From the NCBI RefSeq assembly GCF_000210915.2, contig NC_016620.1, positions 1,240,001 to 1,304,000 on the forward strand: a stretch of DNA of 64,000 nucleotides. Reading direction: 5' to 3'. Origin of the DNA: Halobacteriovorax marinus SJ (lineage in GTDB: Bacteria; Bdellovibrionota; Bacteriovoracia; Bacteriovoracales; Bacteriovoracaceae). Below, in pieces: positions 1 to 64,000 of the stretch. The notes beneath the pieces are model-generated. The model did no database searches. It saw only the letters and a list, made by a program, of their open reading frames with translations, and had not been told where the DNA came from. Made by a program: the position numbers and the translations under genes. Position 1 is the stretch's first letter, and each line of letters begins with the position of its first letter.

Positions 1-2005
1 GGTTGAGTTTTTCAACACTCTTTCTCGTATTCTTAAATAACCAACCGAGAACTGGAATATCTCCTAAGAGAGGAACTTTTGAAGTTACATCTGTTTCCTT
101 ATCTCTCATTAAACCACCCATTGCAATTGTGTCTCTATCTCTAACTACAACTGAAGTTACGGCACTTCTCGTAGTTGTTGCGACACCATCACTTTGCACA
201 CCTGATGGTAGTGATCTACTTGAAAAGTCATCTATCTTTTGATCAATTTTCAATTTGATAAATCTTGTAACTTTATTTACTTGTGGAGTAATTTTTAGTG
301 TCATAGCAACTTTTTGTTGCTTAATTGAAACCGAAGAAGAACCATTGGCAGCATTTGTTCTCTCTGGAGTAGGAATACTTTCACCAACTTCAAATACAGC
401 TTCTTCATTATCAAGGGCCATAATTTGAGGAGTGGCGAGAACGTTTGTTCCAGCATTGGAAGCAATCGCAGTGATGAGACCTGATACAGACTTAATCTTC
501 ACTTCTTGACCACTTACTGTTTGAGTTACTGAGCTACCAGTACCACCACCAACAAATAAGCCACCAAGAGCAGTAATATTATTAGACATTACATTGAAGA
601 GGTCAGTTCCATTTCCAACAAAACCGGCCTTATCTGTAGCACCAGAACCATAAGCACCAATAATATTGATACCGAATCCTTTATCTTTTGTTACTGATGT
701 CTCCATGATCATACCTTCAACAAAGACTTGATCTCTTGGTCTATCTAGCTTCTTAATAACTTCCTTAATTGTAAGGTAATCAGTAGGTGAAGCTGTAACA
801 ACAATTGCGTTATTTTCTTTGTCGGCTGTGATCTTTACTTCTGCGTTGAAAAGAGAAGTAGAGTCATCATTAGATGCAACTCTTGATAGTCTTGATCTTG
901 TTGATGTCTTTGGCTGAGCAGACGTTACAAGAGAAGAAAGTGTTTTAGCTAGAGTTTCACTTGTTCCATGATTTAAATAATAGACATGAATTTGACCCGA
1001 GCTTGAATTTACAAGCTTCACATCAAGTTTCTTAATAAGAGCGTTAAGTTGTTTTGCTCCCTCTGCATTTGTCATGGCAATGATAGAGTTTGTTCTAGGC
1101 TCTGCAATTAACTTAATTTCAGAAATTAAACTTGTATTAGCTGTAGTCGATCTTACTTTAGTAGACTTAGTTCCCTTAAAAATCTTATCTAATAATTTAG
1201 CAATCTCTTGAGCGGAAGAGTTCTTAACTGGAATAATCTGTAGTGACTCTTCGTGACCTGGAACATCTAGAAACTTAATAAGACGAGCAAGTCTATTAAT
1301 ATTAGAACCCGTATCCTGAACGATAATAGTATTCGTTTGTTTGATTTCAATAATTCTACCGTATCTAGACATATAAGGTCTAAATGATCTTGTTACCTCT
1401 GTAGAGTTAATATTCTTAAGAGGTAAGATTCTCATTACGTAATTATCAGTATTAGGAGTAAAGTTACCAGTATAGATTTTTGTTGGCGTATATCTGATAT
1501 CTCTTGCGTTGACGATTTTGTAAAATGATCCACTTTTAACGAGAGTGTAACCATTAATATTTAAAGCTGTAAGATAGGCTCTCCACGCATCTCCAACTGT
1601 AATGGCCGTTGGGGCCATGATAGAAACTTTACCTTTTAGATCTTTGTCGAGAATGAGGTTAATTCCCGTAAGCTTTTGCATATGCTTAGTAAGGTCGGTG
1701 AGGGATGTATTTGGAAAATCAAAACTAGTGATAACCTCTGGTCCAAAAGCAGTTTCAGGATTTAAGTTAACATACTTCTTATCCTTACTTGCATCAATAG
1801 CAGATGTATCAGCATTTCTTCCAAAGAAGTCAGCTGAATTGCTATTATTATTCTTTATTAAACTTGCAGCAGATTTCTCTGTGGCCTTGTACTTTGTTTT
1901 AGCACGATACTTTGAATCGTTAAACTGCGCAGTTGCATCACTAAAAAGTAGGGGAGCCATTAAGGCCACTAGTGATGAATTAATAATTAATTTCTTGTTT
2001 TTCAT
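1..2005 (-). CDS. gspD: Type II secretion system secretin GspD, 5' part (C-terminus beyond left edge)
   Basis: The outer-membrane secretin channel of the type II secretion system. The frame is open from an ATG at 2005 down to the window edge, so about 667 residues are visible and the stop is outside. The N-terminus is a signal peptide (MKNKKLIINSSLVALMAP, then ATAQ). An N0-like domain (SFDFPNTSLTDLTKHMQKLT) and repeated N-domains follow. The secretin core comes last, with motifs such as VFVEGMI and the late VPLLGDIPVLGWLF signature of the secretin family. It lies 20 bp downstream of gspC on the same strand, the usual gspC-gspD order, so the two are probably co-transcribed. Identity is strong; only the last part of the gene is missing. 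Confidence 0.93.
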   Translation of the reverse strand, partial: MKNKKLIINSSLVALMAPLLFSDATAQFNDSKYRAKTKYKATEKSAASLIKNNNSNSADFFGRNADTSAIDASKDKKYVNLNPETAFGPEVITSFDFPNTSLTDLTKHMQKLTGINLILDKDLKGKVSIMAPTAITVGDAWRAYLTALNINGYTLVKSGSFYKIVNARDIRYTPTKIYTGNFTPNTDNYVMRILPLKNINSTEVTRSFRPYMSRYGRIIEIKQTNTIIVQDTGSNINRLARLIKFLDVPGHEESLQIIPVKNSSAQEIAKLLDKIFKGTKSTKVRSTTANTSLISEIKLIAEPRTNSIIAMTNAEGAKQLNALIKKLDVKLVNSSSGQIHVYYLNHGTSETLAKTLSSLVTSAQPKTSTRSRLSRVASNDDSTSLFNAEVKITADKENNAIVVTASPTDYLTIKEVIKKLDRPRDQVFVEGMIMETSVTKDKGFGINIIGAYGSGATDKAGFVGNGTDLFNVMSNNITALGGLFVGGGTGSSVTQTVSGQEVKIKSVSGLITAIASNAGTNVLATPQIMALDNEEAVFEVGESIPTPERTNAANGSSSVSIKQQKVAMTLKITPQVNKVTRFIKLKIDQKIDDFSSRSLPSGVQSDGVATTTRSAVTSVVVRDRDTIAMGGLMRDKETDVTSKVPLLGDIPVLGWLFKNTRKSVEKLN

Positions 2006-2025
2006 AAATTCCGATCCCTGGAGTT

Positions 2026-3678
2026 TTATTCAAAGTTATATTCTAAGTTCTGTGTAGATCCGTCTCTTCTTACTGAAAGTTCAAATCTATCAATATCTTT
2101 TATCTTTCCAAATAAATTCATTATCTCGTTTAGGTTACTAAACTTCTTTCCATTAATAGCTGTAATGGTATCGCCTTCTTGAATATTCAATTTACTATAA
2201 ATAGATCCCGGCACAATTTCAGTCATTTTGAAAGCGAGTGTTCCGTCAGGGTTCTTAATTTGAATTGCTCGGGCCTGTGTTAGTACTTCACTTATATTAC
2301 CAAGCATTTCATCTCTAACTTTCTTTTGAATTTTAAATGTATTTCCAACGTTCTGAATACGAGAGTCTTTATACTTATTTAAGAGATTCTTTCCTTTTGA
2401 TGCGCTTACGACATTGATAGGATTCTTAACTCTTGGCTCTTTACTCTGGCTTTCAACATATTCACAATCACCAGTTTTAAGATTCTTAAAGACAACGCGT
2501 AGACGATCAATTTTTCCAATCTCTGCGTCGTTATTAATTTTCTCACCCTCTCTAATATCGAGAATTTGGTTCTTTCCTCTTACTTGTACTGAGGCAATAG
2601 ACTTCACAGAGTCTTGTAAAACAATTGTGTTCACAAGCTTAATACCTAATTGGCTTTTTCTATCTGCACTCTTACATACTAGATTCTCATCTACTTTAGG
2701 TTTTTCTATTGGTTTAACACCATCTAGAGAAGGGTCCTTAGTATTAAAAAGATTTGATTTCTCTATTTTTAAAACAGCAACTCTTGCTCTAGGAGTGTAG
2801 ATTCCTGTCGCTGCTCTAGGCTTCTTTGTTTGTGTTTCTAACTTAGATGAAATACCTGTCGCAATTATCTTTCCACCAAAGTAAGAACAACCAAGAATCA
2901 TACACGTTAAGAATGTACGGTGAATATCTTGTCTTGAGTCTGGTGAAAAAGTTTTTTCTACAAATCCATTCCAAGTTAAGTTAGAGAGGTTAAACTTCTC
3001 TTGAACTTTCATGAGAGCAGGAGTGCTAGAGGCTACGCTTTCAAATTCTTCTTCATCACTATTGTGAGAGCGTCTTAATGAGAATGATTCTCTAGATGGA
3101 ACTTTGTCTTTAACATTTGCGAGGAAGGCCATGAATCTCTGTGAAACACTAGGTTTAGGATCTTCATAGAATTCGTCTTCATAGTCATCATCAAAATGTT
3201 CAAGCTCTTCATCTTCCTGATCTCTTGCAGGATTGAATTCCTGTAGGGGAGCATCTAGATCCTCAAGCTCTTCTTTTTCTTCATCTGAAATTTTAAATTC
3301 TTGTGCAACAAAGACTTCTTCGTCTTCTTCATCATCTTCGCTGTCTTCCTCTTCTTCAACGGCGGGACGACTATTGAGCATATCTTCAATATCATCGTCT
3401 TCTTGCTCTTCGCTAAAAGAAACTTGCTCACAAGAGGCTTCGTCTATTTGAGGAGGGAGATCACTCTCTTCTAAATCTTGGTCTTCTTCATCCTTGAGGG
3501 CCTGCATTTCTAACGCCTCAGGATCTACAGCAATATCACCAGTAGACTCTTCAAAGTCATCATCAATATATTCTTCTTCATCTACTTCTTCGTAGATGTC
3601 CTCTTCAAATTCATCCTCATCTTGCTTCGAGAATTTACTTTTGATCTTCGAGAAAATTCCATTTTTCTTTTTAGTCAT
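2026..3678 (-). CDS. gspC: Type II secretion inner-membrane protein GspC with long acidic N-terminal extension
   Basis: 550 residues. The C-terminal ~90 residues form a PDZ domain (GSIYSKLNIQEGDTITAING), and the middle contains a GspC homology region (SQLGIKLVNTIVLQDSVKSIA). GspC links the secretin to the inner-membrane platform. One transmembrane segment lies near residues 255-275 (TFLTCMILGCSYFGG). Before it sits an unusual cytoplasmic stretch of about 240 residues, extremely rich in Asp and Glu, so the protein is about twice the usual GspC length of 270-300. It is followed 20 bp later by gspD. A sigma70-like promoter lies just upstream. Identity is well supported by the PDZ domain, the TM segment and the gspD neighbour; the role of the acidic region is unknown. 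Confidence 0.88.
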   Translation of the reverse strand: MTKKKNGIFSKIKSKFSKQDEDEFEEDIYEEVDEEEYIDDDFEESTGDIAVDPEALEMQALKDEEDQDLEESDLPPQIDEASCEQVSFSEEQEDDDIEDMLNSRPAVEEEEDSEDDEEDEEVFVAQEFKISDEEKEELEDLDAPLQEFNPARDQEDEELEHFDDDYEDEFYEDPKPSVSQRFMAFLANVKDKVPSRESFSLRRSHNSDEEEFESVASSTPALMKVQEKFNLSNLTWNGFVEKTFSPDSRQDIHRTFLTCMILGCSYFGGKIIATGISSKLETQTKKPRAATGIYTPRARVAVLKIEKSNLFNTKDPSLDGVKPIEKPKVDENLVCKSADRKSQLGIKLVNTIVLQDSVKSIASVQVRGKNQILDIREGEKINNDAEIGKIDRLRVVFKNLKTGDCEYVESQSKEPRVKNPINVVSASKGKNLLNKYKDSRIQNVGNTFKIQKKVRDEMLGNISEVLTQARAIQIKNPDGTLAFKMTEIVPGSIYSKLNIQEGDTITAINGKKFSNLNEIMNLFGKIKDIDRFELSVRRDGSTQNLEYNFE

Positions 3679-3736
3679 TAAAGATCCAGCTTTTCTGTAA
3701 AGTATTAAAAAATACGTATAATTAGCATTCTCTAAT

Positions 3737-3765
3737 ATTTTAAGGTGTTAGACTATATGCTTCAA
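3737..3765 (-). promoter_or_regulatory. Candidate sigma70-type promoter for gspC-gspD
   Basis: Reading the minus strand, a -35-like TTGAAG (3765-3760) and a -10-like TAAAAT (3742-3737) are separated by 17 bp, about 60 bp upstream of the gspC ATG. Found by eye only; this AT-rich intergenic region offers other possible -10 boxes. Confidence 0.35.
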
Positions 3766-3893
3766 GTAACTTCTTAAGGTTTTTTTTGCCTATTTGTTGA
3801 GCGTCTTTGTCGGGTATGTTCTTGTTGTCACAAACATATATAAGGATGTAAAATTCTCTTAAATTATAACTTATGCATAAAAAGGAATTTAGA

Positions 3894-5690
3894 ATGAGCG
3901 AGAGTAAGGACGCTAAGTACAATGTTGACCAAGAAGGACAAGAATTCGATTCTGTCGTTGGCAGCTTATTTTTTGGTGAGATCAATGAAGACGTAATTTT
4001 TCCTTTTCCACACTTTAGTGAAGACCAAGTGGAAATGGCCAAAGAAATGTGCTCGGCCGTTTCTAAATATGGTGAAGACGCAATTGACGGTGAAAAATTT
4101 GATGAAGAGGCCAAGATACCTGACGAAGTTATTAGGGGATTAGCAGAGCTTGGGCTTTGTGGTTTGGCCGTTCCAGAAGAATATGGTGGAATGCAGCTAG
4201 ACTACTCATTATATTCAAGAGTTTTTGCTGAAGTCGCATCAATGGATGGATCAACTGCTACAATGCTTGGTGCACACCAATCAATTGGTTATAGAGCTCT
4301 TTTAAATGAGGGAACTCCTGAACAAAAAGAAAAATGGCTTCCATCACTAGCTTCTGGTGAAAAATTAGCATCATTTTGTTTAACTGAGCCAGGTTCTGGT
4401 TCTGATGCATACTCTATAAAGACTAAGGCCATTAAAAATGATGATGGCTCATTCACAATCACAGGTCAAAAGCTTTGGATTACTAATGCTGGAACTGCTG
4501 AGTTCTATACTGTTTTCTGTAAAACTGATCATGAGAAAGACGGAAAGATGGTAGAGAAAATTTCTTGCTTCATTATAGAGAAGGGCATGGAAGGTGTTAG
4601 CTTCGGTGAAAAAGAAAATAAAATGGGTATCCGTGCTTCTGAAACGAGAGCTGTGTACTTTGATAAAGTAAAAGTTCCTGCTGAGAATGTTCTTGGTGAG
4701 TTAGGAAAGGGCTTTAAGATTGCGATGAATGTCTTAAACTCAGGAAGACTTTCACTTGGTGCAGGTTGTGTCGGTGGTATGAAGACTATCCTAAAGATGG
4801 CAACAGAGCACGCGAAAGGAAGAAAGCAATTTGGTGCACCTATTAGTGACTTTGGTCTTATTCAGCAAAAGTTAGCTTTCATGGCCGCTCGTTGTTATGC
4901 CACTGAAAGTATTGTTTATATGACTACGGGGAATATGATCAAGGGAATGAATGACTACTTCCTTGAGACTGCAATTTGTAAAGTTTATGGGTCTGAATCT
5001 TTATGGACAGTGGTAGATACTGGTCTTCAGATTGCGGCCGGTAATGGATATATGAAAGAGTATCCTTACGAGAGAATTATGAGAGACTCAAGGATTAACC
5101 TGATCTTTGAAGGAACAAATGAAATTCTAAGATGTTTCCTTGCTCTTTCTGGTATGAAGGGACCTTCTGACTCACTTAAGGAACTTGGTAAGGTGTCGGA
5201 TGTTTCATCTGCTCTAAAAGATCCTATTAAATCTCTAGGTGTTCTCTCTGATTTTGCAAAGAAGAGAATTTCAAAGATGATTGCCTCTAGGGCCTTAACA
5301 AAAGCGCACCCTGAGCTTGAAGAGTATGCTAACTACTTCTCTTCAATGATGGCATCATTTGCTATTCAAGTTGAAAATACTTTAATTAAGCACGGTAAGA
5401 AAATTATTGGAAACGAATATCCTCAAGGAAGACTTTCTAATATGGCAACAGAGCTCTATGTTATGTTGTGTGTAATCTCTCGTACAACATCAATTCTTGA
5501 AAAAGATGATGTTCCTCAAGATAAGAAAGATTATGTTCTAGGTCTTACTAAGATTGTAATTAAAGAGTCGAGACAGAACTTTGTCGCTAACTTAAAAGAG
5601 ATGACTAATAATTATGACAAGCTTACAGCAGAAGTATCGCAAGCAGTATGTAATTATGATGGTTATGGATTAGATATAATTAATTATTAA
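3894..5690 (+). CDS. Acyl-CoA dehydrogenase (VLCAD-like, extended C-terminus)
   Basis: 598 residues. This FAD enzyme catalyses the first, alpha,beta-dehydrogenation step of fatty-acid beta-oxidation. Seen: the flavin/substrate signature CLTEPGSGSDA, KLWITNAG, and the catalytic glutamate near residue 406 in IFEGTNEILR, as in medium- and very-long-chain family members. About 190 residues follow the catalytic core, matching the longer VLCAD/ACAD9-type architecture rather than the ~380-residue short type. I chose the ATG at 3894 because AAGGAA lies 6 bp before it; an in-frame ATG at 3873 lacks a ribosome site. Five bp before the next gene, so the two probably share a transcript. Chain-length specificity cannot be read from the sequence. 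Confidence 0.92.
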   Translation: MSESKDAKYNVDQEGQEFDSVVGSLFFGEINEDVIFPFPHFSEDQVEMAKEMCSAVSKYGEDAIDGEKFDEEAKIPDEVIRGLAELGLCGLAVPEEYGGMQLDYSLYSRVFAEVASMDGSTATMLGAHQSIGYRALLNEGTPEQKEKWLPSLASGEKLASFCLTEPGSGSDAYSIKTKAIKNDDGSFTITGQKLWITNAGTAEFYTVFCKTDHEKDGKMVEKISCFIIEKGMEGVSFGEKENKMGIRASETRAVYFDKVKVPAENVLGELGKGFKIAMNVLNSGRLSLGAGCVGGMKTILKMATEHAKGRKQFGAPISDFGLIQQKLAFMAARCYATESIVYMTTGNMIKGMNDYFLETAICKVYGSESLWTVVDTGLQIAAGNGYMKEYPYERIMRDSRINLIFEGTNEILRCFLALSGMKGPSDSLKELGKVSDVSSALKDPIKSLGVLSDFAKKRISKMIASRALTKAHPELEEYANYFSSMMASFAIQVENTLIKHGKKIIGNEYPQGRLSNMATELYVMLCVISRTTSILEKDDVPQDKKDYVLGLTKIVIKESRQNFVANLKEMTNNYDKLTAEVSQAVCNYDGYGLDIINY

Positions 5691-5695
5691 TTATT

Positions 5696-7471
5696 ATGAT
5701 TAGAACTCTACTCTTTACTTCAATTTTTGTTTTCTCTGGTTGTTCTACTTTAAAGAAGATACCGAAACTTTTTAAAAAAGATAAGGAACAACCAAAGAGA
5801 GAAGTCGTTAAGATACCTCACGGCCCTTCATTAGAAGGGACGGGGACGTACTTTAAAGATATAACAAAAGAAGTTGGTTTAGAGGGAGAGATTGCTACTC
5901 ATATATATGCTGTAGATTTTGATGGTGATGGTTACACTGATATTGTCACGCTTCCATTCTTTTATTCAAGGCCAAAATTCTTTAGCTATATTCCAGAGAC
6001 AAAGAAGTATGTAGAGCTTAAGTACAATCCATTTGGTAAGGTTGTGCGTGCCAGTTATCTTACTTTCTTTGATGTTGATAAAGATGGACTCCTTGACCTA
6101 TTGGCGGGAACACTCAACCAAAAGTCAGCACTTCCAAAAGAACCACTTAAAATTTTTAAAGCGAGTAGAGTTAAAGGACAAATTCACTATAAGCAGGTCT
6201 TGGCCACTAATATAAAAGATGCTAGGCCTACATCATCAGTTTCAATTCTTGATTTTAATCTCGACGGTTATATTGATCTCTTTGAAGCAAATTGGCTGGA
6301 TTACTCTAAGGGCTCTTCTCCCAAAGCTTCTCCTGATAGACTCTATATGGGGAAGAAGAATTTTGATTATCAAGAGGTGAGCTACCTTCTAGAAGATGAA
6401 GCTCGCTTTTCGAAGGCCAATAATGCCTTTGTAAATGCAATGCCTTCTTTTTCATCTAGTACTTGTGACTTAGATCAAAATGGATTCCCTGATATCCTAA
6501 CAAGCTCTTCTGGTGGGCATCCAAATAAGATGTGGATGAATCTCTATGACATTCAACACAAAGAGAGAATTTTTAAAGATCATGCTAATGGTTCAGGTTA
6601 TGAGCATGACGGTTTTGGAATGCTTAATCCAAGAGGTGGAGGAAATTCTCTCTATAGCCTTTGCACTGACTATAATAATGATGGTGTAATGGATATTCTC
6701 GTTGGGGAAGTATCTCACTCCTTTGATTCTGAAAATAGGGATAAGTCCTCTTTTCTAACTGGAAGCACTAGAGAGTTTCCACCAAAGTTTTTAAGGTCTG
6801 AATACGTTCAAGATAATGGAAGAAGAGTTTGGTCTCAAAGTGATAAGAGATCAGTCTTTGGTGACTTTAATAATGATGGCCTTATTGACATTCTTGTTGA
6901 GAACACAGGCTATCCTCCGTACACGCGACTCATTTACTTTATTCAAGAGCCCGATCATGGTTTTGAAAACGTGGCCAAGGATGCAAAGATCGATATTCTC
7001 AATCCTTCAGGAGTAGTCACTCTTGATATAGATAGAGATGGAAGAATGGACTTTATTACAGGTCAAAGCAATGTGAGAAAGGCAGATCTTCCTCGAAGAA
7101 TTTACGTTTATAAGAATATTATTCCAAGAGAGGGAAGGCAGTCGCTACGAATTTTCTTAGATGGGATAAAATCAAATATCCACGGTTGGGGAGCTATGGT
7201 TGAAGTGGAGACAGATCATTTCACTCAAAAGCGATGGGCAGAGTTCATCACTGGGCCTCAACCTTCTCAAAGTGAGTATGGTCTTCACTTTGGACTAGAC
7301 CTAAAGAACTCTTTAAAGAATATTACTGTGACTTGGCCAATACTAGAAAAGAGACAGATTCCACTGCGTGTTGATTATCAATATAAGATACCTAAGGGAA
7401 GAGAGCACTCGGAGATCACTCTATGTGAAGACGGTAGAGTTCTAGAGGGTCGCGCTAGCTGTCGTAACTAA
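5696..7471 (+). CDS. FG-GAP/VCBS-repeat lipoprotein with UnbV/ASPIC domain
   Basis: 591 residues. The N-terminus is a lipoprotein signal ending in the lipobox FSGC (Cys 16), so the mature protein is probably anchored in the envelope. About seven calcium-binding-like DxDxDG loops follow (DFDGDGYTD, DVDKDGLLD, DFNLDGYID, DLDQNGFPD, DYNNDGVMD, DFNNDGLID, DIDRDGRMD), the hallmark of FG-GAP/VCBS beta-propeller blades. The last ~90 residues resemble the ASPIC/UnbV domain (GWGAMVEVE... HFGLD... ITVTWP). Such proteins are usually extracellular or surface adhesion or carbohydrate-binding scaffolds; the ligand here is unknown. Only 5 bp separate it from the acyl-CoA dehydrogenase, though no functional link is obvious. 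Confidence 0.85.
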   Translation: MIRTLLFTSIFVFSGCSTLKKIPKLFKKDKEQPKREVVKIPHGPSLEGTGTYFKDITKEVGLEGEIATHIYAVDFDGDGYTDIVTLPFFYSRPKFFSYIPETKKYVELKYNPFGKVVRASYLTFFDVDKDGLLDLLAGTLNQKSALPKEPLKIFKASRVKGQIHYKQVLATNIKDARPTSSVSILDFNLDGYIDLFEANWLDYSKGSSPKASPDRLYMGKKNFDYQEVSYLLEDEARFSKANNAFVNAMPSFSSSTCDLDQNGFPDILTSSSGGHPNKMWMNLYDIQHKERIFKDHANGSGYEHDGFGMLNPRGGGNSLYSLCTDYNNDGVMDILVGEVSHSFDSENRDKSSFLTGSTREFPPKFLRSEYVQDNGRRVWSQSDKRSVFGDFNNDGLIDILVENTGYPPYTRLIYFIQEPDHGFENVAKDAKIDILNPSGVVTLDIDRDGRMDFITGQSNVRKADLPRRIYVYKNIIPREGRQSLRIFLDGIKSNIHGWGAMVEVETDHFTQKRWAEFITGPQPSQSEYGLHFGLDLKNSLKNITVTWPILEKRQIPLRVDYQYKIPKGREHSEITLCEDGRVLEGRASCRN

Positions 7472-7720
7472 GTTATTGATTATTTATGTAAATATATCTA
7501 GTTGGAGCTATTTTGCTCTAATTTCAGTATCAAATTGTCCTTAAATTCCTATATGACACCTAGCAAAAGCCATATTCCTTAGCTAATTCTTGGCATGGAT
7601 ATTGGATAGTAGGGGTTAAAGAAATTGCTAGGAAGGCGATTTCGAGAAAAGAGATCAGGAAGAACTCTTTAAAAATACTAAATACCAGGATGGAATTAAT
7701 TAGGAAAATAGGAGCATATT

Positions 7721-8227
7721 ATGGAAAGTAAAACTCTAGAACACTTCAAAAAACTTTTTATCGAAATTAAGAGAAATAGTGCTCTTGAAAATTTAGGTAG
7801 AAATGAAGAGCAAGATCTGGCGCTAAAGTCAGGTGATGAGATTGATCAAACGAATCGAGAAAGAGATGAGAGATTAATCCTTAAGTTGCAAGGTCGACAG
7901 AGATTTTACTTAAAGAAAGTTGATGCTGCTCTTGATAGAATTGAAAATGGCACTTTTGGAGAGTGTACAGAATGTGGAGATGATATTTCAGAATCTAGAC
8001 TTCTGGCAAGACCAACTGCTGATCTTTGTATCTGCTGTAAAGAGGAACAAGAAAGAGGCGAGGGTCACGTACTATATGAAAATAAGAGTCACACTCTTGG
8101 TAAGCAAATTCTTAGCGATAAAATAAATCCTAGTCTGGTAAATACAAATCCGGGCGATGATAATATCGTTCAGTTTCACTCTAAAAGTGATTTAAATAAT
8201 ATTAATACTCAAACTTTTGCTAGGTAA
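7721..8227 (+). CDS. dksA: DksA/TraR family zinc-finger transcription factor
   Basis: 168 residues. DksA binds the RNA polymerase secondary channel and works with ppGpp in the stringent response. Seen: a coiled-coil region, then a zinc finger CTEC-(17 residues)-CICC whose RPTADLC matches the family signature exactly. It aligns with E. coli DksA without gaps from the coiled-coil tip to the first Cys. The tip motif DxxDxA reads DEIDQT here, so Ala is replaced by Thr. The second Cys pair carries one additional Cys (CICC). A polar C-terminal tail of ~45 residues extends past the finger. AGGAG lies 6 bp before the ATG. A 249-bp gene-free region lies upstream and a terminator follows. Confidence 0.9.
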   Translation: MESKTLEHFKKLFIEIKRNSALENLGRNEEQDLALKSGDEIDQTNRERDERLILKLQGRQRFYLKKVDAALDRIENGTFGECTECGDDISESRLLARPTADLCICCKEEQERGEGHVLYENKSHTLGKQILSDKINPSLVNTNPGDDNIVQFHSKSDLNNINTQTFAR

Positions 8228-8258
8228 TAGCAGAGATATTTCACCCCCTATTTTCTCA

Positions 8259-8288
8259 AAAGGGCCCAGGTAATACTTGGGCCTTTTT
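8259..8288. terminator. Rho-independent terminator, convergent dksA / 8291 gene
   Basis: GGCCCA (8263-8268) pairs with TGGGCC (8278-8283), flanked by AAAA on the left and TTTTT on the right. It can serve both converging genes. Confidence 0.8.
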
Positions 8289-8290
8289 AA

Positions 8291-9151
8291 TTACTTTACG
8301 TAATATCTACTTCCTTTAAATGTCCTTGGACAATACGGAAGTGAGAGGTGAAGGTGGTGTTGATGATTGTGATCTTCATGTCCGATGGAGCCCTTAGGTT
8401 CATTTCCTGGACAATTACTCTTATAAGAAACAATTTGTTCGTGCCAACACTTTCTAAATTGTTCAAAGAATTCTTTACTTGGTGATTTCTTTTGATCAGA
8501 TACTTTAAGTCTTACAACTTTATCGCCTTGTTTAAAGGCAATAGTTCTTATGTCGATCGCTCTATTCACAGAGTGATAACTTCTATTTGAATGCCTTGTA
8601 TCCCCAGAAATTCCTGCGTGAGAGAATTTAATGGCCTCTACTTCTGCGTCTCCACTTTGACCAAAACCTTTGGCCGCAACTTGAACACATTTTCCAAAAC
8701 TCTTATCAAAGAAGCCAAAGAATTCTTTCGACATCTTTCTACGCTTACAGGTAGAGCTTTGGGCACCATCATCATAATTTGATTCGATACCTTGGCACTC
8801 ATCCCAAAGAATTTGTGGCTCACCTTTAATAGAGCCAGCATTATCATCTGCCATTGTGAGAGGGAAGCCATTCATTGCCTCGTCACTTCCACCAACATTT
8901 GAAAAGTCATAGACATCTGAACAATTACTTGATTGAACATCTGCCCTTGTAAAGAATGTTTGAGATGTTGGACCAGACATAAATGAGTTTAAACTACTAG
9001 AGAAGTCTGCATCGCCATAGTAGAGTTGTTGAGATAGATCTTCGTGAGCATTTCTAGGCTTGTAGTCCCTAGACATTGGGACGTAGGGATTTGATTGATA
9101 ATCCTTACAACCTGCAATTAATAATGTCACTAATATTACTATCTTTCTCAC
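8291..9151 (-). CDS. Putative LAS-type (extensin-like/M15-like) metallopeptidase lipoprotein
   Basis: 286 residues. The N-terminus MRKIVILVTLLIAGC is a lipoprotein signal (Cys 15). The C-terminal third carries HSVNRAIDI and, further on, DHNHQHHLHLSLPYC. The spacing and sequence resemble the zinc ligands (H..GRAxD ... HxH) of LAS-fold peptidases such as extensin-like C-terminal and M15 D,D-carboxypeptidases, which cut peptidoglycan peptides. Several Cys residues suggest disulphides in the periplasm. It is a single gene, converging on dksA and sharing its terminator. The family assignment is motif-level inference; the lipoprotein call is firm. Confidence 0.6.
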   Translation of the reverse strand: MRKIVILVTLLIAGCKDYQSNPYVPMSRDYKPRNAHEDLSQQLYYGDADFSSSLNSFMSGPTSQTFFTRADVQSSNCSDVYDFSNVGGSDEAMNGFPLTMADDNAGSIKGEPQILWDECQGIESNYDDGAQSSTCKRRKMSKEFFGFFDKSFGKCVQVAAKGFGQSGDAEVEAIKFSHAGISGDTRHSNRSYHSVNRAIDIRTIAFKQGDKVVRLKVSDQKKSPSKEFFEQFRKCWHEQIVSYKSNCPGNEPKGSIGHEDHNHQHHLHLSLPYCPRTFKGSRYYVK

Positions 9152-9458
9152 TAATCACCTTATCGACACAATTATGGAAAATATTTAGCTTTTCACTCGG
9201 ATTTGAATTCATTCTAATGGTTGGAGAGAATTTTTCTTAATAGAATCCCTTTTCTTAGCAATAGAAATTTATTTTTTTATAAAATCTATTTTAAAAACAG
9301 TAGCTTGGATGAGTAGGGGATTTCTTGATAAGTTGAGGGATTTTGCACAATATCCGTGTCTTTTAGTTGGCACTTGGGCAATAAACGCAGTAATTCTCTC
9401 AAAATTAAACTAGTGTTAGAATAGAGGAAGATTTTAATACGAAAATATTGGGAGTGAT
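9152..9458. other. Intergenic region with divergent promoters, no gene seen
   Basis: 307 bp between divergently transcribed genes. It is AT-rich, with a T-rich tract near 9270-9290. A TAGAAT (9417-9422) could be a -10 box for the rightward gene. No credible short ORF with a ribosome site and no clear RNA structure was seen. Confidence 0.5.
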
Positions 9459-9797
9459 ATGAAGAAGTTAATCAGCCTACTACTAATTGGAATGAGCTTT
9501 AATACGATGGCCTCTGATCAGGAGATGAATTTAGAAGTCACTATTGCAGGTGGACAGCTTTCAATGATTGAAACTTATGAGGGGGAACCTGTGAGTAGAA
9601 GAAGAAGATTAGTTGTGACTCACTCGTGTAATGGTAATAAGAGTGAAATCTATAATGATAATCATTGCGACTTTACTAATTTTAAAGTGAGAGATGATGG
9701 ACTTTCATTCACTGCTGTTTTTTACAATCCTGATACTGGAGAGTGCTCTGGACCAAAGTCGAAAGACTTCAATTTAAAAATCACAAAATGTAATTAA
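9459..9797 (+). CDS. Small secreted protein of unknown function
   Basis: 112 residues. I do not recognise a family. The N-terminus MKKLISLLLIGMSFNTMAS is a clear signal peptide with likely cleavage after MAS, so the product is periplasmic or secreted, about 93 residues when mature. Four Cys remain in the mature part (SCN, HCD, ECS, KCN) and could form two disulphides. The remainder is polar with alternating beta-like segments. GGGAG lies just upstream of the ATG. Single gene ended by its own strong terminator, which also faces htpG. Confidence 0.75.
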   Translation: MKKLISLLLIGMSFNTMASDQEMNLEVTIAGGQLSMIETYEGEPVSRRRRLVVTHSCNGNKSEIYNDNHCDFTNFKVRDDGLSFTAVFYNPDTGECSGPKSKDFNLKITKCN

Positions 9798-9800
9798 TAG

Positions 9801-9830
9801 AAAGGCCCTCAATTGAGGGCCTTTCTTTTT
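9801..9830. terminator. Bidirectional terminator between 9459 gene and htpG
   Basis: A perfect 24-nt palindrome AAAGGCCCTCAA/TTGAGGGCCTTT (9801-9824), followed by CTTTTTT on the plus strand. Confidence 0.9.
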
Positions 9831-9837
9831 TAACTTT

Positions 9838-11775
9838 TTAAAGCGCGAGAGTCGTTAACTCTTGCATGAGGTCTTGAGTTCTTGCAATGAAGAGCTCTTT
9901 CTCATCGGCCTTTAATCCCTCACTAGAGATTAATGCTAGGTCTTCAACATGGTGACAGATTTTTTCAACAAGTGCTTCATTTCCACCTTTTTCATGAATT
10001 TTAAGTGCATTCTGAATAAGTGGGCTAGAAGGGTTGATAACTAATGTCTTCTTTGTTGGAAACATTGTATTTTGCTGACCCATACTTTGAGCCATTTTTG
10101 CGAATCTCTTCATCTGCTCATCTACTTTAAAGTAAGCAGGTGTTGTGGAGCCTGTAATTTTTGAAATCTCTACATCGTTTCCGTCTAGAGAGTTTTCTTC
10201 TCCCTCTTTTTTAGGAGCAAGAATATTGCTGAAGAGGTCTTTTATTTTCATATCTTCTTCAGTTGTATTTTCACTTTCAAGGAGATTTCCAATTTCTGAA
10301 TCAACAGATACAAATTGAAGAGTCTCCTCTCCAATTTTCTTTGTCTCTGTGTGCTGGAAGAAGTGTGGATCAATATGGTCATCACATTCAATCGCAAGTA
10401 AACCTTCCGCTAGTAATTGATTCTTTAGAGCTGCATCTGATTTCTCTTTTTCAAAGTAGAGAACCTTTCCTTTCATTTTTTCTTTATACTTCTCAGGAGT
10501 AGCTTCTAGGTACTCGCCAAGAGTTAAATACTTCCCATTTGAGGCCTTATAAACAACTCTCTCTCTCATAAGCTCATCAAATTTAGGATCACTTACACAA
10601 CCGTACTTAATGAAGAGGTGAATATCTTCCCAAATTGTTTCAAATTTCTCTCTATCTTTCTTAAAGAGAACTTTTAAAGCTTCAGCAACTTTCTTAACTA
10701 CATAGTTAGAAATTTTCTGAACATTTGGATCTCCTTGTAGTGAAGATCTTGAAACGTTAAGTGGGATATCCACAGAGTCAATACTTCCCTTAAGTAGTGA
10801 TAAGAAATCAGGAATAACATTCTTAACATTGTCAGAGACAAAGACTTGCTTACAGTAGAGTCTGATATTGTGCTCATTCTGAGGCTTCATTGGATTAAAC
10901 TTAGGGAAGAAGAGTACACCCTCAAGAGTGAATGGGTGATCTACTTTTAAGTGAATCCAAAATAGTGGATCTCCATCCATTGGAAATTGCTTTCTATAGA
11001 ATTCTTTATAGTCTTCGTCTTTAAGCTCTTTTGGATCTCTCTTCCAAATAGGACGAGTTTCATTGATGATTGTTGGAGTCACAGCAACTGCTGGAGCTTC
11101 TTCGTCTACTGTACCATCTTCTTTGAGTGGTTTCTGTGGTGGCTTCATCTCATCGAGAACACCAATTTCATATGGCATATAATCACAGTGGTTTCTAAGT
11201 GTTTCAGATAGCTTCCACTCATTTAAAAACTCTGCACTCTCTTCATTAATGTGAAGATAGATTGTAGTACCAATTGTCTCTTTCGTTGAGTCTGTAAAAG
11301 TATACTCAGTGTCACCTTCACAGATCCACTTTGTTGCTTTAGCGCCTTCGTTCATAGAGAGAGATTCAATCTCAACTTTATCGGCAACCATGAATGCCGA
11401 GTAAAACCCGAGTCCAAACTTACCAATAATATCTTGTCCGTCCTCGGCACCTTCGTCTTTTAATTTCTTAACAAATTCCTCTGCACCAGAGAAGGCCAGT
11501 TGAGCAATATACTTTTCAATATCTGCTTCACTCATACCAAGTCCATTATCAGAAATAGTGATAAGCTTGTTGTCTTTGTTTACACTTATATTGATACTTC
11601 CCTGTGGAATCTCAACATTGAGGTTTCTAGAAAGAGTGTGTCTCTTAGTTATGGCGTCAGTTGCGTTGGCCACAAGTTCACGAATAAAGATATCGTGCTC
11701 AGAGTATAACCACTTCTTAATGATAGGGAAGATGTCGGATGTGTTAACGGAGATATTTCCTTTTCTCTCAGTCAT
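9838..11775 (-). CDS. htpG: Chaperone HtpG (bacterial Hsp90)
   Basis: 645 residues, slightly longer than the ~624 of E. coli HtpG. An ATP-driven cytoplasmic chaperone. The N-terminal GHKL ATPase has the expected motifs: RELVANATDAI (the Mg-binding Asn region), SDNGLGM and GKFGLGFYSAFMVADKV. The middle and C-terminal dimerisation domains are full length (VSRSSLQGD is clear). A short Pro/Glu-rich insert (near residues 208-230, KPPQKPLKEDGTVDEEAP) explains part of the additional length. A sigma32-like promoter lies about 50 bp upstream, fitting heat-shock control. Transcribed alone. Confidence 0.97.
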   Translation of the reverse strand: MTERKGNISVNTSDIFPIIKKWLYSEHDIFIRELVANATDAITKRHTLSRNLNVEIPQGSINISVNKDNKLITISDNGLGMSEADIEKYIAQLAFSGAEEFVKKLKDEGAEDGQDIIGKFGLGFYSAFMVADKVEIESLSMNEGAKATKWICEGDTEYTFTDSTKETIGTTIYLHINEESAEFLNEWKLSETLRNHCDYMPYEIGVLDEMKPPQKPLKEDGTVDEEAPAVAVTPTIINETRPIWKRDPKELKDEDYKEFYRKQFPMDGDPLFWIHLKVDHPFTLEGVLFFPKFNPMKPQNEHNIRLYCKQVFVSDNVKNVIPDFLSLLKGSIDSVDIPLNVSRSSLQGDPNVQKISNYVVKKVAEALKVLFKKDREKFETIWEDIHLFIKYGCVSDPKFDELMRERVVYKASNGKYLTLGEYLEATPEKYKEKMKGKVLYFEKEKSDAALKNQLLAEGLLAIECDDHIDPHFFQHTETKKIGEETLQFVSVDSEIGNLLESENTTEEDMKIKDLFSNILAPKKEGEENSLDGNDVEISKITGSTTPAYFKVDEQMKRFAKMAQSMGQQNTMFPTKKTLVINPSSPLIQNALKIHEKGGNEALVEKICHHVEDLALISSEGLKADEKELFIARTQDLMQELTTLAL

Positions 11776-11824
11776 GTCTGCTCCTTAGTATGAGTTCATA
11801 TATTATATAAATAATTACCCCTTA

Positions 11825-11853
11825 AATATGGTTGTAAATTCTCCAGCGTCAAG
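11825..11853 (-). promoter_or_regulatory. Sigma32-like heat-shock promoter of htpG
   Basis: On the minus strand CTTGACG (11853-11847), 14 bp, then ACCATATT (11832-11825), close to the sigma32 consensus CTTGAAA-N11-15-CCCCATNT and correctly placed before htpG. No CIRCE element was seen. Confidence 0.5.
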
Positions 11854-11955
11854 GGCACTTTCTTTACAAAGGTGTACTTTTTGAGCGATATATAGGGAGC
11901 TTTCAAATTACTTTTAATTTATATGTATAACTTATTGAAATAATATGGTTTTTCT

Positions 11956-12498
11956 ATGACAGCAGATATTGAAAATGATGTATTAAATATTGCGCAAGAT
12001 GTAATTGTCCTTACGACAGGAGGCACAATTGAAAAGTCTTATGATGAGTACGATGGATCTTTAGAGAATAAAGACAGCATCATAAAACATATTATTTTAC
12101 AGAAGTTGAGGATGCCTTATACGAAGCTTCATGTGCATTCGATTCTCGCTAAAGACTCTCTGAATATGACGGACTACGATAGGGCACTTGTGGCAAAGTC
12201 TCTCAAGGTTCAATTGGAGAAGGGATGGCCCATCATTGTTTTACACGGAACAGATACTATGGCCAAAACTGCTGAGTATTGTTTTGAAGAGTTAAAAAAT
12301 ATCACGAGTCCAATTGTTTTTACAGGAGCTATGAAGCCTATGGGCTTTGATGATAGCGACGCCAGACAAAATGTAACTGAAGCTCTATTGGCCTCAAAGT
12401 TACTTAAGCCTGGAGTATATATTTCTTTTCACAATAGAGTTTTCTCTGTACCTGGAGTTCGAAAGAATAGGGATAAGAAAACTTTTGAGGCCTTTTAA
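11956..12498 (+). CDS. Single-domain asparaginase-like protein
   Basis: 180 residues, matching only the N-terminal domain of L-asparaginases (full enzymes are ~330). Seen: TTGGTIEK with the first catalytic Thr, HGTDTMAK with the second Thr-Asp pair, and TGAMKPMGFDDSDARQN with the conserved Lys. These are the active-site motifs of asparagine deamidation, but the C-terminal domain that completes the subunit interface is absent. No signal peptide, so cytoplasmic. One-domain versions occur as stand-alone genes, so this is probably not a truncation; the frame is clean and overlaps the next start (TAATG). Activity is uncertain. Confidence 0.8.
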   Translation: MTADIENDVLNIAQDVIVLTTGGTIEKSYDEYDGSLENKDSIIKHIILQKLRMPYTKLHVHSILAKDSLNMTDYDRALVAKSLKVQLEKGWPIIVLHGTDTMAKTAEYCFEELKNITSPIVFTGAMKPMGFDDSDARQNVTEALLASKLLKPGVYISFHNRVFSVPGVRKNRDKKTFEAF

Positions 12499-13118
12499 TG
12501 CTGGCTCAAGTTCTAAAGAGTTCACGAAGCGATTATTTAAAAAAGTGTAGAGAGCATCTCTCTCTTCTTATAGGCCTTCTCTTTTTTTCAATCTTAATAG
12601 ATTTGTGTAGAGACCTTTTTAATACAAGTGACATGGAGAAATTTCTCTTTGGCCTCTTTGAGGTTATTGGAAGCTGTGTATTCTATGCGCTTATTTTAGG
12701 AAGACTCTTGGGTTTGCAGAAATTTAATTTCTTAAACTTCTTTGTCTATCTTCGCGTAAATATTCTTTACTCACTCTTTTACTTATTGGGTGCCTTGGTG
12801 CTCATCATTCCCGGACTCTATATTTTAACTTTCTTTTACTTTGCGCCAATCTTAGCGCTCGAGGGAGTGGAGTGCGAGTCCTACTTTTCTAAGAGTAGGG
12901 AAATGACTAAGAAGTCTCCTTGGTCGGTCTTGGCCGTTTCTCTGAGCCTCGTTTTTCTCATGATCCTAGATCTCTTACTTCTTGGTTACGTAAAAGAAGC
13001 TGCTCTATCAGGTGAACTTGAACTCATAGTGCTGGTGGGCTTCAATGCCCTTATCGTCGCATTTGATCTCTTCTTTTTCCTAGTATCCATTGAGCTTTAT
13101 AAGAAATTGCGGGCCTAA
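12498..13118 (+). CDS. Multi-pass membrane protein of unknown function
   Basis: 206 residues with about five hydrophobic segments (including LLIGLLFFSILIDL, FYALILGRLLGL, FYLLGALVLIIPGLYIL and VLAVSLSLVFLMILDLLLLG). The stretch LVLIIPGLYILTFFYFAPILALEG followed by S(R)EMTK resembles a pattern common in YciC/UPF0259-like membrane proteins, but I would not name it on that alone. Its ATG overlaps the asparaginase-like stop by one base, so the two are translationally coupled. Gene-free 220 bp follow. Confidence 0.75.
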   Translation: MLAQVLKSSRSDYLKKCREHLSLLIGLLFFSILIDLCRDLFNTSDMEKFLFGLFEVIGSCVFYALILGRLLGLQKFNFLNFFVYLRVNILYSLFYLLGALVLIIPGLYILTFFYFAPILALEGVECESYFSKSREMTKKSPWSVLAVSLSLVFLMILDLLLLGYVKEAALSGELELIVLVGFNALIVAFDLFFFLVSIELYKKLRA

Positions 13119-13338
13119 CTGCTCTTTTGCCCACTAAAAAAGTCAATTAATCACGTACTTCTAAATATTCTTTTCTGAATATAAAATCTTCAACTACCCG
13201 AAAGTAGTAGCGTGTTGAAATTAAGGGTAAAACTTTGCCTCTCAAGCTCCATAACAGCTTAAAATAAGAGAAAGATTTAAGTGTTAAATACTTACAGTCG
13301 ATAAGTCAGTGAGAACTCAAGATTAGAGGACAAGTTTC

Positions 13339-15246
13339 ATGGCAGAGACAAAGAGAACGTTAACATTAATCATCCTAAGTGTATTCCTATTCACTTCATG
13401 TGTAGGAGAGGGTGGCTCGTCTAGAAAGTCTCGTTTTGCCAATAATAGTACGACAGATATAACAGGTGGAAGCGGTGGAGACACTGGTGGAAACTCTGGT
13501 TCAGCACCAGGTAGTGGTGATACTGTTGGAAATGACTCTGGAGTCTCTATTGGATCACAGGTCGAACTCATGCATCTTGTTGATCCCTTCGATGGAACAT
13601 ATAAGAAAAAGTTAACACTTCCAAAGAACTTCACGGGATTACTCTATCTCTCAGGTTTAAATATTTCATCACTTTCAGACCGCTTAGTTTACGCGCGTTT
13701 TGTTTTTGGAAAAGAGTATGAGCCTATAACTGTTCCAGCAACAATTGGTAGAGCTCCTGGGATCACGCCACAAACTGATGTGGAAGTTGTGATCTTAGAT
13801 ATGAATAACCATCCATTTGAAGATATTAGACTCTCGTACAATCTCTTTGATTATAATGAGTATGCAGATGAGGGACGTGTAGGTGGACTTACTGATATTG
13901 TAAGTGACCCTAGAGATCCAGGTCTTTATTGTCGTGGTCTAAATGCTAAAGATGATAAAACTTTTGAAAGTGGAGTTGGAAATAGTGCGTGTGATACTGC
14001 TGGCGAAGTTTGTAAGTATACATACGCAAGAATTGAAGACATCGGTCTCTACTACGATACTGATACAGCGTCTCTTCCTTTCTCTCCAACAGAGCCACAC
14101 GTAGCACTTTCAAGTAATGACTATCAGTCTGAACCTTTTTCAAATTCAATCAAGAGATGTCTACCAGATACTGTTAATCAAACGATTAATGAGAATGTAC
14201 TTGGTGTGACTTTTCCAGGTGGTTTTGGCTATGGAGTAAAGGTTGATGTTAACGGCGGTGTTTGTGGTGATGTCGCTGGAGAAGAATGTTACACATACTA
14301 TGGTCCTTATAGAGATATTGATAGGGCCAGTTGGCAAATCTCTGGAGCGGCGATCTATTCTGATACGGATGCCTCTACAGCACCAACGGGAATTTATAAG
14401 AAGTCATTTGGCGTAAATGGATACGAGTCTTTTCTCTTTCCTAGGGCCGGTAAGATGGATCTACAGTCAGGTGTAGAGTACATCGGATCAGAGACTCCAT
14501 TTGTAGGAACATCATTTGATACTTCTGTTCTCACTGCAAGTGGTGAGTCCGATTACTTATTTGGTTGTAGTATTAGGGCCACAAATTACGATTCCACAAC
14601 ACAAGAGGGGATCAGTTCATGTAATGTCACAGCGAGAGTTGAGCTCTTTAGTAGAGATGTGAATGGACAAGAAGTTATTATTACTCAATCTAATAATATT
14701 GTTCTTCAACTTATCAGACCTAGTCTTACAGACTACCGTGGTCAAGAAGTTCTCTACACTTCAATGAAGACTTGTTCTTCAAGTCAAACTTGTGGTGGAA
14801 GTGAATGTTGTTTTAATAATAGATGTTGGTCTAAAGAATTAGTGAGCCAGTGTTTGGAAGATGTACCTGTTGTAGGTAATAAGGGCGTTGGTGAGAGTTG
14901 TCAGTCTGATTATGAATGTTCAAGTATTTGTTGTAATCAAACAACAGGTAGCTGTGCTGTTCATTTAAATACTGATGATCAACAAGTATTTTGCTCTAAG
15001 TCTCCTGGACAGAGTTGTGTCGCTAAGGAGTGGTGTAGACAAGAGAATGTACCTAATTGCTTTATTGTTAAGACAGGTGCAGACAATACTGGTCAACCTA
15101 CATGTGCACTTAGATGTTATAATGTTCCAACTTTTGGAGACTGTACAAATGGTTTATGTACACCTCCAGAGATTCCACCTGTGCCAGTTTTTGATCCTGA
15201 AAACCCGGATTGCTCTGACGCAATAGATCCTCCAACATTCAATTAG
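13339..15246 (+). CDS. Large Cys-rich lipoprotein with Gly/Ser linker
   Basis: 635 residues, no family recognised. The signal ends in the lipobox FTSC (Cys 21). A low-complexity Gly/Ser/Asp/Thr linker (about residues 35-75) then probably holds the rest away from the membrane. The middle is beta-rich with conserved-looking CG/GxExCYTYYGPY patches. The C-terminal ~160 residues contain more than 20 Cys (CSSSQTCGGSECC, CSSICCNQTTGSC), like small disulphide-knotted modules of surface or extracellular proteins. AGAGGA lies 8 bp before the ATG. Surface exposure is inferred. Confidence 0.8.
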   Translation: MAETKRTLTLIILSVFLFTSCVGEGGSSRKSRFANNSTTDITGGSGGDTGGNSGSAPGSGDTVGNDSGVSIGSQVELMHLVDPFDGTYKKKLTLPKNFTGLLYLSGLNISSLSDRLVYARFVFGKEYEPITVPATIGRAPGITPQTDVEVVILDMNNHPFEDIRLSYNLFDYNEYADEGRVGGLTDIVSDPRDPGLYCRGLNAKDDKTFESGVGNSACDTAGEVCKYTYARIEDIGLYYDTDTASLPFSPTEPHVALSSNDYQSEPFSNSIKRCLPDTVNQTINENVLGVTFPGGFGYGVKVDVNGGVCGDVAGEECYTYYGPYRDIDRASWQISGAAIYSDTDASTAPTGIYKKSFGVNGYESFLFPRAGKMDLQSGVEYIGSETPFVGTSFDTSVLTASGESDYLFGCSIRATNYDSTTQEGISSCNVTARVELFSRDVNGQEVIITQSNNIVLQLIRPSLTDYRGQEVLYTSMKTCSSSQTCGGSECCFNNRCWSKELVSQCLEDVPVVGNKGVGESCQSDYECSSICCNQTTGSCAVHLNTDDQQVFCSKSPGQSCVAKEWCRQENVPNCFIVKTGADNTGQPTCALRCYNVPTFGDCTNGLCTPPEIPPVPVFDPENPDCSDAIDPPTFN

Positions 15247-15270
15247 AAAATCTGTGGATTATCTTATAGA

Positions 15271-15300
15271 ATGTCACAATGATGAATTTTATTGTGACAT
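15271..15300. repeat. Perfect 10-bp inverted repeat spanning a start codon
   Basis: ATGTCACAAT (15271-15280) and ATTGTGACAT (15291-15300) are exact reverse complements around a 10-nt loop. The ATG at 15279-15281 ends the left arm. It could be an operator, an RNA hairpin hiding the start, or the terminator of the upstream lipoprotein, although the downstream run is not T-rich. Confidence 0.6.
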
Positions 15301-15599
15301 TTGTGATGCTAGCGCATGCTCAAACTCCATTATTTAATAATGCTGAACTGAAGGAGCTTGAGTATTTAAAGTCATCTGAATTTCTCATGAAACAACGAAA
15401 GAAAGATTTACAAGAATATTCACATACGCAAATTCGATCTATTTTGAAGTTAATAGGTGCGAGAGAGCAAAAGATTTTAGATCAGAAAATTAATGCAGAA
15501 TTTTGGGAGTCATTTGATCAAGTTACAGATGATCAGATAAGAGTCAAAATAATGCTAGATTTAATTTTAAAAGATCTCTACGAAAAAGAGGGAGAGTAG
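15279..15599 (+). CDS. Small secreted helical protein of unknown function
   Basis: 106 residues. The first ~15 residues (MMNFIVTFVMLAHAQ) resemble a short signal peptide, though it lacks positive charges. The remainder is charged and helical (KSSEFLMKQRKKDLQEYS), without Cys. Two adjacent ATGs (15279, 15282) are possible starts; both fall in or beside the inverted repeat and neither has a strong ribosome site. It ends 1 bp before the epimerase gene, so it probably leads that operon. No family recognised. Confidence 0.6.
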   Translation: MMNFIVTFVMLAHAQTPLFNNAELKELEYLKSSEFLMKQRKKDLQEYSHTQIRSILKLIGAREQKILDQKINAEFWESFDQVTDDQIRVKIMLDLILKDLYEKEGE

Positions 15600-15600
15600 A

Positions 15601-16017
15601 ATGATAGGGAAAGATTGTGTTTTAGACCACGTAGCTATTGCAGTAAAAGACTTAGATAAGTCTCAGAGGATCTGGGAAGATATGGGATTAAGCTTCTCGA
15701 CTAAAAGAGAGGTAGTTGAGTCTCAAGGTGTGACAACGGCCTTTGCCCAAATGGATGAAAATGCTCACCTTGAATTACTATGCCCTTACGGCGAAAATGG
15801 ACCTATCCATAAATTTTTAGAGAAAAAGGGTGAGGGAATCCATCACTTATGTTTCAAAGTAAAAGATGTGGTCGCAAAGTGTGATGAGCTAAGAGAAAAG
15901 GGATACACACTTTTAAATGAACAACCGATCAATGGTGCAAATAACTGTCTCGTAAATTTCATTCACCCAAAATCAACGGGTGGTGTATTAGTTGAGGTCT
16001 CTCAGAAAAAGGCATAA
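15601..16017 (+). CDS. mce: Methylmalonyl-CoA epimerase
   Basis: 138 residues, typical length. It interconverts (R)- and (S)-methylmalonyl-CoA in propionate and branched-chain catabolism. Glyoxalase/VOC fold with the family pattern LDHVAIAVKDLDKS at the N-terminus, HLELLCP in the middle, GEGIHHLCFKV, and a closing GVLVEVSQ. The metal ligands (His in DHVAIAV, His in IHHLCF, Glu in LVEV) are present. A strong GGAGAG site precedes the ATG, which follows the upstream stop by 1 bp. Two bp later the rhomboid-like gene begins. Methylmalonyl-CoA mutase is not in this window. Confidence 0.9.
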   Translation: MIGKDCVLDHVAIAVKDLDKSQRIWEDMGLSFSTKREVVESQGVTTAFAQMDENAHLELLCPYGENGPIHKFLEKKGEGIHHLCFKVKDVVAKCDELREKGYTLLNEQPINGANNCLVNFIHPKSTGGVLVEVSQKKA

Positions 16018-16019
16018 CA

Positions 16020-16751
16020 ATGAATCAAACACAGATCCAAATTCCGACACTCACAAAAGTAAATAAGATTATTCTCATTGTTATGGGAGTGCTCTTTCTT
16101 TTATCGAGTATCTTAAAGGCAACATCGGGTGCTGGGCTTGTGGCCTATCTCGGACTCTCTCCGGCCATGTTCTTCTCTGGTCATATTTATGAGATCGTAA
16201 CTTATCCGTTTATAGCGAGTGGAATTTTTGATGTTCTCTTCAATGGTCTTCTACTTTGGTTTATCGGAAGCGAGTTGGAGTCCCAATGGGGAGTAAAGAG
16301 GTATATTGCATTTCTAGTGACCTCTACAATTGGAGCAGGCTTAGTTTACTTACTGGTTGCGACAGTATTTCTATCTGATACAGGTTTATTTGGGTATCCG
16401 CTCTATGGGATGCACGGAGCTGGCTCTGCACTTTGTTTGGCCTATGCTGTTCTCTATCCAGATAGAATCTTTACCTTTATGCTTATCTTTCCAATGAGGG
16501 CCAAGTACTTTTGTATGATCTTAGTGGGAATGCTTCTCTTTAATGGTTTCTTCACTCCTGGAAAAGTTCTAGCTTGGGGACACCTCGGGGCCATGGCCTT
16601 TGGATATGGCTGGATGCACTTGATTTCCTCGCCTAAGTGGAAGGGAATTATGCAAAGGGCCGAAAAACAGCGTACAGCGAGACCAAAAAGCAAGGCCAAG
16701 CTGAGAATTGTAAAAGATGAGGATGAAAAGCCACCAAAATACTGGCAATAA
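16020..16751 (+). CDS. Rhomboid-family membrane protein lacking the catalytic serine
   Basis: 243 residues, six or so TM segments. The rhomboid layout is visible: IYEIVTYPFI, then DVLFNGLLLWFIGSELESQWG (matching the HxxxN / lE..wG region), then YGMHGAGSALCLAY where active rhomboids have GxSG, and finally GHLGAMAFGYGW with the TM6 His. In the GxSG motif the catalytic Ser is replaced by His, while the partner His remains. The product is therefore probably an inactive rhomboid (pseudoprotease). The C-terminal tail is Lys/Arg-rich and cytoplasmic. Starts 2 bp after the epimerase gene. Confidence 0.72.
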   Translation: MNQTQIQIPTLTKVNKIILIVMGVLFLLSSILKATSGAGLVAYLGLSPAMFFSGHIYEIVTYPFIASGIFDVLFNGLLLWFIGSELESQWGVKRYIAFLVTSTIGAGLVYLLVATVFLSDTGLFGYPLYGMHGAGSALCLAYAVLYPDRIFTFMLIFPMRAKYFCMILVGMLLFNGFFTPGKVLAWGHLGAMAFGYGWMHLISSPKWKGIMQRAEKQRTARPKSKAKLRIVKDEDEKPPKYWQ

Positions 16752-16824
16752 TCTTTACGGATTGAGTTAAAAAGTGTTAGATTGCTCTTTAATTCGCATT
16801 CATTAACTAATTTTAGAGGTAAAT

Positions 16825-17016
16825 ATGAGACTAAGTAAGGCCTTAGAAGATAAAATGTTAGATAAGAGATTAAGAGACAAGCTTGTTGCTGAAGGGAAGC
16901 TTAGCGCTGCTGAAGTTGAGAAATTTCTTAATAGTTTACCAGATGATGGAGCAAATATGACGACAACTGAAGAGGTTGAAGGAAATAGCTCTTCTGAATC
17001 AGTTACAGTAGAATAA
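16825..17016 (+). CDS. Small acidic cytoplasmic protein of unknown function
   Basis: 63 residues, no family recognised. It begins with a charged helical segment (MRLSKALEDKMLDKRLRD) and ends in a Thr/Ser/Glu-rich tail. TTAGAGG lies 5 bp before the ATG, and the gene has its own terminator, supporting that it is real. No signal peptide, no TM, no Cys. Confidence 0.65.
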   Translation: MRLSKALEDKMLDKRLRDKLVAEGKLSAAEVEKFLNSLPDDGANMTTTEEVEGNSSSESVTVE

Positions 17017-17027
17017 ATCTCATTTAG

Positions 17028-17058
17028 GGCCTTCCATTCGACGAAGGCCTTTACTTTT
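17028..17058. terminator. Rho-independent terminator after 16825 gene
   Basis: GGCCTTC (17028-17034) pairs with GAAGGCC (17043-17049), then TTTACTTTTCTT. It faces the convergent FliL-like gene. Confidence 0.82.
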
Positions 17059-17059
17059 C

Positions 17060-17530
17060 TTATTGAATAACAAATTTAGTAAAGAGCACACCTTTTACAA
17101 ATTGTTTTCCCATTAATTTATTTACAGACTTCTTAATTCTCTCTTCCAGTAGAATTTTTCCAGATATGCTATTGAGCTCTTCTGCAGTCATTCTTCCAGC
17201 AATATCAATTATAGAGTCATTGATCATTGAGCGGTAACTCTCAAATTTGTCATCGCTATCGTGATTAAATGGGACGAGTTGTGTTTCGACGCTTAAGAAA
17301 CGAAGTCTCGTCTTGCGCGAATTTAGGTTAATTATCAGCGAGTCGAGCTTAAACGGGGCGGGAAAGGCCTTCTTCTTATTGTCGCTCATAAGTCTTTGCA
17401 ATTCGACTTGCTCACTTGGCAGTGGCTTTTGGTAAATCATCTCGGTAAATACAAAGACACCTACACAAACGGCAGTGGCCAAGAAAGAGAGTATGAGAAT
17501 GATATTGTCTGCGAGCTTATTTCCCGTCAT
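17060..17530 (-). CDS. FliL-family flagellar basal-body-associated protein
   Basis: 156 residues, the usual FliL length. One N-terminal transmembrane segment (about residues 9-30, ILILSFLATAVCVGVFVF). A periplasmic FliL domain follows with the family pattern FKLDSLIINL ... LRFLSVETQLV ... INDSIIDIAGRMTAEEL and a hydrophobic C-terminal KGVLFTKFVIQ. FliL supports the flagellar motor stator. It stands alone here, away from any other flagellar gene; some bacteria carry several fliL copies, so I leave the symbol blank. Confidence 0.82.
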   Translation of the reverse strand: MTGNKLADNIILILSFLATAVCVGVFVFTEMIYQKPLPSEQVELQRLMSDNKKKAFPAPFKLDSLIINLNSRKTRLRFLSVETQLVPFNHDSDDKFESYRSMINDSIIDIAGRMTAEELNSISGKILLEERIKKSVNKLMGKQFVKGVLFTKFVIQ

Positions 17531-17715
17531 GCTAAGGGCTCCTTATCACTCTTATTTTATCAGTTTACTTAAATTCGATAAAGCCTTGAAAACTCTTCCT
17601 CTTCATAGGGCTAATCTATTGAAAATATGAAATGTAAGATATTGCAAGAAATGACATTTTGAAACATTGCGTTTGGTGCGATACATAAGTTTTCCACTAA
17701 AACTCAAGCTTAGAG

Positions 17716-18645
17716 ATGTTAAATATGTTGAAGTTGATTACAGTTGTATGCTTGCTCTTTATCTCGTTCCAAAATGAGACACAGGCAAGTGAGAAAGTTA
17801 TTTATGGTGTTGATGGAAGATCTGAGGTCTATTCGGCCAATAGAAAGTGGAAGGTGCTCGCCGAATCCACTGCCGCGCTCATTGCCCTTGATCGATTAGA
17901 ATATGATAGCTCAAAAGGCGTGTACAGAATCGCAGAAAATGCACAGACTACGATGGGTGAGAACCTTAATCTCTGCCAAGATGTTAGATTTCGTGAACAG
18001 GTGCATATCTCAACTTGCTCAGGCTTCTTAGTCGAAAAAGATATCCTACTAACGGCAGGTCATTGCGCAACTGGAGAAATGGCAGATATTTGCTCGTCAG
18101 GAAAGTACGCCTGGGTCTTTGGATATCAAGCTACGCAGTTCTTAAATACTCGCAATATTGAAGTGAGCAAAGAGAATGTTGTTCTCTGTAAAAAAGTCCT
18201 TAAGGCCACAATGAATAGAACAATTGATTTTGCGGCCATTAAATTAGAAAAGAAATTAAATAAACGTCCTCTTAAGATTAATAAATCTAAGAAGATCTCT
18301 GAGCGCTCATCTCTAGTCGTTATTGGTACACCTTGGGGCCTACCAACAAAAGTTACGAGAGGGGGACGTATTATGAGAAATAAGGATAAGTACTTCTTCA
18401 CTGCAGCTCTAGATACTTTTCAAGGAAACTCTGGTTCCGCTGTTTTTAATGAAAAGTCTGGAGAGGTTGAAGGAATCTTAGTTCGTGGGAAAACTGATGC
18501 CCTAATGGATGAGAGAGAGTACTGTCGTCGAGTTAATCACTGTGATAATAATGGTAATAATTGTGATTACCGTGGTGGTTTTCAAGTAGGCGAGGATGTA
18601 ATGAGAATGCCTTTTGTCTATAAGCAAATAGCTAGCGAGTTATAA
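17716..18645 (+). CDS. Secreted trypsin-like (S1/V8-type) serine protease
   Basis: 309 residues with signal peptide (cleavage near TQAS). The full catalytic triad is visible: His in LLTAGHC, Asp in IDFAAIKLEK, Ser in FQGNSGSAVFN. The CSGF(L) start of the domain is typical of S1 proteases and GNSGSAV is close to the V8-like subgroup. Eight or more Cys suggest disulphides. An ATG nine bases downstream (17725) is an equally good start. The 3' end overlaps the convergent gene by 14 bp. Predicted to be exported; the target is unknown. Confidence 0.9.
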   Translation: MLNMLKLITVVCLLFISFQNETQASEKVIYGVDGRSEVYSANRKWKVLAESTAALIALDRLEYDSSKGVYRIAENAQTTMGENLNLCQDVRFREQVHISTCSGFLVEKDILLTAGHCATGEMADICSSGKYAWVFGYQATQFLNTRNIEVSKENVVLCKKVLKATMNRTIDFAAIKLEKKLNKRPLKINKSKKISERSSLVVIGTPWGLPTKVTRGGRIMRNKDKYFFTAALDTFQGNSGSAVFNEKSGEVEGILVRGKTDALMDEREYCRRVNHCDNNGNNCDYRGGFQVGEDVMRMPFVYKQIASEL

Positions 18646-19681
18646 GATAAATCTCTTTGTTTAAGATTTCTTCTATTATATCTCTCTTGTGTTGGCAGCG
18701 AACTTGTTGCCAACATGATTCAAATGTTCCGATGAGCTTTTCTTTTTCGTAGAAATCAATTGAGTAGGGGTGCTTGAACTTCTCTACGTAAATATAATTA
18801 GCAATACTTTCAATAAAGTCTTTCGAACTTCCCATGAGTGAGAAGAGATTTACAAATCCCGTCTTTTCAATTTCTTTATAAAATATTGATTGCTCTTTAG
18901 TTGAAAAGAGAGGTTCTCCCTTGGAGTAGTATCTTAAATAGTGAAGGTCTTCTAAGAGATCGTGATAGATAGGTGAAACAAGACCATTCTTTATCTTCCA
19001 AGAGGTATTTAAAAACTTATATCTATTAGGGTTTAGAAAATAGGCCTCCCTTGAGGTTGGAAAATACTCTGGGTTCCAATTTAAAATAATAGCACTAAGA
19101 TAAGCTAGCGCCATTTGAGATGTATTAACGACAGTATTTTCATGAGAGAGGTAAGGTTTATAGCTATATTCTTCATCCTTTTTAAAGGCTGTGGACTCTC
19201 TCCATTTATACCAATCATTAATCTTTTGATTTAAAACATCTATATCTAAGAAACTAATAAACTTACCTGAATTTTCTTTCTCATCACTCTCTAACTGGAT
19301 GGTAAGAGTGGCGACACCAAGACCTTTTACTAGAAAAATTTTCTTGATGTGATTATTTAAAAATATTTTCAACTCTCTTGGAAGAGTTAAGATTGTATAG
19401 CGAAAGATATGCTGAAAGCTATTGTCATCAATTCCAGAAGGAGTAAAGCCCTTCGCAGGATAGAGGCTATGGGCCCCTTTTAAAATCTCAAGTAACTCCT
19501 CTTCATGATCGCTCAGCTTTGTTGTTACCTTTGTTTCAAGATTGTAGTTCTGAGTCCATTGCCAGGCCGAAACTTTTGTCAGCTGATGGGCGTCTAATTT
19601 CTTTTTATAGACTTCTCTTTTTGTGCTAAAGCTGCAAGAGACGAGACAAAGAAAAATACTAATAAAGAAGAATTTACTCAT
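18632..19681 (-). CDS. Lipoprotein of unknown function, partner of PLD-family protein
   Basis: 349 residues. The signal ends in the lipobox LVSC (Cys 16). The rest is a soluble mixed alpha/beta protein without a motif I recognise; segments such as TLPRELKIFLNNHIKKIFLVKG and AYLSAIILNWNPEYF suggest a single globular domain. Its ATG overlaps the stop of the upstream PLD-family gene by one base (TAATG), so the pair is translationally coupled and probably works together at the envelope. Confidence 0.8.
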   Translation of the reverse strand: MSKFFFISIFLCLVSCSFSTKREVYKKKLDAHQLTKVSAWQWTQNYNLETKVTTKLSDHEEELLEILKGAHSLYPAKGFTPSGIDDNSFQHIFRYTILTLPRELKIFLNNHIKKIFLVKGLGVATLTIQLESDEKENSGKFISFLDIDVLNQKINDWYKWRESTAFKKDEEYSYKPYLSHENTVVNTSQMALAYLSAIILNWNPEYFPTSREAYFLNPNRYKFLNTSWKIKNGLVSPIYHDLLEDLHYLRYYSKGEPLFSTKEQSIFYKEIEKTGFVNLFSLMGSSKDFIESIANYIYVEKFKHPYSIDFYEKEKLIGTFESCWQQVRCQHKRDIIEEILNKEIYLITR

Positions 19682-21480
19682 TATATATTTCTCTCTAAGT
19701 TAAGGCCTTCAACAATAAAGTGGATGAGTTTGGACATTAGAAGCTTCCATTGTACATTTGGACTAGAGTTTATTTCTTGCCACTCTTTTGATCCGTACCT
19801 ATGACTAATTTCCTCTAAATAATCAACTCTTTCTGATAATTGCTTTGCCACTTCAGACTTCTTATTTAAACCCGTTATTTGAACGCCGATCTCGGAGTTT
19901 AATGATCTAGAGCGAGGGTCTAAATTGGAGGTCATGACCATACTTTTATTTTGATCAACAACGACAAATTTAGCGTGAAGTTTTCCGTAGTCTTTATCGC
20001 CACCAAGAAGGACGTCATCAACTCTTCCGTAAAGAAGTATATCTAGTTGACCCTCTTTTACCTTGCCTCCGTGATCTAGGAGTTTGGGCATTAGCTGTCC
20101 ATCGATAAGGGCCTGGGAAGCCAAAGTGTCGTTAGTTACTATTGAGCTCGTGACAATTCTTAGTTTTCTTCTTGGGTCCTGTGAGAGCCAGTGGTGAAGT
20201 TTTTTAACTTCCTTATCTGTTAAGTGGAGATATGGTGTAACGATATCGATACTTTCCTCAGCCTCATCTAACATTTGAGAAACTTCTTTGGACAGTGAGT
20301 TGGGGTTTATTTCATTTAGTGAAGAATATCTCACTCTTCCCCAGGGTGAATGAATATTTTGAATTTCATTTACTATGCGAACCATGCCAGAATCAAATCC
20401 TTCTTCAAAGAAGTCGCCTTCAATCATTTCATCTACTCTGGCCTTAAAGTCAGGATTCGCATTTAATGTCTTTCTGCTCACACGACTCATTCTTTGAATT
20501 TCTTTTCTATAGATTTTTCTTCTAAGTCTTACCAGTGCGTCTGCTAAGTGATTATTTCCTACATGGTAGTAGATTTTATCAAAGTAAGATTGAATCTTCA
20601 TGTTTAAAGATTCTTTTTCAATTCTTTGTGAGACATCTTTTGTGTCTTTAATGAGTACATCCATATCTTCAAACTCAAAATCTTCTCCTCGAAAGGAGTC
20701 GAGAGTGTGGTAGTGGTTTGCTATATTTCTTCCACCTATAATGGCCATAGAAGAGTTCGGATCTTCTGCATCGATAAGAATGATCTTATCGTGAAGCCTT
20801 CTGTTGACAGTAGATTTACTAATTGGAATTTGATGAGCTTCGTCGCGAAAAAGATTTCTAACTCTATTAATAAACTGCTCAATTGCTTTTCTTGGGTTGA
20901 AGAAGTTATTAAAGATTACAACTTCAGCATTTCCCATCTTCTTACTATGTTGAGATAATTTCTTTAATGCCATGATGGTCTTATATTGATCATCAAAGAG
21001 ATTGAAATTCATTGCCGTCGTCGAGTCTACTAGGAAGCGGACATTAACACCTCTTTTAATGGCCTTACGAATCTCATTTAACATAATATTTCCAACTTCA
21101 TCATTTTCAAATATATAGTAGGAAATATCTAATGTATTCTTGGCCTTTCTAATAAGACCAATCTTGGCAGCAAGAGAGGTCTCGCCGTCTATGAGTAGTT
21201 TCACTTGAGCTCTTTGTGCCTCATCTTTTATTTTCTTAAAATCATCAATAGAGCTTTTAAAATTTGAATAATACTCTCTAAGCTCTGCTCTTTCTTGAAT
21301 AAGCTTATCAACACTTCTAGAGCGCCATACTTCATTTTGAATAATATTATTGGCATGATCAAAGCAAGATTCACCTAATACAGAAGAAGGGTTTCTCTTC
21401 TCTTTTGTATTAAAGCGCTGATAATCGTGATGAATGACTATACTGGTGAATATAAGAAATATAGCGACTATGAATCTCAT
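19681..21480 (-). CDS. Phospholipase D family protein with two HKD motifs
   Basis: 599 residues. Both HxK(x)4D motifs are intact: LHDKIILID (about residue 224) and LHAKFVVVD (about residue 500), each followed by the expected Gly/Asn-rich segment (IIGGRNIANHY; MTSNLDPRS). The second repeat region also shows DIVTPYLHLT. The architecture resembles cardiolipin-synthase-like/PLD phosphotransferases, which cut or exchange phosphodiester bonds of phospholipids. An N-terminal hydrophobic segment (VAIFLIFTSIVI) serves as signal or anchor, so the enzyme is probably periplasmic. Followed by a coupled lipoprotein gene. Confidence 0.88.
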   Translation of the reverse strand: MRFIVAIFLIFTSIVIHHDYQRFNTKEKRNPSSVLGESCFDHANNIIQNEVWRSRSVDKLIQERAELREYYSNFKSSIDDFKKIKDEAQRAQVKLLIDGETSLAAKIGLIRKAKNTLDISYYIFENDEVGNIMLNEIRKAIKRGVNVRFLVDSTTAMNFNLFDDQYKTIMALKKLSQHSKKMGNAEVVIFNNFFNPRKAIEQFINRVRNLFRDEAHQIPISKSTVNRRLHDKIILIDAEDPNSSMAIIGGRNIANHYHTLDSFRGEDFEFEDMDVLIKDTKDVSQRIEKESLNMKIQSYFDKIYYHVGNNHLADALVRLRRKIYRKEIQRMSRVSRKTLNANPDFKARVDEMIEGDFFEEGFDSGMVRIVNEIQNIHSPWGRVRYSSLNEINPNSLSKEVSQMLDEAEESIDIVTPYLHLTDKEVKKLHHWLSQDPRRKLRIVTSSIVTNDTLASQALIDGQLMPKLLDHGGKVKEGQLDILLYGRVDDVLLGGDKDYGKLHAKFVVVDQNKSMVMTSNLDPRSRSLNSEIGVQITGLNKKSEVAKQLSERVDYLEEISHRYGSKEWQEINSSPNVQWKLLMSKLIHFIVEGLNLERNI

Positions 21481-21592
21481 GCTCTTTTATCGGCAAAATA
21501 GATTAGAAAGTTTAGCTAAGACACTGTTTTTATTCTATTGAAAACAGAACATAATACTAAAGTTCTCGGTCTTTATTTCCGATAAATAACCC

Positions 21593-24172
21593 ATGAAAAT
21601 AATTATATTTTTCCTTCATTTACTTCTTTGTACCCAGGCCCTTGCTAATTCTGAGTTTGTTTCAGTTAAAAGTGATGGTGTTGTTCAAATTATTCAAAAT
21701 GAAGAAACTATCTACCTGCGCGCAGGTGACTTAATTCAAATTAAAGAAAATGATGGCTGGAAGAGACATGTTAAAGTTATTTCTTCAATCGCTGACGGCG
21801 TAAGTGTTGGTGATGCATACCTAGGGGAGAGGACTTATAAAGAACACTTGGGAGATAATAATCTTGTCACAATTATGCAAGAGAAGAAGAGCAGCTATCT
21901 CACAAAGCCTATTGAAGTACAATTGCCCAATGGAGAAAAGATACAATTATCTCCAGGGGATGAAATTAAAGTTCTAAATATAGATGGGTGGAAGAGAAAG
22001 ATAGAAATTGTTAACTCTAAGAGTGGAGTTAAAGGTGAGGCCATTCTTGGAAATAGTACTTACATGGAGTACCTAAATAATGATGTTCTATCTGATACTG
22101 TCTTTGTAGATACTACAAAGAGTAAGTCTCCACTAACGACGAGCACTGGCTATGAATACAATAGCCTAGACGAGTTGATTAGAAAGTTAGCAGAAAATGA
22201 TGAAGAAGAAAATATAGATGAGGAGGAGTTATCCGAAGGGGTTGAGGTTGCCGCTGAATATACAGGGTGTCCTGACGTTGGAAAAACTTTTAAGATAGAT
22301 CGCTATATTCATGTAACAAATAACGATAAGAAGACTTTAGGGGTTCCAAAAGGTTCTATAATTCGAGTTAATAAAATTGGTCTTACATGTGCAATAGAAG
22401 TTCTAGAACTTCCAGAGGAATCAAGTTTAAATAAGAAAATATATGAACCACAAGTCTTAACATTTCCTTCAAATCTTCATCCAGATTTCCTTACTGAAGT
22501 TGAGGCACCAAGTGAGTCGATAAAGCTAGATGCTGGCGTGAAGTTCAAGCTCTCTGATAATACTGATGTGCACGCCTACGGAAGAAGAACAGGGAAGAGA
22601 TACCGCTTTAGCCCTAGTGATGAGATTACAGTTGTTGGAAAACATAGAAATGGTGATTATATCGTTAAGAGAAATGGCGAGAAGTGGGAGTACAGAATCC
22701 CCTATGAAGATTTAGATGAATTGAATGATAATGCACAATTAAGTATTAATCATCTTACTACTGCCGTTGGAATTATTGCTGATGGAGAGGTGAGTGATTC
22801 CCTAGAGCAAGTTGAACCAGACTATGACTGTGTCGATACAACTGATACGGGTGAAGAAAATATTCCCGAGGTAGGTGATATTGAATGGCAGACTTGTAGG
22901 ACTAGGGCCACAAAGAATAATAGAGGCAATACACTAGCGGCAAATGATTATATGGATAGAGAGTTAAATCTCTCTAACGGTGATATGAACGCAATTCTAG
23001 AAGAGCCTCAAAAGAAGAGATATGCAAAGTGTATTTCAGTTAGTTTGAGACACGGTACAAATAGAAGTTCTAATCCAAGCTGTTCTAAAGATAGTAACGG
23101 TAATATTATTCCTAGAAGAATTCGACAGGCCCGATATCGTACCAGTAATGGTCAACGAAAATTTGCTGGCTGGAATCTTCTAAGTAAAGCACCTAAGGCC
23201 TGCGCTTCAAAGGAGCTATCAACTCACTTAGCTGATCGCTTTGTTGATATGAGTAAGTGTCTTGGTATTGATCCAAAGGAAATTTTTCCTATTATAAATC
23301 ATGAGTCACACTTTCAACCAAAGACAATTAGTCCTACTTTTGCACTAGGTGTTGGACAAATTGTTCCGGTGAATTATTTAGACTTTTATAATAAGTTAAA
23401 TCAGGCGAAAGATATGATTCGCTCAAACTCTAGTGTTTTAAGCTATGCTAGTGCTCTCTCTTCTAAAGAGGGCTATAGGGCCTACGAAGATAGTCCTGCT
23501 AGAGAGAAGAAAATTAGTAGGCTTACAGGCTACTTTCTCTCAGACCTTAAAGATAAGATGACTGGAAATAATCCTGAGTGTAAAGGGCTACAAGATATTT
23601 ATAATAATCCAATGACTCTACCTCGCTCAGCAAAGAGTAGTGCGAGGGCAGCGAATGAATATCTAAGAGATAGAGAGAATATTAGATTGTGTGCTCCTAA
23701 GAACCCTGATGAAGGCTTCTACATGGCGACGATCTTCTATATGTATAATAAGAAGTACTTTAGATATATGCTAGAAAAAGAAAATAGAAGAAGTAATCTT
23801 AGAATGAATGAAAAGCAATTAAATGACTTTTCAATTATTCTTGCTCGCTGGTCTTATAATGGTGGAGTTGCAGGAATAAGTGCTCCTTTTGAGAGACTAG
23901 TTGAAAAAATTAAGGCCGGAAATATTGAGGCATTAAATAGCAATAATGATCCTAATGGATCGAGAAGAAATGTTTCAGGTTTTTCAGGCTTTAGTAATGA
24001 TGATTTTAAAAGTTATATGAGTTACGTAATCAAACATCGCTACCGTGGTGGTAATGCTAGAAGAATGGAAGTTGCAAGATATTTACCGGGCTCAAATGGA
24101 GTTGGTGGAATTGATGGAGACTTGAAACAAATAGAAAAGGGTGAGGAGAATTCATGCGGAACTACTTATTAG
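21593..24172 (+). CDS. SLT-type lytic transglycosylase with N-terminal SH3-like repeats
   Basis: 859 residues with signal peptide (MKIIIFFLHLLLCTQALANS). The N-terminal half contains at least two repeated modules of ~70 residues (LRAGDLIQIKENDGWKRHVKV... and LSPGDEIKVLNIDGWKRKIEI..., each ending in xLGxxTYxEYL/HL), and a third more distant one. These look like SH3-type wall-binding repeats. Near residue 571 the transglycosylase signature INHESHF followed by ALGVGQIVP is present, with the catalytic Glu. A further helical region closes the domain (ILARWSYNGGVAG). It probably cleaves the peptidoglycan glycan strand in the periplasm. Overlaps the next gene by 19 bp. Confidence 0.87.
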   Translation: MKIIIFFLHLLLCTQALANSEFVSVKSDGVVQIIQNEETIYLRAGDLIQIKENDGWKRHVKVISSIADGVSVGDAYLGERTYKEHLGDNNLVTIMQEKKSSYLTKPIEVQLPNGEKIQLSPGDEIKVLNIDGWKRKIEIVNSKSGVKGEAILGNSTYMEYLNNDVLSDTVFVDTTKSKSPLTTSTGYEYNSLDELIRKLAENDEEENIDEEELSEGVEVAAEYTGCPDVGKTFKIDRYIHVTNNDKKTLGVPKGSIIRVNKIGLTCAIEVLELPEESSLNKKIYEPQVLTFPSNLHPDFLTEVEAPSESIKLDAGVKFKLSDNTDVHAYGRRTGKRYRFSPSDEITVVGKHRNGDYIVKRNGEKWEYRIPYEDLDELNDNAQLSINHLTTAVGIIADGEVSDSLEQVEPDYDCVDTTDTGEENIPEVGDIEWQTCRTRATKNNRGNTLAANDYMDRELNLSNGDMNAILEEPQKKRYAKCISVSLRHGTNRSSNPSCSKDSNGNIIPRRIRQARYRTSNGQRKFAGWNLLSKAPKACASKELSTHLADRFVDMSKCLGIDPKEIFPIINHESHFQPKTISPTFALGVGQIVPVNYLDFYNKLNQAKDMIRSNSSVLSYASALSSKEGYRAYEDSPAREKKISRLTGYFLSDLKDKMTGNNPECKGLQDIYNNPMTLPRSAKSSARAANEYLRDRENIRLCAPKNPDEGFYMATIFYMYNKKYFRYMLEKENRRSNLRMNEKQLNDFSIILARWSYNGGVAGISAPFERLVEKIKAGNIEALNSNNDPNGSRRNVSGFSGFSNDDFKSYMSYVIKHRYRGGNARRMEVARYLPGSNGVGGIDGDLKQIEKGEENSCGTTY

Positions 24173-24543
24173 TCTTCTTCTTTCTTATTTCGATTCCTTC
24201 ACAGGCAATTGAAGTAAAAGATCTTATAGACTCTAAAATTAAGATGATCTATAAACTCAAAAGCAAGAGTGAGAAGATTAAGAATATTGAAACTCTTCAC
24301 GAAGAAGTGAAGAAGCTCAAAGAAAATTCAAAGCTAAGTGATGCGGACTTCTATATCGCAACAGACTTCTTGAATGCGCTCTCTCCAATTCTTACTTCAA
24401 AGGATTATAAGAAAGAGAATTGCTTCAATTCTAAAGTGGAGCTGATGAGTAATTTTGGGATAAAAGAAATAGAGCAGCTAGAGAAAGAGTTACCTTTTGG
24501 GGCAAAGAAGGGATTTATTCTCTTAAGTGTTCTTTGCAGGTAA
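24154..24543 (+). CDS. Small periplasmic protein coupled to transglycosylase
   Basis: 129 residues. Signal peptide (MRNYLLVFFFLISIPSQA, cut after SQA), then a Lys/Glu-rich helical protein with two Cys near the end. The start overlaps the transglycosylase gene by 19 bp and has GAGGAG before it, so it is part of the same operon. Possibly a helper of the enzyme; no family recognised. Confidence 0.7.
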   Translation: MRNYLLVFFFLISIPSQAIEVKDLIDSKIKMIYKLKSKSEKIKNIETLHEEVKKLKENSKLSDADFYIATDFLNALSPILTSKDYKKENCFNSKVELMSNFGIKEIEQLEKELPFGAKKGFILLSVLCR

Positions 24544-24569
24544 AAAAAGGCCCTCTCATCTGGAGGGCC
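24542..24569 (-). terminator. Rho-independent terminator of ald
   Basis: GGCCCTC (24549-24555) pairs with GAGGGCC (24563-24569). On the minus strand the stem is followed by seven T (24548-24542), so it terminates ald; the plus-strand side is weaker. Confidence 0.8.
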
Positions 24570-24576
24570 AATTCAA

Positions 24577-25683
24577 TTAAATATTTAATTCAGTGTATGG
24601 TAGGTCTAGATCTTCAGCTACTTGCTTATAAACTAGATTACCTTTGTAAACGTTGATTCCTTTTCTAAATGCAGCGTCTTTCTTTGCAGCTTCTTCAACA
24701 CCCATTGAAGCAATCATTCTTGCATACTTTAGAGTTACGTTTGTTAGTGCGAATGTAGATGTTCTAGCTACAGCACCTGGCATATTTGCAACACAGTAGT
24801 GAACAACACCGTCGATTTCAAACGTAGGGTCTTGGTGAGTTGTAGGCTTACAAGTCTCAATACATCCACCTTGATCTACAGCGATATCAACAACGACAGA
24901 TCCTTTTTCCATTTTAGAAATCATCTCTCTCGTAACAAGCTTTGGCGCTTTTGCACCAGGAATTAAAACTGCACCAATAACAAGGTCAGATGAAAGAACA
25001 CTATTTTCAATATTTTCAATATTTGAGAAGAGAGTCGTGATTCTATTATCAAATAAATCATCTAGCTCAGCTAGTCTCTTAGTCGATAGGTCAATTGCCG
25101 TTACGTCAGCACCCATACCCATCGCCATCTTAATGGCATTTGTTCCCGCAATACCACAACCAATAACTGTAACCTTAGCTCTTCTTGTTCCTGGAACACC
25201 ACCTAAGAGTATACCTTTTCCACCGTGGTCTTTTTGAAGGTAAGCGGCACCAACTTGAGTGGCCATTCTTCCTGCAACTTCTGACATTGGTGTTAAAAGA
25301 GGTAGAGAACCATCTTCAGGTTGAATTGTTTCGTAGGCAATAGAAGTTGAACCTGACTCCATTAATCCTTTCGTTTGGTCTGGATCTGCAGCAAGGTGAA
25401 GATAAGTGTAAAGTATGTGATGTGGTCTAAGGCAAGCAATCTCTCTCGCTTGAGGTTCCTTAACTTTGATAATCATTGTAGATTCAGCAAATACATCTTC
25501 TAACGTAGGAAGAATCTTGGCACCAGCTTTTATATATTCTTCGTTTTCGATACCAACACCAACACCAGCATTGTTTTCAACAAAAACTTCGTGACCATCA
25601 TGAACTAATTGTCTAACTCCACCTGGAACAAGACCAACTCTATTTTCATTATTTTTAATTTCCTTAGGAACACCAATTTTCAT
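24577..25683 (-). CDS. ald: Alanine dehydrogenase
   Basis: 368 residues, typical length. Catalyses NAD-dependent L-alanine to pyruvate plus ammonia. Seen: the N-terminal family signature GVPKEIKNNENRVGLVPGGV, the substrate-site KVKEPQ, LHLAA, and the NAD Rossmann motif VIGCGIAGTNAIKMAMGMGA, plus NMPGAVARTST near the end. GGGAGAGGG lies 3-4 bp before the ATG. It stands alone, ended by its own terminator. Likely a catabolic enzyme for amino-acid use as carbon and nitrogen source. Confidence 0.96.
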   Translation of the reverse strand: MKIGVPKEIKNNENRVGLVPGGVRQLVHDGHEVFVENNAGVGVGIENEEYIKAGAKILPTLEDVFAESTMIIKVKEPQAREIACLRPHHILYTYLHLAADPDQTKGLMESGSTSIAYETIQPEDGSLPLLTPMSEVAGRMATQVGAAYLQKDHGGKGILLGGVPGTRRAKVTVIGCGIAGTNAIKMAMGMGADVTAIDLSTKRLAELDDLFDNRITTLFSNIENIENSVLSSDLVIGAVLIPGAKAPKLVTREMISKMEKGSVVVDIAVDQGGCIETCKPTTHQDPTFEIDGVVHYCVANMPGAVARTSTFALTNVTLKYARMIASMGVEEAAKKDAAFRKGINVYKGNLVYKQVAEDLDLPYTELNI

Positions 25684-25774
25684 GAACCCTCTCCCTAACT
25701 AAGTAATAAAAGTAAAATTTTTACTGAAATATAATCATTTAAAAGCGTTATTGAAACCAAAAAATAGGGGTATG

Positions 25775-26590
25775 TTAATAATATAAGACTTGGCCGTCAT
25801 AGGTGGGGAAGACTTCAAATGAGAAGCTTGCCGCCGCGTCCTTTTTGAGCTGCTCGTGCTCTAGAGCGTGATTCATGTGAATGAGTCCGGCCCTCTTGGG
25901 CGCTATCTGTGAAATGTATTCAAAAGTGCGCTCTTGCCATAGGTGAGTCTTATGCTCGTGATTGGTCACACAGTCTATGATGAGAAGCTCTAATTCTCTC
26001 TTTCTAAGGTCTTCAATTTGCTCGCTACTTAGCTGGTGGCAGTCTATTATATAGGCCATTTTCTGGTGAATAATTCCAAGAGTTTGGGTGTAGCCGTGAT
26101 CTAACATGGTGAACTCAAAGAGCTCAGCGCCGATCTTTTGCTGGCCAGATAAATCTACTTCCATTAACTGGAGATTTGGAATTCCACCTCCTATATTGGC
26201 GGGCAATTGCTTTGCTTTAAAAATATAGGGGAATTTCTGCGTGAGTTGTGCGGCGCATTTTTTGTAAGTATAGATGGGAATAGAAGTATACTTAGGCGCA
26301 AAAGTAAGAGGCCTTAGGTCGTCAATTCCGTGTGTATGGTCAGCGTGGTCATGAGTTATAAATGCGAAGTCAACTTTATTTATTTTATTTTTGAGAAGTT
26401 GATGGCGAAGATCAGGCGTAGTATCAATAAGTATAGAGCTTGCCTGAGCCGTTTCTAGGTAGACACTTGTCCTTAGTCTCGTATTCTCTTTAACCGTGGA
26501 AGTGCAAACTGCGCAGTCGCAGCCAACCATCGGAATACCTGTACTCGTTCCCGATCCCAGAATTGTCATTTTATTCTTTAAATTGGTCAT
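25775..26590 (-). CDS. MBL-fold metallohydrolase, PhnP-like
   Basis: 271 residues. The metallo-beta-lactamase motif THDHADHTHG is intact (two-metal site), and LDHGYTQTLG, HLSSEQ-like and DGQVLYY regions follow. The N-terminal GSGTSTGIPMVGCDCAVC with its Cys cluster is the hallmark of PhnP-like phosphodiesterases that bind an additional structural zinc. PhnP itself acts on 5-phosphoribosyl cyclic phosphate; no phosphonate genes are nearby, so the substrate is open. Single gene, divergent to the M16 pair. An ATG seven codons later is an alternative start. Confidence 0.82.
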   Translation of the reverse strand: MTNLKNKMTILGSGTSTGIPMVGCDCAVCTSTVKENTRLRTSVYLETAQASSILIDTTPDLRHQLLKNKINKVDFAFITHDHADHTHGIDDLRPLTFAPKYTSIPIYTYKKCAAQLTQKFPYIFKAKQLPANIGGGIPNLQLMEVDLSGQQKIGAELFEFTMLDHGYTQTLGIIHQKMAYIIDCHQLSSEQIEDLRKRELELLIIDCVTNHEHKTHLWQERTFEYISQIAPKRAGLIHMNHALEHEQLKKDAAASFSFEVFPTYDGQVLYY

Positions 26591-26684
26591 TGATCTCTAG
26601 TTGTCATTGCAGTTTCAAGTATTTAAACTATATGTCTGTAATAACTATACCAATTCTTTTGGAAAAGAATAGGGAGAAATCTCA

Positions 26685-28067
26685 ATGAATAAAACAATTA
26701 TTCTGCTTCTTCTGGTCTCACTTCTCGGCTGCTCGGGAATGTCAAAGCAAGAGGACCAACTGACTCACTCGACAAGTGATCTTAAAATTGATGTTAAGAA
26801 ATATACCTTGTCTAATGGCCTTAGGTTATTAGTTGTGGAGAATCCTCAGCTACCAATTTACTCGTACTATACTTTCTTCGATGTAGGGGGGCGCTACGAA
26901 TCTAAAGGGACTACCGGAGCAACTCACTTTCTTGAGCATATGATGTTTAAGGGTGCAAAGAAGTATGGACCACATAAGTTTGATACTTTTATTGAAAGTA
27001 ATGGTGGTTCTACAAATGCGTACACAACATTTGATTCGACAGTTTATTATGAAAATCTTCCAAGCCATACATTAGAGACCATGATTGATATGGAAGCCGA
27101 TAGATTGAGCTACGTTCTACTTGAGCCAAAGGCCTTTGAAAAAGAGAGAGCTGTTGTTCTTGAAGAGAGAAAGTACCGCTATGAAAATAGTCCTAAAGGT
27201 CAATTATTCTTGGCCATGATGCAATCAGTATTTAAGGGTACTCCTTATGGTGGCTCGGTCATTGGTGATGCTCAGGACGTAAAGAACTTACAGATTCCTG
27301 AGATGAGAAAATTCTTTGACCAATTCTATACTCCAGACAATGCCATAGTGGTAATTGTAGGGGATGTTAAGGCCGATGAAGTCTATAAGATGGTAAAGGA
27401 TAAGTATGGAGACTTAAAGGCTTCAAATGGTCTAGCTGAATTTAAAAAGAAAATGGATTCTGAAGAGAGATACTCTCACAGAGCAAGATATAAGCAAGAG
27501 GTGAAGCTCTACGGTAAGAGTCCTATCCCAATTTTTACTATTGCCTATAAAGGAAAGAAAATTGGTGAGAAAGACGCTTACGTGATGGATATTTTAAGTT
27601 CGATTTTTGGTGATGGTTCAAGCTCGTACTTTTATCAAAAGTATGTACGTGGGAAGAAGCCTATTTTAAGTAGGATAAACGTCGCAAATTATACTTTAAG
27701 AAATAATGGAGTCTTCTTTTTTACAGGAGAACTTCTACCAAATACAAATTTAACTAAGTTTAAGAGAAAGGCATTAAAAGATATTAGAAGATCTTGTGAC
27801 GATGCTATTACAGATAGAACTGTTCAAAAAACAAAGAATCAATATCTAATCTCTTATTATTCTCAACTTCAGAGCAATAGTGGAATTGCTAGCTTTGTAG
27901 GACTTAGAGAGAATTTCTACAATGATTACTCTTTCTATGAGAAAGAATTAGAAATTTATCAATCTATTACAGCTGAGCAAGTGAAAGAAGTGTGTCACCA
28001 ATTATTTGATGACAACGAATATATTTTCTTATCAGTTTGGGATAAGCATAAAGCAGGGAAGAAGTAA
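26685..28067 (+). CDS. M16 zinc peptidase, catalytic subunit, lipoprotein
   Basis: 460 residues with a lipoprotein signal (LLGC, Cys 16). The M16 inverted zinc motif HFLEH (HxxEH) sits in GATHFLEHMMFKG, and the third ligand Glu is in the downstream helix (EKERAVVLEERKY). The family pattern NGLRLLVVENPQLP opens the domain. It is half-size, as in bacterial M16 heterodimers, and the next gene supplies the other half. Predicted to act in the envelope on short peptides. AGGGAG lies before the ATG. Confidence 0.92.
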   Translation: MNKTIILLLLVSLLGCSGMSKQEDQLTHSTSDLKIDVKKYTLSNGLRLLVVENPQLPIYSYYTFFDVGGRYESKGTTGATHFLEHMMFKGAKKYGPHKFDTFIESNGGSTNAYTTFDSTVYYENLPSHTLETMIDMEADRLSYVLLEPKAFEKERAVVLEERKYRYENSPKGQLFLAMMQSVFKGTPYGGSVIGDAQDVKNLQIPEMRKFFDQFYTPDNAIVVIVGDVKADEVYKMVKDKYGDLKASNGLAEFKKKMDSEERYSHRARYKQEVKLYGKSPIPIFTIAYKGKKIGEKDAYVMDILSSIFGDGSSSYFYQKYVRGKKPILSRINVANYTLRNNGVFFFTGELLPNTNLTKFKRKALKDIRRSCDDAITDRTVQKTKNQYLISYYSQLQSNSGIASFVGLRENFYNDYSFYEKELEIYQSITAEQVKEVCHQLFDDNEYIFLSVWDKHKAGKK

Positions 28068-28081
28068 TGAAAGGGAATATA

Positions 28082-29446
28082 ATGAAAGCATTAATTATTT
28101 TATTGGCACTCTCAAGCTCTCTTCAGGCCTTCGGCTTTGGAAAGGATAGAATTAAAAAGCTAGATTGGAATGGTATAGAGGTAACTTGGTTAGAAGATAA
28201 GAGACTTCCAATGTATCAAGTTATGATTCATTTCGCTGATGGTTCTCTATCTGATCATCCTAAGAGAATGGGTGAAACTTCAATGATGTTTAATTTATTA
28301 GATAGTGGTACGAGACGCTATTCTCAAAAAGATATCTCAGACAACTTAGAGTACTTCGGGGCAAATTGGGGATCGTATGTGACTCATGAGTCAACAGTCT
28401 ATGAAGTCTCTGGTCTTGCAAAGGATATGAGTCCAACGATGAAGAAAATTTGTCACCTCTTTAGAGATGCAAGCTTCACTAAGAGAGAAATTAATAAGTA
28501 TAAGAGAGTCGTTAGAAGTAATGCAAAGAGTATAGTTAATGACCACTCTCATATCGCTTCTACTGCCTTTAGAGAACTCTCTTTAGCAGGAACACCTTAC
28601 GATTACCCAGTGGGTGGAAAAATAAAGGACTTGAAAGGAATTAAGTCAAAGAGTCTTAAAGATAAGCTTCACTACTTTAATACAAAGGTAAAAAAGAAGA
28701 TCTATATTACAGGGCCAAAATCAATTCTGGCGCTACAGGGAATTATTGAAAAAGACTGTGGATGGAAAGGAGCGAGAGAAGATTATGAGAGAGTCGTAGA
28801 CTATACTCCGAAGAAGCCCTCTAAGTCTCCAGAGATTTACCTTGTAACTGTTCCTTCGGCCAATCAAGCACAGGTGAGATTTGGTCGCTTTCTAAATGAA
28901 GGGGAGTTTGAAAACTCTGAGTTAAACTCCCTTGGAACTGAGTTTCTTGGCGGTGGTTTTACATCAAAATTAATGAGAGAGATTAGAGTAAAAAGAGGTC
29001 TTTCGTACACGGCTAGCGCTTATGCTGGAGGACAACGTCAGTATGGTAGGGCCGTTATTTCTACTTTTACTAAGGTTAAATCAGTTGAAGAGCTCATAAA
29101 TGTAGTAAAAGATATTTTAATTGATATTAAAGAAAATGGCGTTGATTCAGAAGAGTTAGAAAGAGCGAGAGGGGCCTTAATAGGAAGCTTTCCTTTTAGG
29201 TTTGAAAAAAGCTCAGCCTATCTTCAGCAATTAATGAACTTTGATGACATTAATAAGAGTTATGATTCTCTCTACCTCTTTCCAAAGATTGTAAAAGGAT
29301 TCTCTAAGGAAGATGTTAGTAAGAATCTCTCCTCTCTATTTGATTGGAATAATCAAACGATCGTTATCGTTGGACCAAAGAGCTTGGCCAAAGACTTAAA
29401 GAACTTTGGTAAAGTAAAAGTTGTAAATTATAAGAGATTTTTCTAA
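28082..29446 (+). CDS. M16 peptidase, non-catalytic partner subunit
   Basis: 454 residues. Same M16 fold, but at the zinc position the sequence reads GETSMMFNLL, so HxxEH is absent. The C-terminal M16 signature IRVKRGLSYTASAYAGG, used to bind substrate, is kept. This is the usual non-catalytic partner of a heterodimeric M16 peptidase. I chose the ATG at 28082 because AAGGGA lies 7 bp upstream and a clean signal peptide follows (MKALIILLALSSSLQA); an earlier ATG at 28067 overlaps the preceding stop (TAATG). Co-transcribed with the catalytic gene. Confidence 0.9.
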   Translation: MKALIILLALSSSLQAFGFGKDRIKKLDWNGIEVTWLEDKRLPMYQVMIHFADGSLSDHPKRMGETSMMFNLLDSGTRRYSQKDISDNLEYFGANWGSYVTHESTVYEVSGLAKDMSPTMKKICHLFRDASFTKREINKYKRVVRSNAKSIVNDHSHIASTAFRELSLAGTPYDYPVGGKIKDLKGIKSKSLKDKLHYFNTKVKKKIYITGPKSILALQGIIEKDCGWKGAREDYERVVDYTPKKPSKSPEIYLVTVPSANQAQVRFGRFLNEGEFENSELNSLGTEFLGGGFTSKLMREIRVKRGLSYTASAYAGGQRQYGRAVISTFTKVKSVEELINVVKDILIDIKENGVDSEELERARGALIGSFPFRFEKSSAYLQQLMNFDDINKSYDSLYLFPKIVKGFSKEDVSKNLSSLFDWNNQTIVIVGPKSLAKDLKNFGKVKVVNYKRFF

Positions 29447-29455
29447 AGAAATAAT

Positions 29456-29485
29456 GAACTGGCCCTACTCTTTAGTGGCCAGTTC
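29456..29485. terminator. Hairpin between M16 pair and bactofilin operon
   Basis: GAACTGGCC (29456-29464) pairs exactly with GGCCAGTTC (29477-29485), the right arm lying inside the bactofilin 3' end. On the minus strand a T-rich run follows. A shared terminator of convergent operons is likely. Confidence 0.6.
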
Positions 29486-29828
29486 CTGTTGTATGCCCGT
29501 CAATATTTATAATCGCACCAGGATGAATAACTAGATTTTGAGACTTAATTAGTCCTTGAATAATTCCTGAAGGAAATATCTCGACTTTGCCACTGGAGTG
29601 AATCTCTCCCTTAACTTTTCCAAAGATTTTCAAATCAGCACAATTAATCTTACCTTCAATTTCACTGCTTTCTTCAATCGTTAGAAGAGACTTGTCTTTA
29701 ATATTTAAATCACCCTCAATTGTTCCTGCTATATGAGTCAGTCCATTAAAGTTAAAGACACCACTTAGTCGTGTCTTCTTACCAATGAGAGTGAATTCTT
29801 GTTCTTCAATTGAAATTAGATTATCCAT
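29472..29828 (-). CDS. Bactofilin (polymer-forming cytoskeletal protein)
   Basis: 118 residues, a compact bactofilin made mostly of the beta-helical DUF583 core. Repeating hydrophobic-Gly steps are visible (FNGLTHIAGTIEGDL, SSEIEGKINCADLKIFGKVKGEI, SGIIQGLIKSQNLVI). Bactofilins polymerise without nucleotide and scaffold cell-shape enzymes at the inner membrane. It is the last gene of a three-gene operon after a coiled-coil membrane protein and an L,D-transpeptidase, which suggests that it localises peptidoglycan remodelling. Confidence 0.9.
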   Translation of the reverse strand: MDNLISIEEQEFTLIGKKTRLSGVFNFNGLTHIAGTIEGDLNIKDKSLLTIEESSEIEGKINCADLKIFGKVKGEIHSSGKVEIFPSGIIQGLIKSQNLVIHPGAIINIDGHTTGTGH

Positions 29829-29829
29829 A

Positions 29830-30555
29830 TTACTTTAAATCTTTAGCGACAAGTTTCTTAAGAAGTAGATCGCCCGTTCTAGAGAAAATTAATATTTTGA
29901 AAAGTACTTTATGTTCATCAAAGCCAGTTAGATCAAATATTGCATCAACATTTCTTAGCCTCGAAAAGGCAAATGACTCACCTTGATTATAAGAAATAAG
30001 CATATCTTCTGACGCAATTTCCTTAATAGGGTAGAAGGAAATTTTACTTGGTGAGCTCATAAGAATGTGAATATAGCCCGCTAGCTTTCTTCCGTTCTTA
30101 GTTTGATTTATTATATTAAACTTAATCTTTAGCTTCTTGTCTCCTGCCTCAAAGTCAATATCATCTACCGTAAGAGCAGGAGTTGTACTCAGGTCAGTTT
30201 GACCAGGGACAGGCTTAAACATAGCGAGAGAGCTAAAATTAACTCCATCAGTTGATGTGCTTGAGAGCTTCTGTTCAAACTCTTGGTTAAGGGCACTAAT
30301 TTGCTGTAGCTGCGAGTTTAGCTCTGCATTTGTCGCCTTTAGCTCTTTTATGATTGCTGGCTCTTTACGTCTTGCCATCTCTCTAATTTGCTTGAAGTAA
30401 ACACTTCCAGCGATAATCACAAGAATGGATAGAACAGTGATAATAGGGAGGACATAGAGGGTAAACTTCAATGCAAACCTATTAGTATTTAAGAAAACAG
30501 GTCCCTTTTTGTCATCGTAGATGAGAAAGGACATTTTTGCAGGTTTATGGGCCAT
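29830..30555 (-). CDS. Membrane-anchored coiled-coil protein of bactofilin operon
   Basis: 241 residues, no family name I can defend. A short cytoplasmic N-terminus leads to one TM segment (about residues 32-52, LYVLPIITVLSILVIIAGSVYF). A coiled coil follows (AIIKELKATNAELNSQLQQI), and then a periplasmic beta-rich domain (KLKIKFNIINQTKNGRKLAG). The order resembles membrane linkers that join a cytoplasmic scaffold to the wall. Spaced 2 bp from the L,D-transpeptidase stop and 1 bp from bactofilin, so the operon is tight. Confidence 0.75.
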   Translation of the reverse strand: MAHKPAKMSFLIYDDKKGPVFLNTNRFALKFTLYVLPIITVLSILVIIAGSVYFKQIREMARRKEPAIIKELKATNAELNSQLQQISALNQEFEQKLSSTSTDGVNFSSLAMFKPVPGQTDLSTTPALTVDDIDFEAGDKKLKIKFNIINQTKNGRKLAGYIHILMSSPSKISFYPIKEIASEDMLISYNQGESFAFSRLRNVDAIFDLTGFDEHKVLFKILIFSRTGDLLLKKLVAKDLK

Positions 30556-30557
30556 AA

Positions 30558-31598
30558 TTAATTACTATCTCTTTTAACGAAATCAGCTCCAAGGATTGAA
30601 GCTGGATCATTATTTTTAAAAAATCTCATAGAAGGTTGGAAAGCTACTTTCTCTTCATCTTCTTCTTTAATTCCACTCTTTGTCCAAGTTTCATTTACAA
30701 TTTTCCAATTGTAGAATTCATCCTGCTTTAGGTATAGAGACTTTCTACCAACGTCGCTGACAGTGTTGGAGTTATAAATTTGTTTAAAGGTGATGACTGC
30801 ATACTCTTTTGCGCGAAGGATAGAAACATCTTCAATTTCAATACTTGGTTTTCCAGGATTATTAAAGACTGCAGTTTTATATTTCTTGAAATTAGAAAAA
30901 TCCCCTTTGAATTTATCAAAGAACTCTGAAGGGTGATAGCTCTTAAAATAAAGGGCCTTATTTTCAGTTTGCCACCCTGTTAGCCAGCTCTCGAGAGTGT
31001 CATTTAAGTTTCCTCTTTGTGAGAGCCAAGTCGACTTCTCTAGATAAGTGATATTTTGAACGACAACCATTGGAGTTCTATTGAGTTCGATAAACTTTGA
31101 AAGCTCAATGAGGTTTGAGTTCGTAGCAACCACACATCCTCTAGAGTCTAGACCTTTATCAATTCTAGTTTCATCATTTGTAGAGTGAAGCCAAATTCCT
31201 CCACCTGTTTTACCATTTCTCTTATCAATTGGATTTGGGTAGTTCATTACAAAGGCCCCAACTCCATAAATTTGACCTTGCTTACCATGTCTATTGAGGA
31301 GGTCTTGATGAGTGAGAAAGTCAGTAAATGAGTAAATCCCTTCTGGTGTTCTATGATCACCTTGGAAGAGTTTATCTCCGGCCTTCTTACCTGTGGCCAT
31401 TGGATATTTATTAACTAGTTGAGGATTACCATTTTCATTTTTAAATAAGTAAAGTGTATGTGTTGACTTCTCTGCTAGAACTACATGATGTGAGAAGTTC
31501 TCATCGAGCATAAGTAGTTGAGCGGGAAGGTAGGTCTCTGCAAAAGAGGCGTTTACACTTAAGAAGAAAAGAATAAAACTCAAGTAATTTTTCGTCAT
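30558..31598 (-). CDS. L,D-transpeptidase (YkuD family)
   Basis: 346 residues with a signal peptide (SFLILFFLSVNASFA-like, cut near FAE). The YkuD core is visible: VVLAEKSTHTLYLF, GIYSFTDF, then GGIWLHST with the catalytic-region His and SRGCVVATN with the nucleophilic Cys. These enzymes make 3-3 crosslinks or attach proteins to peptidoglycan. The C-terminal ~130 residues form an additional domain resembling NTF2-like folds (FNNPGKPSIEIEDVSILRAKEYAVITF). First gene of the operon with the coiled-coil protein and bactofilin. Confidence 0.9.
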   Translation of the reverse strand: MTKNYLSFILFFLSVNASFAETYLPAQLLMLDENFSHHVVLAEKSTHTLYLFKNENGNPQLVNKYPMATGKKAGDKLFQGDHRTPEGIYSFTDFLTHQDLLNRHGKQGQIYGVGAFVMNYPNPIDKRNGKTGGGIWLHSTNDETRIDKGLDSRGCVVATNSNLIELSKFIELNRTPMVVVQNITYLEKSTWLSQRGNLNDTLESWLTGWQTENKALYFKSYHPSEFFDKFKGDFSNFKKYKTAVFNNPGKPSIEIEDVSILRAKEYAVITFKQIYNSNTVSDVGRKSLYLKQDEFYNWKIVNETWTKSGIKEEDEEKVAFQPSMRFFKNNDPASILGADFVKRDSN

Positions 31599-31775
31599 AT
31601 AATACCCAGTAAGTAATTGGTTTTTTTGAATTTTAGTAAGTTATACTATTTTAATCTAATTTTACCCTATTTTACAACTAAACAGGGACACGATTTCCTT
31701 TAGTTGGAGATTTTCTCACCGATAAGTTATTATAATTATGAAAACATTCATAGAAGGAAGGATATAACACTAAGC

Positions 31776-34409
31776 ATGAAGATCATTTTTTACACTACAG
31801 ATAAGTCCGTAAAAAATTTTTTCTCATCCCTAGAGGTTGAGAATGCTTGCCTATGTACTTCTCTCGAAGAAGTAGAAGAGCAGTTTTCATCAAGTAACCA
31901 CAGTGTGGTTCTCTTAGACTTTGATTGTGAGGAGCTTAATTGTAAGGCACTCGCAAAAGAATTTAATGTTATAGAGAATGTAAATAGTGTGCTCTTAAGC
32001 GGGAAGATGGGAATCAAAGAAATCATGGACTTTCAAAACTCCAGCGATGCTTGTGATGCCTATCTAACGAAACCACTTTCAGTTGAAATTCTTACAGGTG
32101 TCATTAACGACTTTGAAATTGCCCTTAAATCAGCAAACGATGATGGTTCGTCTAATAGTGAAGAGAGTGAGAATGTAGATCTTACTTTCATTGGAATTAA
32201 TAAAGATTTACTAGATCAATTAAACTCTGCCGACAGTGAAGATAAGACTGGTGAGGTAGAGGTGAGTGCTGATTTAAGTGATGAAGTTGATGAAGATGAC
32301 GAAGAAGAGGCGATGGACTTTAACGCTAGTCCTATTCAGGTTGCAAAAGAAGTTCGCGATGTTATCGACTCACATAGATCAAGTGGTAAAGGCTTTCAAG
32401 GCCCTGTTCACGATGATATTCAAAGAAAATTCGACGCCGTATTTGGTAGTGAAAGAGAAGAAACTAAAAAAGAAGATGAATTTAATATTACTCCTCAGGG
32501 TTTTGATGAGGATGGTAAAACGCAAGATGATGAGAATGGAATTAGTTTTGATTTAGATTCAAATGAGTCTACTGATAACGATGCCACACTTGATATTAAT
32601 GACGATGTGGCACAAGAAGCCGTTGCATCTGCACAAGAGGTTAAGATGTCTAATGAAGACGAAAACAATGAAGGCCTAGAATTTAATATTCCTTCAGATG
32701 AAGAGGAGAGTACAGAGTCAGAGCAAGCTGTTGTTGAAGACGCTAGTGACTTAGACTTCTCAAACGATGAAGATGAAGGAGGGCTCGAGTTTAATTTAGG
32801 TGCTGATGAAGATGGAACTCAAACAGAGGAGTTCTCAAACCAGGATACGTCTTCTGATTCAGATTTAGACTTTTCCGAAGATACAGGTGCAGGTTTAGAT
32901 CTTAGTGGCGAGAGCGATGAGCTTGAAAGCAATGCTGAGGAGACTCAAGATGCAGGCATGAGTTTTGATGATGATACTGATGATGGACTCTCTCTATCTG
33001 CAGAAGATGACGTCATTGATAATCAAGATACTCAAGAGGGTGATGAGGACCCTGGTCTTTCATTTGACGACGATGAAAATGACGAATTAGATTTAAATGA
33101 ATCATATGAAGCGAGTGAAGAAGATAGTGTTGACTCAGATAATGACACTCTTGACTTTAGCGCTTCCGAGTCAGATGAAGAGAGTTCGGACTCTGCGACA
33201 GTGAGTGAAGAACTTAACTTTAGTGCTGATGCGGATAGTGATTCAACAGATCCTTCCTTTGATGTTGGAATGGGGACGAATACATCCAATGATATAGAAT
33301 CGACGATTAGCTCTATCGTCGCTCCTGATACGAGTAGCGCAAATGAGGACTCAACGGGTGAGTTTGACTTCTCTGCAGCGGCACAGGAGAGTGAGGAAGA
33401 AGATGAGATGCAGGAGTTTGACTATAAAACTTCATCTGGATTTTCACCTAGTGAACTTAGTACTTCAGAAATTGAGGATGATGACGAGTTTGGCTCAATT
33501 GATGAGAGTATAGGGGAAGATACTAACCCAACAGTTATTGCCAATACCTCAACTCTTACAACTAGTGATTTCTCTGCTGACTCAAGTGATGAAGAAGATG
33601 ATGCTGATGAGCTACTCTTTGGTGAAGAAACAGGAACTAATGAATTAGATTCTCCTAGTTTTGATAATACTGCTGAGACTATAGTGTCTACATTATCAGA
33701 GAATGACTTTACAGAGACTGTGGCAACAAGTCCTTCTCCTGATCCTGCTCCTACTCAATCTTATAGTGCTCCAAACGAAGACTTTGTTAGAAATTATGAC
33801 GAAGATGAAATGCTTCGCTTACAAGGTACAATTAGACAATTGAGAGAGGAGCGTGAAGCGCTCATGGAGAGTATTAATCAACTAACTAGTGAGAAGCAAA
33901 TACTCTCTCAAGATAACTTAGGCTTAAAAGCCGAGCTCGATGAATTAAAGATCGAGATCGAAATTGTTAAAAAGAGAAGTCACGACGAAGTAAGTGAGAT
34001 GAAGTACCAAATGAATATGAGTCAAGAGAAGAAAGATGTCTTTGAAATGAAGTATAAGACTCTTCATAAAGAGTTTGAAAGGCTCAATCAGAAGGTCAGA
34101 ATTGATTTTAATCAAGTAAAGCAAAGAGAGAAAGAGCTTGAAAGTAAGCTAGAGTTAGCCGTTATGGACTCTGACTCTCAAGTGCAATCTAGAGATATGA
34201 AAATACTAGAGCTTAAGAGAAAGATTGATTCATTAGAATTTAATATGGAGAACTCATCAATTAGAGAACAAAAGCATAGAGAAGATAAGCTTAAGCTGGA
34301 AGAGAGATTGGCAAAGATTATGAAAACGCTAAGAGGATCAATTCAGCTTATTGAAGATGACTTAGAAGTTTTAGAGTCAGATAACTCTACAGAATTGGAT
34401 AAGAATTGA
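31776..34409 (+). CDS. Degenerate receiver plus acidic linker plus coiled coil (AglZ/FrzS-like layout)
   Basis: 877 residues from the ATG at 31776 (GAAGGAAGG upstream; an earlier ATG at 31704 is less likely). Residues 1-~115 look like a CheY-type receiver: the site Asp (VVLLDFD) and the Lys (AYLTKPLS) are present, but the N-terminal acidic pair is reduced to a single Asp (YTTDK), so it is probably degenerate. Then comes a ~500-residue, Asp/Glu/Ser-rich linker with recurring LDFS / GLEFNL / GLSFDDD motifs. The C-terminal ~200 residues are a long coiled coil (LRLQGTIRQLREEREALMES). This order matches AglZ and FrzS of Myxococcus, which act in motility polarity. Overlaps the GGDEF gene by 4 bp. 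Confidence 0.72.
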   Translation: MKIIFYTTDKSVKNFFSSLEVENACLCTSLEEVEEQFSSSNHSVVLLDFDCEELNCKALAKEFNVIENVNSVLLSGKMGIKEIMDFQNSSDACDAYLTKPLSVEILTGVINDFEIALKSANDDGSSNSEESENVDLTFIGINKDLLDQLNSADSEDKTGEVEVSADLSDEVDEDDEEEAMDFNASPIQVAKEVRDVIDSHRSSGKGFQGPVHDDIQRKFDAVFGSEREETKKEDEFNITPQGFDEDGKTQDDENGISFDLDSNESTDNDATLDINDDVAQEAVASAQEVKMSNEDENNEGLEFNIPSDEEESTESEQAVVEDASDLDFSNDEDEGGLEFNLGADEDGTQTEEFSNQDTSSDSDLDFSEDTGAGLDLSGESDELESNAEETQDAGMSFDDDTDDGLSLSAEDDVIDNQDTQEGDEDPGLSFDDDENDELDLNESYEASEEDSVDSDNDTLDFSASESDEESSDSATVSEELNFSADADSDSTDPSFDVGMGTNTSNDIESTISSIVAPDTSSANEDSTGEFDFSAAAQESEEEDEMQEFDYKTSSGFSPSELSTSEIEDDDEFGSIDESIGEDTNPTVIANTSTLTTSDFSADSSDEEDDADELLFGEETGTNELDSPSFDNTAETIVSTLSENDFTETVATSPSPDPAPTQSYSAPNEDFVRNYDEDEMLRLQGTIRQLREEREALMESINQLTSEKQILSQDNLGLKAELDELKIEIEIVKKRSHDEVSEMKYQMNMSQEKKDVFEMKYKTLHKEFERLNQKVRIDFNQVKQREKELESKLELAVMDSDSQVQSRDMKILELKRKIDSLEFNMENSSIREQKHREDKLKLEERLAKIMKTLRGSIQLIEDDLEVLESDNSTELDKN

Positions 34410-35419
34410 GCGAAGAGAATTTAAATATACATTATAAGAATCTTTTAGATTTTATCTTTGAGTGCGATCAATTAGATTCGATTAAGCAAGTTTATGAACT
34501 CTTAAATAACTTTTGGATCAAAGAGTTTTCAACTTCATCAATTAATGTCTTTAGTGTTTATAGAAAGAATCCAGACTCTCGTAGTTGTAGACAAATCTGG
34601 AAGCCTAAGAAGGTTATTCAGGGCTTGAGTGAGAGTGAATTAAAACATTTGAAAAAAGAAATAAAAGCAGGGGAAGAGCTAGAGCGCTGGAAGAATATCT
34701 CACCAAAAGAGGGGGAGTTCTTCTATGTAATCTCATGTGGAGAATCATTCTCGCAAGAATTCTATGCAGGTTTTAAATCATCTGAGAAAATACCTGATAA
34801 GATTTTAGATTACCTAGTCTCTTACCTCGTAAATTCGTCAAAGAAGTTTAAGAAATTTAGTGAAGCTGAAAAGCTTAAATCACTCGTTCATATTGATGAT
34901 GTAACAGGTCTTTATAATCAAAGAAAATTCCTAAAAGATATTGATGATTCGATCATTAAGTTTGAAGAGACAGGAGAAGTCTTCTCGGTCATCTTTATAG
35001 ATATTGACCACTTTAAAAGTGTCAATGATGGTCATGGTCATCTCGTTGGAACCCAGCTTCTCTCCGATGTTGCTAATGTACTTAAGAGAGTCGTTAGGGA
35101 GAGTGATTTATCATACCGCTATGGTGGTGATGAATTTGTGATTATTGTCCCAACGTGTGACGCTAAAAATGCTAAAGAAGTGGGCCTAAGAATTTTAAAT
35201 GGTATTTCTAAAGAAGAGTTCTACGTCTCAGAAGAGAAGGGAATCAACGGTTCACATACCTTTAAGCTATCGGTCTCTGTTGGTGTGGCAACATACCCGG
35301 AAGACGCTAAGACAAGAGTTGAAATTATTAGCTTTGCAGATAAGATGATGTATAAGGCCAAGCAGTCTGGTAGAGGAAAAGTCTGTTGTGCTGGAGAAAT
35401 GTTTACTGAGGAAGAGTAG
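34406..35419 (+). CDS. Diguanylate cyclase with GGDEF domain
   Basis: 337 residues. The C-terminal ~170 residues are a GGDEF domain with intact active site (YRYGGDEF) and the inhibitory site RESD placed five residues earlier (RxxD), so the product should make c-di-GMP and be feedback-inhibited. The preceding ~165 residues form a divergent sensory-type domain with no motif I can name. The start is a TTG whose TTGA overlaps the upstream stop by 4 bp, so translation is coupled to the AglZ-like protein. One base separates it from the phosphoesterase gene. The trio forms a signalling operon. Confidence 0.88.
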   Translation: MSEENLNIHYKNLLDFIFECDQLDSIKQVYELLNNFWIKEFSTSSINVFSVYRKNPDSRSCRQIWKPKKVIQGLSESELKHLKKEIKAGEELERWKNISPKEGEFFYVISCGESFSQEFYAGFKSSEKIPDKILDYLVSYLVNSSKKFKKFSEAEKLKSLVHIDDVTGLYNQRKFLKDIDDSIIKFEETGEVFSVIFIDIDHFKSVNDGHGHLVGTQLLSDVANVLKRVVRESDLSYRYGGDEFVIIVPTCDAKNAKEVGLRILNGISKEEFYVSEEKGINGSHTFKLSVSVGVATYPEDAKTRVEIISFADKMMYKAKQSGRGKVCCAGEMFTEEE

Positions 35420-36499
35420 ATGTTAATTTTATCTCTTAGTGATCTTCACCTTGGAAAAGGTAAATTTCTAAAAAATGGTCAACTTAATATACTAGAGGAC
35501 TTCTTTGAAGATCAGAGATTCTATGAATTCTGTGAGTTTTACTCCAGTGATAAATACTATTCAATGGAAGTTCACCTAGTTCTTAATGGAGATATTTTAA
35601 ATCTTATTCAAATTGATTTTGAAGGGGTATTTACTTATATAATAGATGAGAAAAAGGCCGATTTAGCTCTAAAAAAAATTATTGAGGGGCACCCGATATT
35701 CTTTGATGCATTAAAACTCTTTCTATCAGCACCTAATAAGAAAATATCCTATGTCATCGGTAACCATGACGCTTCAATGGATTTCGAGCTTCCACAGAAG
35801 AGACTCGATGTGAGAGTGGATGGAAGAATTAACTACTGTCACGTACTTGAAACTCATGGTGTGCATGTTGAACATGGACATCGCTTTGAGGCAATAAACT
35901 CAGTACCAAAAGATCGTTACTACTCAACAGGTCCAAGTGGAAAGAAAATTGTCAATCTTCCATGGGGGAGTTTATTTTGTATATCGGTTTTGCCTCAACT
36001 TAAAAAAGAGAGACCTTATCTAGATAAAGTTCGCCCAATGAGTTCTTATATTAAGTGGTGTCTCATTCACGATTTTGCATTCTTTATAAAAATGTCCATT
36101 ATTGTCATTAAGTATCTAATAGAAAGTAACTTTGATACTTATATCAAGGACAATAGAAATTTTAGAACGTCACTAAAAATTCTAAAGCAAATTACGATTT
36201 ATCCACGCTATGAGAAGAAAGCAAAGAGTATTCTAAAGAGAAATATTTCACTACATACCGTAATTATGGGGCATACTCATTTACAAGAGTGGAGAAGGTT
36301 TCCAGAGGGTAAGTACTACTTTAACACTGGGACATGGAATCCAATCCCATCTATTGATGCTGGTCTTCATCAAGATTCAACATGTCTTACTTACTGCATG
36401 TTAGATATTCATAAAGAGAGCTCTACCCTTAGACAGGGCTCCCTAAATGTATGGCAAGGTAAGTGGAGACCGTTTACTTCTGAAATCTCTACTATGTAG
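35420..36499 (+). CDS. Calcineurin-like metallophosphoesterase
   Basis: 359 residues. The two-metal motifs are in order: DLHLG, then LNGD, GNHD, HVEHGHR and GHTHLQ, all with the expected ligands. The family includes phosphatases and nucleases acting on phosphoesters; no subfamily is clear. It has no signal peptide, so it probably works in the cytoplasm. Third gene of the operon with the AglZ-like and GGDEF proteins; a role in nucleotide signalling is only suggested by this context. Confidence 0.85.
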   Translation: MLILSLSDLHLGKGKFLKNGQLNILEDFFEDQRFYEFCEFYSSDKYYSMEVHLVLNGDILNLIQIDFEGVFTYIIDEKKADLALKKIIEGHPIFFDALKLFLSAPNKKISYVIGNHDASMDFELPQKRLDVRVDGRINYCHVLETHGVHVEHGHRFEAINSVPKDRYYSTGPSGKKIVNLPWGSLFCISVLPQLKKERPYLDKVRPMSSYIKWCLIHDFAFFIKMSIIVIKYLIESNFDTYIKDNRNFRTSLKILKQITIYPRYEKKAKSILKRNISLHTVIMGHTHLQEWRRFPEGKYYFNTGTWNPIPSIDAGLHQDSTCLTYCMLDIHKESSTLRQGSLNVWQGKWRPFTSEISTM

Positions 36500-36500
36500 A

Positions 36501-38675
36501 TTAGCTCCTACCTTCATGAATAATTTGAGAACTTTGCACTGAGATTACGGAACAAGACGCTCCAGCAATAAGTCTATCATCATCAGAACCAATAACATCT
36601 TTTATAAATGAGTGGTTAGAAGCCCCAAAGACAAAGAGGTCATACTCTGCTGTGAGTTGAATAATATCTTCTACAGGCTTATTTGAAATAAGAACTCTGG
36701 ACTTTGAAAGAACTTTTGTTCTCTCACACATTGAAGCCAATCTATTTTGTGCTTCGTCTAGAACATTCTTAGGTGTTTTCTCTTTGAAAATTTTAACGAG
36801 ATCCAGTGAAGCTTTATTCATAGTTGCAAAGTGATCTGCCGTATCGACAACAAGTTCGTAGTCACAGTTATTATTTACTATCACTAATACTTTTCTAATA
36901 TAGCGAACTCCTGCATCTCTAAAGATCGCAAGATTACACTGAAGATGATTTCTAAGCCACCCTACAGGATTGTGAACCGTAAAGTTTCCTCGTTTCTTGC
37001 CTCCCCATTCTTTGAAAAGCCATAGACAATGGAGCCTTTGACTAATTTCAAAAACACTTCTCGAAATATCGTGACTAGCAATAGGGTCAAAAGTGATCGG
37101 GATATTCTGCTCGACGGACATCGCAATAATTCTTCTTCTAAGGGACCTTAGGTAAACTGTTTCCGTATTCAAATCTTTGAGCTCTGTCTGCTCTGGAACT
37201 TCAGTGAAGTGAGCAACCTCTAAGTTTTCACCTTCACTCATGGCCGCGGCCATTTGAATTAATGTCTCAGGACTTCTCTCATTACCGAAGAGAGAGACAA
37301 CAACCTTCGCATCCTTTGTGAGGTCAATACTTTCATAAAAGTTTGTTAAACTAACATTTTCATCAACTAAATCACTTCTCTTTCCTCGTATCCCTAGGAC
37401 ACCTCTTCTTGTGGTTCTCTTTCTTGAATAAGCAAGAAAGAGAGCAACACCAGGAATTGAAATAACAAGTATGGCCGTGACAATAATGAATCCCATACCA
37501 AATAGAAGCCCAACTCCACTGAGGATTCCTAGGATCTGTAAAAAGGGGTACATCGGACTTTTAAACTGAGGACGGTACCACTGAACTCTCATTTCCCTAA
37601 GAACAATCACAGCGATATTTTCAAAGACGTAGATTAGAAGCATAAAGCCTGAGGCCAGTTTGGCAATCTTTGTTACGTCCATAAAGAGAATTGTTGCCGC
37701 TACAATTATTGAAGAGAGAAGTATACTCCAAACTGGAGTTAAGTATTTCTTGTGAAGCGTTCCAATAGCGCCAGGTAGGAGTCTGTCTCTACCCATTGCA
37801 AAAGGAAAACGCGAAGAGGCCAATATTCCTGCGTTGGCCATAGATATCATCGTAAGAATACCAATTATCGAAATAAAGATAGCGAAACCTTTTCCACCAA
37901 CAGTCTGGGCCATTGTGTAGAGAGGTCTATAATTTCCAATGAGCTCTGAACTTGGAACACTTCCAACGAGAGTAAAAGTTGTTACACAGTAGATAATAGT
38001 CACTAGTAAGAGTGATAAGAGAATTCCTCTAGGGAGGTTCTTCTCTGGAGACTTTATTTCCTCTGCAATTGCTGCCACTTTTGTAACACCCGCATAAGAA
38101 ACAAAGACAAGAGCAGTAGAAGACATAAGACCGCTAAAGCCCCCAGTCATAAAAGGAGTCATGAGATCTTTATCTAATACCGGAATACTAATTCCACTTA
38201 GTGCCATGAGGGAAGTTATGGCGATGGCGACGACCACCATTAGTGCACTACTAACTTTTCCAACTCCAAAAATATTTAAGATTGTTATCAGTAAAAGAGA
38301 GATAATCGCGGTAGTGATGAGAGGAACGTCCGCTAGAATCGTTAAATAAGCACCAAAGCCTACGAGAGCAAAGGCAGCTTTTAAAAGAAGTGAGAGCCAA
38401 AGCCCGAGGCCTGCAACGGTTCCAGCAAGTGGTCCAAAGGTTCTTTCTAGGTAGACGTAGGTTCCACCTGAAGTTGGCATGGCCGTAGCAAGTTCTGACT
38501 TTGACATCGAAGCGGGAAGAACACAGAGGGAGGCAAGTAAGTAAGCAAGCCAAACAGATGGACCTGTTTGAGCGATGGCCAAACTAGGAAGTACGAAAAT
38601 CCCACTTCCCAACATTGCGCTTATACTTATGGCCACTACAGATAGAAGACCTAATTTTCTCTCTAATGCTTTCAA
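36501..38675 (-). CDS. APC-family amino-acid permease with C-terminal USP-like domains
   Basis: 724 residues from a TTG at 38675 preceded by GAGAGG. An ATG at 38834 would add 53 residues overlapping the divergent gene and is unlikely. The first ~400 residues are a 12-TM APC transporter (ISISAMLGSGIFVLPSLAIA, SMSKSELATAMPTSGGTYVYLERTFG). The last ~280 residues form two universal-stress-protein-like domains, shown by VVSLFGNERSP near the start and ending with LFVFGASNHSFIKDVIG. Such fusions may let stress or nucleotide signals adjust transport. Substrate not identifiable. Confidence 0.85.
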   Translation of the reverse strand: MKALERKLGLLSVVAISISAMLGSGIFVLPSLAIAQTGPSVWLAYLLASLCVLPASMSKSELATAMPTSGGTYVYLERTFGPLAGTVAGLGLWLSLLLKAAFALVGFGAYLTILADVPLITTAIISLLLITILNIFGVGKVSSALMVVVAIAITSLMALSGISIPVLDKDLMTPFMTGGFSGLMSSTALVFVSYAGVTKVAAIAEEIKSPEKNLPRGILLSLLLVTIIYCVTTFTLVGSVPSSELIGNYRPLYTMAQTVGGKGFAIFISIIGILTMISMANAGILASSRFPFAMGRDRLLPGAIGTLHKKYLTPVWSILLSSIIVAATILFMDVTKIAKLASGFMLLIYVFENIAVIVLREMRVQWYRPQFKSPMYPFLQILGILSGVGLLFGMGFIIVTAILVISIPGVALFLAYSRKRTTRRGVLGIRGKRSDLVDENVSLTNFYESIDLTKDAKVVVSLFGNERSPETLIQMAAAMSEGENLEVAHFTEVPEQTELKDLNTETVYLRSLRRRIIAMSVEQNIPITFDPIASHDISRSVFEISQRLHCLWLFKEWGGKKRGNFTVHNPVGWLRNHLQCNLAIFRDAGVRYIRKVLVIVNNNCDYELVVDTADHFATMNKASLDLVKIFKEKTPKNVLDEAQNRLASMCERTKVLSKSRVLISNKPVEDIIQLTAEYDLFVFGASNHSFIKDVIGSDDDRLIAGASCSVISVQSSQIIHEGRS

Positions 38676-38825
38676 TAATACCTCTCGAATTAGGTCTAGT
38701 ATTCTTACATATATGACTTTATATGTCAGAAAAAGATTTTGTGCATTGCGCTCCCACAAAGCTTTAGATAGACATAATTTTAAATAAAAATTTACGAATT
38801 CTTGCTTCCTTCCGAAGAGAGTCTT

Positions 38826-39998
38826 ATGAAACATATTCTTATTGTAGATGACGATTTAGATATTCACGGACTTTTTAAAATCCACTTCAAAGACCTAGAC
38901 TATAAGCTTCACTTCGCAACAGATGTAGAAGAAGCTCTCATTCATCTAGAACATGATGACGTGGCCTTTATTTTCTTAGATATAATTATCGGGGATAATG
39001 AGACCAGTCATAGGATCCTAAGAAATAGTGGTGATAGACCAATTTTCTTGATGAGTTCTCATATTACAGATGATTTTTGTCAAAGAGTTGTAGAAAAAAA
39101 TGTTAATATTTTAGATTGTCTACCAAAGCCTTTTACTAAGAAAGATATTGTTAATCTCTTATCTGACTATAAGAGTTTTGCTTATGGTAAGAAGAAGTTT
39201 AACCCAAATGAAGATACTCACTTTGTTGAAGGAAAAAGAGAAGATATAGGTGAAGAGCATATAAATGTTAAAGGCCATAAAGAATTAAGTGAATCGATTC
39301 AACTGATTTCTGGTGATGAGCCTCTAGCTGAGGAAACGGAAATCGTTAGAGGAGGTGAGCATGATGAGGAAGAAGATATTCATGTCTCTGGTAATTTTAA
39401 CGAGGACTTTGATGAGCACTTTACCATAGTCAGTGGAGACTATTCAGAGCCTGACCGCGAAGAAGTAATGCGAGTCAAGAGACTGCACGAGCTTGAAGAG
39501 TTAAGAGAGAAGGGACCTCTTTCTAGAACTGATGCTGGTTACTCTCGCTTAATGATATCAGTCTTTCTAGAGAGTAAAGATGAGGTCGCACAGGCCCTTG
39601 ATGATGGAATAAAAATTGATCTTCTTTGCCGTGGGGGCTTCTCAGCTCTTCACTTTGCGGTAATGAAAGATCTCTATGAAATTGCAGAGTTTCTCATTCA
39701 AAGAGGTGCCAAGCTAACAGTGAAAGATAATGATGGCAGAGAGCCATTATATTTTGCCATTTTTAGAGGCAATTTAGATTTAGTTAAGCTTATGGTTGAG
39801 GCAGGAGCGCCGTTAAATCGCAGAGTTAACGGAAAGTCCTATTTAATGATTGCAGCGCTTAAAAGACATGAAGTATTATTTAAGTATCTACTTTCACAGG
39901 GAGTTTCACTCGCAGTAAGGGATAATGAGGGCTTTAATATTAACTATTATCTAAAGAAGTTGAAGCTTGAACATTATCTGATGAGTGAAAGCGCTTAG
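38826..39998 (+). CDS. Receiver-ankyrin protein with repeated [VI]xG linker
   Basis: 390 residues from the ATG at 38826 (GAAGAGAG site). N-terminal receiver with intact acidic pair (VDDD), phospho-Asp (FLDIIIG) and Lys (LPKPF). Residues ~130-211 form an acidic linker with six copies of a short beta-like motif ending in [VI]xG or similar (FVEG, NVKG, LISG, IVRG, HVSG, IVSG) every 12-16 residues. The C-terminus has three to four ankyrin repeats (GGFSALHFAVMKDLYEIAEF; DGREPLYFAIFRGNLDLVKL). It may bind partners in a phosphorylation-dependent way; function not known. First gene of the phosphorelay cluster. Confidence 0.82.
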   Translation: MKHILIVDDDLDIHGLFKIHFKDLDYKLHFATDVEEALIHLEHDDVAFIFLDIIIGDNETSHRILRNSGDRPIFLMSSHITDDFCQRVVEKNVNILDCLPKPFTKKDIVNLLSDYKSFAYGKKKFNPNEDTHFVEGKREDIGEEHINVKGHKELSESIQLISGDEPLAEETEIVRGGEHDEEEDIHVSGNFNEDFDEHFTIVSGDYSEPDREEVMRVKRLHELEELREKGPLSRTDAGYSRLMISVFLESKDEVAQALDDGIKIDLLCRGGFSALHFAVMKDLYEIAEFLIQRGAKLTVKDNDGREPLYFAIFRGNLDLVKLMVEAGAPLNRRVNGKSYLMIAALKRHEVLFKYLLSQGVSLAVRDNEGFNINYYLKKLKLEHYLMSESA

Positions 39999-40007
39999 GA
40001 TATGAGT

Positions 40008-40379
40008 ATGGATTTAAAGTTTATTGTTATAGATGATTCCGCTGAAATGGTCGCTCTTTTAAATAAGTTCATTGAAAATTGTCAGCTAGGTCATGGTCAC
40101 TCTTTTGAGAATGAGTTTGAGGCCATGGATTTCGTCTCAGTAAATAAGGCGGACGTACTTATTATTGATGTAAATTTAAAACATATAAATGGCTTTAAGT
40201 TGGGTGATATGCTTAGAGAGATGCTCAAAATTGAATTACCAATCATCTATATTTCGTCCAATGATCTCTATTTGAAAGAGTTCTATGATTCAGATCAAAG
40301 AAATACTTACTTTATGAATAAGCCTTTTGATAAGGAAACTTTTGAATCTGTAATAAAGAAAATGACCAATACGAATTAG
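40008..40379 (+). CDS. Stand-alone receiver domain (CheY-like)
   Basis: 123 residues from the ATG at 40008; TTAGGA lies 7 bp before it, whereas an ATG at 40002 has no room for a site. All receiver residues are present: VIDDSAEM (acid pair), LIIDVNL (phospho-Asp), ISSN (Ser), MNKPF (Lys). It starts 9 bp after the receiver-ankyrin gene and overlaps the convergent receiver gene by 4 bp. Likely an intermediate in a phosphorelay. Confidence 0.87.
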   Translation: MDLKFIVIDDSAEMVALLNKFIENCQLGHGHSFENEFEAMDFVSVNKADVLIIDVNLKHINGFKLGDMLREMLKIELPIIYISSNDLYLKEFYDSDQRNTYFMNKPFDKETFESVIKKMTNTN

Positions 40380-41083
40380 TCTTGTGAGATAGGTATTTTT
40401 AAGAGAAATTTTCTAATATTTTTCATCAACTCTTCATCGTCAAAATCAAATTTAACACTAATCAAATAGCCGATAGAGTCTTCTTCCCTAGTGCAGGATT
40501 CAATAGTGGCGTAGACAAAGTCCCTTCCTGACAGTCGCTTAAAGAGCTCTCCACTCATTCTAATTTTGTTTCCCTTTGAAATAAAATTATAGGATTTAAA
40601 GGTCGCTCCTTCTTCATAGAGTGAGGTGACATCTAGGTCTAACTCTATGTAGGACTCTCTGGCGGTGGCAGGAACGGCAAAATAGGGAAGAGACGATGAC
40701 TCTTTATACATATCTCCGAGAACAGCATTTATCTTACACTGAACAGTAGTCTTATCTAAAGGCTTAGTTATGTAGTCGTCTGCTCCTAAATCGAGACCTT
40801 TTTGAATATCTTCTTCTGCAAACCTTCTGGAGACAATGACAATTTTAATTTGATTACCAAACTTCTTTCTTATGGCCCTAAGGATCTCATAACCAGCACC
40901 CTTAGAAGCTTCTAAGTTTAAGTCAATAATACAAAGATCTGGAATGAATTTATTAAATTCTTCAAAGAACTCTGGAGCCGTAAGAGTCGTTCTCACAAAG
41001 TATTCCTCAGCAGCAAGGATATCTTTTAAAAAGACATTGATATCTCTATCATCATCAATGGTGAGTATTTTCTTCTTATCCAA
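40376..41083 (-). CDS. Response regulator: receiver plus PilZ-like C-terminus
   Basis: 235 residues. The receiver is intact (TIDDDRDI, IIDLNLE, SRR at the Ser/Thr position, ITKPLDK). The C-terminal ~95 residues (ELDLDVTSLYEEGATFKSYN... MSGELFKRL) have the beta-barrel look of a PilZ domain but lack the RxxxR c-di-GMP motif, so binding is doubtful. It ends the Hpt-REC-REC run on the minus strand, 2 bp after the previous gene. A downstream output protein of the relay is plausible. Confidence 0.75.
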   Translation of the reverse strand: MDKKKILTIDDDRDINVFLKDILAAEEYFVRTTLTAPEFFEEFNKFIPDLCIIDLNLEASKGAGYEILRAIRKKFGNQIKIVIVSRRFAEEDIQKGLDLGADDYITKPLDKTTVQCKINAVLGDMYKESSSLPYFAVPATARESYIELDLDVTSLYEEGATFKSYNFISKGNKIRMSGELFKRLSGRDFVYATIESCTREEDSIGYLISVKFDFDDEELMKNIRKFLLKIPISQD

Positions 41084-41085
41084 AA

Positions 41086-41766
41086 CTAGATCCTTCTCTT
41101 TTGACGTTTTCTAATTGATTGAAGAATTTTTTCGGGAAGTCCAATCATTTGCATAACAGTATCATAAATTCCTGGGTTAATATCCCTCGATTTCTGATAA
41201 ATTTTCATATGACCTTTCTTTATATTCATATCTCTAAAGAACTGGCTCTCTATTTCTATATTCTCCTTAGTCATGAACTTAACTCTTGATCTTAGTACGA
41301 AAGATATTTCATTAAACTTTATAATTTCAGCAGGAACATAAACCTTTGCGAGCTTGGATTCATCAACTGGTGTATAGGTGGGGAGTGCACTTTCTTTGGA
41401 AAACCTTTTTACAGTATTCACCAAAGTATTGTTACTTAGAGGTTTAATTAAATACCCTTGCACGCCATATTTCTTTGAGAGGAGAATGGACTCTTTAGAC
41501 TTCTCACTAGAGATCATATAAATTTTTAAATATTGTAGAATCTCTCTCTCTTTTAATGAGTCCAGTAATTTAAATCCTGCCTCGTTTTCAAGATTAATAT
41601 CAAGGAGAACCATATGAGGAGCATACTCAAGAATTTTCTTAAGGGCATCTTCAGTATTTGTTGCCTTTAGTACAACCACTCCTATATTGGAGAGAATCTT
41701 TTCACAGAATACGAGAATATCTAGATCGTCATCAACAACGAGAATGTATTTCTTCGTTTCCTTCAA
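41086..41766 (-). CDS. Response regulator: receiver plus PilZ-like C-terminus, second copy
   Basis: 226 residues. Receiver motifs VVDDDLDI, LLDINLE, MISSEKS and LIKPLS are intact. The C-terminal part (EIIKFNEISFVLRSRVKFMT) resembles that of the neighbouring gene in placement and beta-strand pattern, so the two are likely paralogous. It has a basic tail (RKRQKRRI). Sits 1 bp after the Hpt gene and 2 bp before the other receiver gene, all in one operon. Confidence 0.75.
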   Translation of the reverse strand: MKETKKYILVVDDDLDILVFCEKILSNIGVVVLKATNTEDALKKILEYAPHMVLLDINLENEAGFKLLDSLKEREILQYLKIYMISSEKSKESILLSKKYGVQGYLIKPLSNNTLVNTVKRFSKESALPTYTPVDESKLAKVYVPAEIIKFNEISFVLRSRVKFMTKENIEIESQFFRDMNIKKGHMKIYQKSRDINPGIYDTVMQMIGLPEKILQSIRKRQKRRI

Positions 41767-41767
41767 G

Positions 41768-42076
41768 TTAACCTACCTTTACAAAAGATACTTGAACGTT
41801 TTCTACATAGCTCTTAAAATCATCGATTAATTTGCTGAGCTCATCATCTTTCTTTTCTTGGGCAACGAGCTCAATTGCTTTTGCAATCTTTCCAAGTTGA
41901 TGAAAACCATAGCCGCCTGAACTACCGCTAACTTTGTGTCCAATTCTCTCAAGTTCAAGATACTCCCTTTTTTCATAAAAGGATTCTAGATCTACGATAT
42001 CGTTTCTTCTATTCTCCAGAAAGCCAGGTACGATATCTTCGAGATCAATATCAATTTCTACAGTAAAAGATTCCAC
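41768..42076 (-). CDS. Histidine phosphotransfer (Hpt) protein
   Basis: 102 residues. A four-helix Hpt domain with the phospho-acceptor His in the signature HKVSGSSGGYGF. Hpt proteins carry phosphate between a hybrid kinase receiver and a final response regulator. First gene of the minus-strand operon. The divergent hybrid kinase starts 184 bp away and is the natural partner. Confidence 0.85.
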   Translation of the reverse strand: MESFTVEIDIDLEDIVPGFLENRRNDIVDLESFYEKREYLELERIGHKVSGSSGGYGFHQLGKIAKAIELVAQEKKDDELSKLIDDFKSYVENVQVSFVKVG

Positions 42077-42260
42077 TATTACCTCCAGTCTAAATTCTTC
42101 TAATTCATTGAATTCCTATGAGCACCTCTCTATTCTGCCATGACTCTATAGATTCAATAACAATTTTTCCTCAAGATTTCTTAACTAGTAAGTATTTTCA
42201 GCTCTTTATATGCTAAAATTAATTTAGTTTACTGGCCTTTTTCCGATAGAATATAAGCGA

Positions 42261-43727
42261 ATGAATATTGTAATTATCAAACACAGAGACTTTTCAACTG
42301 AGCGTATCCAAGAGACTTTCTCTAGCAAAGGATATACCGTCTACTCATTTGCCAATAGGGATGAAGTAACTGATTTTGTTGAACATAAATGTTCCAATCT
42401 TTTTCTTCTTCCTGCCGACGAACACGGATATGAAATTGCGAAGATGATTAGAAGCTCTAGAGTTATAGATTACAATCTATCTGCAACGCCAATTCTTTTT
42501 CTCGGTGATACTGATGACATTACAAAGAGAGTGGAATCAATCTCTTGTGGAGGTAATGATTTTGTTGAAAGAACCAACCTTGCAAAAATTATCAAAATTT
42601 CAAGAAATCTCTTAGAGCCCGATCTTGTATGGAAAGGTGCAAAGATTGTTGTAGTTGAAGATGATAGAACTTCTGCCAGAATTGTTTCTTCATATGTTGA
42701 GAATATGGGCTCAGTTGTGAATTGGTTTGAATCTGGAGATGAATGTTTAAAGTACTTATCTACTGATACTGCTGATCTACTTCTTGTCGATTACTTAATG
42801 CCAAAAATGAATGGTGCTGAATTAACTAAGAAGATTAGGAATGAACTAGGGCTGAAAGAGCTCCCTATCATTTTCACTTCTTCTACACTGGAGAAAGAAG
42901 AGATATTAGAATTTTATCGCAGTGGTGGTAACGACTATATTTCTAAGCCTTATTTAAAAGAAGAGCTTTATACAAAGATGAAGCTTCAACTCGAGAGTTC
43001 TCAAAATACGAGGTCTTTAAACGTCTATATTGAAGAGCTGAAGAACTTAAGTAATGTCAAAGATCAATTCCTTGCCGTATGTTCGCACGACTTGAAGACG
43101 CCGCTAAACTCTATTATTGGCTACTCCGATGTTTTAAAAGAAGATGCTCAAGTTGATGATGAGTCTAGAGAGTATATTGAAATTATTAATCATGCCTCTA
43201 GGGATTTACTCACTCTCGTAAATGATATTTTATCTTGCACTGAAGTTCATTTAAATGGAGAAATTGAACTAGAGGAAATAGAGCTAGTAAAAGTTGTTGA
43301 GTATATTTTAAAGCAAGTTAAAGGGACGTCCCGTAAAGAGTTTGAATATAAACTCACAATTGATACTAAGAAGCCTATCATTCGTGGCAATCTAGCAATG
43401 CTTCGAAGGGTGTTTTCAAATATTTATTCTAATGCTCACAAATTTACACCAACTGGTGGTAAGATTGAGACTCGAATTTGGGAAGAGGGTGACTTTATAA
43501 AATGTAGTATCTCAGATTCAGGTATTGGAATCCCCGAGGAACATTTAGAGAAATTATTTTATAGAATGTCTGGTGTTGGCCGTGAAGGTCTAGAGGGGCA
43601 AAAGAGTACAGGACTTGGTCTTTCCATCGTAAAAGATATTATGGAAAAACACGGTGGAAGAGTTGATGTCGAAAGTGAAGAAGATTTTGGGACAACTTTT
43701 ATTTTATCTTTTTTAAACGGTAGGTAG
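42261..43727 (+). CDS. Hybrid histidine kinase: pseudo-receiver, receiver, HisKA, HATPase
   Basis: 488 residues, no TM, so cytoplasmic. Residues 1-~120 are a receiver-like domain lacking the phospho-Asp (FLLPADEHG). A complete receiver follows (VVEDDRT, LLVDYLMPKMNG, SKPYLKEE). Then HisKA with SHDLKTPLNSIIG (phospho-His) and an HATPase_c with the N box (SNIYSNAHKF), G1 (DSGIGIP) and G2 (GLGLSIV) intact. Unlike classical hybrids, the receivers are at the N-terminus. Followed 3 bp later by a stand-alone receiver. Confidence 0.9.
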   Translation: MNIVIIKHRDFSTERIQETFSSKGYTVYSFANRDEVTDFVEHKCSNLFLLPADEHGYEIAKMIRSSRVIDYNLSATPILFLGDTDDITKRVESISCGGNDFVERTNLAKIIKISRNLLEPDLVWKGAKIVVVEDDRTSARIVSSYVENMGSVVNWFESGDECLKYLSTDTADLLLVDYLMPKMNGAELTKKIRNELGLKELPIIFTSSTLEKEEILEFYRSGGNDYISKPYLKEELYTKMKLQLESSQNTRSLNVYIEELKNLSNVKDQFLAVCSHDLKTPLNSIIGYSDVLKEDAQVDDESREYIEIINHASRDLLTLVNDILSCTEVHLNGEIELEEIELVKVVEYILKQVKGTSRKEFEYKLTIDTKKPIIRGNLAMLRRVFSNIYSNAHKFTPTGGKIETRIWEEGDFIKCSISDSGIGIPEEHLEKLFYRMSGVGREGLEGQKSTGLGLSIVKDIMEKHGGRVDVESEEDFGTTFILSFLNGR

Positions 43728-43730
43728 ATA

Positions 43731-44102
43731 ATGAGAATTTTACTTTTAGATGACAGTGTAGATAATCTCAATTTACTTAAGATATACGCTAAGAAGTCTC
43801 AAGATGATTTTACGATGGTTTCAAAGCCAGACGAGGCAATGTCCCTTCTTCAGCAAGAATGTTTTGATCTCTTCTTTCTAGATATTCAGATGCCCGGTAA
43901 AGATGGCTTTGAAGTCTTAGAAAGTGTCCGTGATATTAAAAATGGAAAGGAGCTCTTTGTTTGTGCTCTAACTGCTCATACTTCTAAAGATGAAGTAGAG
44001 AAGATTCAAAAATCATCATTTGATGACTATCTTAAAAAGCCGATTCTTAGGGAAGATTTCTTAAATTATATCGAAAAGTATTCTGTTAAAGCGGCAGGTT
44101 AA
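43731..44102 (+). CDS. Stand-alone receiver domain downstream of hybrid kinase
   Basis: 123 residues. Intact receiver: LLDDSVD, FLDIQMPGKDG, LTAHTS, LKKPI. GGTAG precedes the ATG, and the gene starts 3 bp after the kinase stop, so both come from one transcript. Likely the direct partner of that kinase. A bidirectional terminator follows. Confidence 0.9.
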   Translation: MRILLLDDSVDNLNLLKIYAKKSQDDFTMVSKPDEAMSLLQQECFDLFFLDIQMPGKDGFEVLESVRDIKNGKELFVCALTAHTSKDEVEKIQKSSFDDYLKKPILREDFLNYIEKYSVKAAG

Positions 44103-44104
44103 AA

Positions 44105-44131
44105 AAAAGAGAGGACTTAAGCCTCTCTTTT
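44105..44131. terminator. Bidirectional terminator after 43731 receiver gene
   Basis: AAAAGAGAGG (44105-44114) pairs with CCTCTCTTTT (44122-44131), followed by CTTTTATTC; the opposite strand has eight or so T. Shared by the convergent Lys-rich gene. Confidence 0.85.
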
Positions 44132-44142
44132 CTTTTATTCTC

Positions 44143-44694
44143 TTATTTCTTTTTTGCTGGAGCTTTACTTGAGCTCGTTTTCTTAGAAACGGCTCTCTTC
44201 TTAGGTGTGGCCTTTTTCTTGGTCGTCTTCTTCTTTGAAGCAGAAGTAGACGCCGCTTTCTTAGTCGCTTTCTTTGCAACAGACTTTTTCTTTGTCACTT
44301 TCTTCTTAGTAGTCTTTTTCTTTTTGACTGAAGAAGTCGTGGCCTTCTTTTTCTTCTTAGTTGTAGCTGTATTCTTAGATACGTACTTCTCAACTTGCTT
44401 CTGTAATTTAGAGAGCTCTTTCATTTGCTCATCTACAAAAGACTTCGCTTTCTTGATTTCAGATTGAACAGTCTTATCTACAACTTTTTCAATCCTCTTC
44501 TTTTCAGCTTCAAACTTCTTAAGAAGGAGGTTTACGTCCTTTTCAACTAAGTTTTTCACGTCTTTTTCAGCTTTTTTTACAAAACTCTTAACTTGTTTTT
44601 GTACATCTTTTAGCTCGTTGTTTTTTACAATTTCTTCAATGTCTTTACCGACATTCTTTAATTGCTTCATAAAATCTTGAACTTTAAAATCCAT
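44143..44694 (-). CDS. Lys-rich histone-H1-like protein with helical N-terminus
   Basis: 183 residues. The first ~100 are a long amphipathic helix rich in Lys/Glu/Val (QKQVKSFVKKAEKDVKNLVE), similar in style to phasins or coiled coils. The last ~75 are low complexity, mostly Lys/Thr/Ala/Ser (KKTTKKKVTKKK, KKAASTSASKKKTTKKK), like bacterial histone-H1-type tails (PAKKK at the end). Binding to DNA or polyphosphate is plausible; both ideas are inference. RBS GGAG lies before the ATG. Confidence 0.78.
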   Translation of the reverse strand: MDFKVQDFMKQLKNVGKDIEEIVKNNELKDVQKQVKSFVKKAEKDVKNLVEKDVNLLLKKFEAEKKRIEKVVDKTVQSEIKKAKSFVDEQMKELSKLQKQVEKYVSKNTATTKKKKKATTSSVKKKKTTKKKVTKKKSVAKKATKKAASTSASKKKTTKKKATPKKRAVSKKTSSSKAPAKKK

Positions 44695-44709
44695 TTGTTA
44701 CTCCTAAGG

Positions 44710-46446
44710 TTAATTCTTTTTACAAATTGGAATTCTATATCCTGTTCCAAAGCTTTTAGCCTTTATTTTTATAATTGGACAGAATTGTTTTCTCTTATAT
44801 TCGCTTCGTGTATACAGTTTGAAAACTTTACTTACCTCATCGGCATCAAGTCCCATTTCTATGAGGTTTTTTGTGCTTAGTCGGTAAGATAATATTCCTT
44901 CAAGAATTGTATCAAGAACGGGATACTCTGGAAGAGATTGAGAGTCTTCTTGATCTTCTCTCAACTCTGCCGATGGTGGGCGATCAATGATTCCCACAGG
45001 AATAATTTCTCCGTACTGCTTGTTAATATAGCGAGAAAGTGCGAAGACTTCTGACTTGTAGAGGTCTCCTAGTGGACTAATGGCCCCAACACTATCTCCA
45101 TAGAGAGTGGAGTAGCCAACACTTAATTCAGATTTATTAGATGTATTGAGAACCATGGAATTTCTCTGGTTAGACCTTGCGTAGAGGATGGCACCTCTGA
45201 GTCTACTTTGAATATTTTCATCACAAAGACCTTCCATCGGGTCTTTAAAGACATCTTGATATTGTGTTCTCAGTGAGCTGTGAGCAAATTTAATAGGGAA
45301 AGTCGTTAACTTTACGCCAATCTTCTTACACATTTCAAACGAGAGGTCGTAACTCATGGTTGCTGAGAAAAAGCCAGGCATGAAGATCGCCTCGAGGTTT
45401 TGATCTTCTTCAAGGGAGAGTTTCATTACAGCGAGGACAAGGGCCGAATCTATTCCACCGGAAAGGGCCACATCGAAATTCTTAAAGCCTGATTTTCTAG
45501 CATATTCTTGTATTCCAAAGCGCAGTGATTGCAGGATCTCTTCGCAGTCCTGATCGCTGAGCTCTGGGATGCGGTATTGTCCTTGTTCATTCTTAGTAAT
45601 ATTGGCCTTAAAGAGAGATTCCCATGAGTTCACTCTATCACTTAGGGCCCTCAGAGATTTTTCAACAGGTGAGAATTTACTCATCTCAATTTTTAAAATA
45701 TCTGGTTGGTAGAATTTTGCACGGTGAGTGACACTACTTCCATTAACTACAAAACTAGAACCGTCGAAGAGAATTTCATCTTCTCCGCCAACTCTATTGG
45801 TATAGAAGAAAGGGCAACAAAATAATGTAGAGATCTCAGAGGCCCTAATGAGTCTGGTCTTATCTTTTCCTAGGTAAAAAGGGGATGCAGATAAGTTGAT
45901 GACTCCATCGAGAGTGATATCTTCATTTTCTGTGAGTTCGTATAATTCTTTGACTGGGTCTGTGCTGTGCATACTGCTCATCCACATATCTTCGCAGATC
46001 AATAGACCAAATTTCTTGTCTCTAAATTGGTAAATACAGCTCTCACTACCAGCGCTAAAATACTTCTGCTCGTCGAAAATATCGTAATTTGGTAAGAGCT
46101 TCTTTGTGTAAATAGGTTCTAGGGGCTTTGGTCCAAATTCAAAAATAACATTTCTAATTCTTAACGGTAATCCCTCACTGTCCATCTCGTAGTCTAATCC
46201 ACCTAGTAGCAGAGTAGGGTTCAACTTATCTTGCAGAGCGTTTAGTTTCTCTAAAAAGTCATTATAGCGCTCAATAAATGACCTTTGGAGGCAGAGGTCC
46301 TGTAGGGGATAGCCCGTTAAAAAGAGCTCGGGAAAGATAAAGAGCTCTCCACTTCCTTGATTGTCCCTCAATAAGTTTTCAATATATGTAAAAATGGCAT
46401 CAAAATCGCCAATTGTATGGTGAGTTTGTTGGATGTTTATTTGCAT
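44710..46446 (-). CDS. nadE: Glutamine-dependent NAD(+) synthase
   Basis: 578 residues. The last step of NAD biosynthesis: amidation of deamido-NAD using glutamine-derived ammonia. N-terminal nitrilase-type glutaminase with the triad Glu (FPELFLTGYP), Lys (KKLLPNYDIFDE) and Cys (LLICEDMW). The C-terminal synthetase has the P-loop ALSGGIDSAL, NTSNKSELSVGY and DRPPSAELREDQ. Size is normal for the glutamine-dependent form. Single gene, divergent to trmFO. Confidence 0.96.
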   Translation of the reverse strand: MQINIQQTHHTIGDFDAIFTYIENLLRDNQGSGELFIFPELFLTGYPLQDLCLQRSFIERYNDFLEKLNALQDKLNPTLLLGGLDYEMDSEGLPLRIRNVIFEFGPKPLEPIYTKKLLPNYDIFDEQKYFSAGSESCIYQFRDKKFGLLICEDMWMSSMHSTDPVKELYELTENEDITLDGVINLSASPFYLGKDKTRLIRASEISTLFCCPFFYTNRVGGEDEILFDGSSFVVNGSSVTHRAKFYQPDILKIEMSKFSPVEKSLRALSDRVNSWESLFKANITKNEQGQYRIPELSDQDCEEILQSLRFGIQEYARKSGFKNFDVALSGGIDSALVLAVMKLSLEEDQNLEAIFMPGFFSATMSYDLSFEMCKKIGVKLTTFPIKFAHSSLRTQYQDVFKDPMEGLCDENIQSRLRGAILYARSNQRNSMVLNTSNKSELSVGYSTLYGDSVGAISPLGDLYKSEVFALSRYINKQYGEIIPVGIIDRPPSAELREDQEDSQSLPEYPVLDTILEGILSYRLSTKNLIEMGLDADEVSKVFKLYTRSEYKRKQFCPIIKIKAKSFGTGYRIPICKKN

Positions 46447-46518
46447 GTCCGCGTCCTAAAAGGTAAATTCTCGCTTTGTATTTATCATATTTTAGACGAA
46501 AAAACAGTAGAGTGAAAA

Positions 46519-47886
46519 ATGAAATTTGAAGGTCAAAAAGTTCTAGTTATTGGTGCGGGTCTTGCGGGCTGTGACGCAGCGATGTTCTTAGCATCTCGTG
46601 GTGTGAAAGTTGTACTCGTTGAGTGCAAAACTCTCTTCTTAAATCCAGCGCAAAAGATGAAAACCTACGCTGAGCTAGTATGTACCAATTCTTTAAAAAG
46701 TATGTCTCCTGATACTGGTCATGGACTCTTAAAATATGAAATGAATGCAATGGGCTCTTATATTCTATCTAAAGGGATGGAATACGCTGTTCCAGCGGGA
46801 GATGCTTTAGCCGTTAATAGAGAAGAGTTCTCGGCCGCAATCACTAAAGGGCTACACGAGCATGAAAATATTGAGATCTTTGCTGAAGAAGCCGCAAACC
46901 CTCTTGAGCTGCAAAAGAGATTTGAATGCGCTTATACAATTGTTGCCACTGGGCCTTTGACCACTGAAAAACTTGAAAAATGGCTGACTCAGGATCTTAC
47001 AGAAGAGGATTTCTACTTCTACGACGCCATCGCTCCTGTTGTGGATGCCGATACACTGGATTATTCGAAGCTCTATTTCAAAGATCGTCACAAAGAGTTG
47101 AGTGAGGAAGAGGGAGAGTCTGCGGATTATCTAAACGCGCCAATGAATAAAGAGCAATATGAAGACTTTATTGCTGAGCTTGTTAATGCTCAGAAAGTTC
47201 CGGCCCAAAATTTTGAAGATTATAAATTCTTTGAGAGCTGTCTGCCGGTGGACATTATGGCCGAGCGAGGAGTCGATACTGCACGCTTCTCTTGTATGAA
47301 ACCAATTGGTTTAGAAAAGAGTGACGGAACACTACCATATGCCTGTGTTCAATTAAGAAAAGAGAACTTACTTGGAAGTGCATTTAACTTAGTGGGCTTT
47401 CAAACAAGACTTACTTATAAAGAACAGGTGAGAGTATTTAGAAAGATCCCTGGTTTTGAAGAGGCGAGCTTTATTCACTTGGGTTCAGTTCACCGCAATA
47501 GTTTTTTGAATTCTAAAAAATTATTAAACTTCGATTTAAGCTCTAAGAAATATGAAACAATTCACTTCGCTGGGCAGATTACTGGAGTTGAAGGTTATAC
47601 AGAGAGTGCGTCCATGGGACTCTACGCTGCTTGGCAAGTACTGAGAAAGCTAGAGGGAAAGGCTCCTGTTCAGTGGCCAGTTGATACTGGTGTCGGAGCA
47701 CTCGTTAACTATATTATGACAGTTCCAAAGCCTAGTCCGTCTAATATTAACTTTGGGCTTCTACCGACGATCCCTCTGACTAAGGAAGAGAGAAAGAATA
47801 GAAAAGGTAGAAAGAAGCTCAAAAAAGCAAAGGCATCACAAAGGGCCCGCGAATCATTTGATCAATTCATGAGTGAGAATAACTAA
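46519..47886 (+). CDS. trmFO: Folate/FAD-dependent tRNA m5U54 methyltransferase TrmFO
   Basis: 455 residues. Forms 5-methyluridine at position 54 of tRNA using methylenetetrahydrofolate. Seen: FAD motif VIGAGLAGCDAAMFLASRGV, the family signature ELVCTNSLKS, GLLKYEMNAMGSYIL, PAGDALAVNREEFS and AGQITGVEGYTESASMG. The C-terminal tail is Lys/Arg-rich. The next gene starts immediately after its stop (TAAATG), so the two are co-transcribed. Confidence 0.95.
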   Translation: MKFEGQKVLVIGAGLAGCDAAMFLASRGVKVVLVECKTLFLNPAQKMKTYAELVCTNSLKSMSPDTGHGLLKYEMNAMGSYILSKGMEYAVPAGDALAVNREEFSAAITKGLHEHENIEIFAEEAANPLELQKRFECAYTIVATGPLTTEKLEKWLTQDLTEEDFYFYDAIAPVVDADTLDYSKLYFKDRHKELSEEEGESADYLNAPMNKEQYEDFIAELVNAQKVPAQNFEDYKFFESCLPVDIMAERGVDTARFSCMKPIGLEKSDGTLPYACVQLRKENLLGSAFNLVGFQTRLTYKEQVRVFRKIPGFEEASFIHLGSVHRNSFLNSKKLLNFDLSSKKYETIHFAGQITGVEGYTESASMGLYAAWQVLRKLEGKAPVQWPVDTGVGALVNYIMTVPKPSPSNINFGLLPTIPLTKEERKNRKGRKKLKKAKASQRARESFDQFMSENN

Positions 47887-48693
47887 ATGCAAGGTGTTTT
47901 CTATATATTAATTGCCTGCCTTTTATGGGCCTTAGATACGTTGATTAGGTATCCAATGCTAGGTGAGGGAATTTCTGCGAGCCGTATTGTATTTACTGAG
48001 CACTTAATTCTTACGATTATTTTCATTCCACTATTTCTAAGGAAAATTAAATTATTCTGGAGTGCGCGCGTCGCCTACGTCTTTTACTTTTTAATTATTG
48101 GGGGTCTTGGATCGGCCATCGGAACTCTATCTTTTACTAGGGCCTTTTCTTTAATCAATCCTTCTCTAGTTATTCTCTTACAAAAATTCCAACCTATTAT
48201 TGCCATCACCATGGCGGCGATTGTTTTAAAGGAAAAGATGAGAAAGGACTTCATCATTTGGGCCATTGTCTGCTTAATTGGTGGAGGTATGATTTCTTAT
48301 CACGATATTGCCAGTGGGCTTAAAGATGTGAGCTTTGACAAAGGACTTCTCGATCAAAAGTTTCTTGTCGGCTATGGATTAACTTTTCTCGCCGTCTTTA
48401 GTTGGGGCTGTTCCACTGTGTTTGGAAAAAAGCTTTCAAGTTGTGGATTTAAAGAGCAGGAGATTATGGCGGGAAGGTTCGCTATGGGCCTTATTTGTCT
48501 CTTTCCGATCTTACTGACGGGTGAAATTGAAATGGATACTAATGTGATGACTTGGTCTAAGATCTTGGCCATGGTTGTCATTTCTGGACTGCTAGGAATG
48601 TATATCTACTATAAGGGTCTCAAGCTCGTTTCAGCGAGAGTTGGGGCCATTGCGGAGATGTTCTTTCCCTTTTGCGCGGTATTAGTTAATTAG
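47887..48693 (+). CDS. EamA/DMT-type transporter, truncated by an amber codon
   Basis: 268 residues up to TAG (48691-48693), about eight to nine TM segments. The EamA repeat pattern is clear (FSLINPSLVILLQKFQPI; KLVSARVGAIAEMFFPFCAVLVN). The second repeat should continue through another segment, and the same frame does so past the TAG for 30 more codons to TGA at 48784. The missing residue is probably Trp (TGG to TAG). So it is either a nonsense-mutated gene, a sequencing error, or read through. Starts directly after trmFO. A metabolite exporter or importer; substrate unknown. Confidence 0.75.
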   Translation: MQGVFYILIACLLWALDTLIRYPMLGEGISASRIVFTEHLILTIIFIPLFLRKIKLFWSARVAYVFYFLIIGGLGSAIGTLSFTRAFSLINPSLVILLQKFQPIIAITMAAIVLKEKMRKDFIIWAIVCLIGGGMISYHDIASGLKDVSFDKGLLDQKFLVGYGLTFLAVFSWGCSTVFGKKLSSCGFKEQEIMAGRFAMGLICLFPILLTGEIEMDTNVMTWSKILAMVVISGLLGMYIYYKGLKLVSARVGAIAEMFFPFCAVLVN

Positions 48694-48786
48694 CTCTTCC
48701 TCAATCAAGCACTGACTTTTTGGCAGATTTTAGGTGGCATATTATTACTTATCGGGTCAACTGTGATACAGTTACGACATTACTGA
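48694..48786 (+). pseudogene. C-terminal remnant of the DMT transporter after the amber codon
   Basis: In the same frame as the transporter, 30 codons read LFLNQALTFWQILGG then a hydrophobic helix (ILLLIGSTVI), ending in TGA at 48784-48786. This is exactly the end of an EamA domain (x-L-x-[LE]xLTxxQxxGxxLIxxG), so coding similarity continues beyond the stop. Confidence 0.7.
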
Positions 48787-48805
48787 AATTATTGGAGAAT
48801 ATATA

Positions 48806-49777
48806 ATGAGTACAAAGGTACAATTACCAACATCACTTAAGGGAAAAACAATTCTTGTTGCTGGAGCCGCAGGTTTTGTTCCATCAACTCTTTGTGAATT
48901 TTATTTAAACTTAGATGCAAAAGTTATTGGCCTAGACAATTTCATTACTGGAAGTCAGTCAAACGTGGATATCTTAAATAAGTATGAGAACTTCACTTTT
49001 CACGAATGTAATATTTATGAAAAACTACCTGACTTTAGTGGAGTAGAGATCGATTATATCTTCTCACTTGCTTCTCCAGCTTCTCCAATAGACTTTGGTT
49101 TAATTCCAATGGAAATTATGCGTGTAAATAGTGAGGGAACTTTGGCCCTTCTAGAATTGGCGCTAGAGAAGAAGGCCCGCTTCTTAGAAGCTTCTACAAG
49201 TGAAGTTTATGGTGATCCAGAAGTTCACCCTCAGACAGAGGACTATGTTGGTCATGTAAATACACTTGGTCCAAGAGCTTGTTATGATGAATCAAAGAGA
49301 TTTGCAGAAGCAATGACAATGAGTTTTCATAAGAAATTTGGATTAGACACAAGAATTATTAGAATCTTCAATACATATGGTCCAAGAATGAGACCAAATG
49401 ATGGAAGAGTTATTCCAAACTTTATTAATCAGGCCATGAACGGAGAAGATATTACTGTTTACGGTGACGGTAGCCAGACAAGATCATTCTGCTACGTTAC
49501 TGACCTTGTGGATGCTATTCACAACGTTATGTTCTCTGATGATCCAACTCCATTTAATTGTGGAAACCCAGATGAGTACACTATTTTAGATGCTGCAAAG
49601 TTTATTATTAAGGCACTAGATAGTAAGTCTAAAATCGTTTTCAAAGATCTTCCAAAAGATGATCCAAAGAGAAGAAGACCTGACCTCACAAAGCTACAAA
49701 GTGTAAGTGACTACGCTCCTAAGATTAGCTTTGAAGAGGGAATTAAAAGAACAACAGAATACTTTAAAAGTCTGTAG
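48806..49777 (+). CDS. NAD-dependent epimerase/decarboxylase, UDP-xylose-synthase-like
   Basis: 323 residues. Extended SDR fold. The catalytic YxxxK is in ACYDESKR and the Thr/Ser region in LEASTSEVYGDP, both typical of UDP-glucuronate decarboxylases (UXS). NTYGPRMRPNDGRVIPNFI and QTRSFCYVTDLVDA follow, also UXS-like. In the N-terminal nucleotide motif the third Gly is replaced by Pro (GAAGFVPS rather than GxAGFIGS), which is unusual. The role is probably nucleotide-sugar synthesis for surface polysaccharide. The glycosyltransferase follows after 8 bp. Confidence 0.87.
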   Translation: MSTKVQLPTSLKGKTILVAGAAGFVPSTLCEFYLNLDAKVIGLDNFITGSQSNVDILNKYENFTFHECNIYEKLPDFSGVEIDYIFSLASPASPIDFGLIPMEIMRVNSEGTLALLELALEKKARFLEASTSEVYGDPEVHPQTEDYVGHVNTLGPRACYDESKRFAEAMTMSFHKKFGLDTRIIRIFNTYGPRMRPNDGRVIPNFINQAMNGEDITVYGDGSQTRSFCYVTDLVDAIHNVMFSDDPTPFNCGNPDEYTILDAAKFIIKALDSKSKIVFKDLPKDDPKRRRPDLTKLQSVSDYAPKISFEEGIKRTTEYFKSL

Positions 49778-49785
49778 GAGATATT

Positions 49786-50877
49786 TTGAAGATCGCTATT
49801 AGCTGTGACGATTTACTAGTTAGAGATCATTACACTGAGATTGTCGAAAGCCTAGGCCTTGTCTATGAAGACGCCGAGATTTATACTCTCGTCCACAAAG
49901 AGAAGGCCATGCTGGGGACAGTTGAGCTTCGAAAGATTCACTCAACTTATCTCTCTCATAAAATCAAAGATAGAGAGCACCTGGCGCGCAACTCATTCTT
50001 AGTTCCAAACGCTGCTGTAAACCTATTTATTCCATGTACTGTTGATGTCATTATCAATATCTCAAATGGTATGTCTCAGGGGATTAGAAAGTGTGAAAAT
50101 ACAAAGCTAATAACATACTTCTATGACCATTATTATTTAAATAGAAAGAAGAAAGTTCTTAGAGAAAAGCTCTTTAACTCTTATGTCGCGAAGTGGTCTA
50201 AGAAGGCCCTTTGCATGAGTGACGAGATTTGGGTTCCCAATGAAAGTGTTAAAGAATTCGTCGAGTCTTTTTATTCTGGAGTTGTAAAAGTTATTGCACC
50301 TCCTTTCAATATTGCAGATTATCCTCTAACTCCTATGGAGGGGAAGGAATTTAATTACTATGCAATAAATGCAAAAGGAATGAGTGAGAAGTGTGCTGTA
50401 GAGCTCATTAGCTTTATGGGACAATATGATATGAAGTATATCTTCTTTGGTGAAGATTCTCATTTAGCTGGATTAAAGTATACTGATGACGATCCTCGTT
50501 TCTTGGGCGTGAAGTGCTCTGGTGAGTTAGCACCAATGCTTGGCAATGCCAGATGTCTCATAGATTTATCTGAGGGAGCCTTTCCTGAAGATGCCCTCAA
50601 GGCTCTCTCTAGTGGTAGACCTGCTATCTTGAAGAAGAGTGAAAATTATCAAAGTTACTTGGGAGATTTTGGTATTCTCTGGACTGATGGTGGCTTTGAA
50701 AATGTTATTGATGCCGTAAAGGATATGAATAATTTATTTCACACATTCGATAGAAGAAAGCTCTATAATATTGCGACAAACTTTCACGACATTAAGTTTA
50801 AGTCTGCTGTAAGAAGAGAGATTGATCACTTAACACATGTTGAACATACTCACGAAGCGGCCGATTGCTGCCATTGA
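49786..50877 (+). CDS. Glycosyltransferase-like protein
   Basis: 363 residues, starting at TTG (49786), with GTAGGAG 5 bp before it. The fold looks like GT-B: an N-terminal half ending in EIWVPNESVKEFVES, then VKVIAPPFNIADYPL and a C-terminal donor-like region (LIDLSEGAFPEDALKALSSGRPAIL) with the E-x7-A/G-like pattern of retaining family-4 enzymes. The last residues are His/Cys-rich (HVEHTHEAADCCH). It follows the UXS-like gene in the same operon and probably uses its sugar; acceptor unknown. Confidence 0.75.
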   Translation: MKIAISCDDLLVRDHYTEIVESLGLVYEDAEIYTLVHKEKAMLGTVELRKIHSTYLSHKIKDREHLARNSFLVPNAAVNLFIPCTVDVIINISNGMSQGIRKCENTKLITYFYDHYYLNRKKKVLREKLFNSYVAKWSKKALCMSDEIWVPNESVKEFVESFYSGVVKVIAPPFNIADYPLTPMEGKEFNYYAINAKGMSEKCAVELISFMGQYDMKYIFFGEDSHLAGLKYTDDDPRFLGVKCSGELAPMLGNARCLIDLSEGAFPEDALKALSSGRPAILKKSENYQSYLGDFGILWTDGGFENVIDAVKDMNNLFHTFDRRKLYNIATNFHDIKFKSAVRREIDHLTHVEHTHEAADCCH

Positions 50878-50884
50878 GGTTGTA

Positions 50885-51880
50885 ATGAAAATTATCTTTA
50901 CCTTTTTACTACTTACTTCTCTTAGTTGGGCCTCCACTATTTCTGAAATAAAAAAGCGCGGACACTTAAACTGTGGTGTAAGTGAAGGGCTAACAGGCTT
51001 CTCTATTCCCAATGAAAAAGGTGAGTGGAAGGGCTTTGATGTGGATATCTGCAAGGCCATTGCTGTCGCTATTTTTAATGACACTCAAAAAGTTAAATTT
51101 ATTCCAACTTCCCTAGGGGAGAGGTTTAACTCTTTGGCCAAGAAGCAAATTGATATTCTAAGTAGAAATACCTCGAGAACCTTTTCAAGAGAGGTTACAA
51201 GAGATATTGAGTTTGCCCCCGTTGTTTACTTTGATACTCAGGGAATATTAGTTTCGAAGAGATCAAAGATTAAGAAAATTAAAGATCTCGATAATAAGAA
51301 AATTTGTGTAAAGAATAATACGACCACACAACAGAACTTAATAGATTACTTCAAGCATCACAATCTACGACTTAGACAAGTTCGCTTCGATAATAATGAT
51401 CAATTAGTATTAGGTTTTTTAAAGAAGCGCTGTATTGCTCTCACTTCTGATGTGACGACATTAATTTCTGAGAAAAATCACTTTCAAAATTCAAAAAGTT
51501 TTACTCTCTTATCTGAGCGAATTGAAAAAGAACCTCTTGCCCCTGTCATTTTATCTGGCGATAGAAGATGGAAGAACCTAGTTGATTGGACTATTTATAG
51601 TTTAATTTGGGCAGAGGAATTAGGTGTTAGCTCATCTAATATTGAAGCAATGAAAACAAGCGCTGACCCTAGAGTGAAGCGCTTCTTTGGGGAGGGCTTC
51701 AATTTTGAGAAAATGCTTGGTGTCTCAAATGGGTGGACGGGAAATATCATTTCTAAGATTGGGAATTACTCTGAGGTTTTTCACCGAAACCTAGGGCGCG
51801 ATAGCAATCTAAAAATCCCACGCGGACTTAACTCTCTTTGGAAAGATGGTGGTATTCTCTATTCTCCGCCAATGAAGTAA
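50885..51880 (+). CDS. Polar-amino-acid ABC transporter substrate-binding protein
   Basis: 331 residues from the ATG at 50885; a signal peptide follows (MKIIFTFLLLTSLSWAS). Family-3 solute-binding pattern: LNCGVSEGLTGFS, GEWKGFDVDICKAIAVAIF, VKFIPTSLGERFNSLAKKQI, DIEFAPVVYFDTQGILV, CVKNNTTTQQNL. A longer frame starting at 50837 overlaps the previous gene and would hide the signal. No permease or ATPase genes lie beside it, so its transporter is elsewhere. Confidence 0.87.
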   Translation: MKIIFTFLLLTSLSWASTISEIKKRGHLNCGVSEGLTGFSIPNEKGEWKGFDVDICKAIAVAIFNDTQKVKFIPTSLGERFNSLAKKQIDILSRNTSRTFSREVTRDIEFAPVVYFDTQGILVSKRSKIKKIKDLDNKKICVKNNTTTQQNLIDYFKHHNLRLRQVRFDNNDQLVLGFLKKRCIALTSDVTTLISEKNHFQNSKSFTLLSERIEKEPLAPVILSGDRRWKNLVDWTIYSLIWAEELGVSSSNIEAMKTSADPRVKRFFGEGFNFEKMLGVSNGWTGNIISKIGNYSEVFHRNLGRDSNLKIPRGLNSLWKDGGILYSPPMK

Positions 51881-51882
51881 GT

Positions 51883-52476
51883 ATGGGTCAGGGAAGCTTT
51901 GTCTTTGAGAGTGAAGTAGAATCTTTCTTAGATGGTATGATCGAATACTATCCAAACTTTTTTAAAGATGATGAGTTTTCCTATTTAAAAGAGAAGCTTA
52001 ATTGGAGGAAGGATTTAATTACAATCTTTGGTAAAACAAATCCTATTCCTAGGTTACACTGCTGGTATGGCGACCAAGGTATTAATTACGAGTATTCCAA
52101 TATTCATCTTCCTCGCAATGATTGGTCAAGTGAGTTAATTAAAATCAAAGATGAGATAGAAGAAAAGGTAAGCACTCGCTTTAATGGAATGCTTGCGAAT
52201 TACTATAGAGATGGTAGCGACTATGTCTCTTGGCACAGTGATGATGAGAAGAGTCTTGGGCCAAATCCAACCATTGCCTGTGCTAGTTTTGGAGGACCGA
52301 GAGTTTTCTCCCTTAAGAATAGAAAGTCAGGTGAGTTAATTAAAATAAATCTACAGGGACGAAGCCTGCTCATAATGCACCCTCCAACACAAAGAGAGTG
52401 GCTCCATCAAATTCCTAAATCCAAAGTATTTGAAGATGAGAGAATTAGTTTAACATTTCGTTTTGTTCACCAATAA
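51883..52476 (+). CDS. AlkB-family 2-oxoglutarate/Fe(II) dioxygenase
   Basis: 197 residues from the ATG at 51883 (2 bp after the previous stop). The iron ligands are visible: HxD in YVSWHSDDEKSLG, the second His in WLHQIPK, and the 2-oxoglutarate Arg in RISLTFR. IACASFGGPRVFSLKN is the AlkB substrate-lid region. Such enzymes remove alkyl groups from N1-adenine and N3-cytosine. The N-terminal residues lead into FLDGMIEYYPNFF, usual for AlkB2/3-like members. DNA repair is the likely role. Confidence 0.9.
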   Translation: MGQGSFVFESEVESFLDGMIEYYPNFFKDDEFSYLKEKLNWRKDLITIFGKTNPIPRLHCWYGDQGINYEYSNIHLPRNDWSSELIKIKDEIEEKVSTRFNGMLANYYRDGSDYVSWHSDDEKSLGPNPTIACASFGGPRVFSLKNRKSGELIKINLQGRSLLIMHPPTQREWLHQIPKSKVFEDERISLTFRFVHQ

Positions 52477-52531
52477 ATCTTGATAACCTTAGACAACTCT
52501 TATACATTACTAGGTGATTAGGAGTAAGAAA

Positions 52532-53455
52532 ATGGGTAAATACAATATTAAAATTGCCTCAAACTTATCTGGAGTTGGAACTCACACATTGAGAGCTTGG
52601 GAGAAGCGCTATCTTGCAGTTGTTCCTGCTAGAAGTTCTACCGGCAGAAGACTCTATAGTGATGACGATATTGAAAAGCTCCAAATCTTAAATGAGCTCT
52701 GCGCCCTAGGCAATAGTATTGGATCCATTGCAAATAAAGATATCTCCGAATTAAAGTCCCTACTTTCAAAGATGGGAAAAACTAGAGTTGTAACAAAGAG
52801 AGAAAAATTCAAAGTAAGCTCTTCTGTCGAAGTGAATAACTCTCTTAAAAAAGTTTTAGAGGCCATTGGAAATTATCAAATAGAGGTCTTATCCAAGGAA
52901 ATTGGAATTTTAAAAAACTCATTAAGCTCTAGAGACTTAGCGCTAAAAATCCTCTCTCCTCTCTTAGAAGAATTAAGACATAGAGTGGAGCTTAAAAAAC
53001 TCTCTATTGCTCAAGAGCACGCTCTATTATCGATGGTAAAGTTTCATGTGGGCGATATCATTTATGAGAGCTACGAGAATAAGAGCAAGAATCCAAACTC
53101 CCTCTCTATTGCTACACCTAGTGGTGAGTTAGATGAATTTGATATTATCTTATTTTCTCTTTTGTGTTCTCACTACGGAGTAAAGTTCTACTACCTAGGA
53201 TCTAATCTTCCATTGGCACCACTTATAGATGCAACAAAGTCATTTGAAGCAAATATTATTCTCCTATCAATTCGATCTGATAAATCAAAGAGCTATATAG
53301 AACAGCTACATAAGAAATTAGATTTAGATTGTAGTCTGTGGGTGAGTGGAGCTCAGAAGATTTCAGACTCACAAGTTTCATCTAGTGAAAACTTTAGATC
53401 AATTACTGATTTATTTCACTTAGACACTTGTTTAAAAGAGCTTGGACAAAGCTAA
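52532..53455 (+). CDS. MerR-type regulator with degenerate B12-binding domain (CarH/LitR-like)
   Basis: 307 residues from the ATG at 52532 with AGGAG 7 bp upstream. The N-terminus is a MerR HTH (GVGTHTLRAWEKRY, STGRRLYSDDDIEKLQIL). The rest has the CarH layout: a four-helix cap with AQEHALLSMV (the EH of the cap), then a B12-type Rossmann domain (YLGSNLPLAPLI). In the lower-axial motif ExHxxG the sequence reads ELDEFD, so the cobalamin-binding His is absent. A light- or B12-independent regulator is inferred. Single gene. Confidence 0.8.
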   Translation: MGKYNIKIASNLSGVGTHTLRAWEKRYLAVVPARSSTGRRLYSDDDIEKLQILNELCALGNSIGSIANKDISELKSLLSKMGKTRVVTKREKFKVSSSVEVNNSLKKVLEAIGNYQIEVLSKEIGILKNSLSSRDLALKILSPLLEELRHRVELKKLSIAQEHALLSMVKFHVGDIIYESYENKSKNPNSLSIATPSGELDEFDIILFSLLCSHYGVKFYYLGSNLPLAPLIDATKSFEANIILLSIRSDKSKSYIEQLHKKLDLDCSLWVSGAQKISDSQVSSSENFRSITDLFHLDTCLKELGQS

Positions 53456-53585
53456 GACAAGTCTTTTAATCCACCATTGGTAACTCTTTGAGATTTTTGA
53501 AATCAGAGTATTTCTTATAAAAACTCCTTATTTTCTAAAAGTAAATGCCGTTATATTTAAACGAATCTTTTTAGAGAATATATTT

Positions 53586-53939
53586 ATGAATCTTGCTTCC
53601 ATAACTTCTACATTCTTTATCCTTTGCCTTTTCACTTCTTGTCTAAAGAAGTCACCTTTAGATAAGTATACTGTTGGGCAATGTTTTAAAGAAGTTCACA
53701 ATAATTATGCCAGCTATGCAAAGAGTGAAGAGAGGATTTATAGAATCGAGGGAATTACTGAATCGAATTTAAAAATTTCTACTTGGTATGATCGTTATTG
53801 GATTTATCAAGGAGAGAAAGATCCAACTTATTTTAATAATAGATCTATCTTCACATACTCTAAGACCCCTTGCCCTGGCTCACGGGCGAATGCGAGTATT
53901 GCCGATAAGATTCAAGGGATTGATCTTAAGAATCAGTAA
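53586..53939 (+). CDS. Small lipoprotein of unknown function
   Basis: 117 residues. Signal ending in the lipobox FTSC (Cys 19). The remainder is polar (RIYRIEGITESNLKISTWYD) with two additional Cys (QCF, PCP) that could pair. No family recognised. The 3' end overlaps the convergent DTW-domain gene by 14 bp. Promoter not obvious. Confidence 0.7.
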   Translation: MNLASITSTFFILCLFTSCLKKSPLDKYTVGQCFKEVHNNYASYAKSEERIYRIEGITESNLKISTWYDRYWIYQGEKDPTYFNNRSIFTYSKTPCPGSRANASIADKIQGIDLKNQ

Positions 53940-54486
53940 ATTTACTTAGATCATTTATAAAAGACTTAAAATTATTTTCTAAATTCTCTAGTGGAGTATT
54001 GTCTACAAAGGAAAGAACTTCTGTCACGGCCTCAAGTGTACTAAAGCCACCCTCTCTTTGTTTTCTAATTTTTGAATAACTGGAAACTCTTTCTAATTCT
54101 AAATGAATGCAGGGAATTTCACTCAAGAACGAGTTAAGTTGAAATATCTTAAAGGCCTTTTTCCAAGTTCCATCTATGAAGATAAAATTATAAGATTTAT
54201 TTTTGGAGAAGTTCATTTGTGTAAGCTCACACGAAGACTCACTCGGATAAATTAAGATATTTTCAAAGTCTTTCAATAAGACATCATCTTTCTCGAAAAT
54301 CTCTGAGTCTATGAGACGAATTCTTTGTAGTGATAGCTTTAAAATACCAGCTGTCCCTTTTATATTTTTAATTTCACTTGGGTGTCTTAGAATTGTTATA
54401 AATGAGTCATTTGCAACTTCAGTTGCATACTTACAAATACAACCCCCAAGGGCCTTTTCACATTTGGGACAATATTCACGACTCAT
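53926..54486 (-). CDS. DTW-domain tRNA-uridine aminocarboxypropyltransferase
   Basis: 186 residues. An N-terminal Cys cluster (CPKCEKALGGCIC), probably zinc-binding, then the DTW domain with its DGTW signature (FIFIDGTWKKAFK) and the PSESSCEL and STLEAVTEVL regions. DTW proteins such as TapT/TuaA transfer aminocarboxypropyl from SAM to uridine 47 of tRNA (acp3U). The substrate position here is inferred from family. Single gene, convergent with a small lipoprotein gene. Confidence 0.85.
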   Translation of the reverse strand: MSREYCPKCEKALGGCICKYATEVANDSFITILRHPSEIKNIKGTAGILKLSLQRIRLIDSEIFEKDDVLLKDFENILIYPSESSCELTQMNFSKNKSYNFIFIDGTWKKAFKIFQLNSFLSEIPCIHLELERVSSYSKIRKQREGGFSTLEAVTEVLSFVDNTPLENLENNFKSFINDLSKFTDS

Positions 54487-54742
54487 TTCATACCTACATT
54501 TAGTTCTAGTAATCTAAATGGCCTAGGGCCTTCTGTCCATAATCTATTTAAATCTTACACTTAGACAAAGAGCTGCTCAATTTCAAGATTTCAATTAGTT
54601 AACTATCAATGTATAAGATTTGTTAATAGTTCTTACATTGACTTTAAGAAAGACTACTGGTATTCTAAATATCTTTGATTGAGTTGATATTGAGAAAATG
54701 AAAGAACTCACGAAAGAGATAAGGTTATAGCAAGGAGTGATT

Positions 54743-54907
54743 ATGAGCTTAAAAGAGAGAATGAGACTAGAAGAAATTGAAAGTGAATCTCTACTTAGAA
54801 AACCGCAATGGCACGTTAAGGAAGAAGAAAACGAGGCCGAAATCGTAAAAATTAATCATCTAGAGGATGAGCTTCTTCAAGAAACAAAAGTAGCAAGGGC
54901 CAAGTAG
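54743..54907 (+). CDS. Short acidic protein of unknown function
   Basis: 54 residues (MSLKERMRLEEIESESLLRK at the N-terminus, ending VARAK). The ATG has a strong AAGGAG site 5-6 bp before it, and codon use matches the neighbours. The stop (54905-54907) lies 1 bp before the convergent gene's end. It is highly charged and helical, with no signal. No family recognised; support comes from the ribosome site and codon pattern only. Confidence 0.6.
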   Translation: MSLKERMRLEEIESESLLRKPQWHVKEEENEAEIVKINHLEDELLQETKVARAK

Positions 54908-54908
54908 G

Positions 54909-55379
54909 TTACCTTAGTTTTGATTTTACACATCTAGTGAGTTTCTTATCATTCCATTGATAAGAGCTCTCACACTCAGACAGAATATTTTCAGTAAAGG
55001 ACTCGCAAGTGCTGGCAGCACTAAATCTCGGGTCCTTTCTTTTTTCCATACAAAAGAATTTTAAGTTTTGCTCAACTTCAATTCTTTGTTCATCAGGATT
55101 TGTTGGAATAATTGAAGGCCTAGGCTTAGGCCTTGTTCTCTTTGGCGTTACATATCTCTTAGGGGAGATTCTTCTAACTTTTTTACGACCGCTCTTTGCG
55201 TTCTCTAAATCTTCAAGTCGAAGCTTTCTGTAGCGCTCAATCGCGTTCTCTCTCTCGATCTCTTCAAAGCTCTTTACTGTTTCTTTTGAATACGTTTTAG
55301 GCCCTTCTTTCATTGTTACCGATGAACAGGAAGTAAGTATAAGCAATGTCGTTAGTGGTATAAATTTCTTAAAAATCAT
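54909..55379 (-). CDS. Small basic lipoprotein of unknown function
   Basis: 156 residues. Lipobox LTSC (Cys 18). Then a charged helix, a Pro/Arg/Lys-rich segment (SPKRYVTPKRTRPKPRPS) and a C-terminal part with four Cys (FFCMEK, TCESF, ECESS, RCVKS) that may form two disulphides. Its start overlaps the upstream endonuclease gene by 11 bp, so both are made from one transcript. The basic region could bind nucleic acid or cell wall. Confidence 0.7.
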   Translation of the reverse strand: MIFKKFIPLTTLLILTSCSSVTMKEGPKTYSKETVKSFEEIERENAIERYRKLRLEDLENAKSGRKKVRRISPKRYVTPKRTRPKPRPSIIPTNPDEQRIEVEQNLKFFCMEKRKDPRFSAASTCESFTENILSECESSYQWNDKKLTRCVKSKLR

Positions 55380-56217
55380 TAATGGTACTTATGAGATCTG
55401 GCTGATCAATAAAAGGATTTCTATTATTTTGATATTCAAATATTTTCTGATTTCTCTCGCGCTCTTCGTTGTCAACTGGATCTTCTTGATTCCAATTTCT
55501 TAGATAGCGCTCTTGAATCTCATCAATAGGTAATTTGAATCTAACTGAGAAGTAGAACATGGCCCTAGCAACATTCCCTTTATGAGAAGCTGGAGGTTCA
55601 AATGCAGTCAGGCTTGTACCTATAGCATTTCCTCTAAGTGAAGAATCACAATTTTCATTGATAACCCTACCATTGACTTCGGCAAACATATGATTGCCTC
55701 TTGAGCTATTGGCCCTATTGTTGACAGGATAGAGGTGGTGAAGATCTGTTTTTTGAAGTGATTTACTCATGCTTGGATTGAACTTACTCTGCGGCCACGT
55801 GTGTTCACAGTTCATAACAGATGAAGAAGGTATCTTTCCTGGGCCTACACCATAGTTACTTCCATAATTATTTTCACAGTAAAGATCTTTTACAAAATGT
55901 CTTCCTCTATAATCTTTCTCTAAATGTAGATTTCCAAAAAGCTCTATTCTTGCAGCTTTATAAGAGATACTTCTCTTTTGCGAGTAGCACTTTTGATTCT
56001 TAAGACATTTACTTGTGATGAGGTCTTTATCTTCTGTTCTTATATGATAATAGCTCATGACCTTAAAAAGCTCTTCTTTCAATTGATCGGAACTTAGAGA
56101 GTTGCTTTCAATTTGTTGAATGAGTTTACTAGGGTAGTAGTTAAAGTCTTTCAATGCCGCTAAAGCATGAAAGTTGATTAAAATTGCAGACAAAAACACT
56201 ATAGTTTTTAAGTTCAT
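55369..56217 (-). CDS. Secreted endonuclease I (EndA-like)
   Basis: 282 residues with a signal peptide (cut near ALAAL). Endonuclease-I motifs: CEHTWPQSKF, DLHHLYPVNNRANSSRGN (catalytic His and metal-binding Asn), GNVARAMFYFSVRF and WNQEDPVDNEERERN. The C-terminal RNPFIDQPDL is also typical. It degrades double-stranded DNA in the periplasm or outside, which fits DNA scavenging. Transcribed with the small lipoprotein gene downstream. Confidence 0.92.
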   Translation of the reverse strand: MNLKTIVFLSAILINFHALAALKDFNYYPSKLIQQIESNSLSSDQLKEELFKVMSYYHIRTEDKDLITSKCLKNQKCYSQKRSISYKAARIELFGNLHLEKDYRGRHFVKDLYCENNYGSNYGVGPGKIPSSSVMNCEHTWPQSKFNPSMSKSLQKTDLHHLYPVNNRANSSRGNHMFAEVNGRVINENCDSSLRGNAIGTSLTAFEPPASHKGNVARAMFYFSVRFKLPIDEIQERYLRNWNQEDPVDNEERERNQKIFEYQNNRNPFIDQPDLISTINDF

Positions 56218-56375
56218 GATCCATCCTTGGATTTGTTCTTAAGACTAGTCTAACAAAGCTTTTCTCCATGGCCAAGAATTTATCGATACTTTTTTCTTAC
56301 ATCTCTTTAGTTTGCACTAATAGAGACTCCTGTTATTATTAAAGAATCCATAATTTACAGAGAAAGGAAAACACT

Positions 56376-57389
56376 ATGAGCTACAATAGTAGAATTACAG
56401 GAGTTGGTTCTTACGTTCCACCACAGATTTATAAGAATTCAGACATTGAAGAGATGATGGATACATCTAATGAATGGATTATTCAAAGGACTGGAATTGA
56501 ACAAAGACATTGGGTTGATGAAAACACGAGCACTTCAGACTTAGCTCTTGAGGCTTCAAAAATTGCTATTAAAGATGCAGGTCTTGAGGCCAGCGATATA
56601 GATATGATTGTATTTGCAACTTTAAGTCCCGATCACGACTTTCCGGGAACAGGTTGTTTTCTTCAGGCAAAATTAGGAATTGAAGATGTGACAGCATTTG
56701 ATATTCGTCAACAGTGTACTGGTTTCCTCTATGGGCTAAGTATGGCAGATAAATTTGTTCAGTCAGGTAGCCATAAGAATGTTCTAGTTGTCGGAGCTGA
56801 AGTACATTCAAAGGGACTAGATAAGACTCCAAATGGTAGAGCAGTTTCAGTTTTATTTGGAGATGGAGCAGGTGCGGTTGTTGTTTCGCGTACCGAAGTT
56901 AAAGATAAGACTAAAGACCCACATATTATGACAACTAATCTTCATGCGGACGGCTCTTATGCTAAGGAGTTATGGGTTGCTGCTCCTGGATCTGCTGTAG
57001 GACCAGATAGAATGAGTCACGCACTTGTTGATGAAGGACTACACTTTCCATTTATGAATGGAAAAACTGTCTTTGTTCATGCTGTGAAGCGCATGGCAGA
57101 AACTTTGATGTTATCTTGTAAAGAAATGGGTGTGGGAATCGAAGATGTTGATCTCTTCCTATTTCATCAAGCAAATTTGAGAATTAATTCCAAGGTTGCG
57201 GAAGTTTTAAAAATCCCTGAAGATAAAATTTTCAATACAATTCAAAAGTATGGAAATACAACGGCCGCGACAATACCTCTGGGGATGCACGATGCTATTA
57301 AGGCCAATAAGTTAAAGAAGGGAATGCTAGTTGCTAGTGCTGCTTTTGGAAGTGGTTTTACTTGGGCATCTGGGCTTTGGCGATACTAG
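56376..57389 (+). CDS. Beta-ketoacyl-ACP synthase III family protein (FabH-like)
   Basis: 337 residues, thiolase fold. The KAS III triad is visible: Cys in RQQCTGFLYG, His in FLFHQANLRI, Asn in GNTTAATIP. The N-terminal pattern TGVGSYVPPQIYKNSDIEEM also fits. FabH starts fatty-acid synthesis from acetyl-CoA and malonyl-ACP. It is alone here, without the usual plsX/fabD/acpP neighbours, so it could be a second copy or a related enzyme. AAAGGAAA precedes the ATG. Confidence 0.85.
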   Translation: MSYNSRITGVGSYVPPQIYKNSDIEEMMDTSNEWIIQRTGIEQRHWVDENTSTSDLALEASKIAIKDAGLEASDIDMIVFATLSPDHDFPGTGCFLQAKLGIEDVTAFDIRQQCTGFLYGLSMADKFVQSGSHKNVLVVGAEVHSKGLDKTPNGRAVSVLFGDGAGAVVVSRTEVKDKTKDPHIMTTNLHADGSYAKELWVAAPGSAVGPDRMSHALVDEGLHFPFMNGKTVFVHAVKRMAETLMLSCKEMGVGIEDVDLFLFHQANLRINSKVAEVLKIPEDKIFNTIQKYGNTTAATIPLGMHDAIKANKLKKGMLVASAAFGSGFTWASGLWRY

Positions 57390-57397
57390 AAATTAGA

Positions 57398-57425
57398 GAA
57401 GCTCTTCTTAAGAGAGAAGAGCTTC
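57398..57425. terminator. Hairpin between FabH-like gene and 57432 gene
   Basis: GAAGCTCTTC (57398-57407) pairs exactly with GAAGAGCTTC (57416-57425). No T-run follows, so termination is plausible but not certain. Confidence 0.5.
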
Positions 57426-57431
57426 CATATT

Positions 57432-58046
57432 CTACATACCTCTTTCTTCAGAGTAGTCGAAGATATATTGTCTAAATTCTAAAATACTTTCATGATTTAA
57501 AAGACCAATCACATTATTTGTCGATGGAATGACATCATAGATTAAATGTTCCATAGCAAATTGAATTGTCTGCATACCGATATAGAGGTTTGTGAAAAAA
57601 TCTATATCGCCTTTTTGCCAGTATGTGATTAGCTCGGCAACATCCTGATGATTTTCACAACAAGGACATCCTGGGCAAAGACCTTTATTTTCAATAAAGC
57701 TCAAATGATATTGAGTTTGCTCCGCAATCATTCTCTCTCTTTCTTCAGAATCATCTGCAAAGCGGTCAATAAGAGGAATGGCGACATCATTATTCTCTTT
57801 AACGGCAATTAATAATTGCTCATAGAAAGTTGCATAGAGAGATGTAAAGATACAATCTTCCATCAGAAAGTAGAAGAGTTCTTCTTGTCCTTGGGCTGAC
57901 TCTTTTAAATTGTCATAGGCCTTGAGAGCAAGAGTGTAAGGGAAGTCAGGGCTTCCTTCTAGATCGTGAAAGTATCTGGCCAAAGACTTGGATTCAGATT
58001 CTTTTTGCTTTCTAGGGTCTTTAAAAAATTTTTCAATCATTGACAT
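57432..58046 (-). CDS. Protein of unknown function with CxxCxCC motif
   Basis: 204 residues from the ATG at 58046 (AAGGAA 7 bp before it; a GTG two codons earlier is less likely). It is predicted to be all helical and acidic, without signal or TM. A Cys cluster CPGCPCCENH lies near residue 130 and may bind metal. No family recognised. Single gene. Confidence 0.7.
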   Translation of the reverse strand: MSMIEKFFKDPRKQKESESKSLARYFHDLEGSPDFPYTLALKAYDNLKESAQGQEELFYFLMEDCIFTSLYATFYEQLLIAVKENNDVAIPLIDRFADDSEERERMIAEQTQYHLSFIENKGLCPGCPCCENHQDVAELITYWQKGDIDFFTNLYIGMQTIQFAMEHLIYDVIPSTNNVIGLLNHESILEFRQYIFDYSEERGM

Positions 58047-58189
58047 GAGCACTTTCCTTGTTACACATACAATAAGTTTATTTTAATTCATTTTTAAGTA
58101 TTTATCTAAAAATAAATTATACTTATTCACTCTTCGGCATTTTTACCACTTTTAGATAGCCATCTTCGCTAATAGGCAAATTTCTACAC

Positions 58190-59227
58190 TTATGGTGCAG
58201 GGTTAGAGTGAATTTTATGTACTTGATTTATTTTATCAAGAATTTCATCATTCATTTCAAAATGAATAGAGTCTATATTTTCTTTTAATTGCTCTAGATT
58301 AGTTGCTCCAATGATATTGGAAGCAAGGAATGGTCTAGAATTTACAAAGGCCAGTGATAGTGTTGCCAGAGAAGTATCTAAAGACTTCGCAATATCTAAG
58401 TACATTTGCGTGGCCTTAACTGCTTCGGGACTTGAGTACCTAGAGTAGTGAGGCCATTTTGTAATACGAGCATTTTCTGGAAAATTGCCATTTAAATACT
58501 TTCCACTCAAGACTCCAAAGCCAAGAGGAGAGTAAGCGAGTAGACCAACATCTTCTCTATGACCAACTTCAGCTAAATTTATCTCGTATGTTCTATTGAG
58601 AAGATTATAAGGATTTTGGATCGTTTGCATTCTCGAAAATCCCTCTCTTTCACTTAGAGAGAGATACTTCATCAGACCCCAAGAAGTCTCATTCGACACT
58701 CCAATCTCACGAATCTTTCCACTTTCCTTTAATCTTGTAAGTGCTTCTAGAGTTTCCTCTAGAGGAACCATATCTTCATCACTATTGTGAATATAGTCTT
58801 TCTTTCCAAAGTAATTTGTATTTCTATCTGGCCAGTGCAGTTGATAGAGATCGATATAATCTGTCTTCAATCTTTCTAGAGAACCTTCTAAAGCTTGAAT
58901 GATATGATCCCTAGTTAATCTTGGACCATTTCTTATATGCTTCATGTACTCACCTGGACCCACAACTTTCGAGGCCATAATGATTTTATCTCTTTGCTTT
59001 TGAAAAGTTTCCCAGTTTCCAAGAATCTCTTCAGTTCTGTGTACTGTGCGCGGTTTAGGTGGAATGGGATACATCTCAGCTGTATCGTAGAAATTTACTC
59101 CTTGGTCAAAGGCGTAGTCTAAGAGTTCAAAAGCCTCGTCTTGAGTATTCTGCTCTCCATAAGTCATAGTGCCCATGCAAATTAAACTAACATCTAAATC
59201 TGTGCGACCAAGTTTCTTAAATTTCAT
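58190..59227 (-). CDS. Tas-like NADP(H)-dependent aldo/keto reductase
   Basis: 345 residues. It resembles E. coli Tas along its whole length: LGRTDLDVSLICMGTMTYGEQN, NFYDTAEMYP (catalytic Asp/Tyr region), KVVGPGEYMK, YQLHWPDRNTNYFG, EIGVSNETSWGLMKY and LAYSPLGFGVLSGKYLNG. Reduces aldehydes or ketones; the true substrate is unknown even for Tas. Seven bp separate its ATG from the stop of the upstream membrane-protein gene, so the two form an operon. Confidence 0.9.
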   Translation of the reverse strand: MKFKKLGRTDLDVSLICMGTMTYGEQNTQDEAFELLDYAFDQGVNFYDTAEMYPIPPKPRTVHRTEEILGNWETFQKQRDKIIMASKVVGPGEYMKHIRNGPRLTRDHIIQALEGSLERLKTDYIDLYQLHWPDRNTNYFGKKDYIHNSDEDMVPLEETLEALTRLKESGKIREIGVSNETSWGLMKYLSLSEREGFSRMQTIQNPYNLLNRTYEINLAEVGHREDVGLLAYSPLGFGVLSGKYLNGNFPENARITKWPHYSRYSSPEAVKATQMYLDIAKSLDTSLATLSLAFVNSRPFLASNIIGATNLEQLKENIDSIHFEMNDEILDKINQVHKIHSNPAP

Positions 59228-59234
59228 TTTCTTC

Positions 59235-59930
59235 CTATTGCTTTAATATAGATTCAATTTCTAAGTCAGTATTTTTCTTTATCGTCATGATTAGGTAAGT
59301 GATAATAAGACCAACCATAATAACCATTGGAACTGATATGACAGGAAAGCTAAGTGCCGTCATCTTTCCTAAACTCTCATTGAACTCAACAGTTCCTGGT
59401 TCTCCAACTAAAATCTTAATGGCCAAGATATAATTGAGTAGAGCAGAGATAAAGAACGTTCCTCCCAAGCAGAAAGAAGCAATCTTTAAGTTCTTAGCAA
59501 AGAGTCCAGAGTGCCCATTCTTGGCAAATGATTCATTAATTAACTCTAGGTTAATCATCTGCCCTAGAAAGGTCTTAACAAGAGGCTTACTGGTAAATTG
59601 GCTGATTATAACTGCGATACCCATAAGTAGAGGGATACCTGTTTCTTTGGCCACCATCCAATCTCTATTCAAATTAAATAATCCAATTCCACCAGTCATA
59701 ATGACTGAAAAGAGACCTAGACCAGAGAAGAAATTTATTTTTCCCTGCTTTAGGTAGTCATAGATTCCGTACCCAATCGGAAAACTAAGTGCGAGAATTA
59801 GACTGTATACCTGACCCAAATGCTCGTCTGAACTGAATTTTGTTAAGATAACTGAAGGGATAATTACATTAAGTGTAATATTTAAAAATGAGTTCTCTTG
59901 CTTCTTATTTGGAGCTGTTTGCGTATTCAT
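59235..59930 (-). CDS. VC0807-like integral membrane protein
   Basis: 231 residues from the ATG at 59930 with AGGAAG just upstream. About six hydrophobic segments, with the pattern FPIGYGIYDYLKQGK, LGLFSVIMTGGIGLF and KETGIPLLMGIAVII. These match a family I know as VC0807-like, with no assigned function. Upstream of the aldo/keto reductase gene in one operon. Confidence 0.65.
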   Translation of the reverse strand: MNTQTAPNKKQENSFLNITLNVIIPSVILTKFSSDEHLGQVYSLILALSFPIGYGIYDYLKQGKINFFSGLGLFSVIMTGGIGLFNLNRDWMVAKETGIPLLMGIAVIISQFTSKPLVKTFLGQMINLELINESFAKNGHSGLFAKNLKIASFCLGGTFFISALLNYILAIKILVGEPGTVEFNESLGKMTALSFPVISVPMVIMVGLIITYLIMTIKKNTDLEIESILKQ

Positions 59931-60048
59931 TGACTTCCTTTCTTTTAAAGATAACAAAATCTTACAGCCTTTTTTTTACCTTGTCAGATGATTTTGTGTC
60001 TGAAAAAGTATTAATACTAAAATTTAATTAACTATCAAGGATGATGTT

Positions 60049-61323
60049 ATGAAAAAAGTAATTTTATCATGTGCTCTCGCACTATCTGTAAGCGCTGCCG
60101 CTCAAGACTTCAATGGATATATTGTAAAGTTTAAGCAAGGTTCAAACCTTCTAGAACAAAAATCTTTTAAGTCATTAGGAAAGGTAGAGAAATTAAACTT
60201 CTCTTTTGGTCAATTCGCTAAATTAAGTGAAGTTAATCTTTCAAATAAGGCAATGTCTGATTTAGCTAATAATCCAGAGATTGAATATATTGAGCCAAAT
60301 TGGATTATCAAAGTTGATCCAGTTGATAGCTCTAAAGAAGAGTTAGATCCTAAGTACGCACAGCAGTGGGGACTTAAGAATACAGGTAGAAACTCTGGTG
60401 GTTGGTTCTCTAGTGGAAAGGCCGGAGAAGATGTTAACGCTGAGAAAGCTTGGGAAATTACTAAAGGTAGTAAAGATATTGTTGTTGCAGTTATCGATAC
60501 TGGAATTGACTTCAGACACCCTGATTTAAAAGATCAAATGTGGACAAATGAAGCTGAACTAAATGGTATTGAAGGCGTTGATGACGATGGTAATGGATAC
60601 GTTGACGATATCTATGGTTACGACTTCGCTAACCAAGATGGTAACCCAACAGATGGTCACTCTCACGGTACTCACTGTGCAGGTGTAATTGGTGCTTCTC
60701 ACAACTCAATTGGTGTTATGGGTGTAATGGCCAATGTTAAGCTAATGGGAATTAAATTCTTAACTGATAGCGGTTCTGGTGAAACAGTAAATGCTATTAA
60801 GTCTATAGAGTACGCTGTAAAAAATGGAGCTCACATTACTTCAAACTCTTGGGGTGGTGGAGAAAAGTCTGAAGCATTAAAGGAAGCGATCAAAGCTGCT
60901 TACGATGCAGGAACAATGTTTGTAGCAGCTGCTGGTAACTCTAGATCTAATAATGACACTAGACCAACTTACCCTGCATCTTACGATGTTGAGGGATTAA
61001 TTACTGTTGGAGCTATGGACGGTAAAGGAAATAGATCAAGCTTCTCTAACTACGGTAAGACAAGTGTTCATGTATTTGCTCCAGGTTCAAATATCCTTTC
61101 AACTGTAAAGAACGGTGGATATAAGAAAATGTCAGGAACTTCTATGGCAACTCCTTTTGTATCAGGTGTTCTAGGACTTCTTCTAGCGAATGAGCCAGGA
61201 ATTACAATTGATCAAGCAAAAGAGAGATTAATGGAATCAACAATTCTAAATAGCTCTCTATCTGATTATGCAGCTGCTGGAAGAGTAGATGCTTATAGAA
61301 TGCTAAGAAACGAAAGAAATTAA
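60049..61323 (+). CDS. Secreted subtilisin-like serine protease (S8)
   Basis: 424 residues. Signal peptide (cleavage near AAAQ), then an inhibitor-I9-type propeptide (GYIVKFKQGSNLLE, IEYIEPNWI). The S8 catalytic triad is intact: Asp in AVIDTGIDFRHPDL, His in HSHGTHCAGVIGA, Ser in GTSMATPFVSG; the oxyanion Asn is in AAAGNSRS. DDDGNGYVDDI may bind calcium. It is a typical exported broad-specificity protease. AAGGATG precedes the ATG, and a strong terminator follows. Confidence 0.95.
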   Translation: MKKVILSCALALSVSAAAQDFNGYIVKFKQGSNLLEQKSFKSLGKVEKLNFSFGQFAKLSEVNLSNKAMSDLANNPEIEYIEPNWIIKVDPVDSSKEELDPKYAQQWGLKNTGRNSGGWFSSGKAGEDVNAEKAWEITKGSKDIVVAVIDTGIDFRHPDLKDQMWTNEAELNGIEGVDDDGNGYVDDIYGYDFANQDGNPTDGHSHGTHCAGVIGASHNSIGVMGVMANVKLMGIKFLTDSGSGETVNAIKSIEYAVKNGAHITSNSWGGGEKSEALKEAIKAAYDAGTMFVAAAGNSRSNNDTRPTYPASYDVEGLITVGAMDGKGNRSSFSNYGKTSVHVFAPGSNILSTVKNGGYKKMSGTSMATPFVSGVLGLLLANEPGITIDQAKERLMESTILNSSLSDYAAAGRVDAYRMLRNERN

Positions 61324-61351
61324 TCTAGATTAAATTTCTTATCATAAGTGG

Positions 61352-61376
61352 GGGAGTCTTAGGACTCCCTTTTTAT
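61352..61376 (+). terminator. Rho-independent terminator after the subtilase
   Basis: GGGAGTC (61352-61358) pairs with GACTCCC (61363-61369) around TTAG, then TTTTTATTTTT. The right part overlaps the end of the convergent hydrolase gene. Confidence 0.9.
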
Positions 61377-62510
61377 TTTTGTAAGAGACTTATAGATTAT
61401 CCAAAGAAGTTGATCTCTCTTAGTGTAGACTCCATGACCGAAGATGGTGAGAAAAGAGTTTGGGATTTTTGAACTATCTTTAAAATCAACTAAGAAGTGA
61501 TGACCTCTAGTATGTAACCTCTTTTTAAATTTTATATTTCTTCTAAGGCTTGTGACATCACTACCTATTCCTAGTATTAAGTCTAATTCTTCATTTCGAA
61601 GCTTGTCTTCTAAAACTAAAACTTTTGAGTCACTGCCTGCAACGGCCCATTGTTGAATATAGTCACCGCTCTTTGTTGTTATAGAACTTGAAAGACTTCC
61701 GCCCATGGGGACCTTTCCTCTATGATTTACAAAGTGCAGGAGCATATTATTCTTTAGATATTTCTCCGACCATGGGTAGCGAATAGGTGTTCCAAGAGTC
61801 ACAAAGTCCATTGGCCTTTTTTTGAGTTGAGAAATTAGTTGTTCTAGTTCTTCTTTTTCTATTTCGTACTTTATGAGGAAATCTTTTAAGTGAATAGTTA
61901 GTGAATCATTACTTAGTAGATGGGATATAAGAGCAAAGAGTTGACCCGCATGAGAGTGACCATAGAGGAGAATCTTTTCACTTTTAGATGTATTCTTTGC
62001 AATTGATCTCATCAATTTCACTGCGCCTCTTATTCGGGCGATGTGATGATTAGACGAGGACCATGTAAAGTTCTCAAAATGGATATTTTCAGGACAATGT
62101 TGTTGCAGTCTCTCTAAGAGTTTAGGATGAAAATTTCCAACTTCTCTGGCGATGAGATTGCTTCCATTCTTCACTCCTTGGCGAATACTTTGAACGACTG
62201 TACTTGAGAGACTAGGGAAGGCATTCTGTATAAATGAAATAATATCAAAGGGGTCGTCGCCAACAAAAGTTCCATGAACAAAGTAGACACATGAATAATT
62301 TAGTTCTTCTAAGAGTCTTGGAACTTCGTTTTCAATAGAGAGATTTCCTTCTAGTTCTTCGAATTCTAATAATTCATAGCTCGCAGTTTTTGGAATTAAA
62401 TCACTATAGTCTTGTAGAACTTCTAGTTTTGAAGTGTTGAACAGCCATAGCGCGAAGAGGTATGAGAAGAAGACAACTTGAATACAGAGGCTAAATAAAA
62501 TTATGATCAT
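61359..62510 (-). CDS. Alpha/beta-hydrolase (lipase-like), membrane anchored
   Basis: 383 residues. An N-terminal hydrophobic anchor (SLCIQVVFFSYLFALWLF), then VYFVHGTFVGDD, which resembles the oxyanion segment of lipases, and LLYGHSHAGQ with the GxSxG nucleophile. VTLGTPIRYPWS follows, as in lipase-like folds. The acid and His of the triad cannot be placed with certainty; GHHFLVDF is one candidate. Likely acts at the envelope on esters or lipids. Single gene. Confidence 0.7.
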   Translation of the reverse strand: MIIILFSLCIQVVFFSYLFALWLFNTSKLEVLQDYSDLIPKTASYELLEFEELEGNLSIENEVPRLLEELNYSCVYFVHGTFVGDDPFDIISFIQNAFPSLSSTVVQSIRQGVKNGSNLIAREVGNFHPKLLERLQQHCPENIHFENFTWSSSNHHIARIRGAVKLMRSIAKNTSKSEKILLYGHSHAGQLFALISHLLSNDSLTIHLKDFLIKYEIEKEELEQLISQLKKRPMDFVTLGTPIRYPWSEKYLKNNMLLHFVNHRGKVPMGGSLSSSITTKSGDYIQQWAVAGSDSKVLVLEDKLRNEELDLILGIGSDVTSLRRNIKFKKRLHTRGHHFLVDFKDSSKIPNSFLTIFGHGVYTKRDQLLWIIYKSLTKIKRES

Positions 62511-62556
62511 CTTGCAAATTATAGCTAATATTTAAACATTGTGATAGAAGGTAGGA

Positions 62557-62988
62557 ATGTTTAAGAAAGTCTTTCAATCAATATTTCCAAAGAAGCTTAA
62601 AGAAGAGGATATTACTCCTTATCTACTTATTGGGGAGAGTAAGGGAATTAATAAATTAGTAGATAGATTCTACTTTTATATGGACACTCTCTGCGAAGCC
62701 CAAAGGTGTAGAGAACTTCACCCTGAGAGTCTTGAGCCAGCAAAGAAGAAGTTAAAGATGTTTCTCTCTGGTTGGTTTGGAGGCCCTTCATTATATATAG
62801 AAAAATATGGTCATCCAAGAATGAGGGCGAGGCATTTGCCTTTTAAAATTTCTTCCGTTGAGAGGGATGAGTGGCTTCTGTGTATGAGAAAAGCGATGGA
62901 TGACTTAAAATTAAATAAGGAATTCGATGGCTATCTATGGAAGAGCTTTGAGAGTTTTGCCGAGCACATGAGAAATCAAGAGAGCTGA
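62557..62988 (+). CDS. Group II truncated haemoglobin
   Basis: 143 residues. The 2-on-2 globin pattern is visible: FLSGWFGGPSLYIEKYGHPRMRARHLPFKI, with the proximal His in RHLPF and the family-typical WFGGP and Arg-rich EF loop. The N-terminus is longer than usual by ~20 residues. Group II members bind O2 or NO and may protect against nitrosative stress. GAAGGTAGG precedes the ATG. The 3' end overlaps the convergent gene by 13 bp. Confidence 0.87.
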   Translation: MFKKVFQSIFPKKLKEEDITPYLLIGESKGINKLVDRFYFYMDTLCEAQRCRELHPESLEPAKKKLKMFLSGWFGGPSLYIEKYGHPRMRARHLPFKISSVERDEWLLCMRKAMDDLKLNKEFDGYLWKSFESFAEHMRNQES

Positions 62989-63437
62989 AGTTCTATCTTT
63001 GAAAATATACCGTCTTTTAATTTATCGCAAATTTTGATTAAATCGTTCGTACTGATTCCACTATCTATCTTTGAATCATCTACCTTTAAGAAAAGCTCTT
63101 CGGCTCGCTCAATGTGGCCTAGTGCTGCTTGTTCAGATGAGAGTTTAAACTTTACTCCAGCGGCACACATTTTTATAAGTGCTTTACAAAAGTCTGCTGA
63201 GTCGCCCTCTCTTTGATGGGCATTCCAGATTGCTTCGAGATAGACGTGAGCTTCCCAGTAGTAGCCATGATTGATGAGATCAATTGCAAAGAGGTAATCT
63301 TTATTCTCCAGTGAAAGGGGAGAGGAGATAACTTCATCTTCGCCGAAACTATGTCCGCCTTCTTTATTGGGATGAATATTTTCTCCAGGGATAAAAGCGT
63401 AGCTTGGAAAACTACGCTCGGGTAAGTAGCGACTCAT
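62976..63437 (-). CDS. DUF309-family protein
   Basis: 153 residues. The DUF309 signature is clear: AIDLINHGYYWEAHVYLEAIW with the conserved EAH/E helix, followed by CKALIKMCAAGVKF. The family has a helical fold and no known activity. It starts 2 bp after the stop of the upstream exonuclease gene, so they are co-transcribed. Confidence 0.8.
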   Translation of the reverse strand: MSRYLPERSFPSYAFIPGENIHPNKEGGHSFGEDEVISSPLSLENKDYLFAIDLINHGYYWEAHVYLEAIWNAHQREGDSADFCKALIKMCAAGVKFKLSSEQAALGHIERAEELFLKVDDSKIDSGISTNDLIKICDKLKDGIFSKIELQLS

Positions 63438-63439
63438 CG

Positions 63440-64000
63440 CTACTCAACATACCAATCGAAGTCATAGCCCAATTTTCCTTCTTCAATTAGAATTCTATGA
63501 ACTATTTTTGACCATGTTTTATTAGAAGGATTCCAAGAGAATCTTGCTCTAGAGACTTTGCTCTTTATTCTATTGAACTCATCTACATCTCTTTGGTTCT
63601 TCCAATTAGGTGCCTGTAGATCAGCAATGATTCGTACTTTAGGAGAAGTTGCTAGCGCCGCAATTCTTTCAAAATCGTAGTGAGCGGCCACTTTTAGCAT
63701 AGAGAGAACATCTGTCACTGCTCTATGTGGGAATGGATTAATAAAACCATGAGCATGTTCTAGGGCCGAAAGTGAATTTGCGATAATTCTCTTTGGAAAT
63801 TCAATATCTGTCTTAGAGTCAATCCACTTCATTTCAGGAAAAGGAACTCTAAATCTTTCAAAAAGTGCGCGCAACATTGGAATATCGTAATTAGGTCCAT
63901 TGTGTGCCATGATGAAATCGGCCTTCTTCATAATAATAGAAAGTCTCTCTAGGGCCATTCTAATTTCATCGCCTTGGAGACCGTACTTAAGAAGCATGAT
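63440..64000 (-). CDS. DEDD 3'-5' exonuclease, C-terminal part (5' end beyond right edge)
   Basis: About 187 residues to the right edge, where the frame stays open, so the N-terminal Exo I motif (DxE) is probably outside the window. Exo II is seen in FIMAHNGPNYDIPMLRAL and Exo III in FPHRAVTDVLSMLKV (HxAxxD, DEDDh type). A C-terminal domain (WNPSNKTWSKIV) follows. Likely a DNA or RNA proof-reading or repair exonuclease; exact family cannot be settled from this part. Co-transcribed with the DUF309 gene. Confidence 0.8.
   Translation of the reverse strand: MMLLKYGLQGDEIRMALERLSIIMKKADFIMAHNGPNYDIPMLRALFERFRVPFPEMKWIDSKTDIEFPKRIIANSLSALEHAHGFINPFPHRAVTDVLSMLKVAAHYDFERIAALATSPKVRIIADLQAPNWKNQRDVDEFNRIKSKVSRARFSWNPSNKTWSKIVHRILIEEGKLGYDFDWYVE

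Follow-up and report, generated by a model that had tools for sequence, protein, structure and literature searches.

The question raised by this locus is whether seven closely packed signalling genes build a single phosphorelay and, if they do, what the output of such a relay would be. The window is the stretch 1,240,001-1,304,000 of the chromosome of the marine predator Halobacteriovorax marinus SJ, taken at its full length of 64,000 nucleotides, and all feature coordinates are counted from its start; the published genome of this strain consists of a 3,435,933 bp chromosome and a 1,973-bp plasmid (PMC5760749). It is considered probable, from the sequence evidence laid out below, that the locus encodes a four-step phosphorelay with paired receivers bearing degenerate PilZ-like tails (RP3 and RP4) as its output.

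Organization of the gene cluster

The initial annotation had placed a seven-gene cluster in divergent and convergent operons at 38826-44102, and all seven open reading frames were found there with the domains it had assigned (Pfam). The genes are arranged in three tight operons with intra-operon gaps of 1-3 bp. The first one, on the plus strand, comprises ankREC (38826-39998), a 390-aa protein with a receiver (REC), an acidic linker and four ankyrin repeats, and REC2 (40002-40379), a single-domain receiver of 125 aa recognised by Pfam and by its orthologs. It converges with the second operon, read on the minus strand in the order Hpt-RP4-RP3, so closely that the stop codons of REC2 and RP3 overlap. 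This operon encodes a stand-alone Hpt of 102 aa (41768-42076, GTG start) and two proteins with a Pfam REC domain and a degenerate PilZ-like tail, namely RP4 (41086-41766, 226 aa) and RP3 (40376-41083, 235 aa), both starting with TTG; RP4 is called here REC-X and RP3 REC-X', and together with Hpt they make up the core triad. Hpt and the kinase gene HK are transcribed apart, and the 184 bp between them (42077-42260) are read from gene layout and locus comparison as the divergent promoter region of both operons. The third operon, on the plus strand, consists of HK (42261-43727), a 488-aa protein with a pseudo-receiver, a REC, HisKA and HATPase_c, and of REC7 (43731-44102), a single-domain receiver of 123 aa, followed by a terminator-like hairpin (44105-44131, plus strand) which a pattern scan identified by consensus match only.

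Such density is exceptional for this genome. The 5.3 kb of the cluster contain seven of the 56 receiver-domain matches and one of the five Hpt matches of the whole genome, the next densest stretch of that length holds two receivers, and in 20,000 random placements seven receivers never fell into one stretch. Random placement is a lenient null because two-component genes tend to cluster, and more weight is given to conservation.

Conservation of the Hpt and REC-X triad

The Hpt protein scores above the Pfam cut-off (PF01627, 30.1 bits), and H47, G51, Y56, G57 and L61 are invariant in 16 orthologs, which makes His47 the candidate phospho-acceptor. The triad was followed through 129 genomes of the order with profiles for Hpt (A3) and for the tails only of RP3 (A4) and RP4 (A5). 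The RP3-type tail was found at 54 places in 46 genomes, these being related and not independent. Within 4 kb of these places an RP4 tail occurs in 50 cases, an Hpt in 39 (at least in G007 and G089:C31 the domain counted forms the C-terminal end of a kinase) and both in 38; at 32 of the 54 the three follow one another strictly as Hpt, RP4, RP3 on the same strand. Beyond the family, the RP3 tail was matched in 39 genomes of a 241-genome sample of the phylum, a part of these matches being weak, and similar Hpt/REC-X/REC-X' sets are present in other families of the phylum. In other phyla, a scan of genome contigs with the RP3 alignment returned generic receivers only, because its sole pattern was the receiver motif, and the tail profiles remained empty there.

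The tail profiles of RP3 and RP4 match each other (A4-A5, hhalign 96%), and the full-length proteins fall into two clades with a support of 0.997, three of 68 being misplaced by label. Homologous tails together with this split indicate an old duplication whose products have been kept together.

The triad is accompanied by HK, REC7 and REC2 in G013 and in each of the four genomes of the same genus, and in distant relatives the triad alone persists. These two facts bear in opposite directions on the view that two or three unrelated two-component operons merely adjoin, so that ankREC-REC2 and HK-REC7 would not work with Hpt-RP4-RP3. The three transcription units and the survival of the bare triad in distant relatives speak for it; the company which HK, REC7 and REC2 keep with the triad in five genomes, and the position of ankREC next to RP3 or close to it in two other genera, in addition to its orthologs within the genus, make it most improbable. 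Separate regulation of the three operons could nevertheless count against a single relay.

The kinase and its receivers

The catalytic core of HK is well recognised by Pfam (HisKA 62 bits, HATPase_c 88 bits). The initial annotation described a kinase with receivers at its N-terminus, and their position is right, but only the second one has the look of a phosphate acceptor. The first is a pseudo-receiver: it scores below the Pfam cut-off, lacks both the phospho-Asp and the Lys in the window protein, and the Asp is also missing from the orthologs inspected. The acidic pair, phospho-Asp and Lys are intact in the second receiver of HK as well as in RP3, RP4, REC2, REC7 and ankREC.

No C-terminal receiver of the kind carried by hybrid histidine kinases was recognised by Pfam on the HK chain, and the separate REC7 starts 3 bp downstream. 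The best NCBIfam matches of REC7 are receivers of hybrid kinases, for example residues 668-787 of BarA, and in the REC tree its nearest non-orthologous neighbours are C-terminal receivers of hybrid kinases. By this measure REC7 resembles a C-terminal receiver detached from a hybrid kinase.

Pfam recognised no sensor domain in the window HK. At other loci the partner kinases bear PAS, GAF, CHASE or CHASE3 domains or no sensor, while Hpt and REC-X remain constant; since the sensor kinase varies and Hpt and REC-X persist, the input of the module is exchangeable, its output triad constant.

Fused and split versions of the relay parts

Of the 40 loci compared, 27 have the full set of relay parts (kinase, non-output receiver, Hpt, REC-X protein) inside a span of five open reading frames, and at two more loci the missing Hpt was recovered by other searches (at L187 by Pfam, and at L060). 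At eight of the 27 loci the kinase and Hpt share one polypeptide (HK-REC-Hpt) adjoining REC-X, several of them confirmed by Pfam, and at L188-L190, from families other than that of the window, each of HK, REC, Hpt and REC-X is a protein of its own, like the parts described here. In family f6 (L186, for example) HK-REC-Hpt is paired with a single REC-X protein. By the classical argument, the same parts found both fused and split point to one path. The fusions beside REC-X, taken with the grouping of REC7 among hybrid C-terminal receivers, suggest the order HK, REC7, Hpt, REC-X pair.

The same comparison includes loci at which a kinase is absent nearby (L051, L053, L055, L065 and L196), so that Hpt may also take phosphate from kinases encoded elsewhere, and the one next to it is perhaps not its sole donor. 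Such loci also lend something to another explanation, in which Hpt serves as a sink or shuttle for phosphate and resets RP3 and RP4, HK transfers phosphate directly to REC7 and to the receivers on its own chain, and no four-step order exists; the intact receiver which HK carries upstream of its HisKA domain would agree with it. This explanation is judged rather unlikely, as the eight HK-REC-Hpt fusions adjoining REC-X have the usual architecture of a forward relay.

The tails of RP3 and RP4

Whether the tails deserve the name PilZ-like, which the initial annotation gave them, depends on the method of comparison. No protein of the window matches PilZ (PF07238) above the curated Pfam cut-off, and the 62 related proteins (A1, A2, A6) yielded any PilZ match only twice, with E values of 0.17 and 2.3e-5. 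In a profile-profile comparison against 33 PilZ domains of H. marinus SJ and related genomes, the signal of kinship was uneven, reaching 95% for the phylum set, 93% for all tails and 59% for the RP3 set, with control comparisons (reversed PilZ, Hpt, REC) at or below 0.6%. The RP4 tail alone gives no PilZ match (3.6%) and is linked to PilZ through RP3 (96%) and the phylum-wide set. No credible match came from searching PDB sequences with the tail profiles, and single-sequence AlphaFold models of the window proteins are poor (mean pLDDT 50 and 40). The tails are described here as degenerate and distantly PilZ-like, and the six-stranded barrel of PilZ is a putative fold for them.

The possible c-di-GMP output, suggested at first for this cluster, found no support. 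The RxxxR and [DN]x[SA]xxG motifs occur together in none of the 62 REC-X family proteins examined, whereas of 33 ordinary PilZ domains in that group 32 contain RxxxR and 30 contain DxSxxG, and the alignment of the tails with PilZ begins past the RxxxR position. As the tails are devoid of the c-di-GMP motifs and their support as PilZ is of the profile-profile kind only, a direct c-di-GMP output is unlikely. A version of it may be conceived in which RP3 and RP4 bind c-di-GMP in a way gated by phosphorylation: the tails are distant kin of PilZ, one of the two GGDEF genes of the genome is located 3.4 kb upstream and is again close by in another genus, and noncanonical binding of cyclic nucleotides is known for the pseudo-receivers ShkA and Cle (PMC10333796). 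Even so, since the two motifs, almost universal among the ordinary PilZ domains of this group, occur jointly in no tail, it is rated very unlikely.

ankREC and the neighbourhood of the cluster

The acidic linker of ankREC contains, at residues 125-210, six [IV]xG repeats of 13-14 aa with a spacing of 14, 13, 13, 13 and 15, a repeat without a Pfam family which was delimited by its spacing and by ortholog comparison. The number of [IV]xG motifs ranges in the orthologs from 5 to about 20, and the array of G001 consists, at the DNA level, of a 42-bp unit repeated in tandem almost perfectly. The repeat profile also matches a coiled-coil-rich protein of ~870 aa conserved in the genus, and a G001 protein that joins a degenerate REC/HD part to the repeats and to ankyrin; the repeat, variable in copy number, is hence common to ankREC and several large proteins of the genus (L048, L047, L257, L261).

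In G001, G002 and G013 extra receivers flank the cluster, and a REC-HD gene with an altered HD-GYP signature stands between Hpt and the kinase (L048 8638-9954, L049 7756-9063, L050 8572-9912); the gene is missing at this spot from the window and its two nearest relatives, which is read as a loss in that lineage. Two relatives also possess a further receiver protein of about 285 aa adjoining ankREC (L048 3637-4497, L049 3512-4366), which ends in a domain of about 160 aa for which Pfam offers no credible match.

Upstream of ankREC, at 36501-38834 on the minus strand, a gene encodes an amino-acid permease with a fused, weakly recognised universal-stress-protein region; throughout the genus, and in G013 as well, this gene accompanies the cluster. 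Its longest open reading frame begins with an ATG that lies within ankREC, so that translation probably starts at a more internal codon. Still further upstream, at a distance of four kb (31704-36499, plus strand), lies a trio of genes: an acidic, coiled-coil-rich protein of 901 aa with a receiver-like N-terminus and no Pfam match, the GGDEF gene (34406-35419) which its gene overlaps, and a phosphoesterase-like gene. In G013 (L263) the trio is found beyond the permease gene, on its far side. Downstream of the cluster, at 44143-44694 on the minus strand, a Lys/Ala/Thr-rich protein with a histone-H1-like tail is encoded, and it is conserved beside the cluster.

Proposed course of the relay

The claim that every part of a His-Asp-His-Asp relay is present stands as regards the kinase, the Hpt histidine, the intact receivers, the conserved triad and the HK-REC-Hpt fusions, and falls for the first receiver of HK, which is dead. 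From these parts we infer the direction of transfer, the intermediate receiver and the mode of output. The cytosolic HK would autophosphorylate on the histidine of HisKA and hand the phosphate to the detached receiver REC7, or else to its own second receiver, from where it would pass to His47 of Hpt and, in the last step, reach the receiver domains of RP3 and RP4. Their paired tails would serve as outputs, most likely by protein-protein contact and not by c-di-GMP binding. REC2 and ankREC probably draw on that Hpt too, as additional clients or as sinks, ankREC with its repeats and ankyrin probably acting as a scaffold.

Relation to known systems and significance

The same four steps are known from the hybrid-kinase relays of BarA, TorS and ArcB, where HK-REC-Hpt passes phosphate to a response regulator. 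The likeness extends to the relatives in the phylum with an HK-REC-Hpt fusion beside REC-X, and to REC7 with its resemblance to a hybrid receiver. The cluster differs in that its receiver and Hpt are separate proteins, the receivers of HK are N-terminal and one of them dead, and paired REC-PilZ-like proteins take the place of DNA-binding regulators as outputs. In the HptB branch of Pseudomonas several kinases feed a stand-alone Hpt, and a PilZ protein, HapZ, intervenes at the step from SagS to HptB (PMC10333796). Likened by parts, homology aside, both circuits have a stand-alone Hpt as a hub, exchangeable kinases and a PilZ-type protein; the PilZ protein of Pseudomonas, however, is a separate inhibitor of phosphotransfer, whereas the PilZ-like domain of the cluster is fused to the proposed end-acceptor receiver. 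Myxococcus offers the REC-PilZ combination PixA, and PlpA, a PilZ protein without c-di-GMP binding (PMC8316039). The cluster shares with PixA the pairing of a PilZ-type domain with a receiver, and PlpA provides the example of a PilZ protein working without c-di-GMP, in motility and polarity. PixA has its PilZ domain at the N-terminus, intact motifs and no described Hpt partner, in contrast to RP3 and RP4, which are REC-first, paired and motif-less.

No description or name of an Hpt/REC-X/REC-X' module in Bdellovibrionota was found in the open-access literature searched, and the main text of a 2024 comparative genomics paper mentions neither response regulators nor Hpt nor PilZ. The cluster is a genuine lineage-specific form of a known kind of phosphorelay, and apparently an undescribed one.

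To our knowledge, little is known about signal integration in Bdellovibrio-type predators. Here a compact module is kept across many genera of the phylum, combining exchangeable sensors with a constant Hpt and paired outputs; the cluster names the proteins for a transfer experiment and flags c-di-GMP binding as a likely wrong expectation. A bolder proposal, to which only a slight probability is attached, is that the REC-X pair represents a phylum-level class of response regulators with degenerate PilZ-like tails for protein docking, and that the [IV]xG repeats of ankREC form a multivalent scaffold for components of this kind. If this were true, Bdellovibrio-type bacteria would possess a phosphorelay-controlled assembly in place of a transcriptional or c-di-GMP output.
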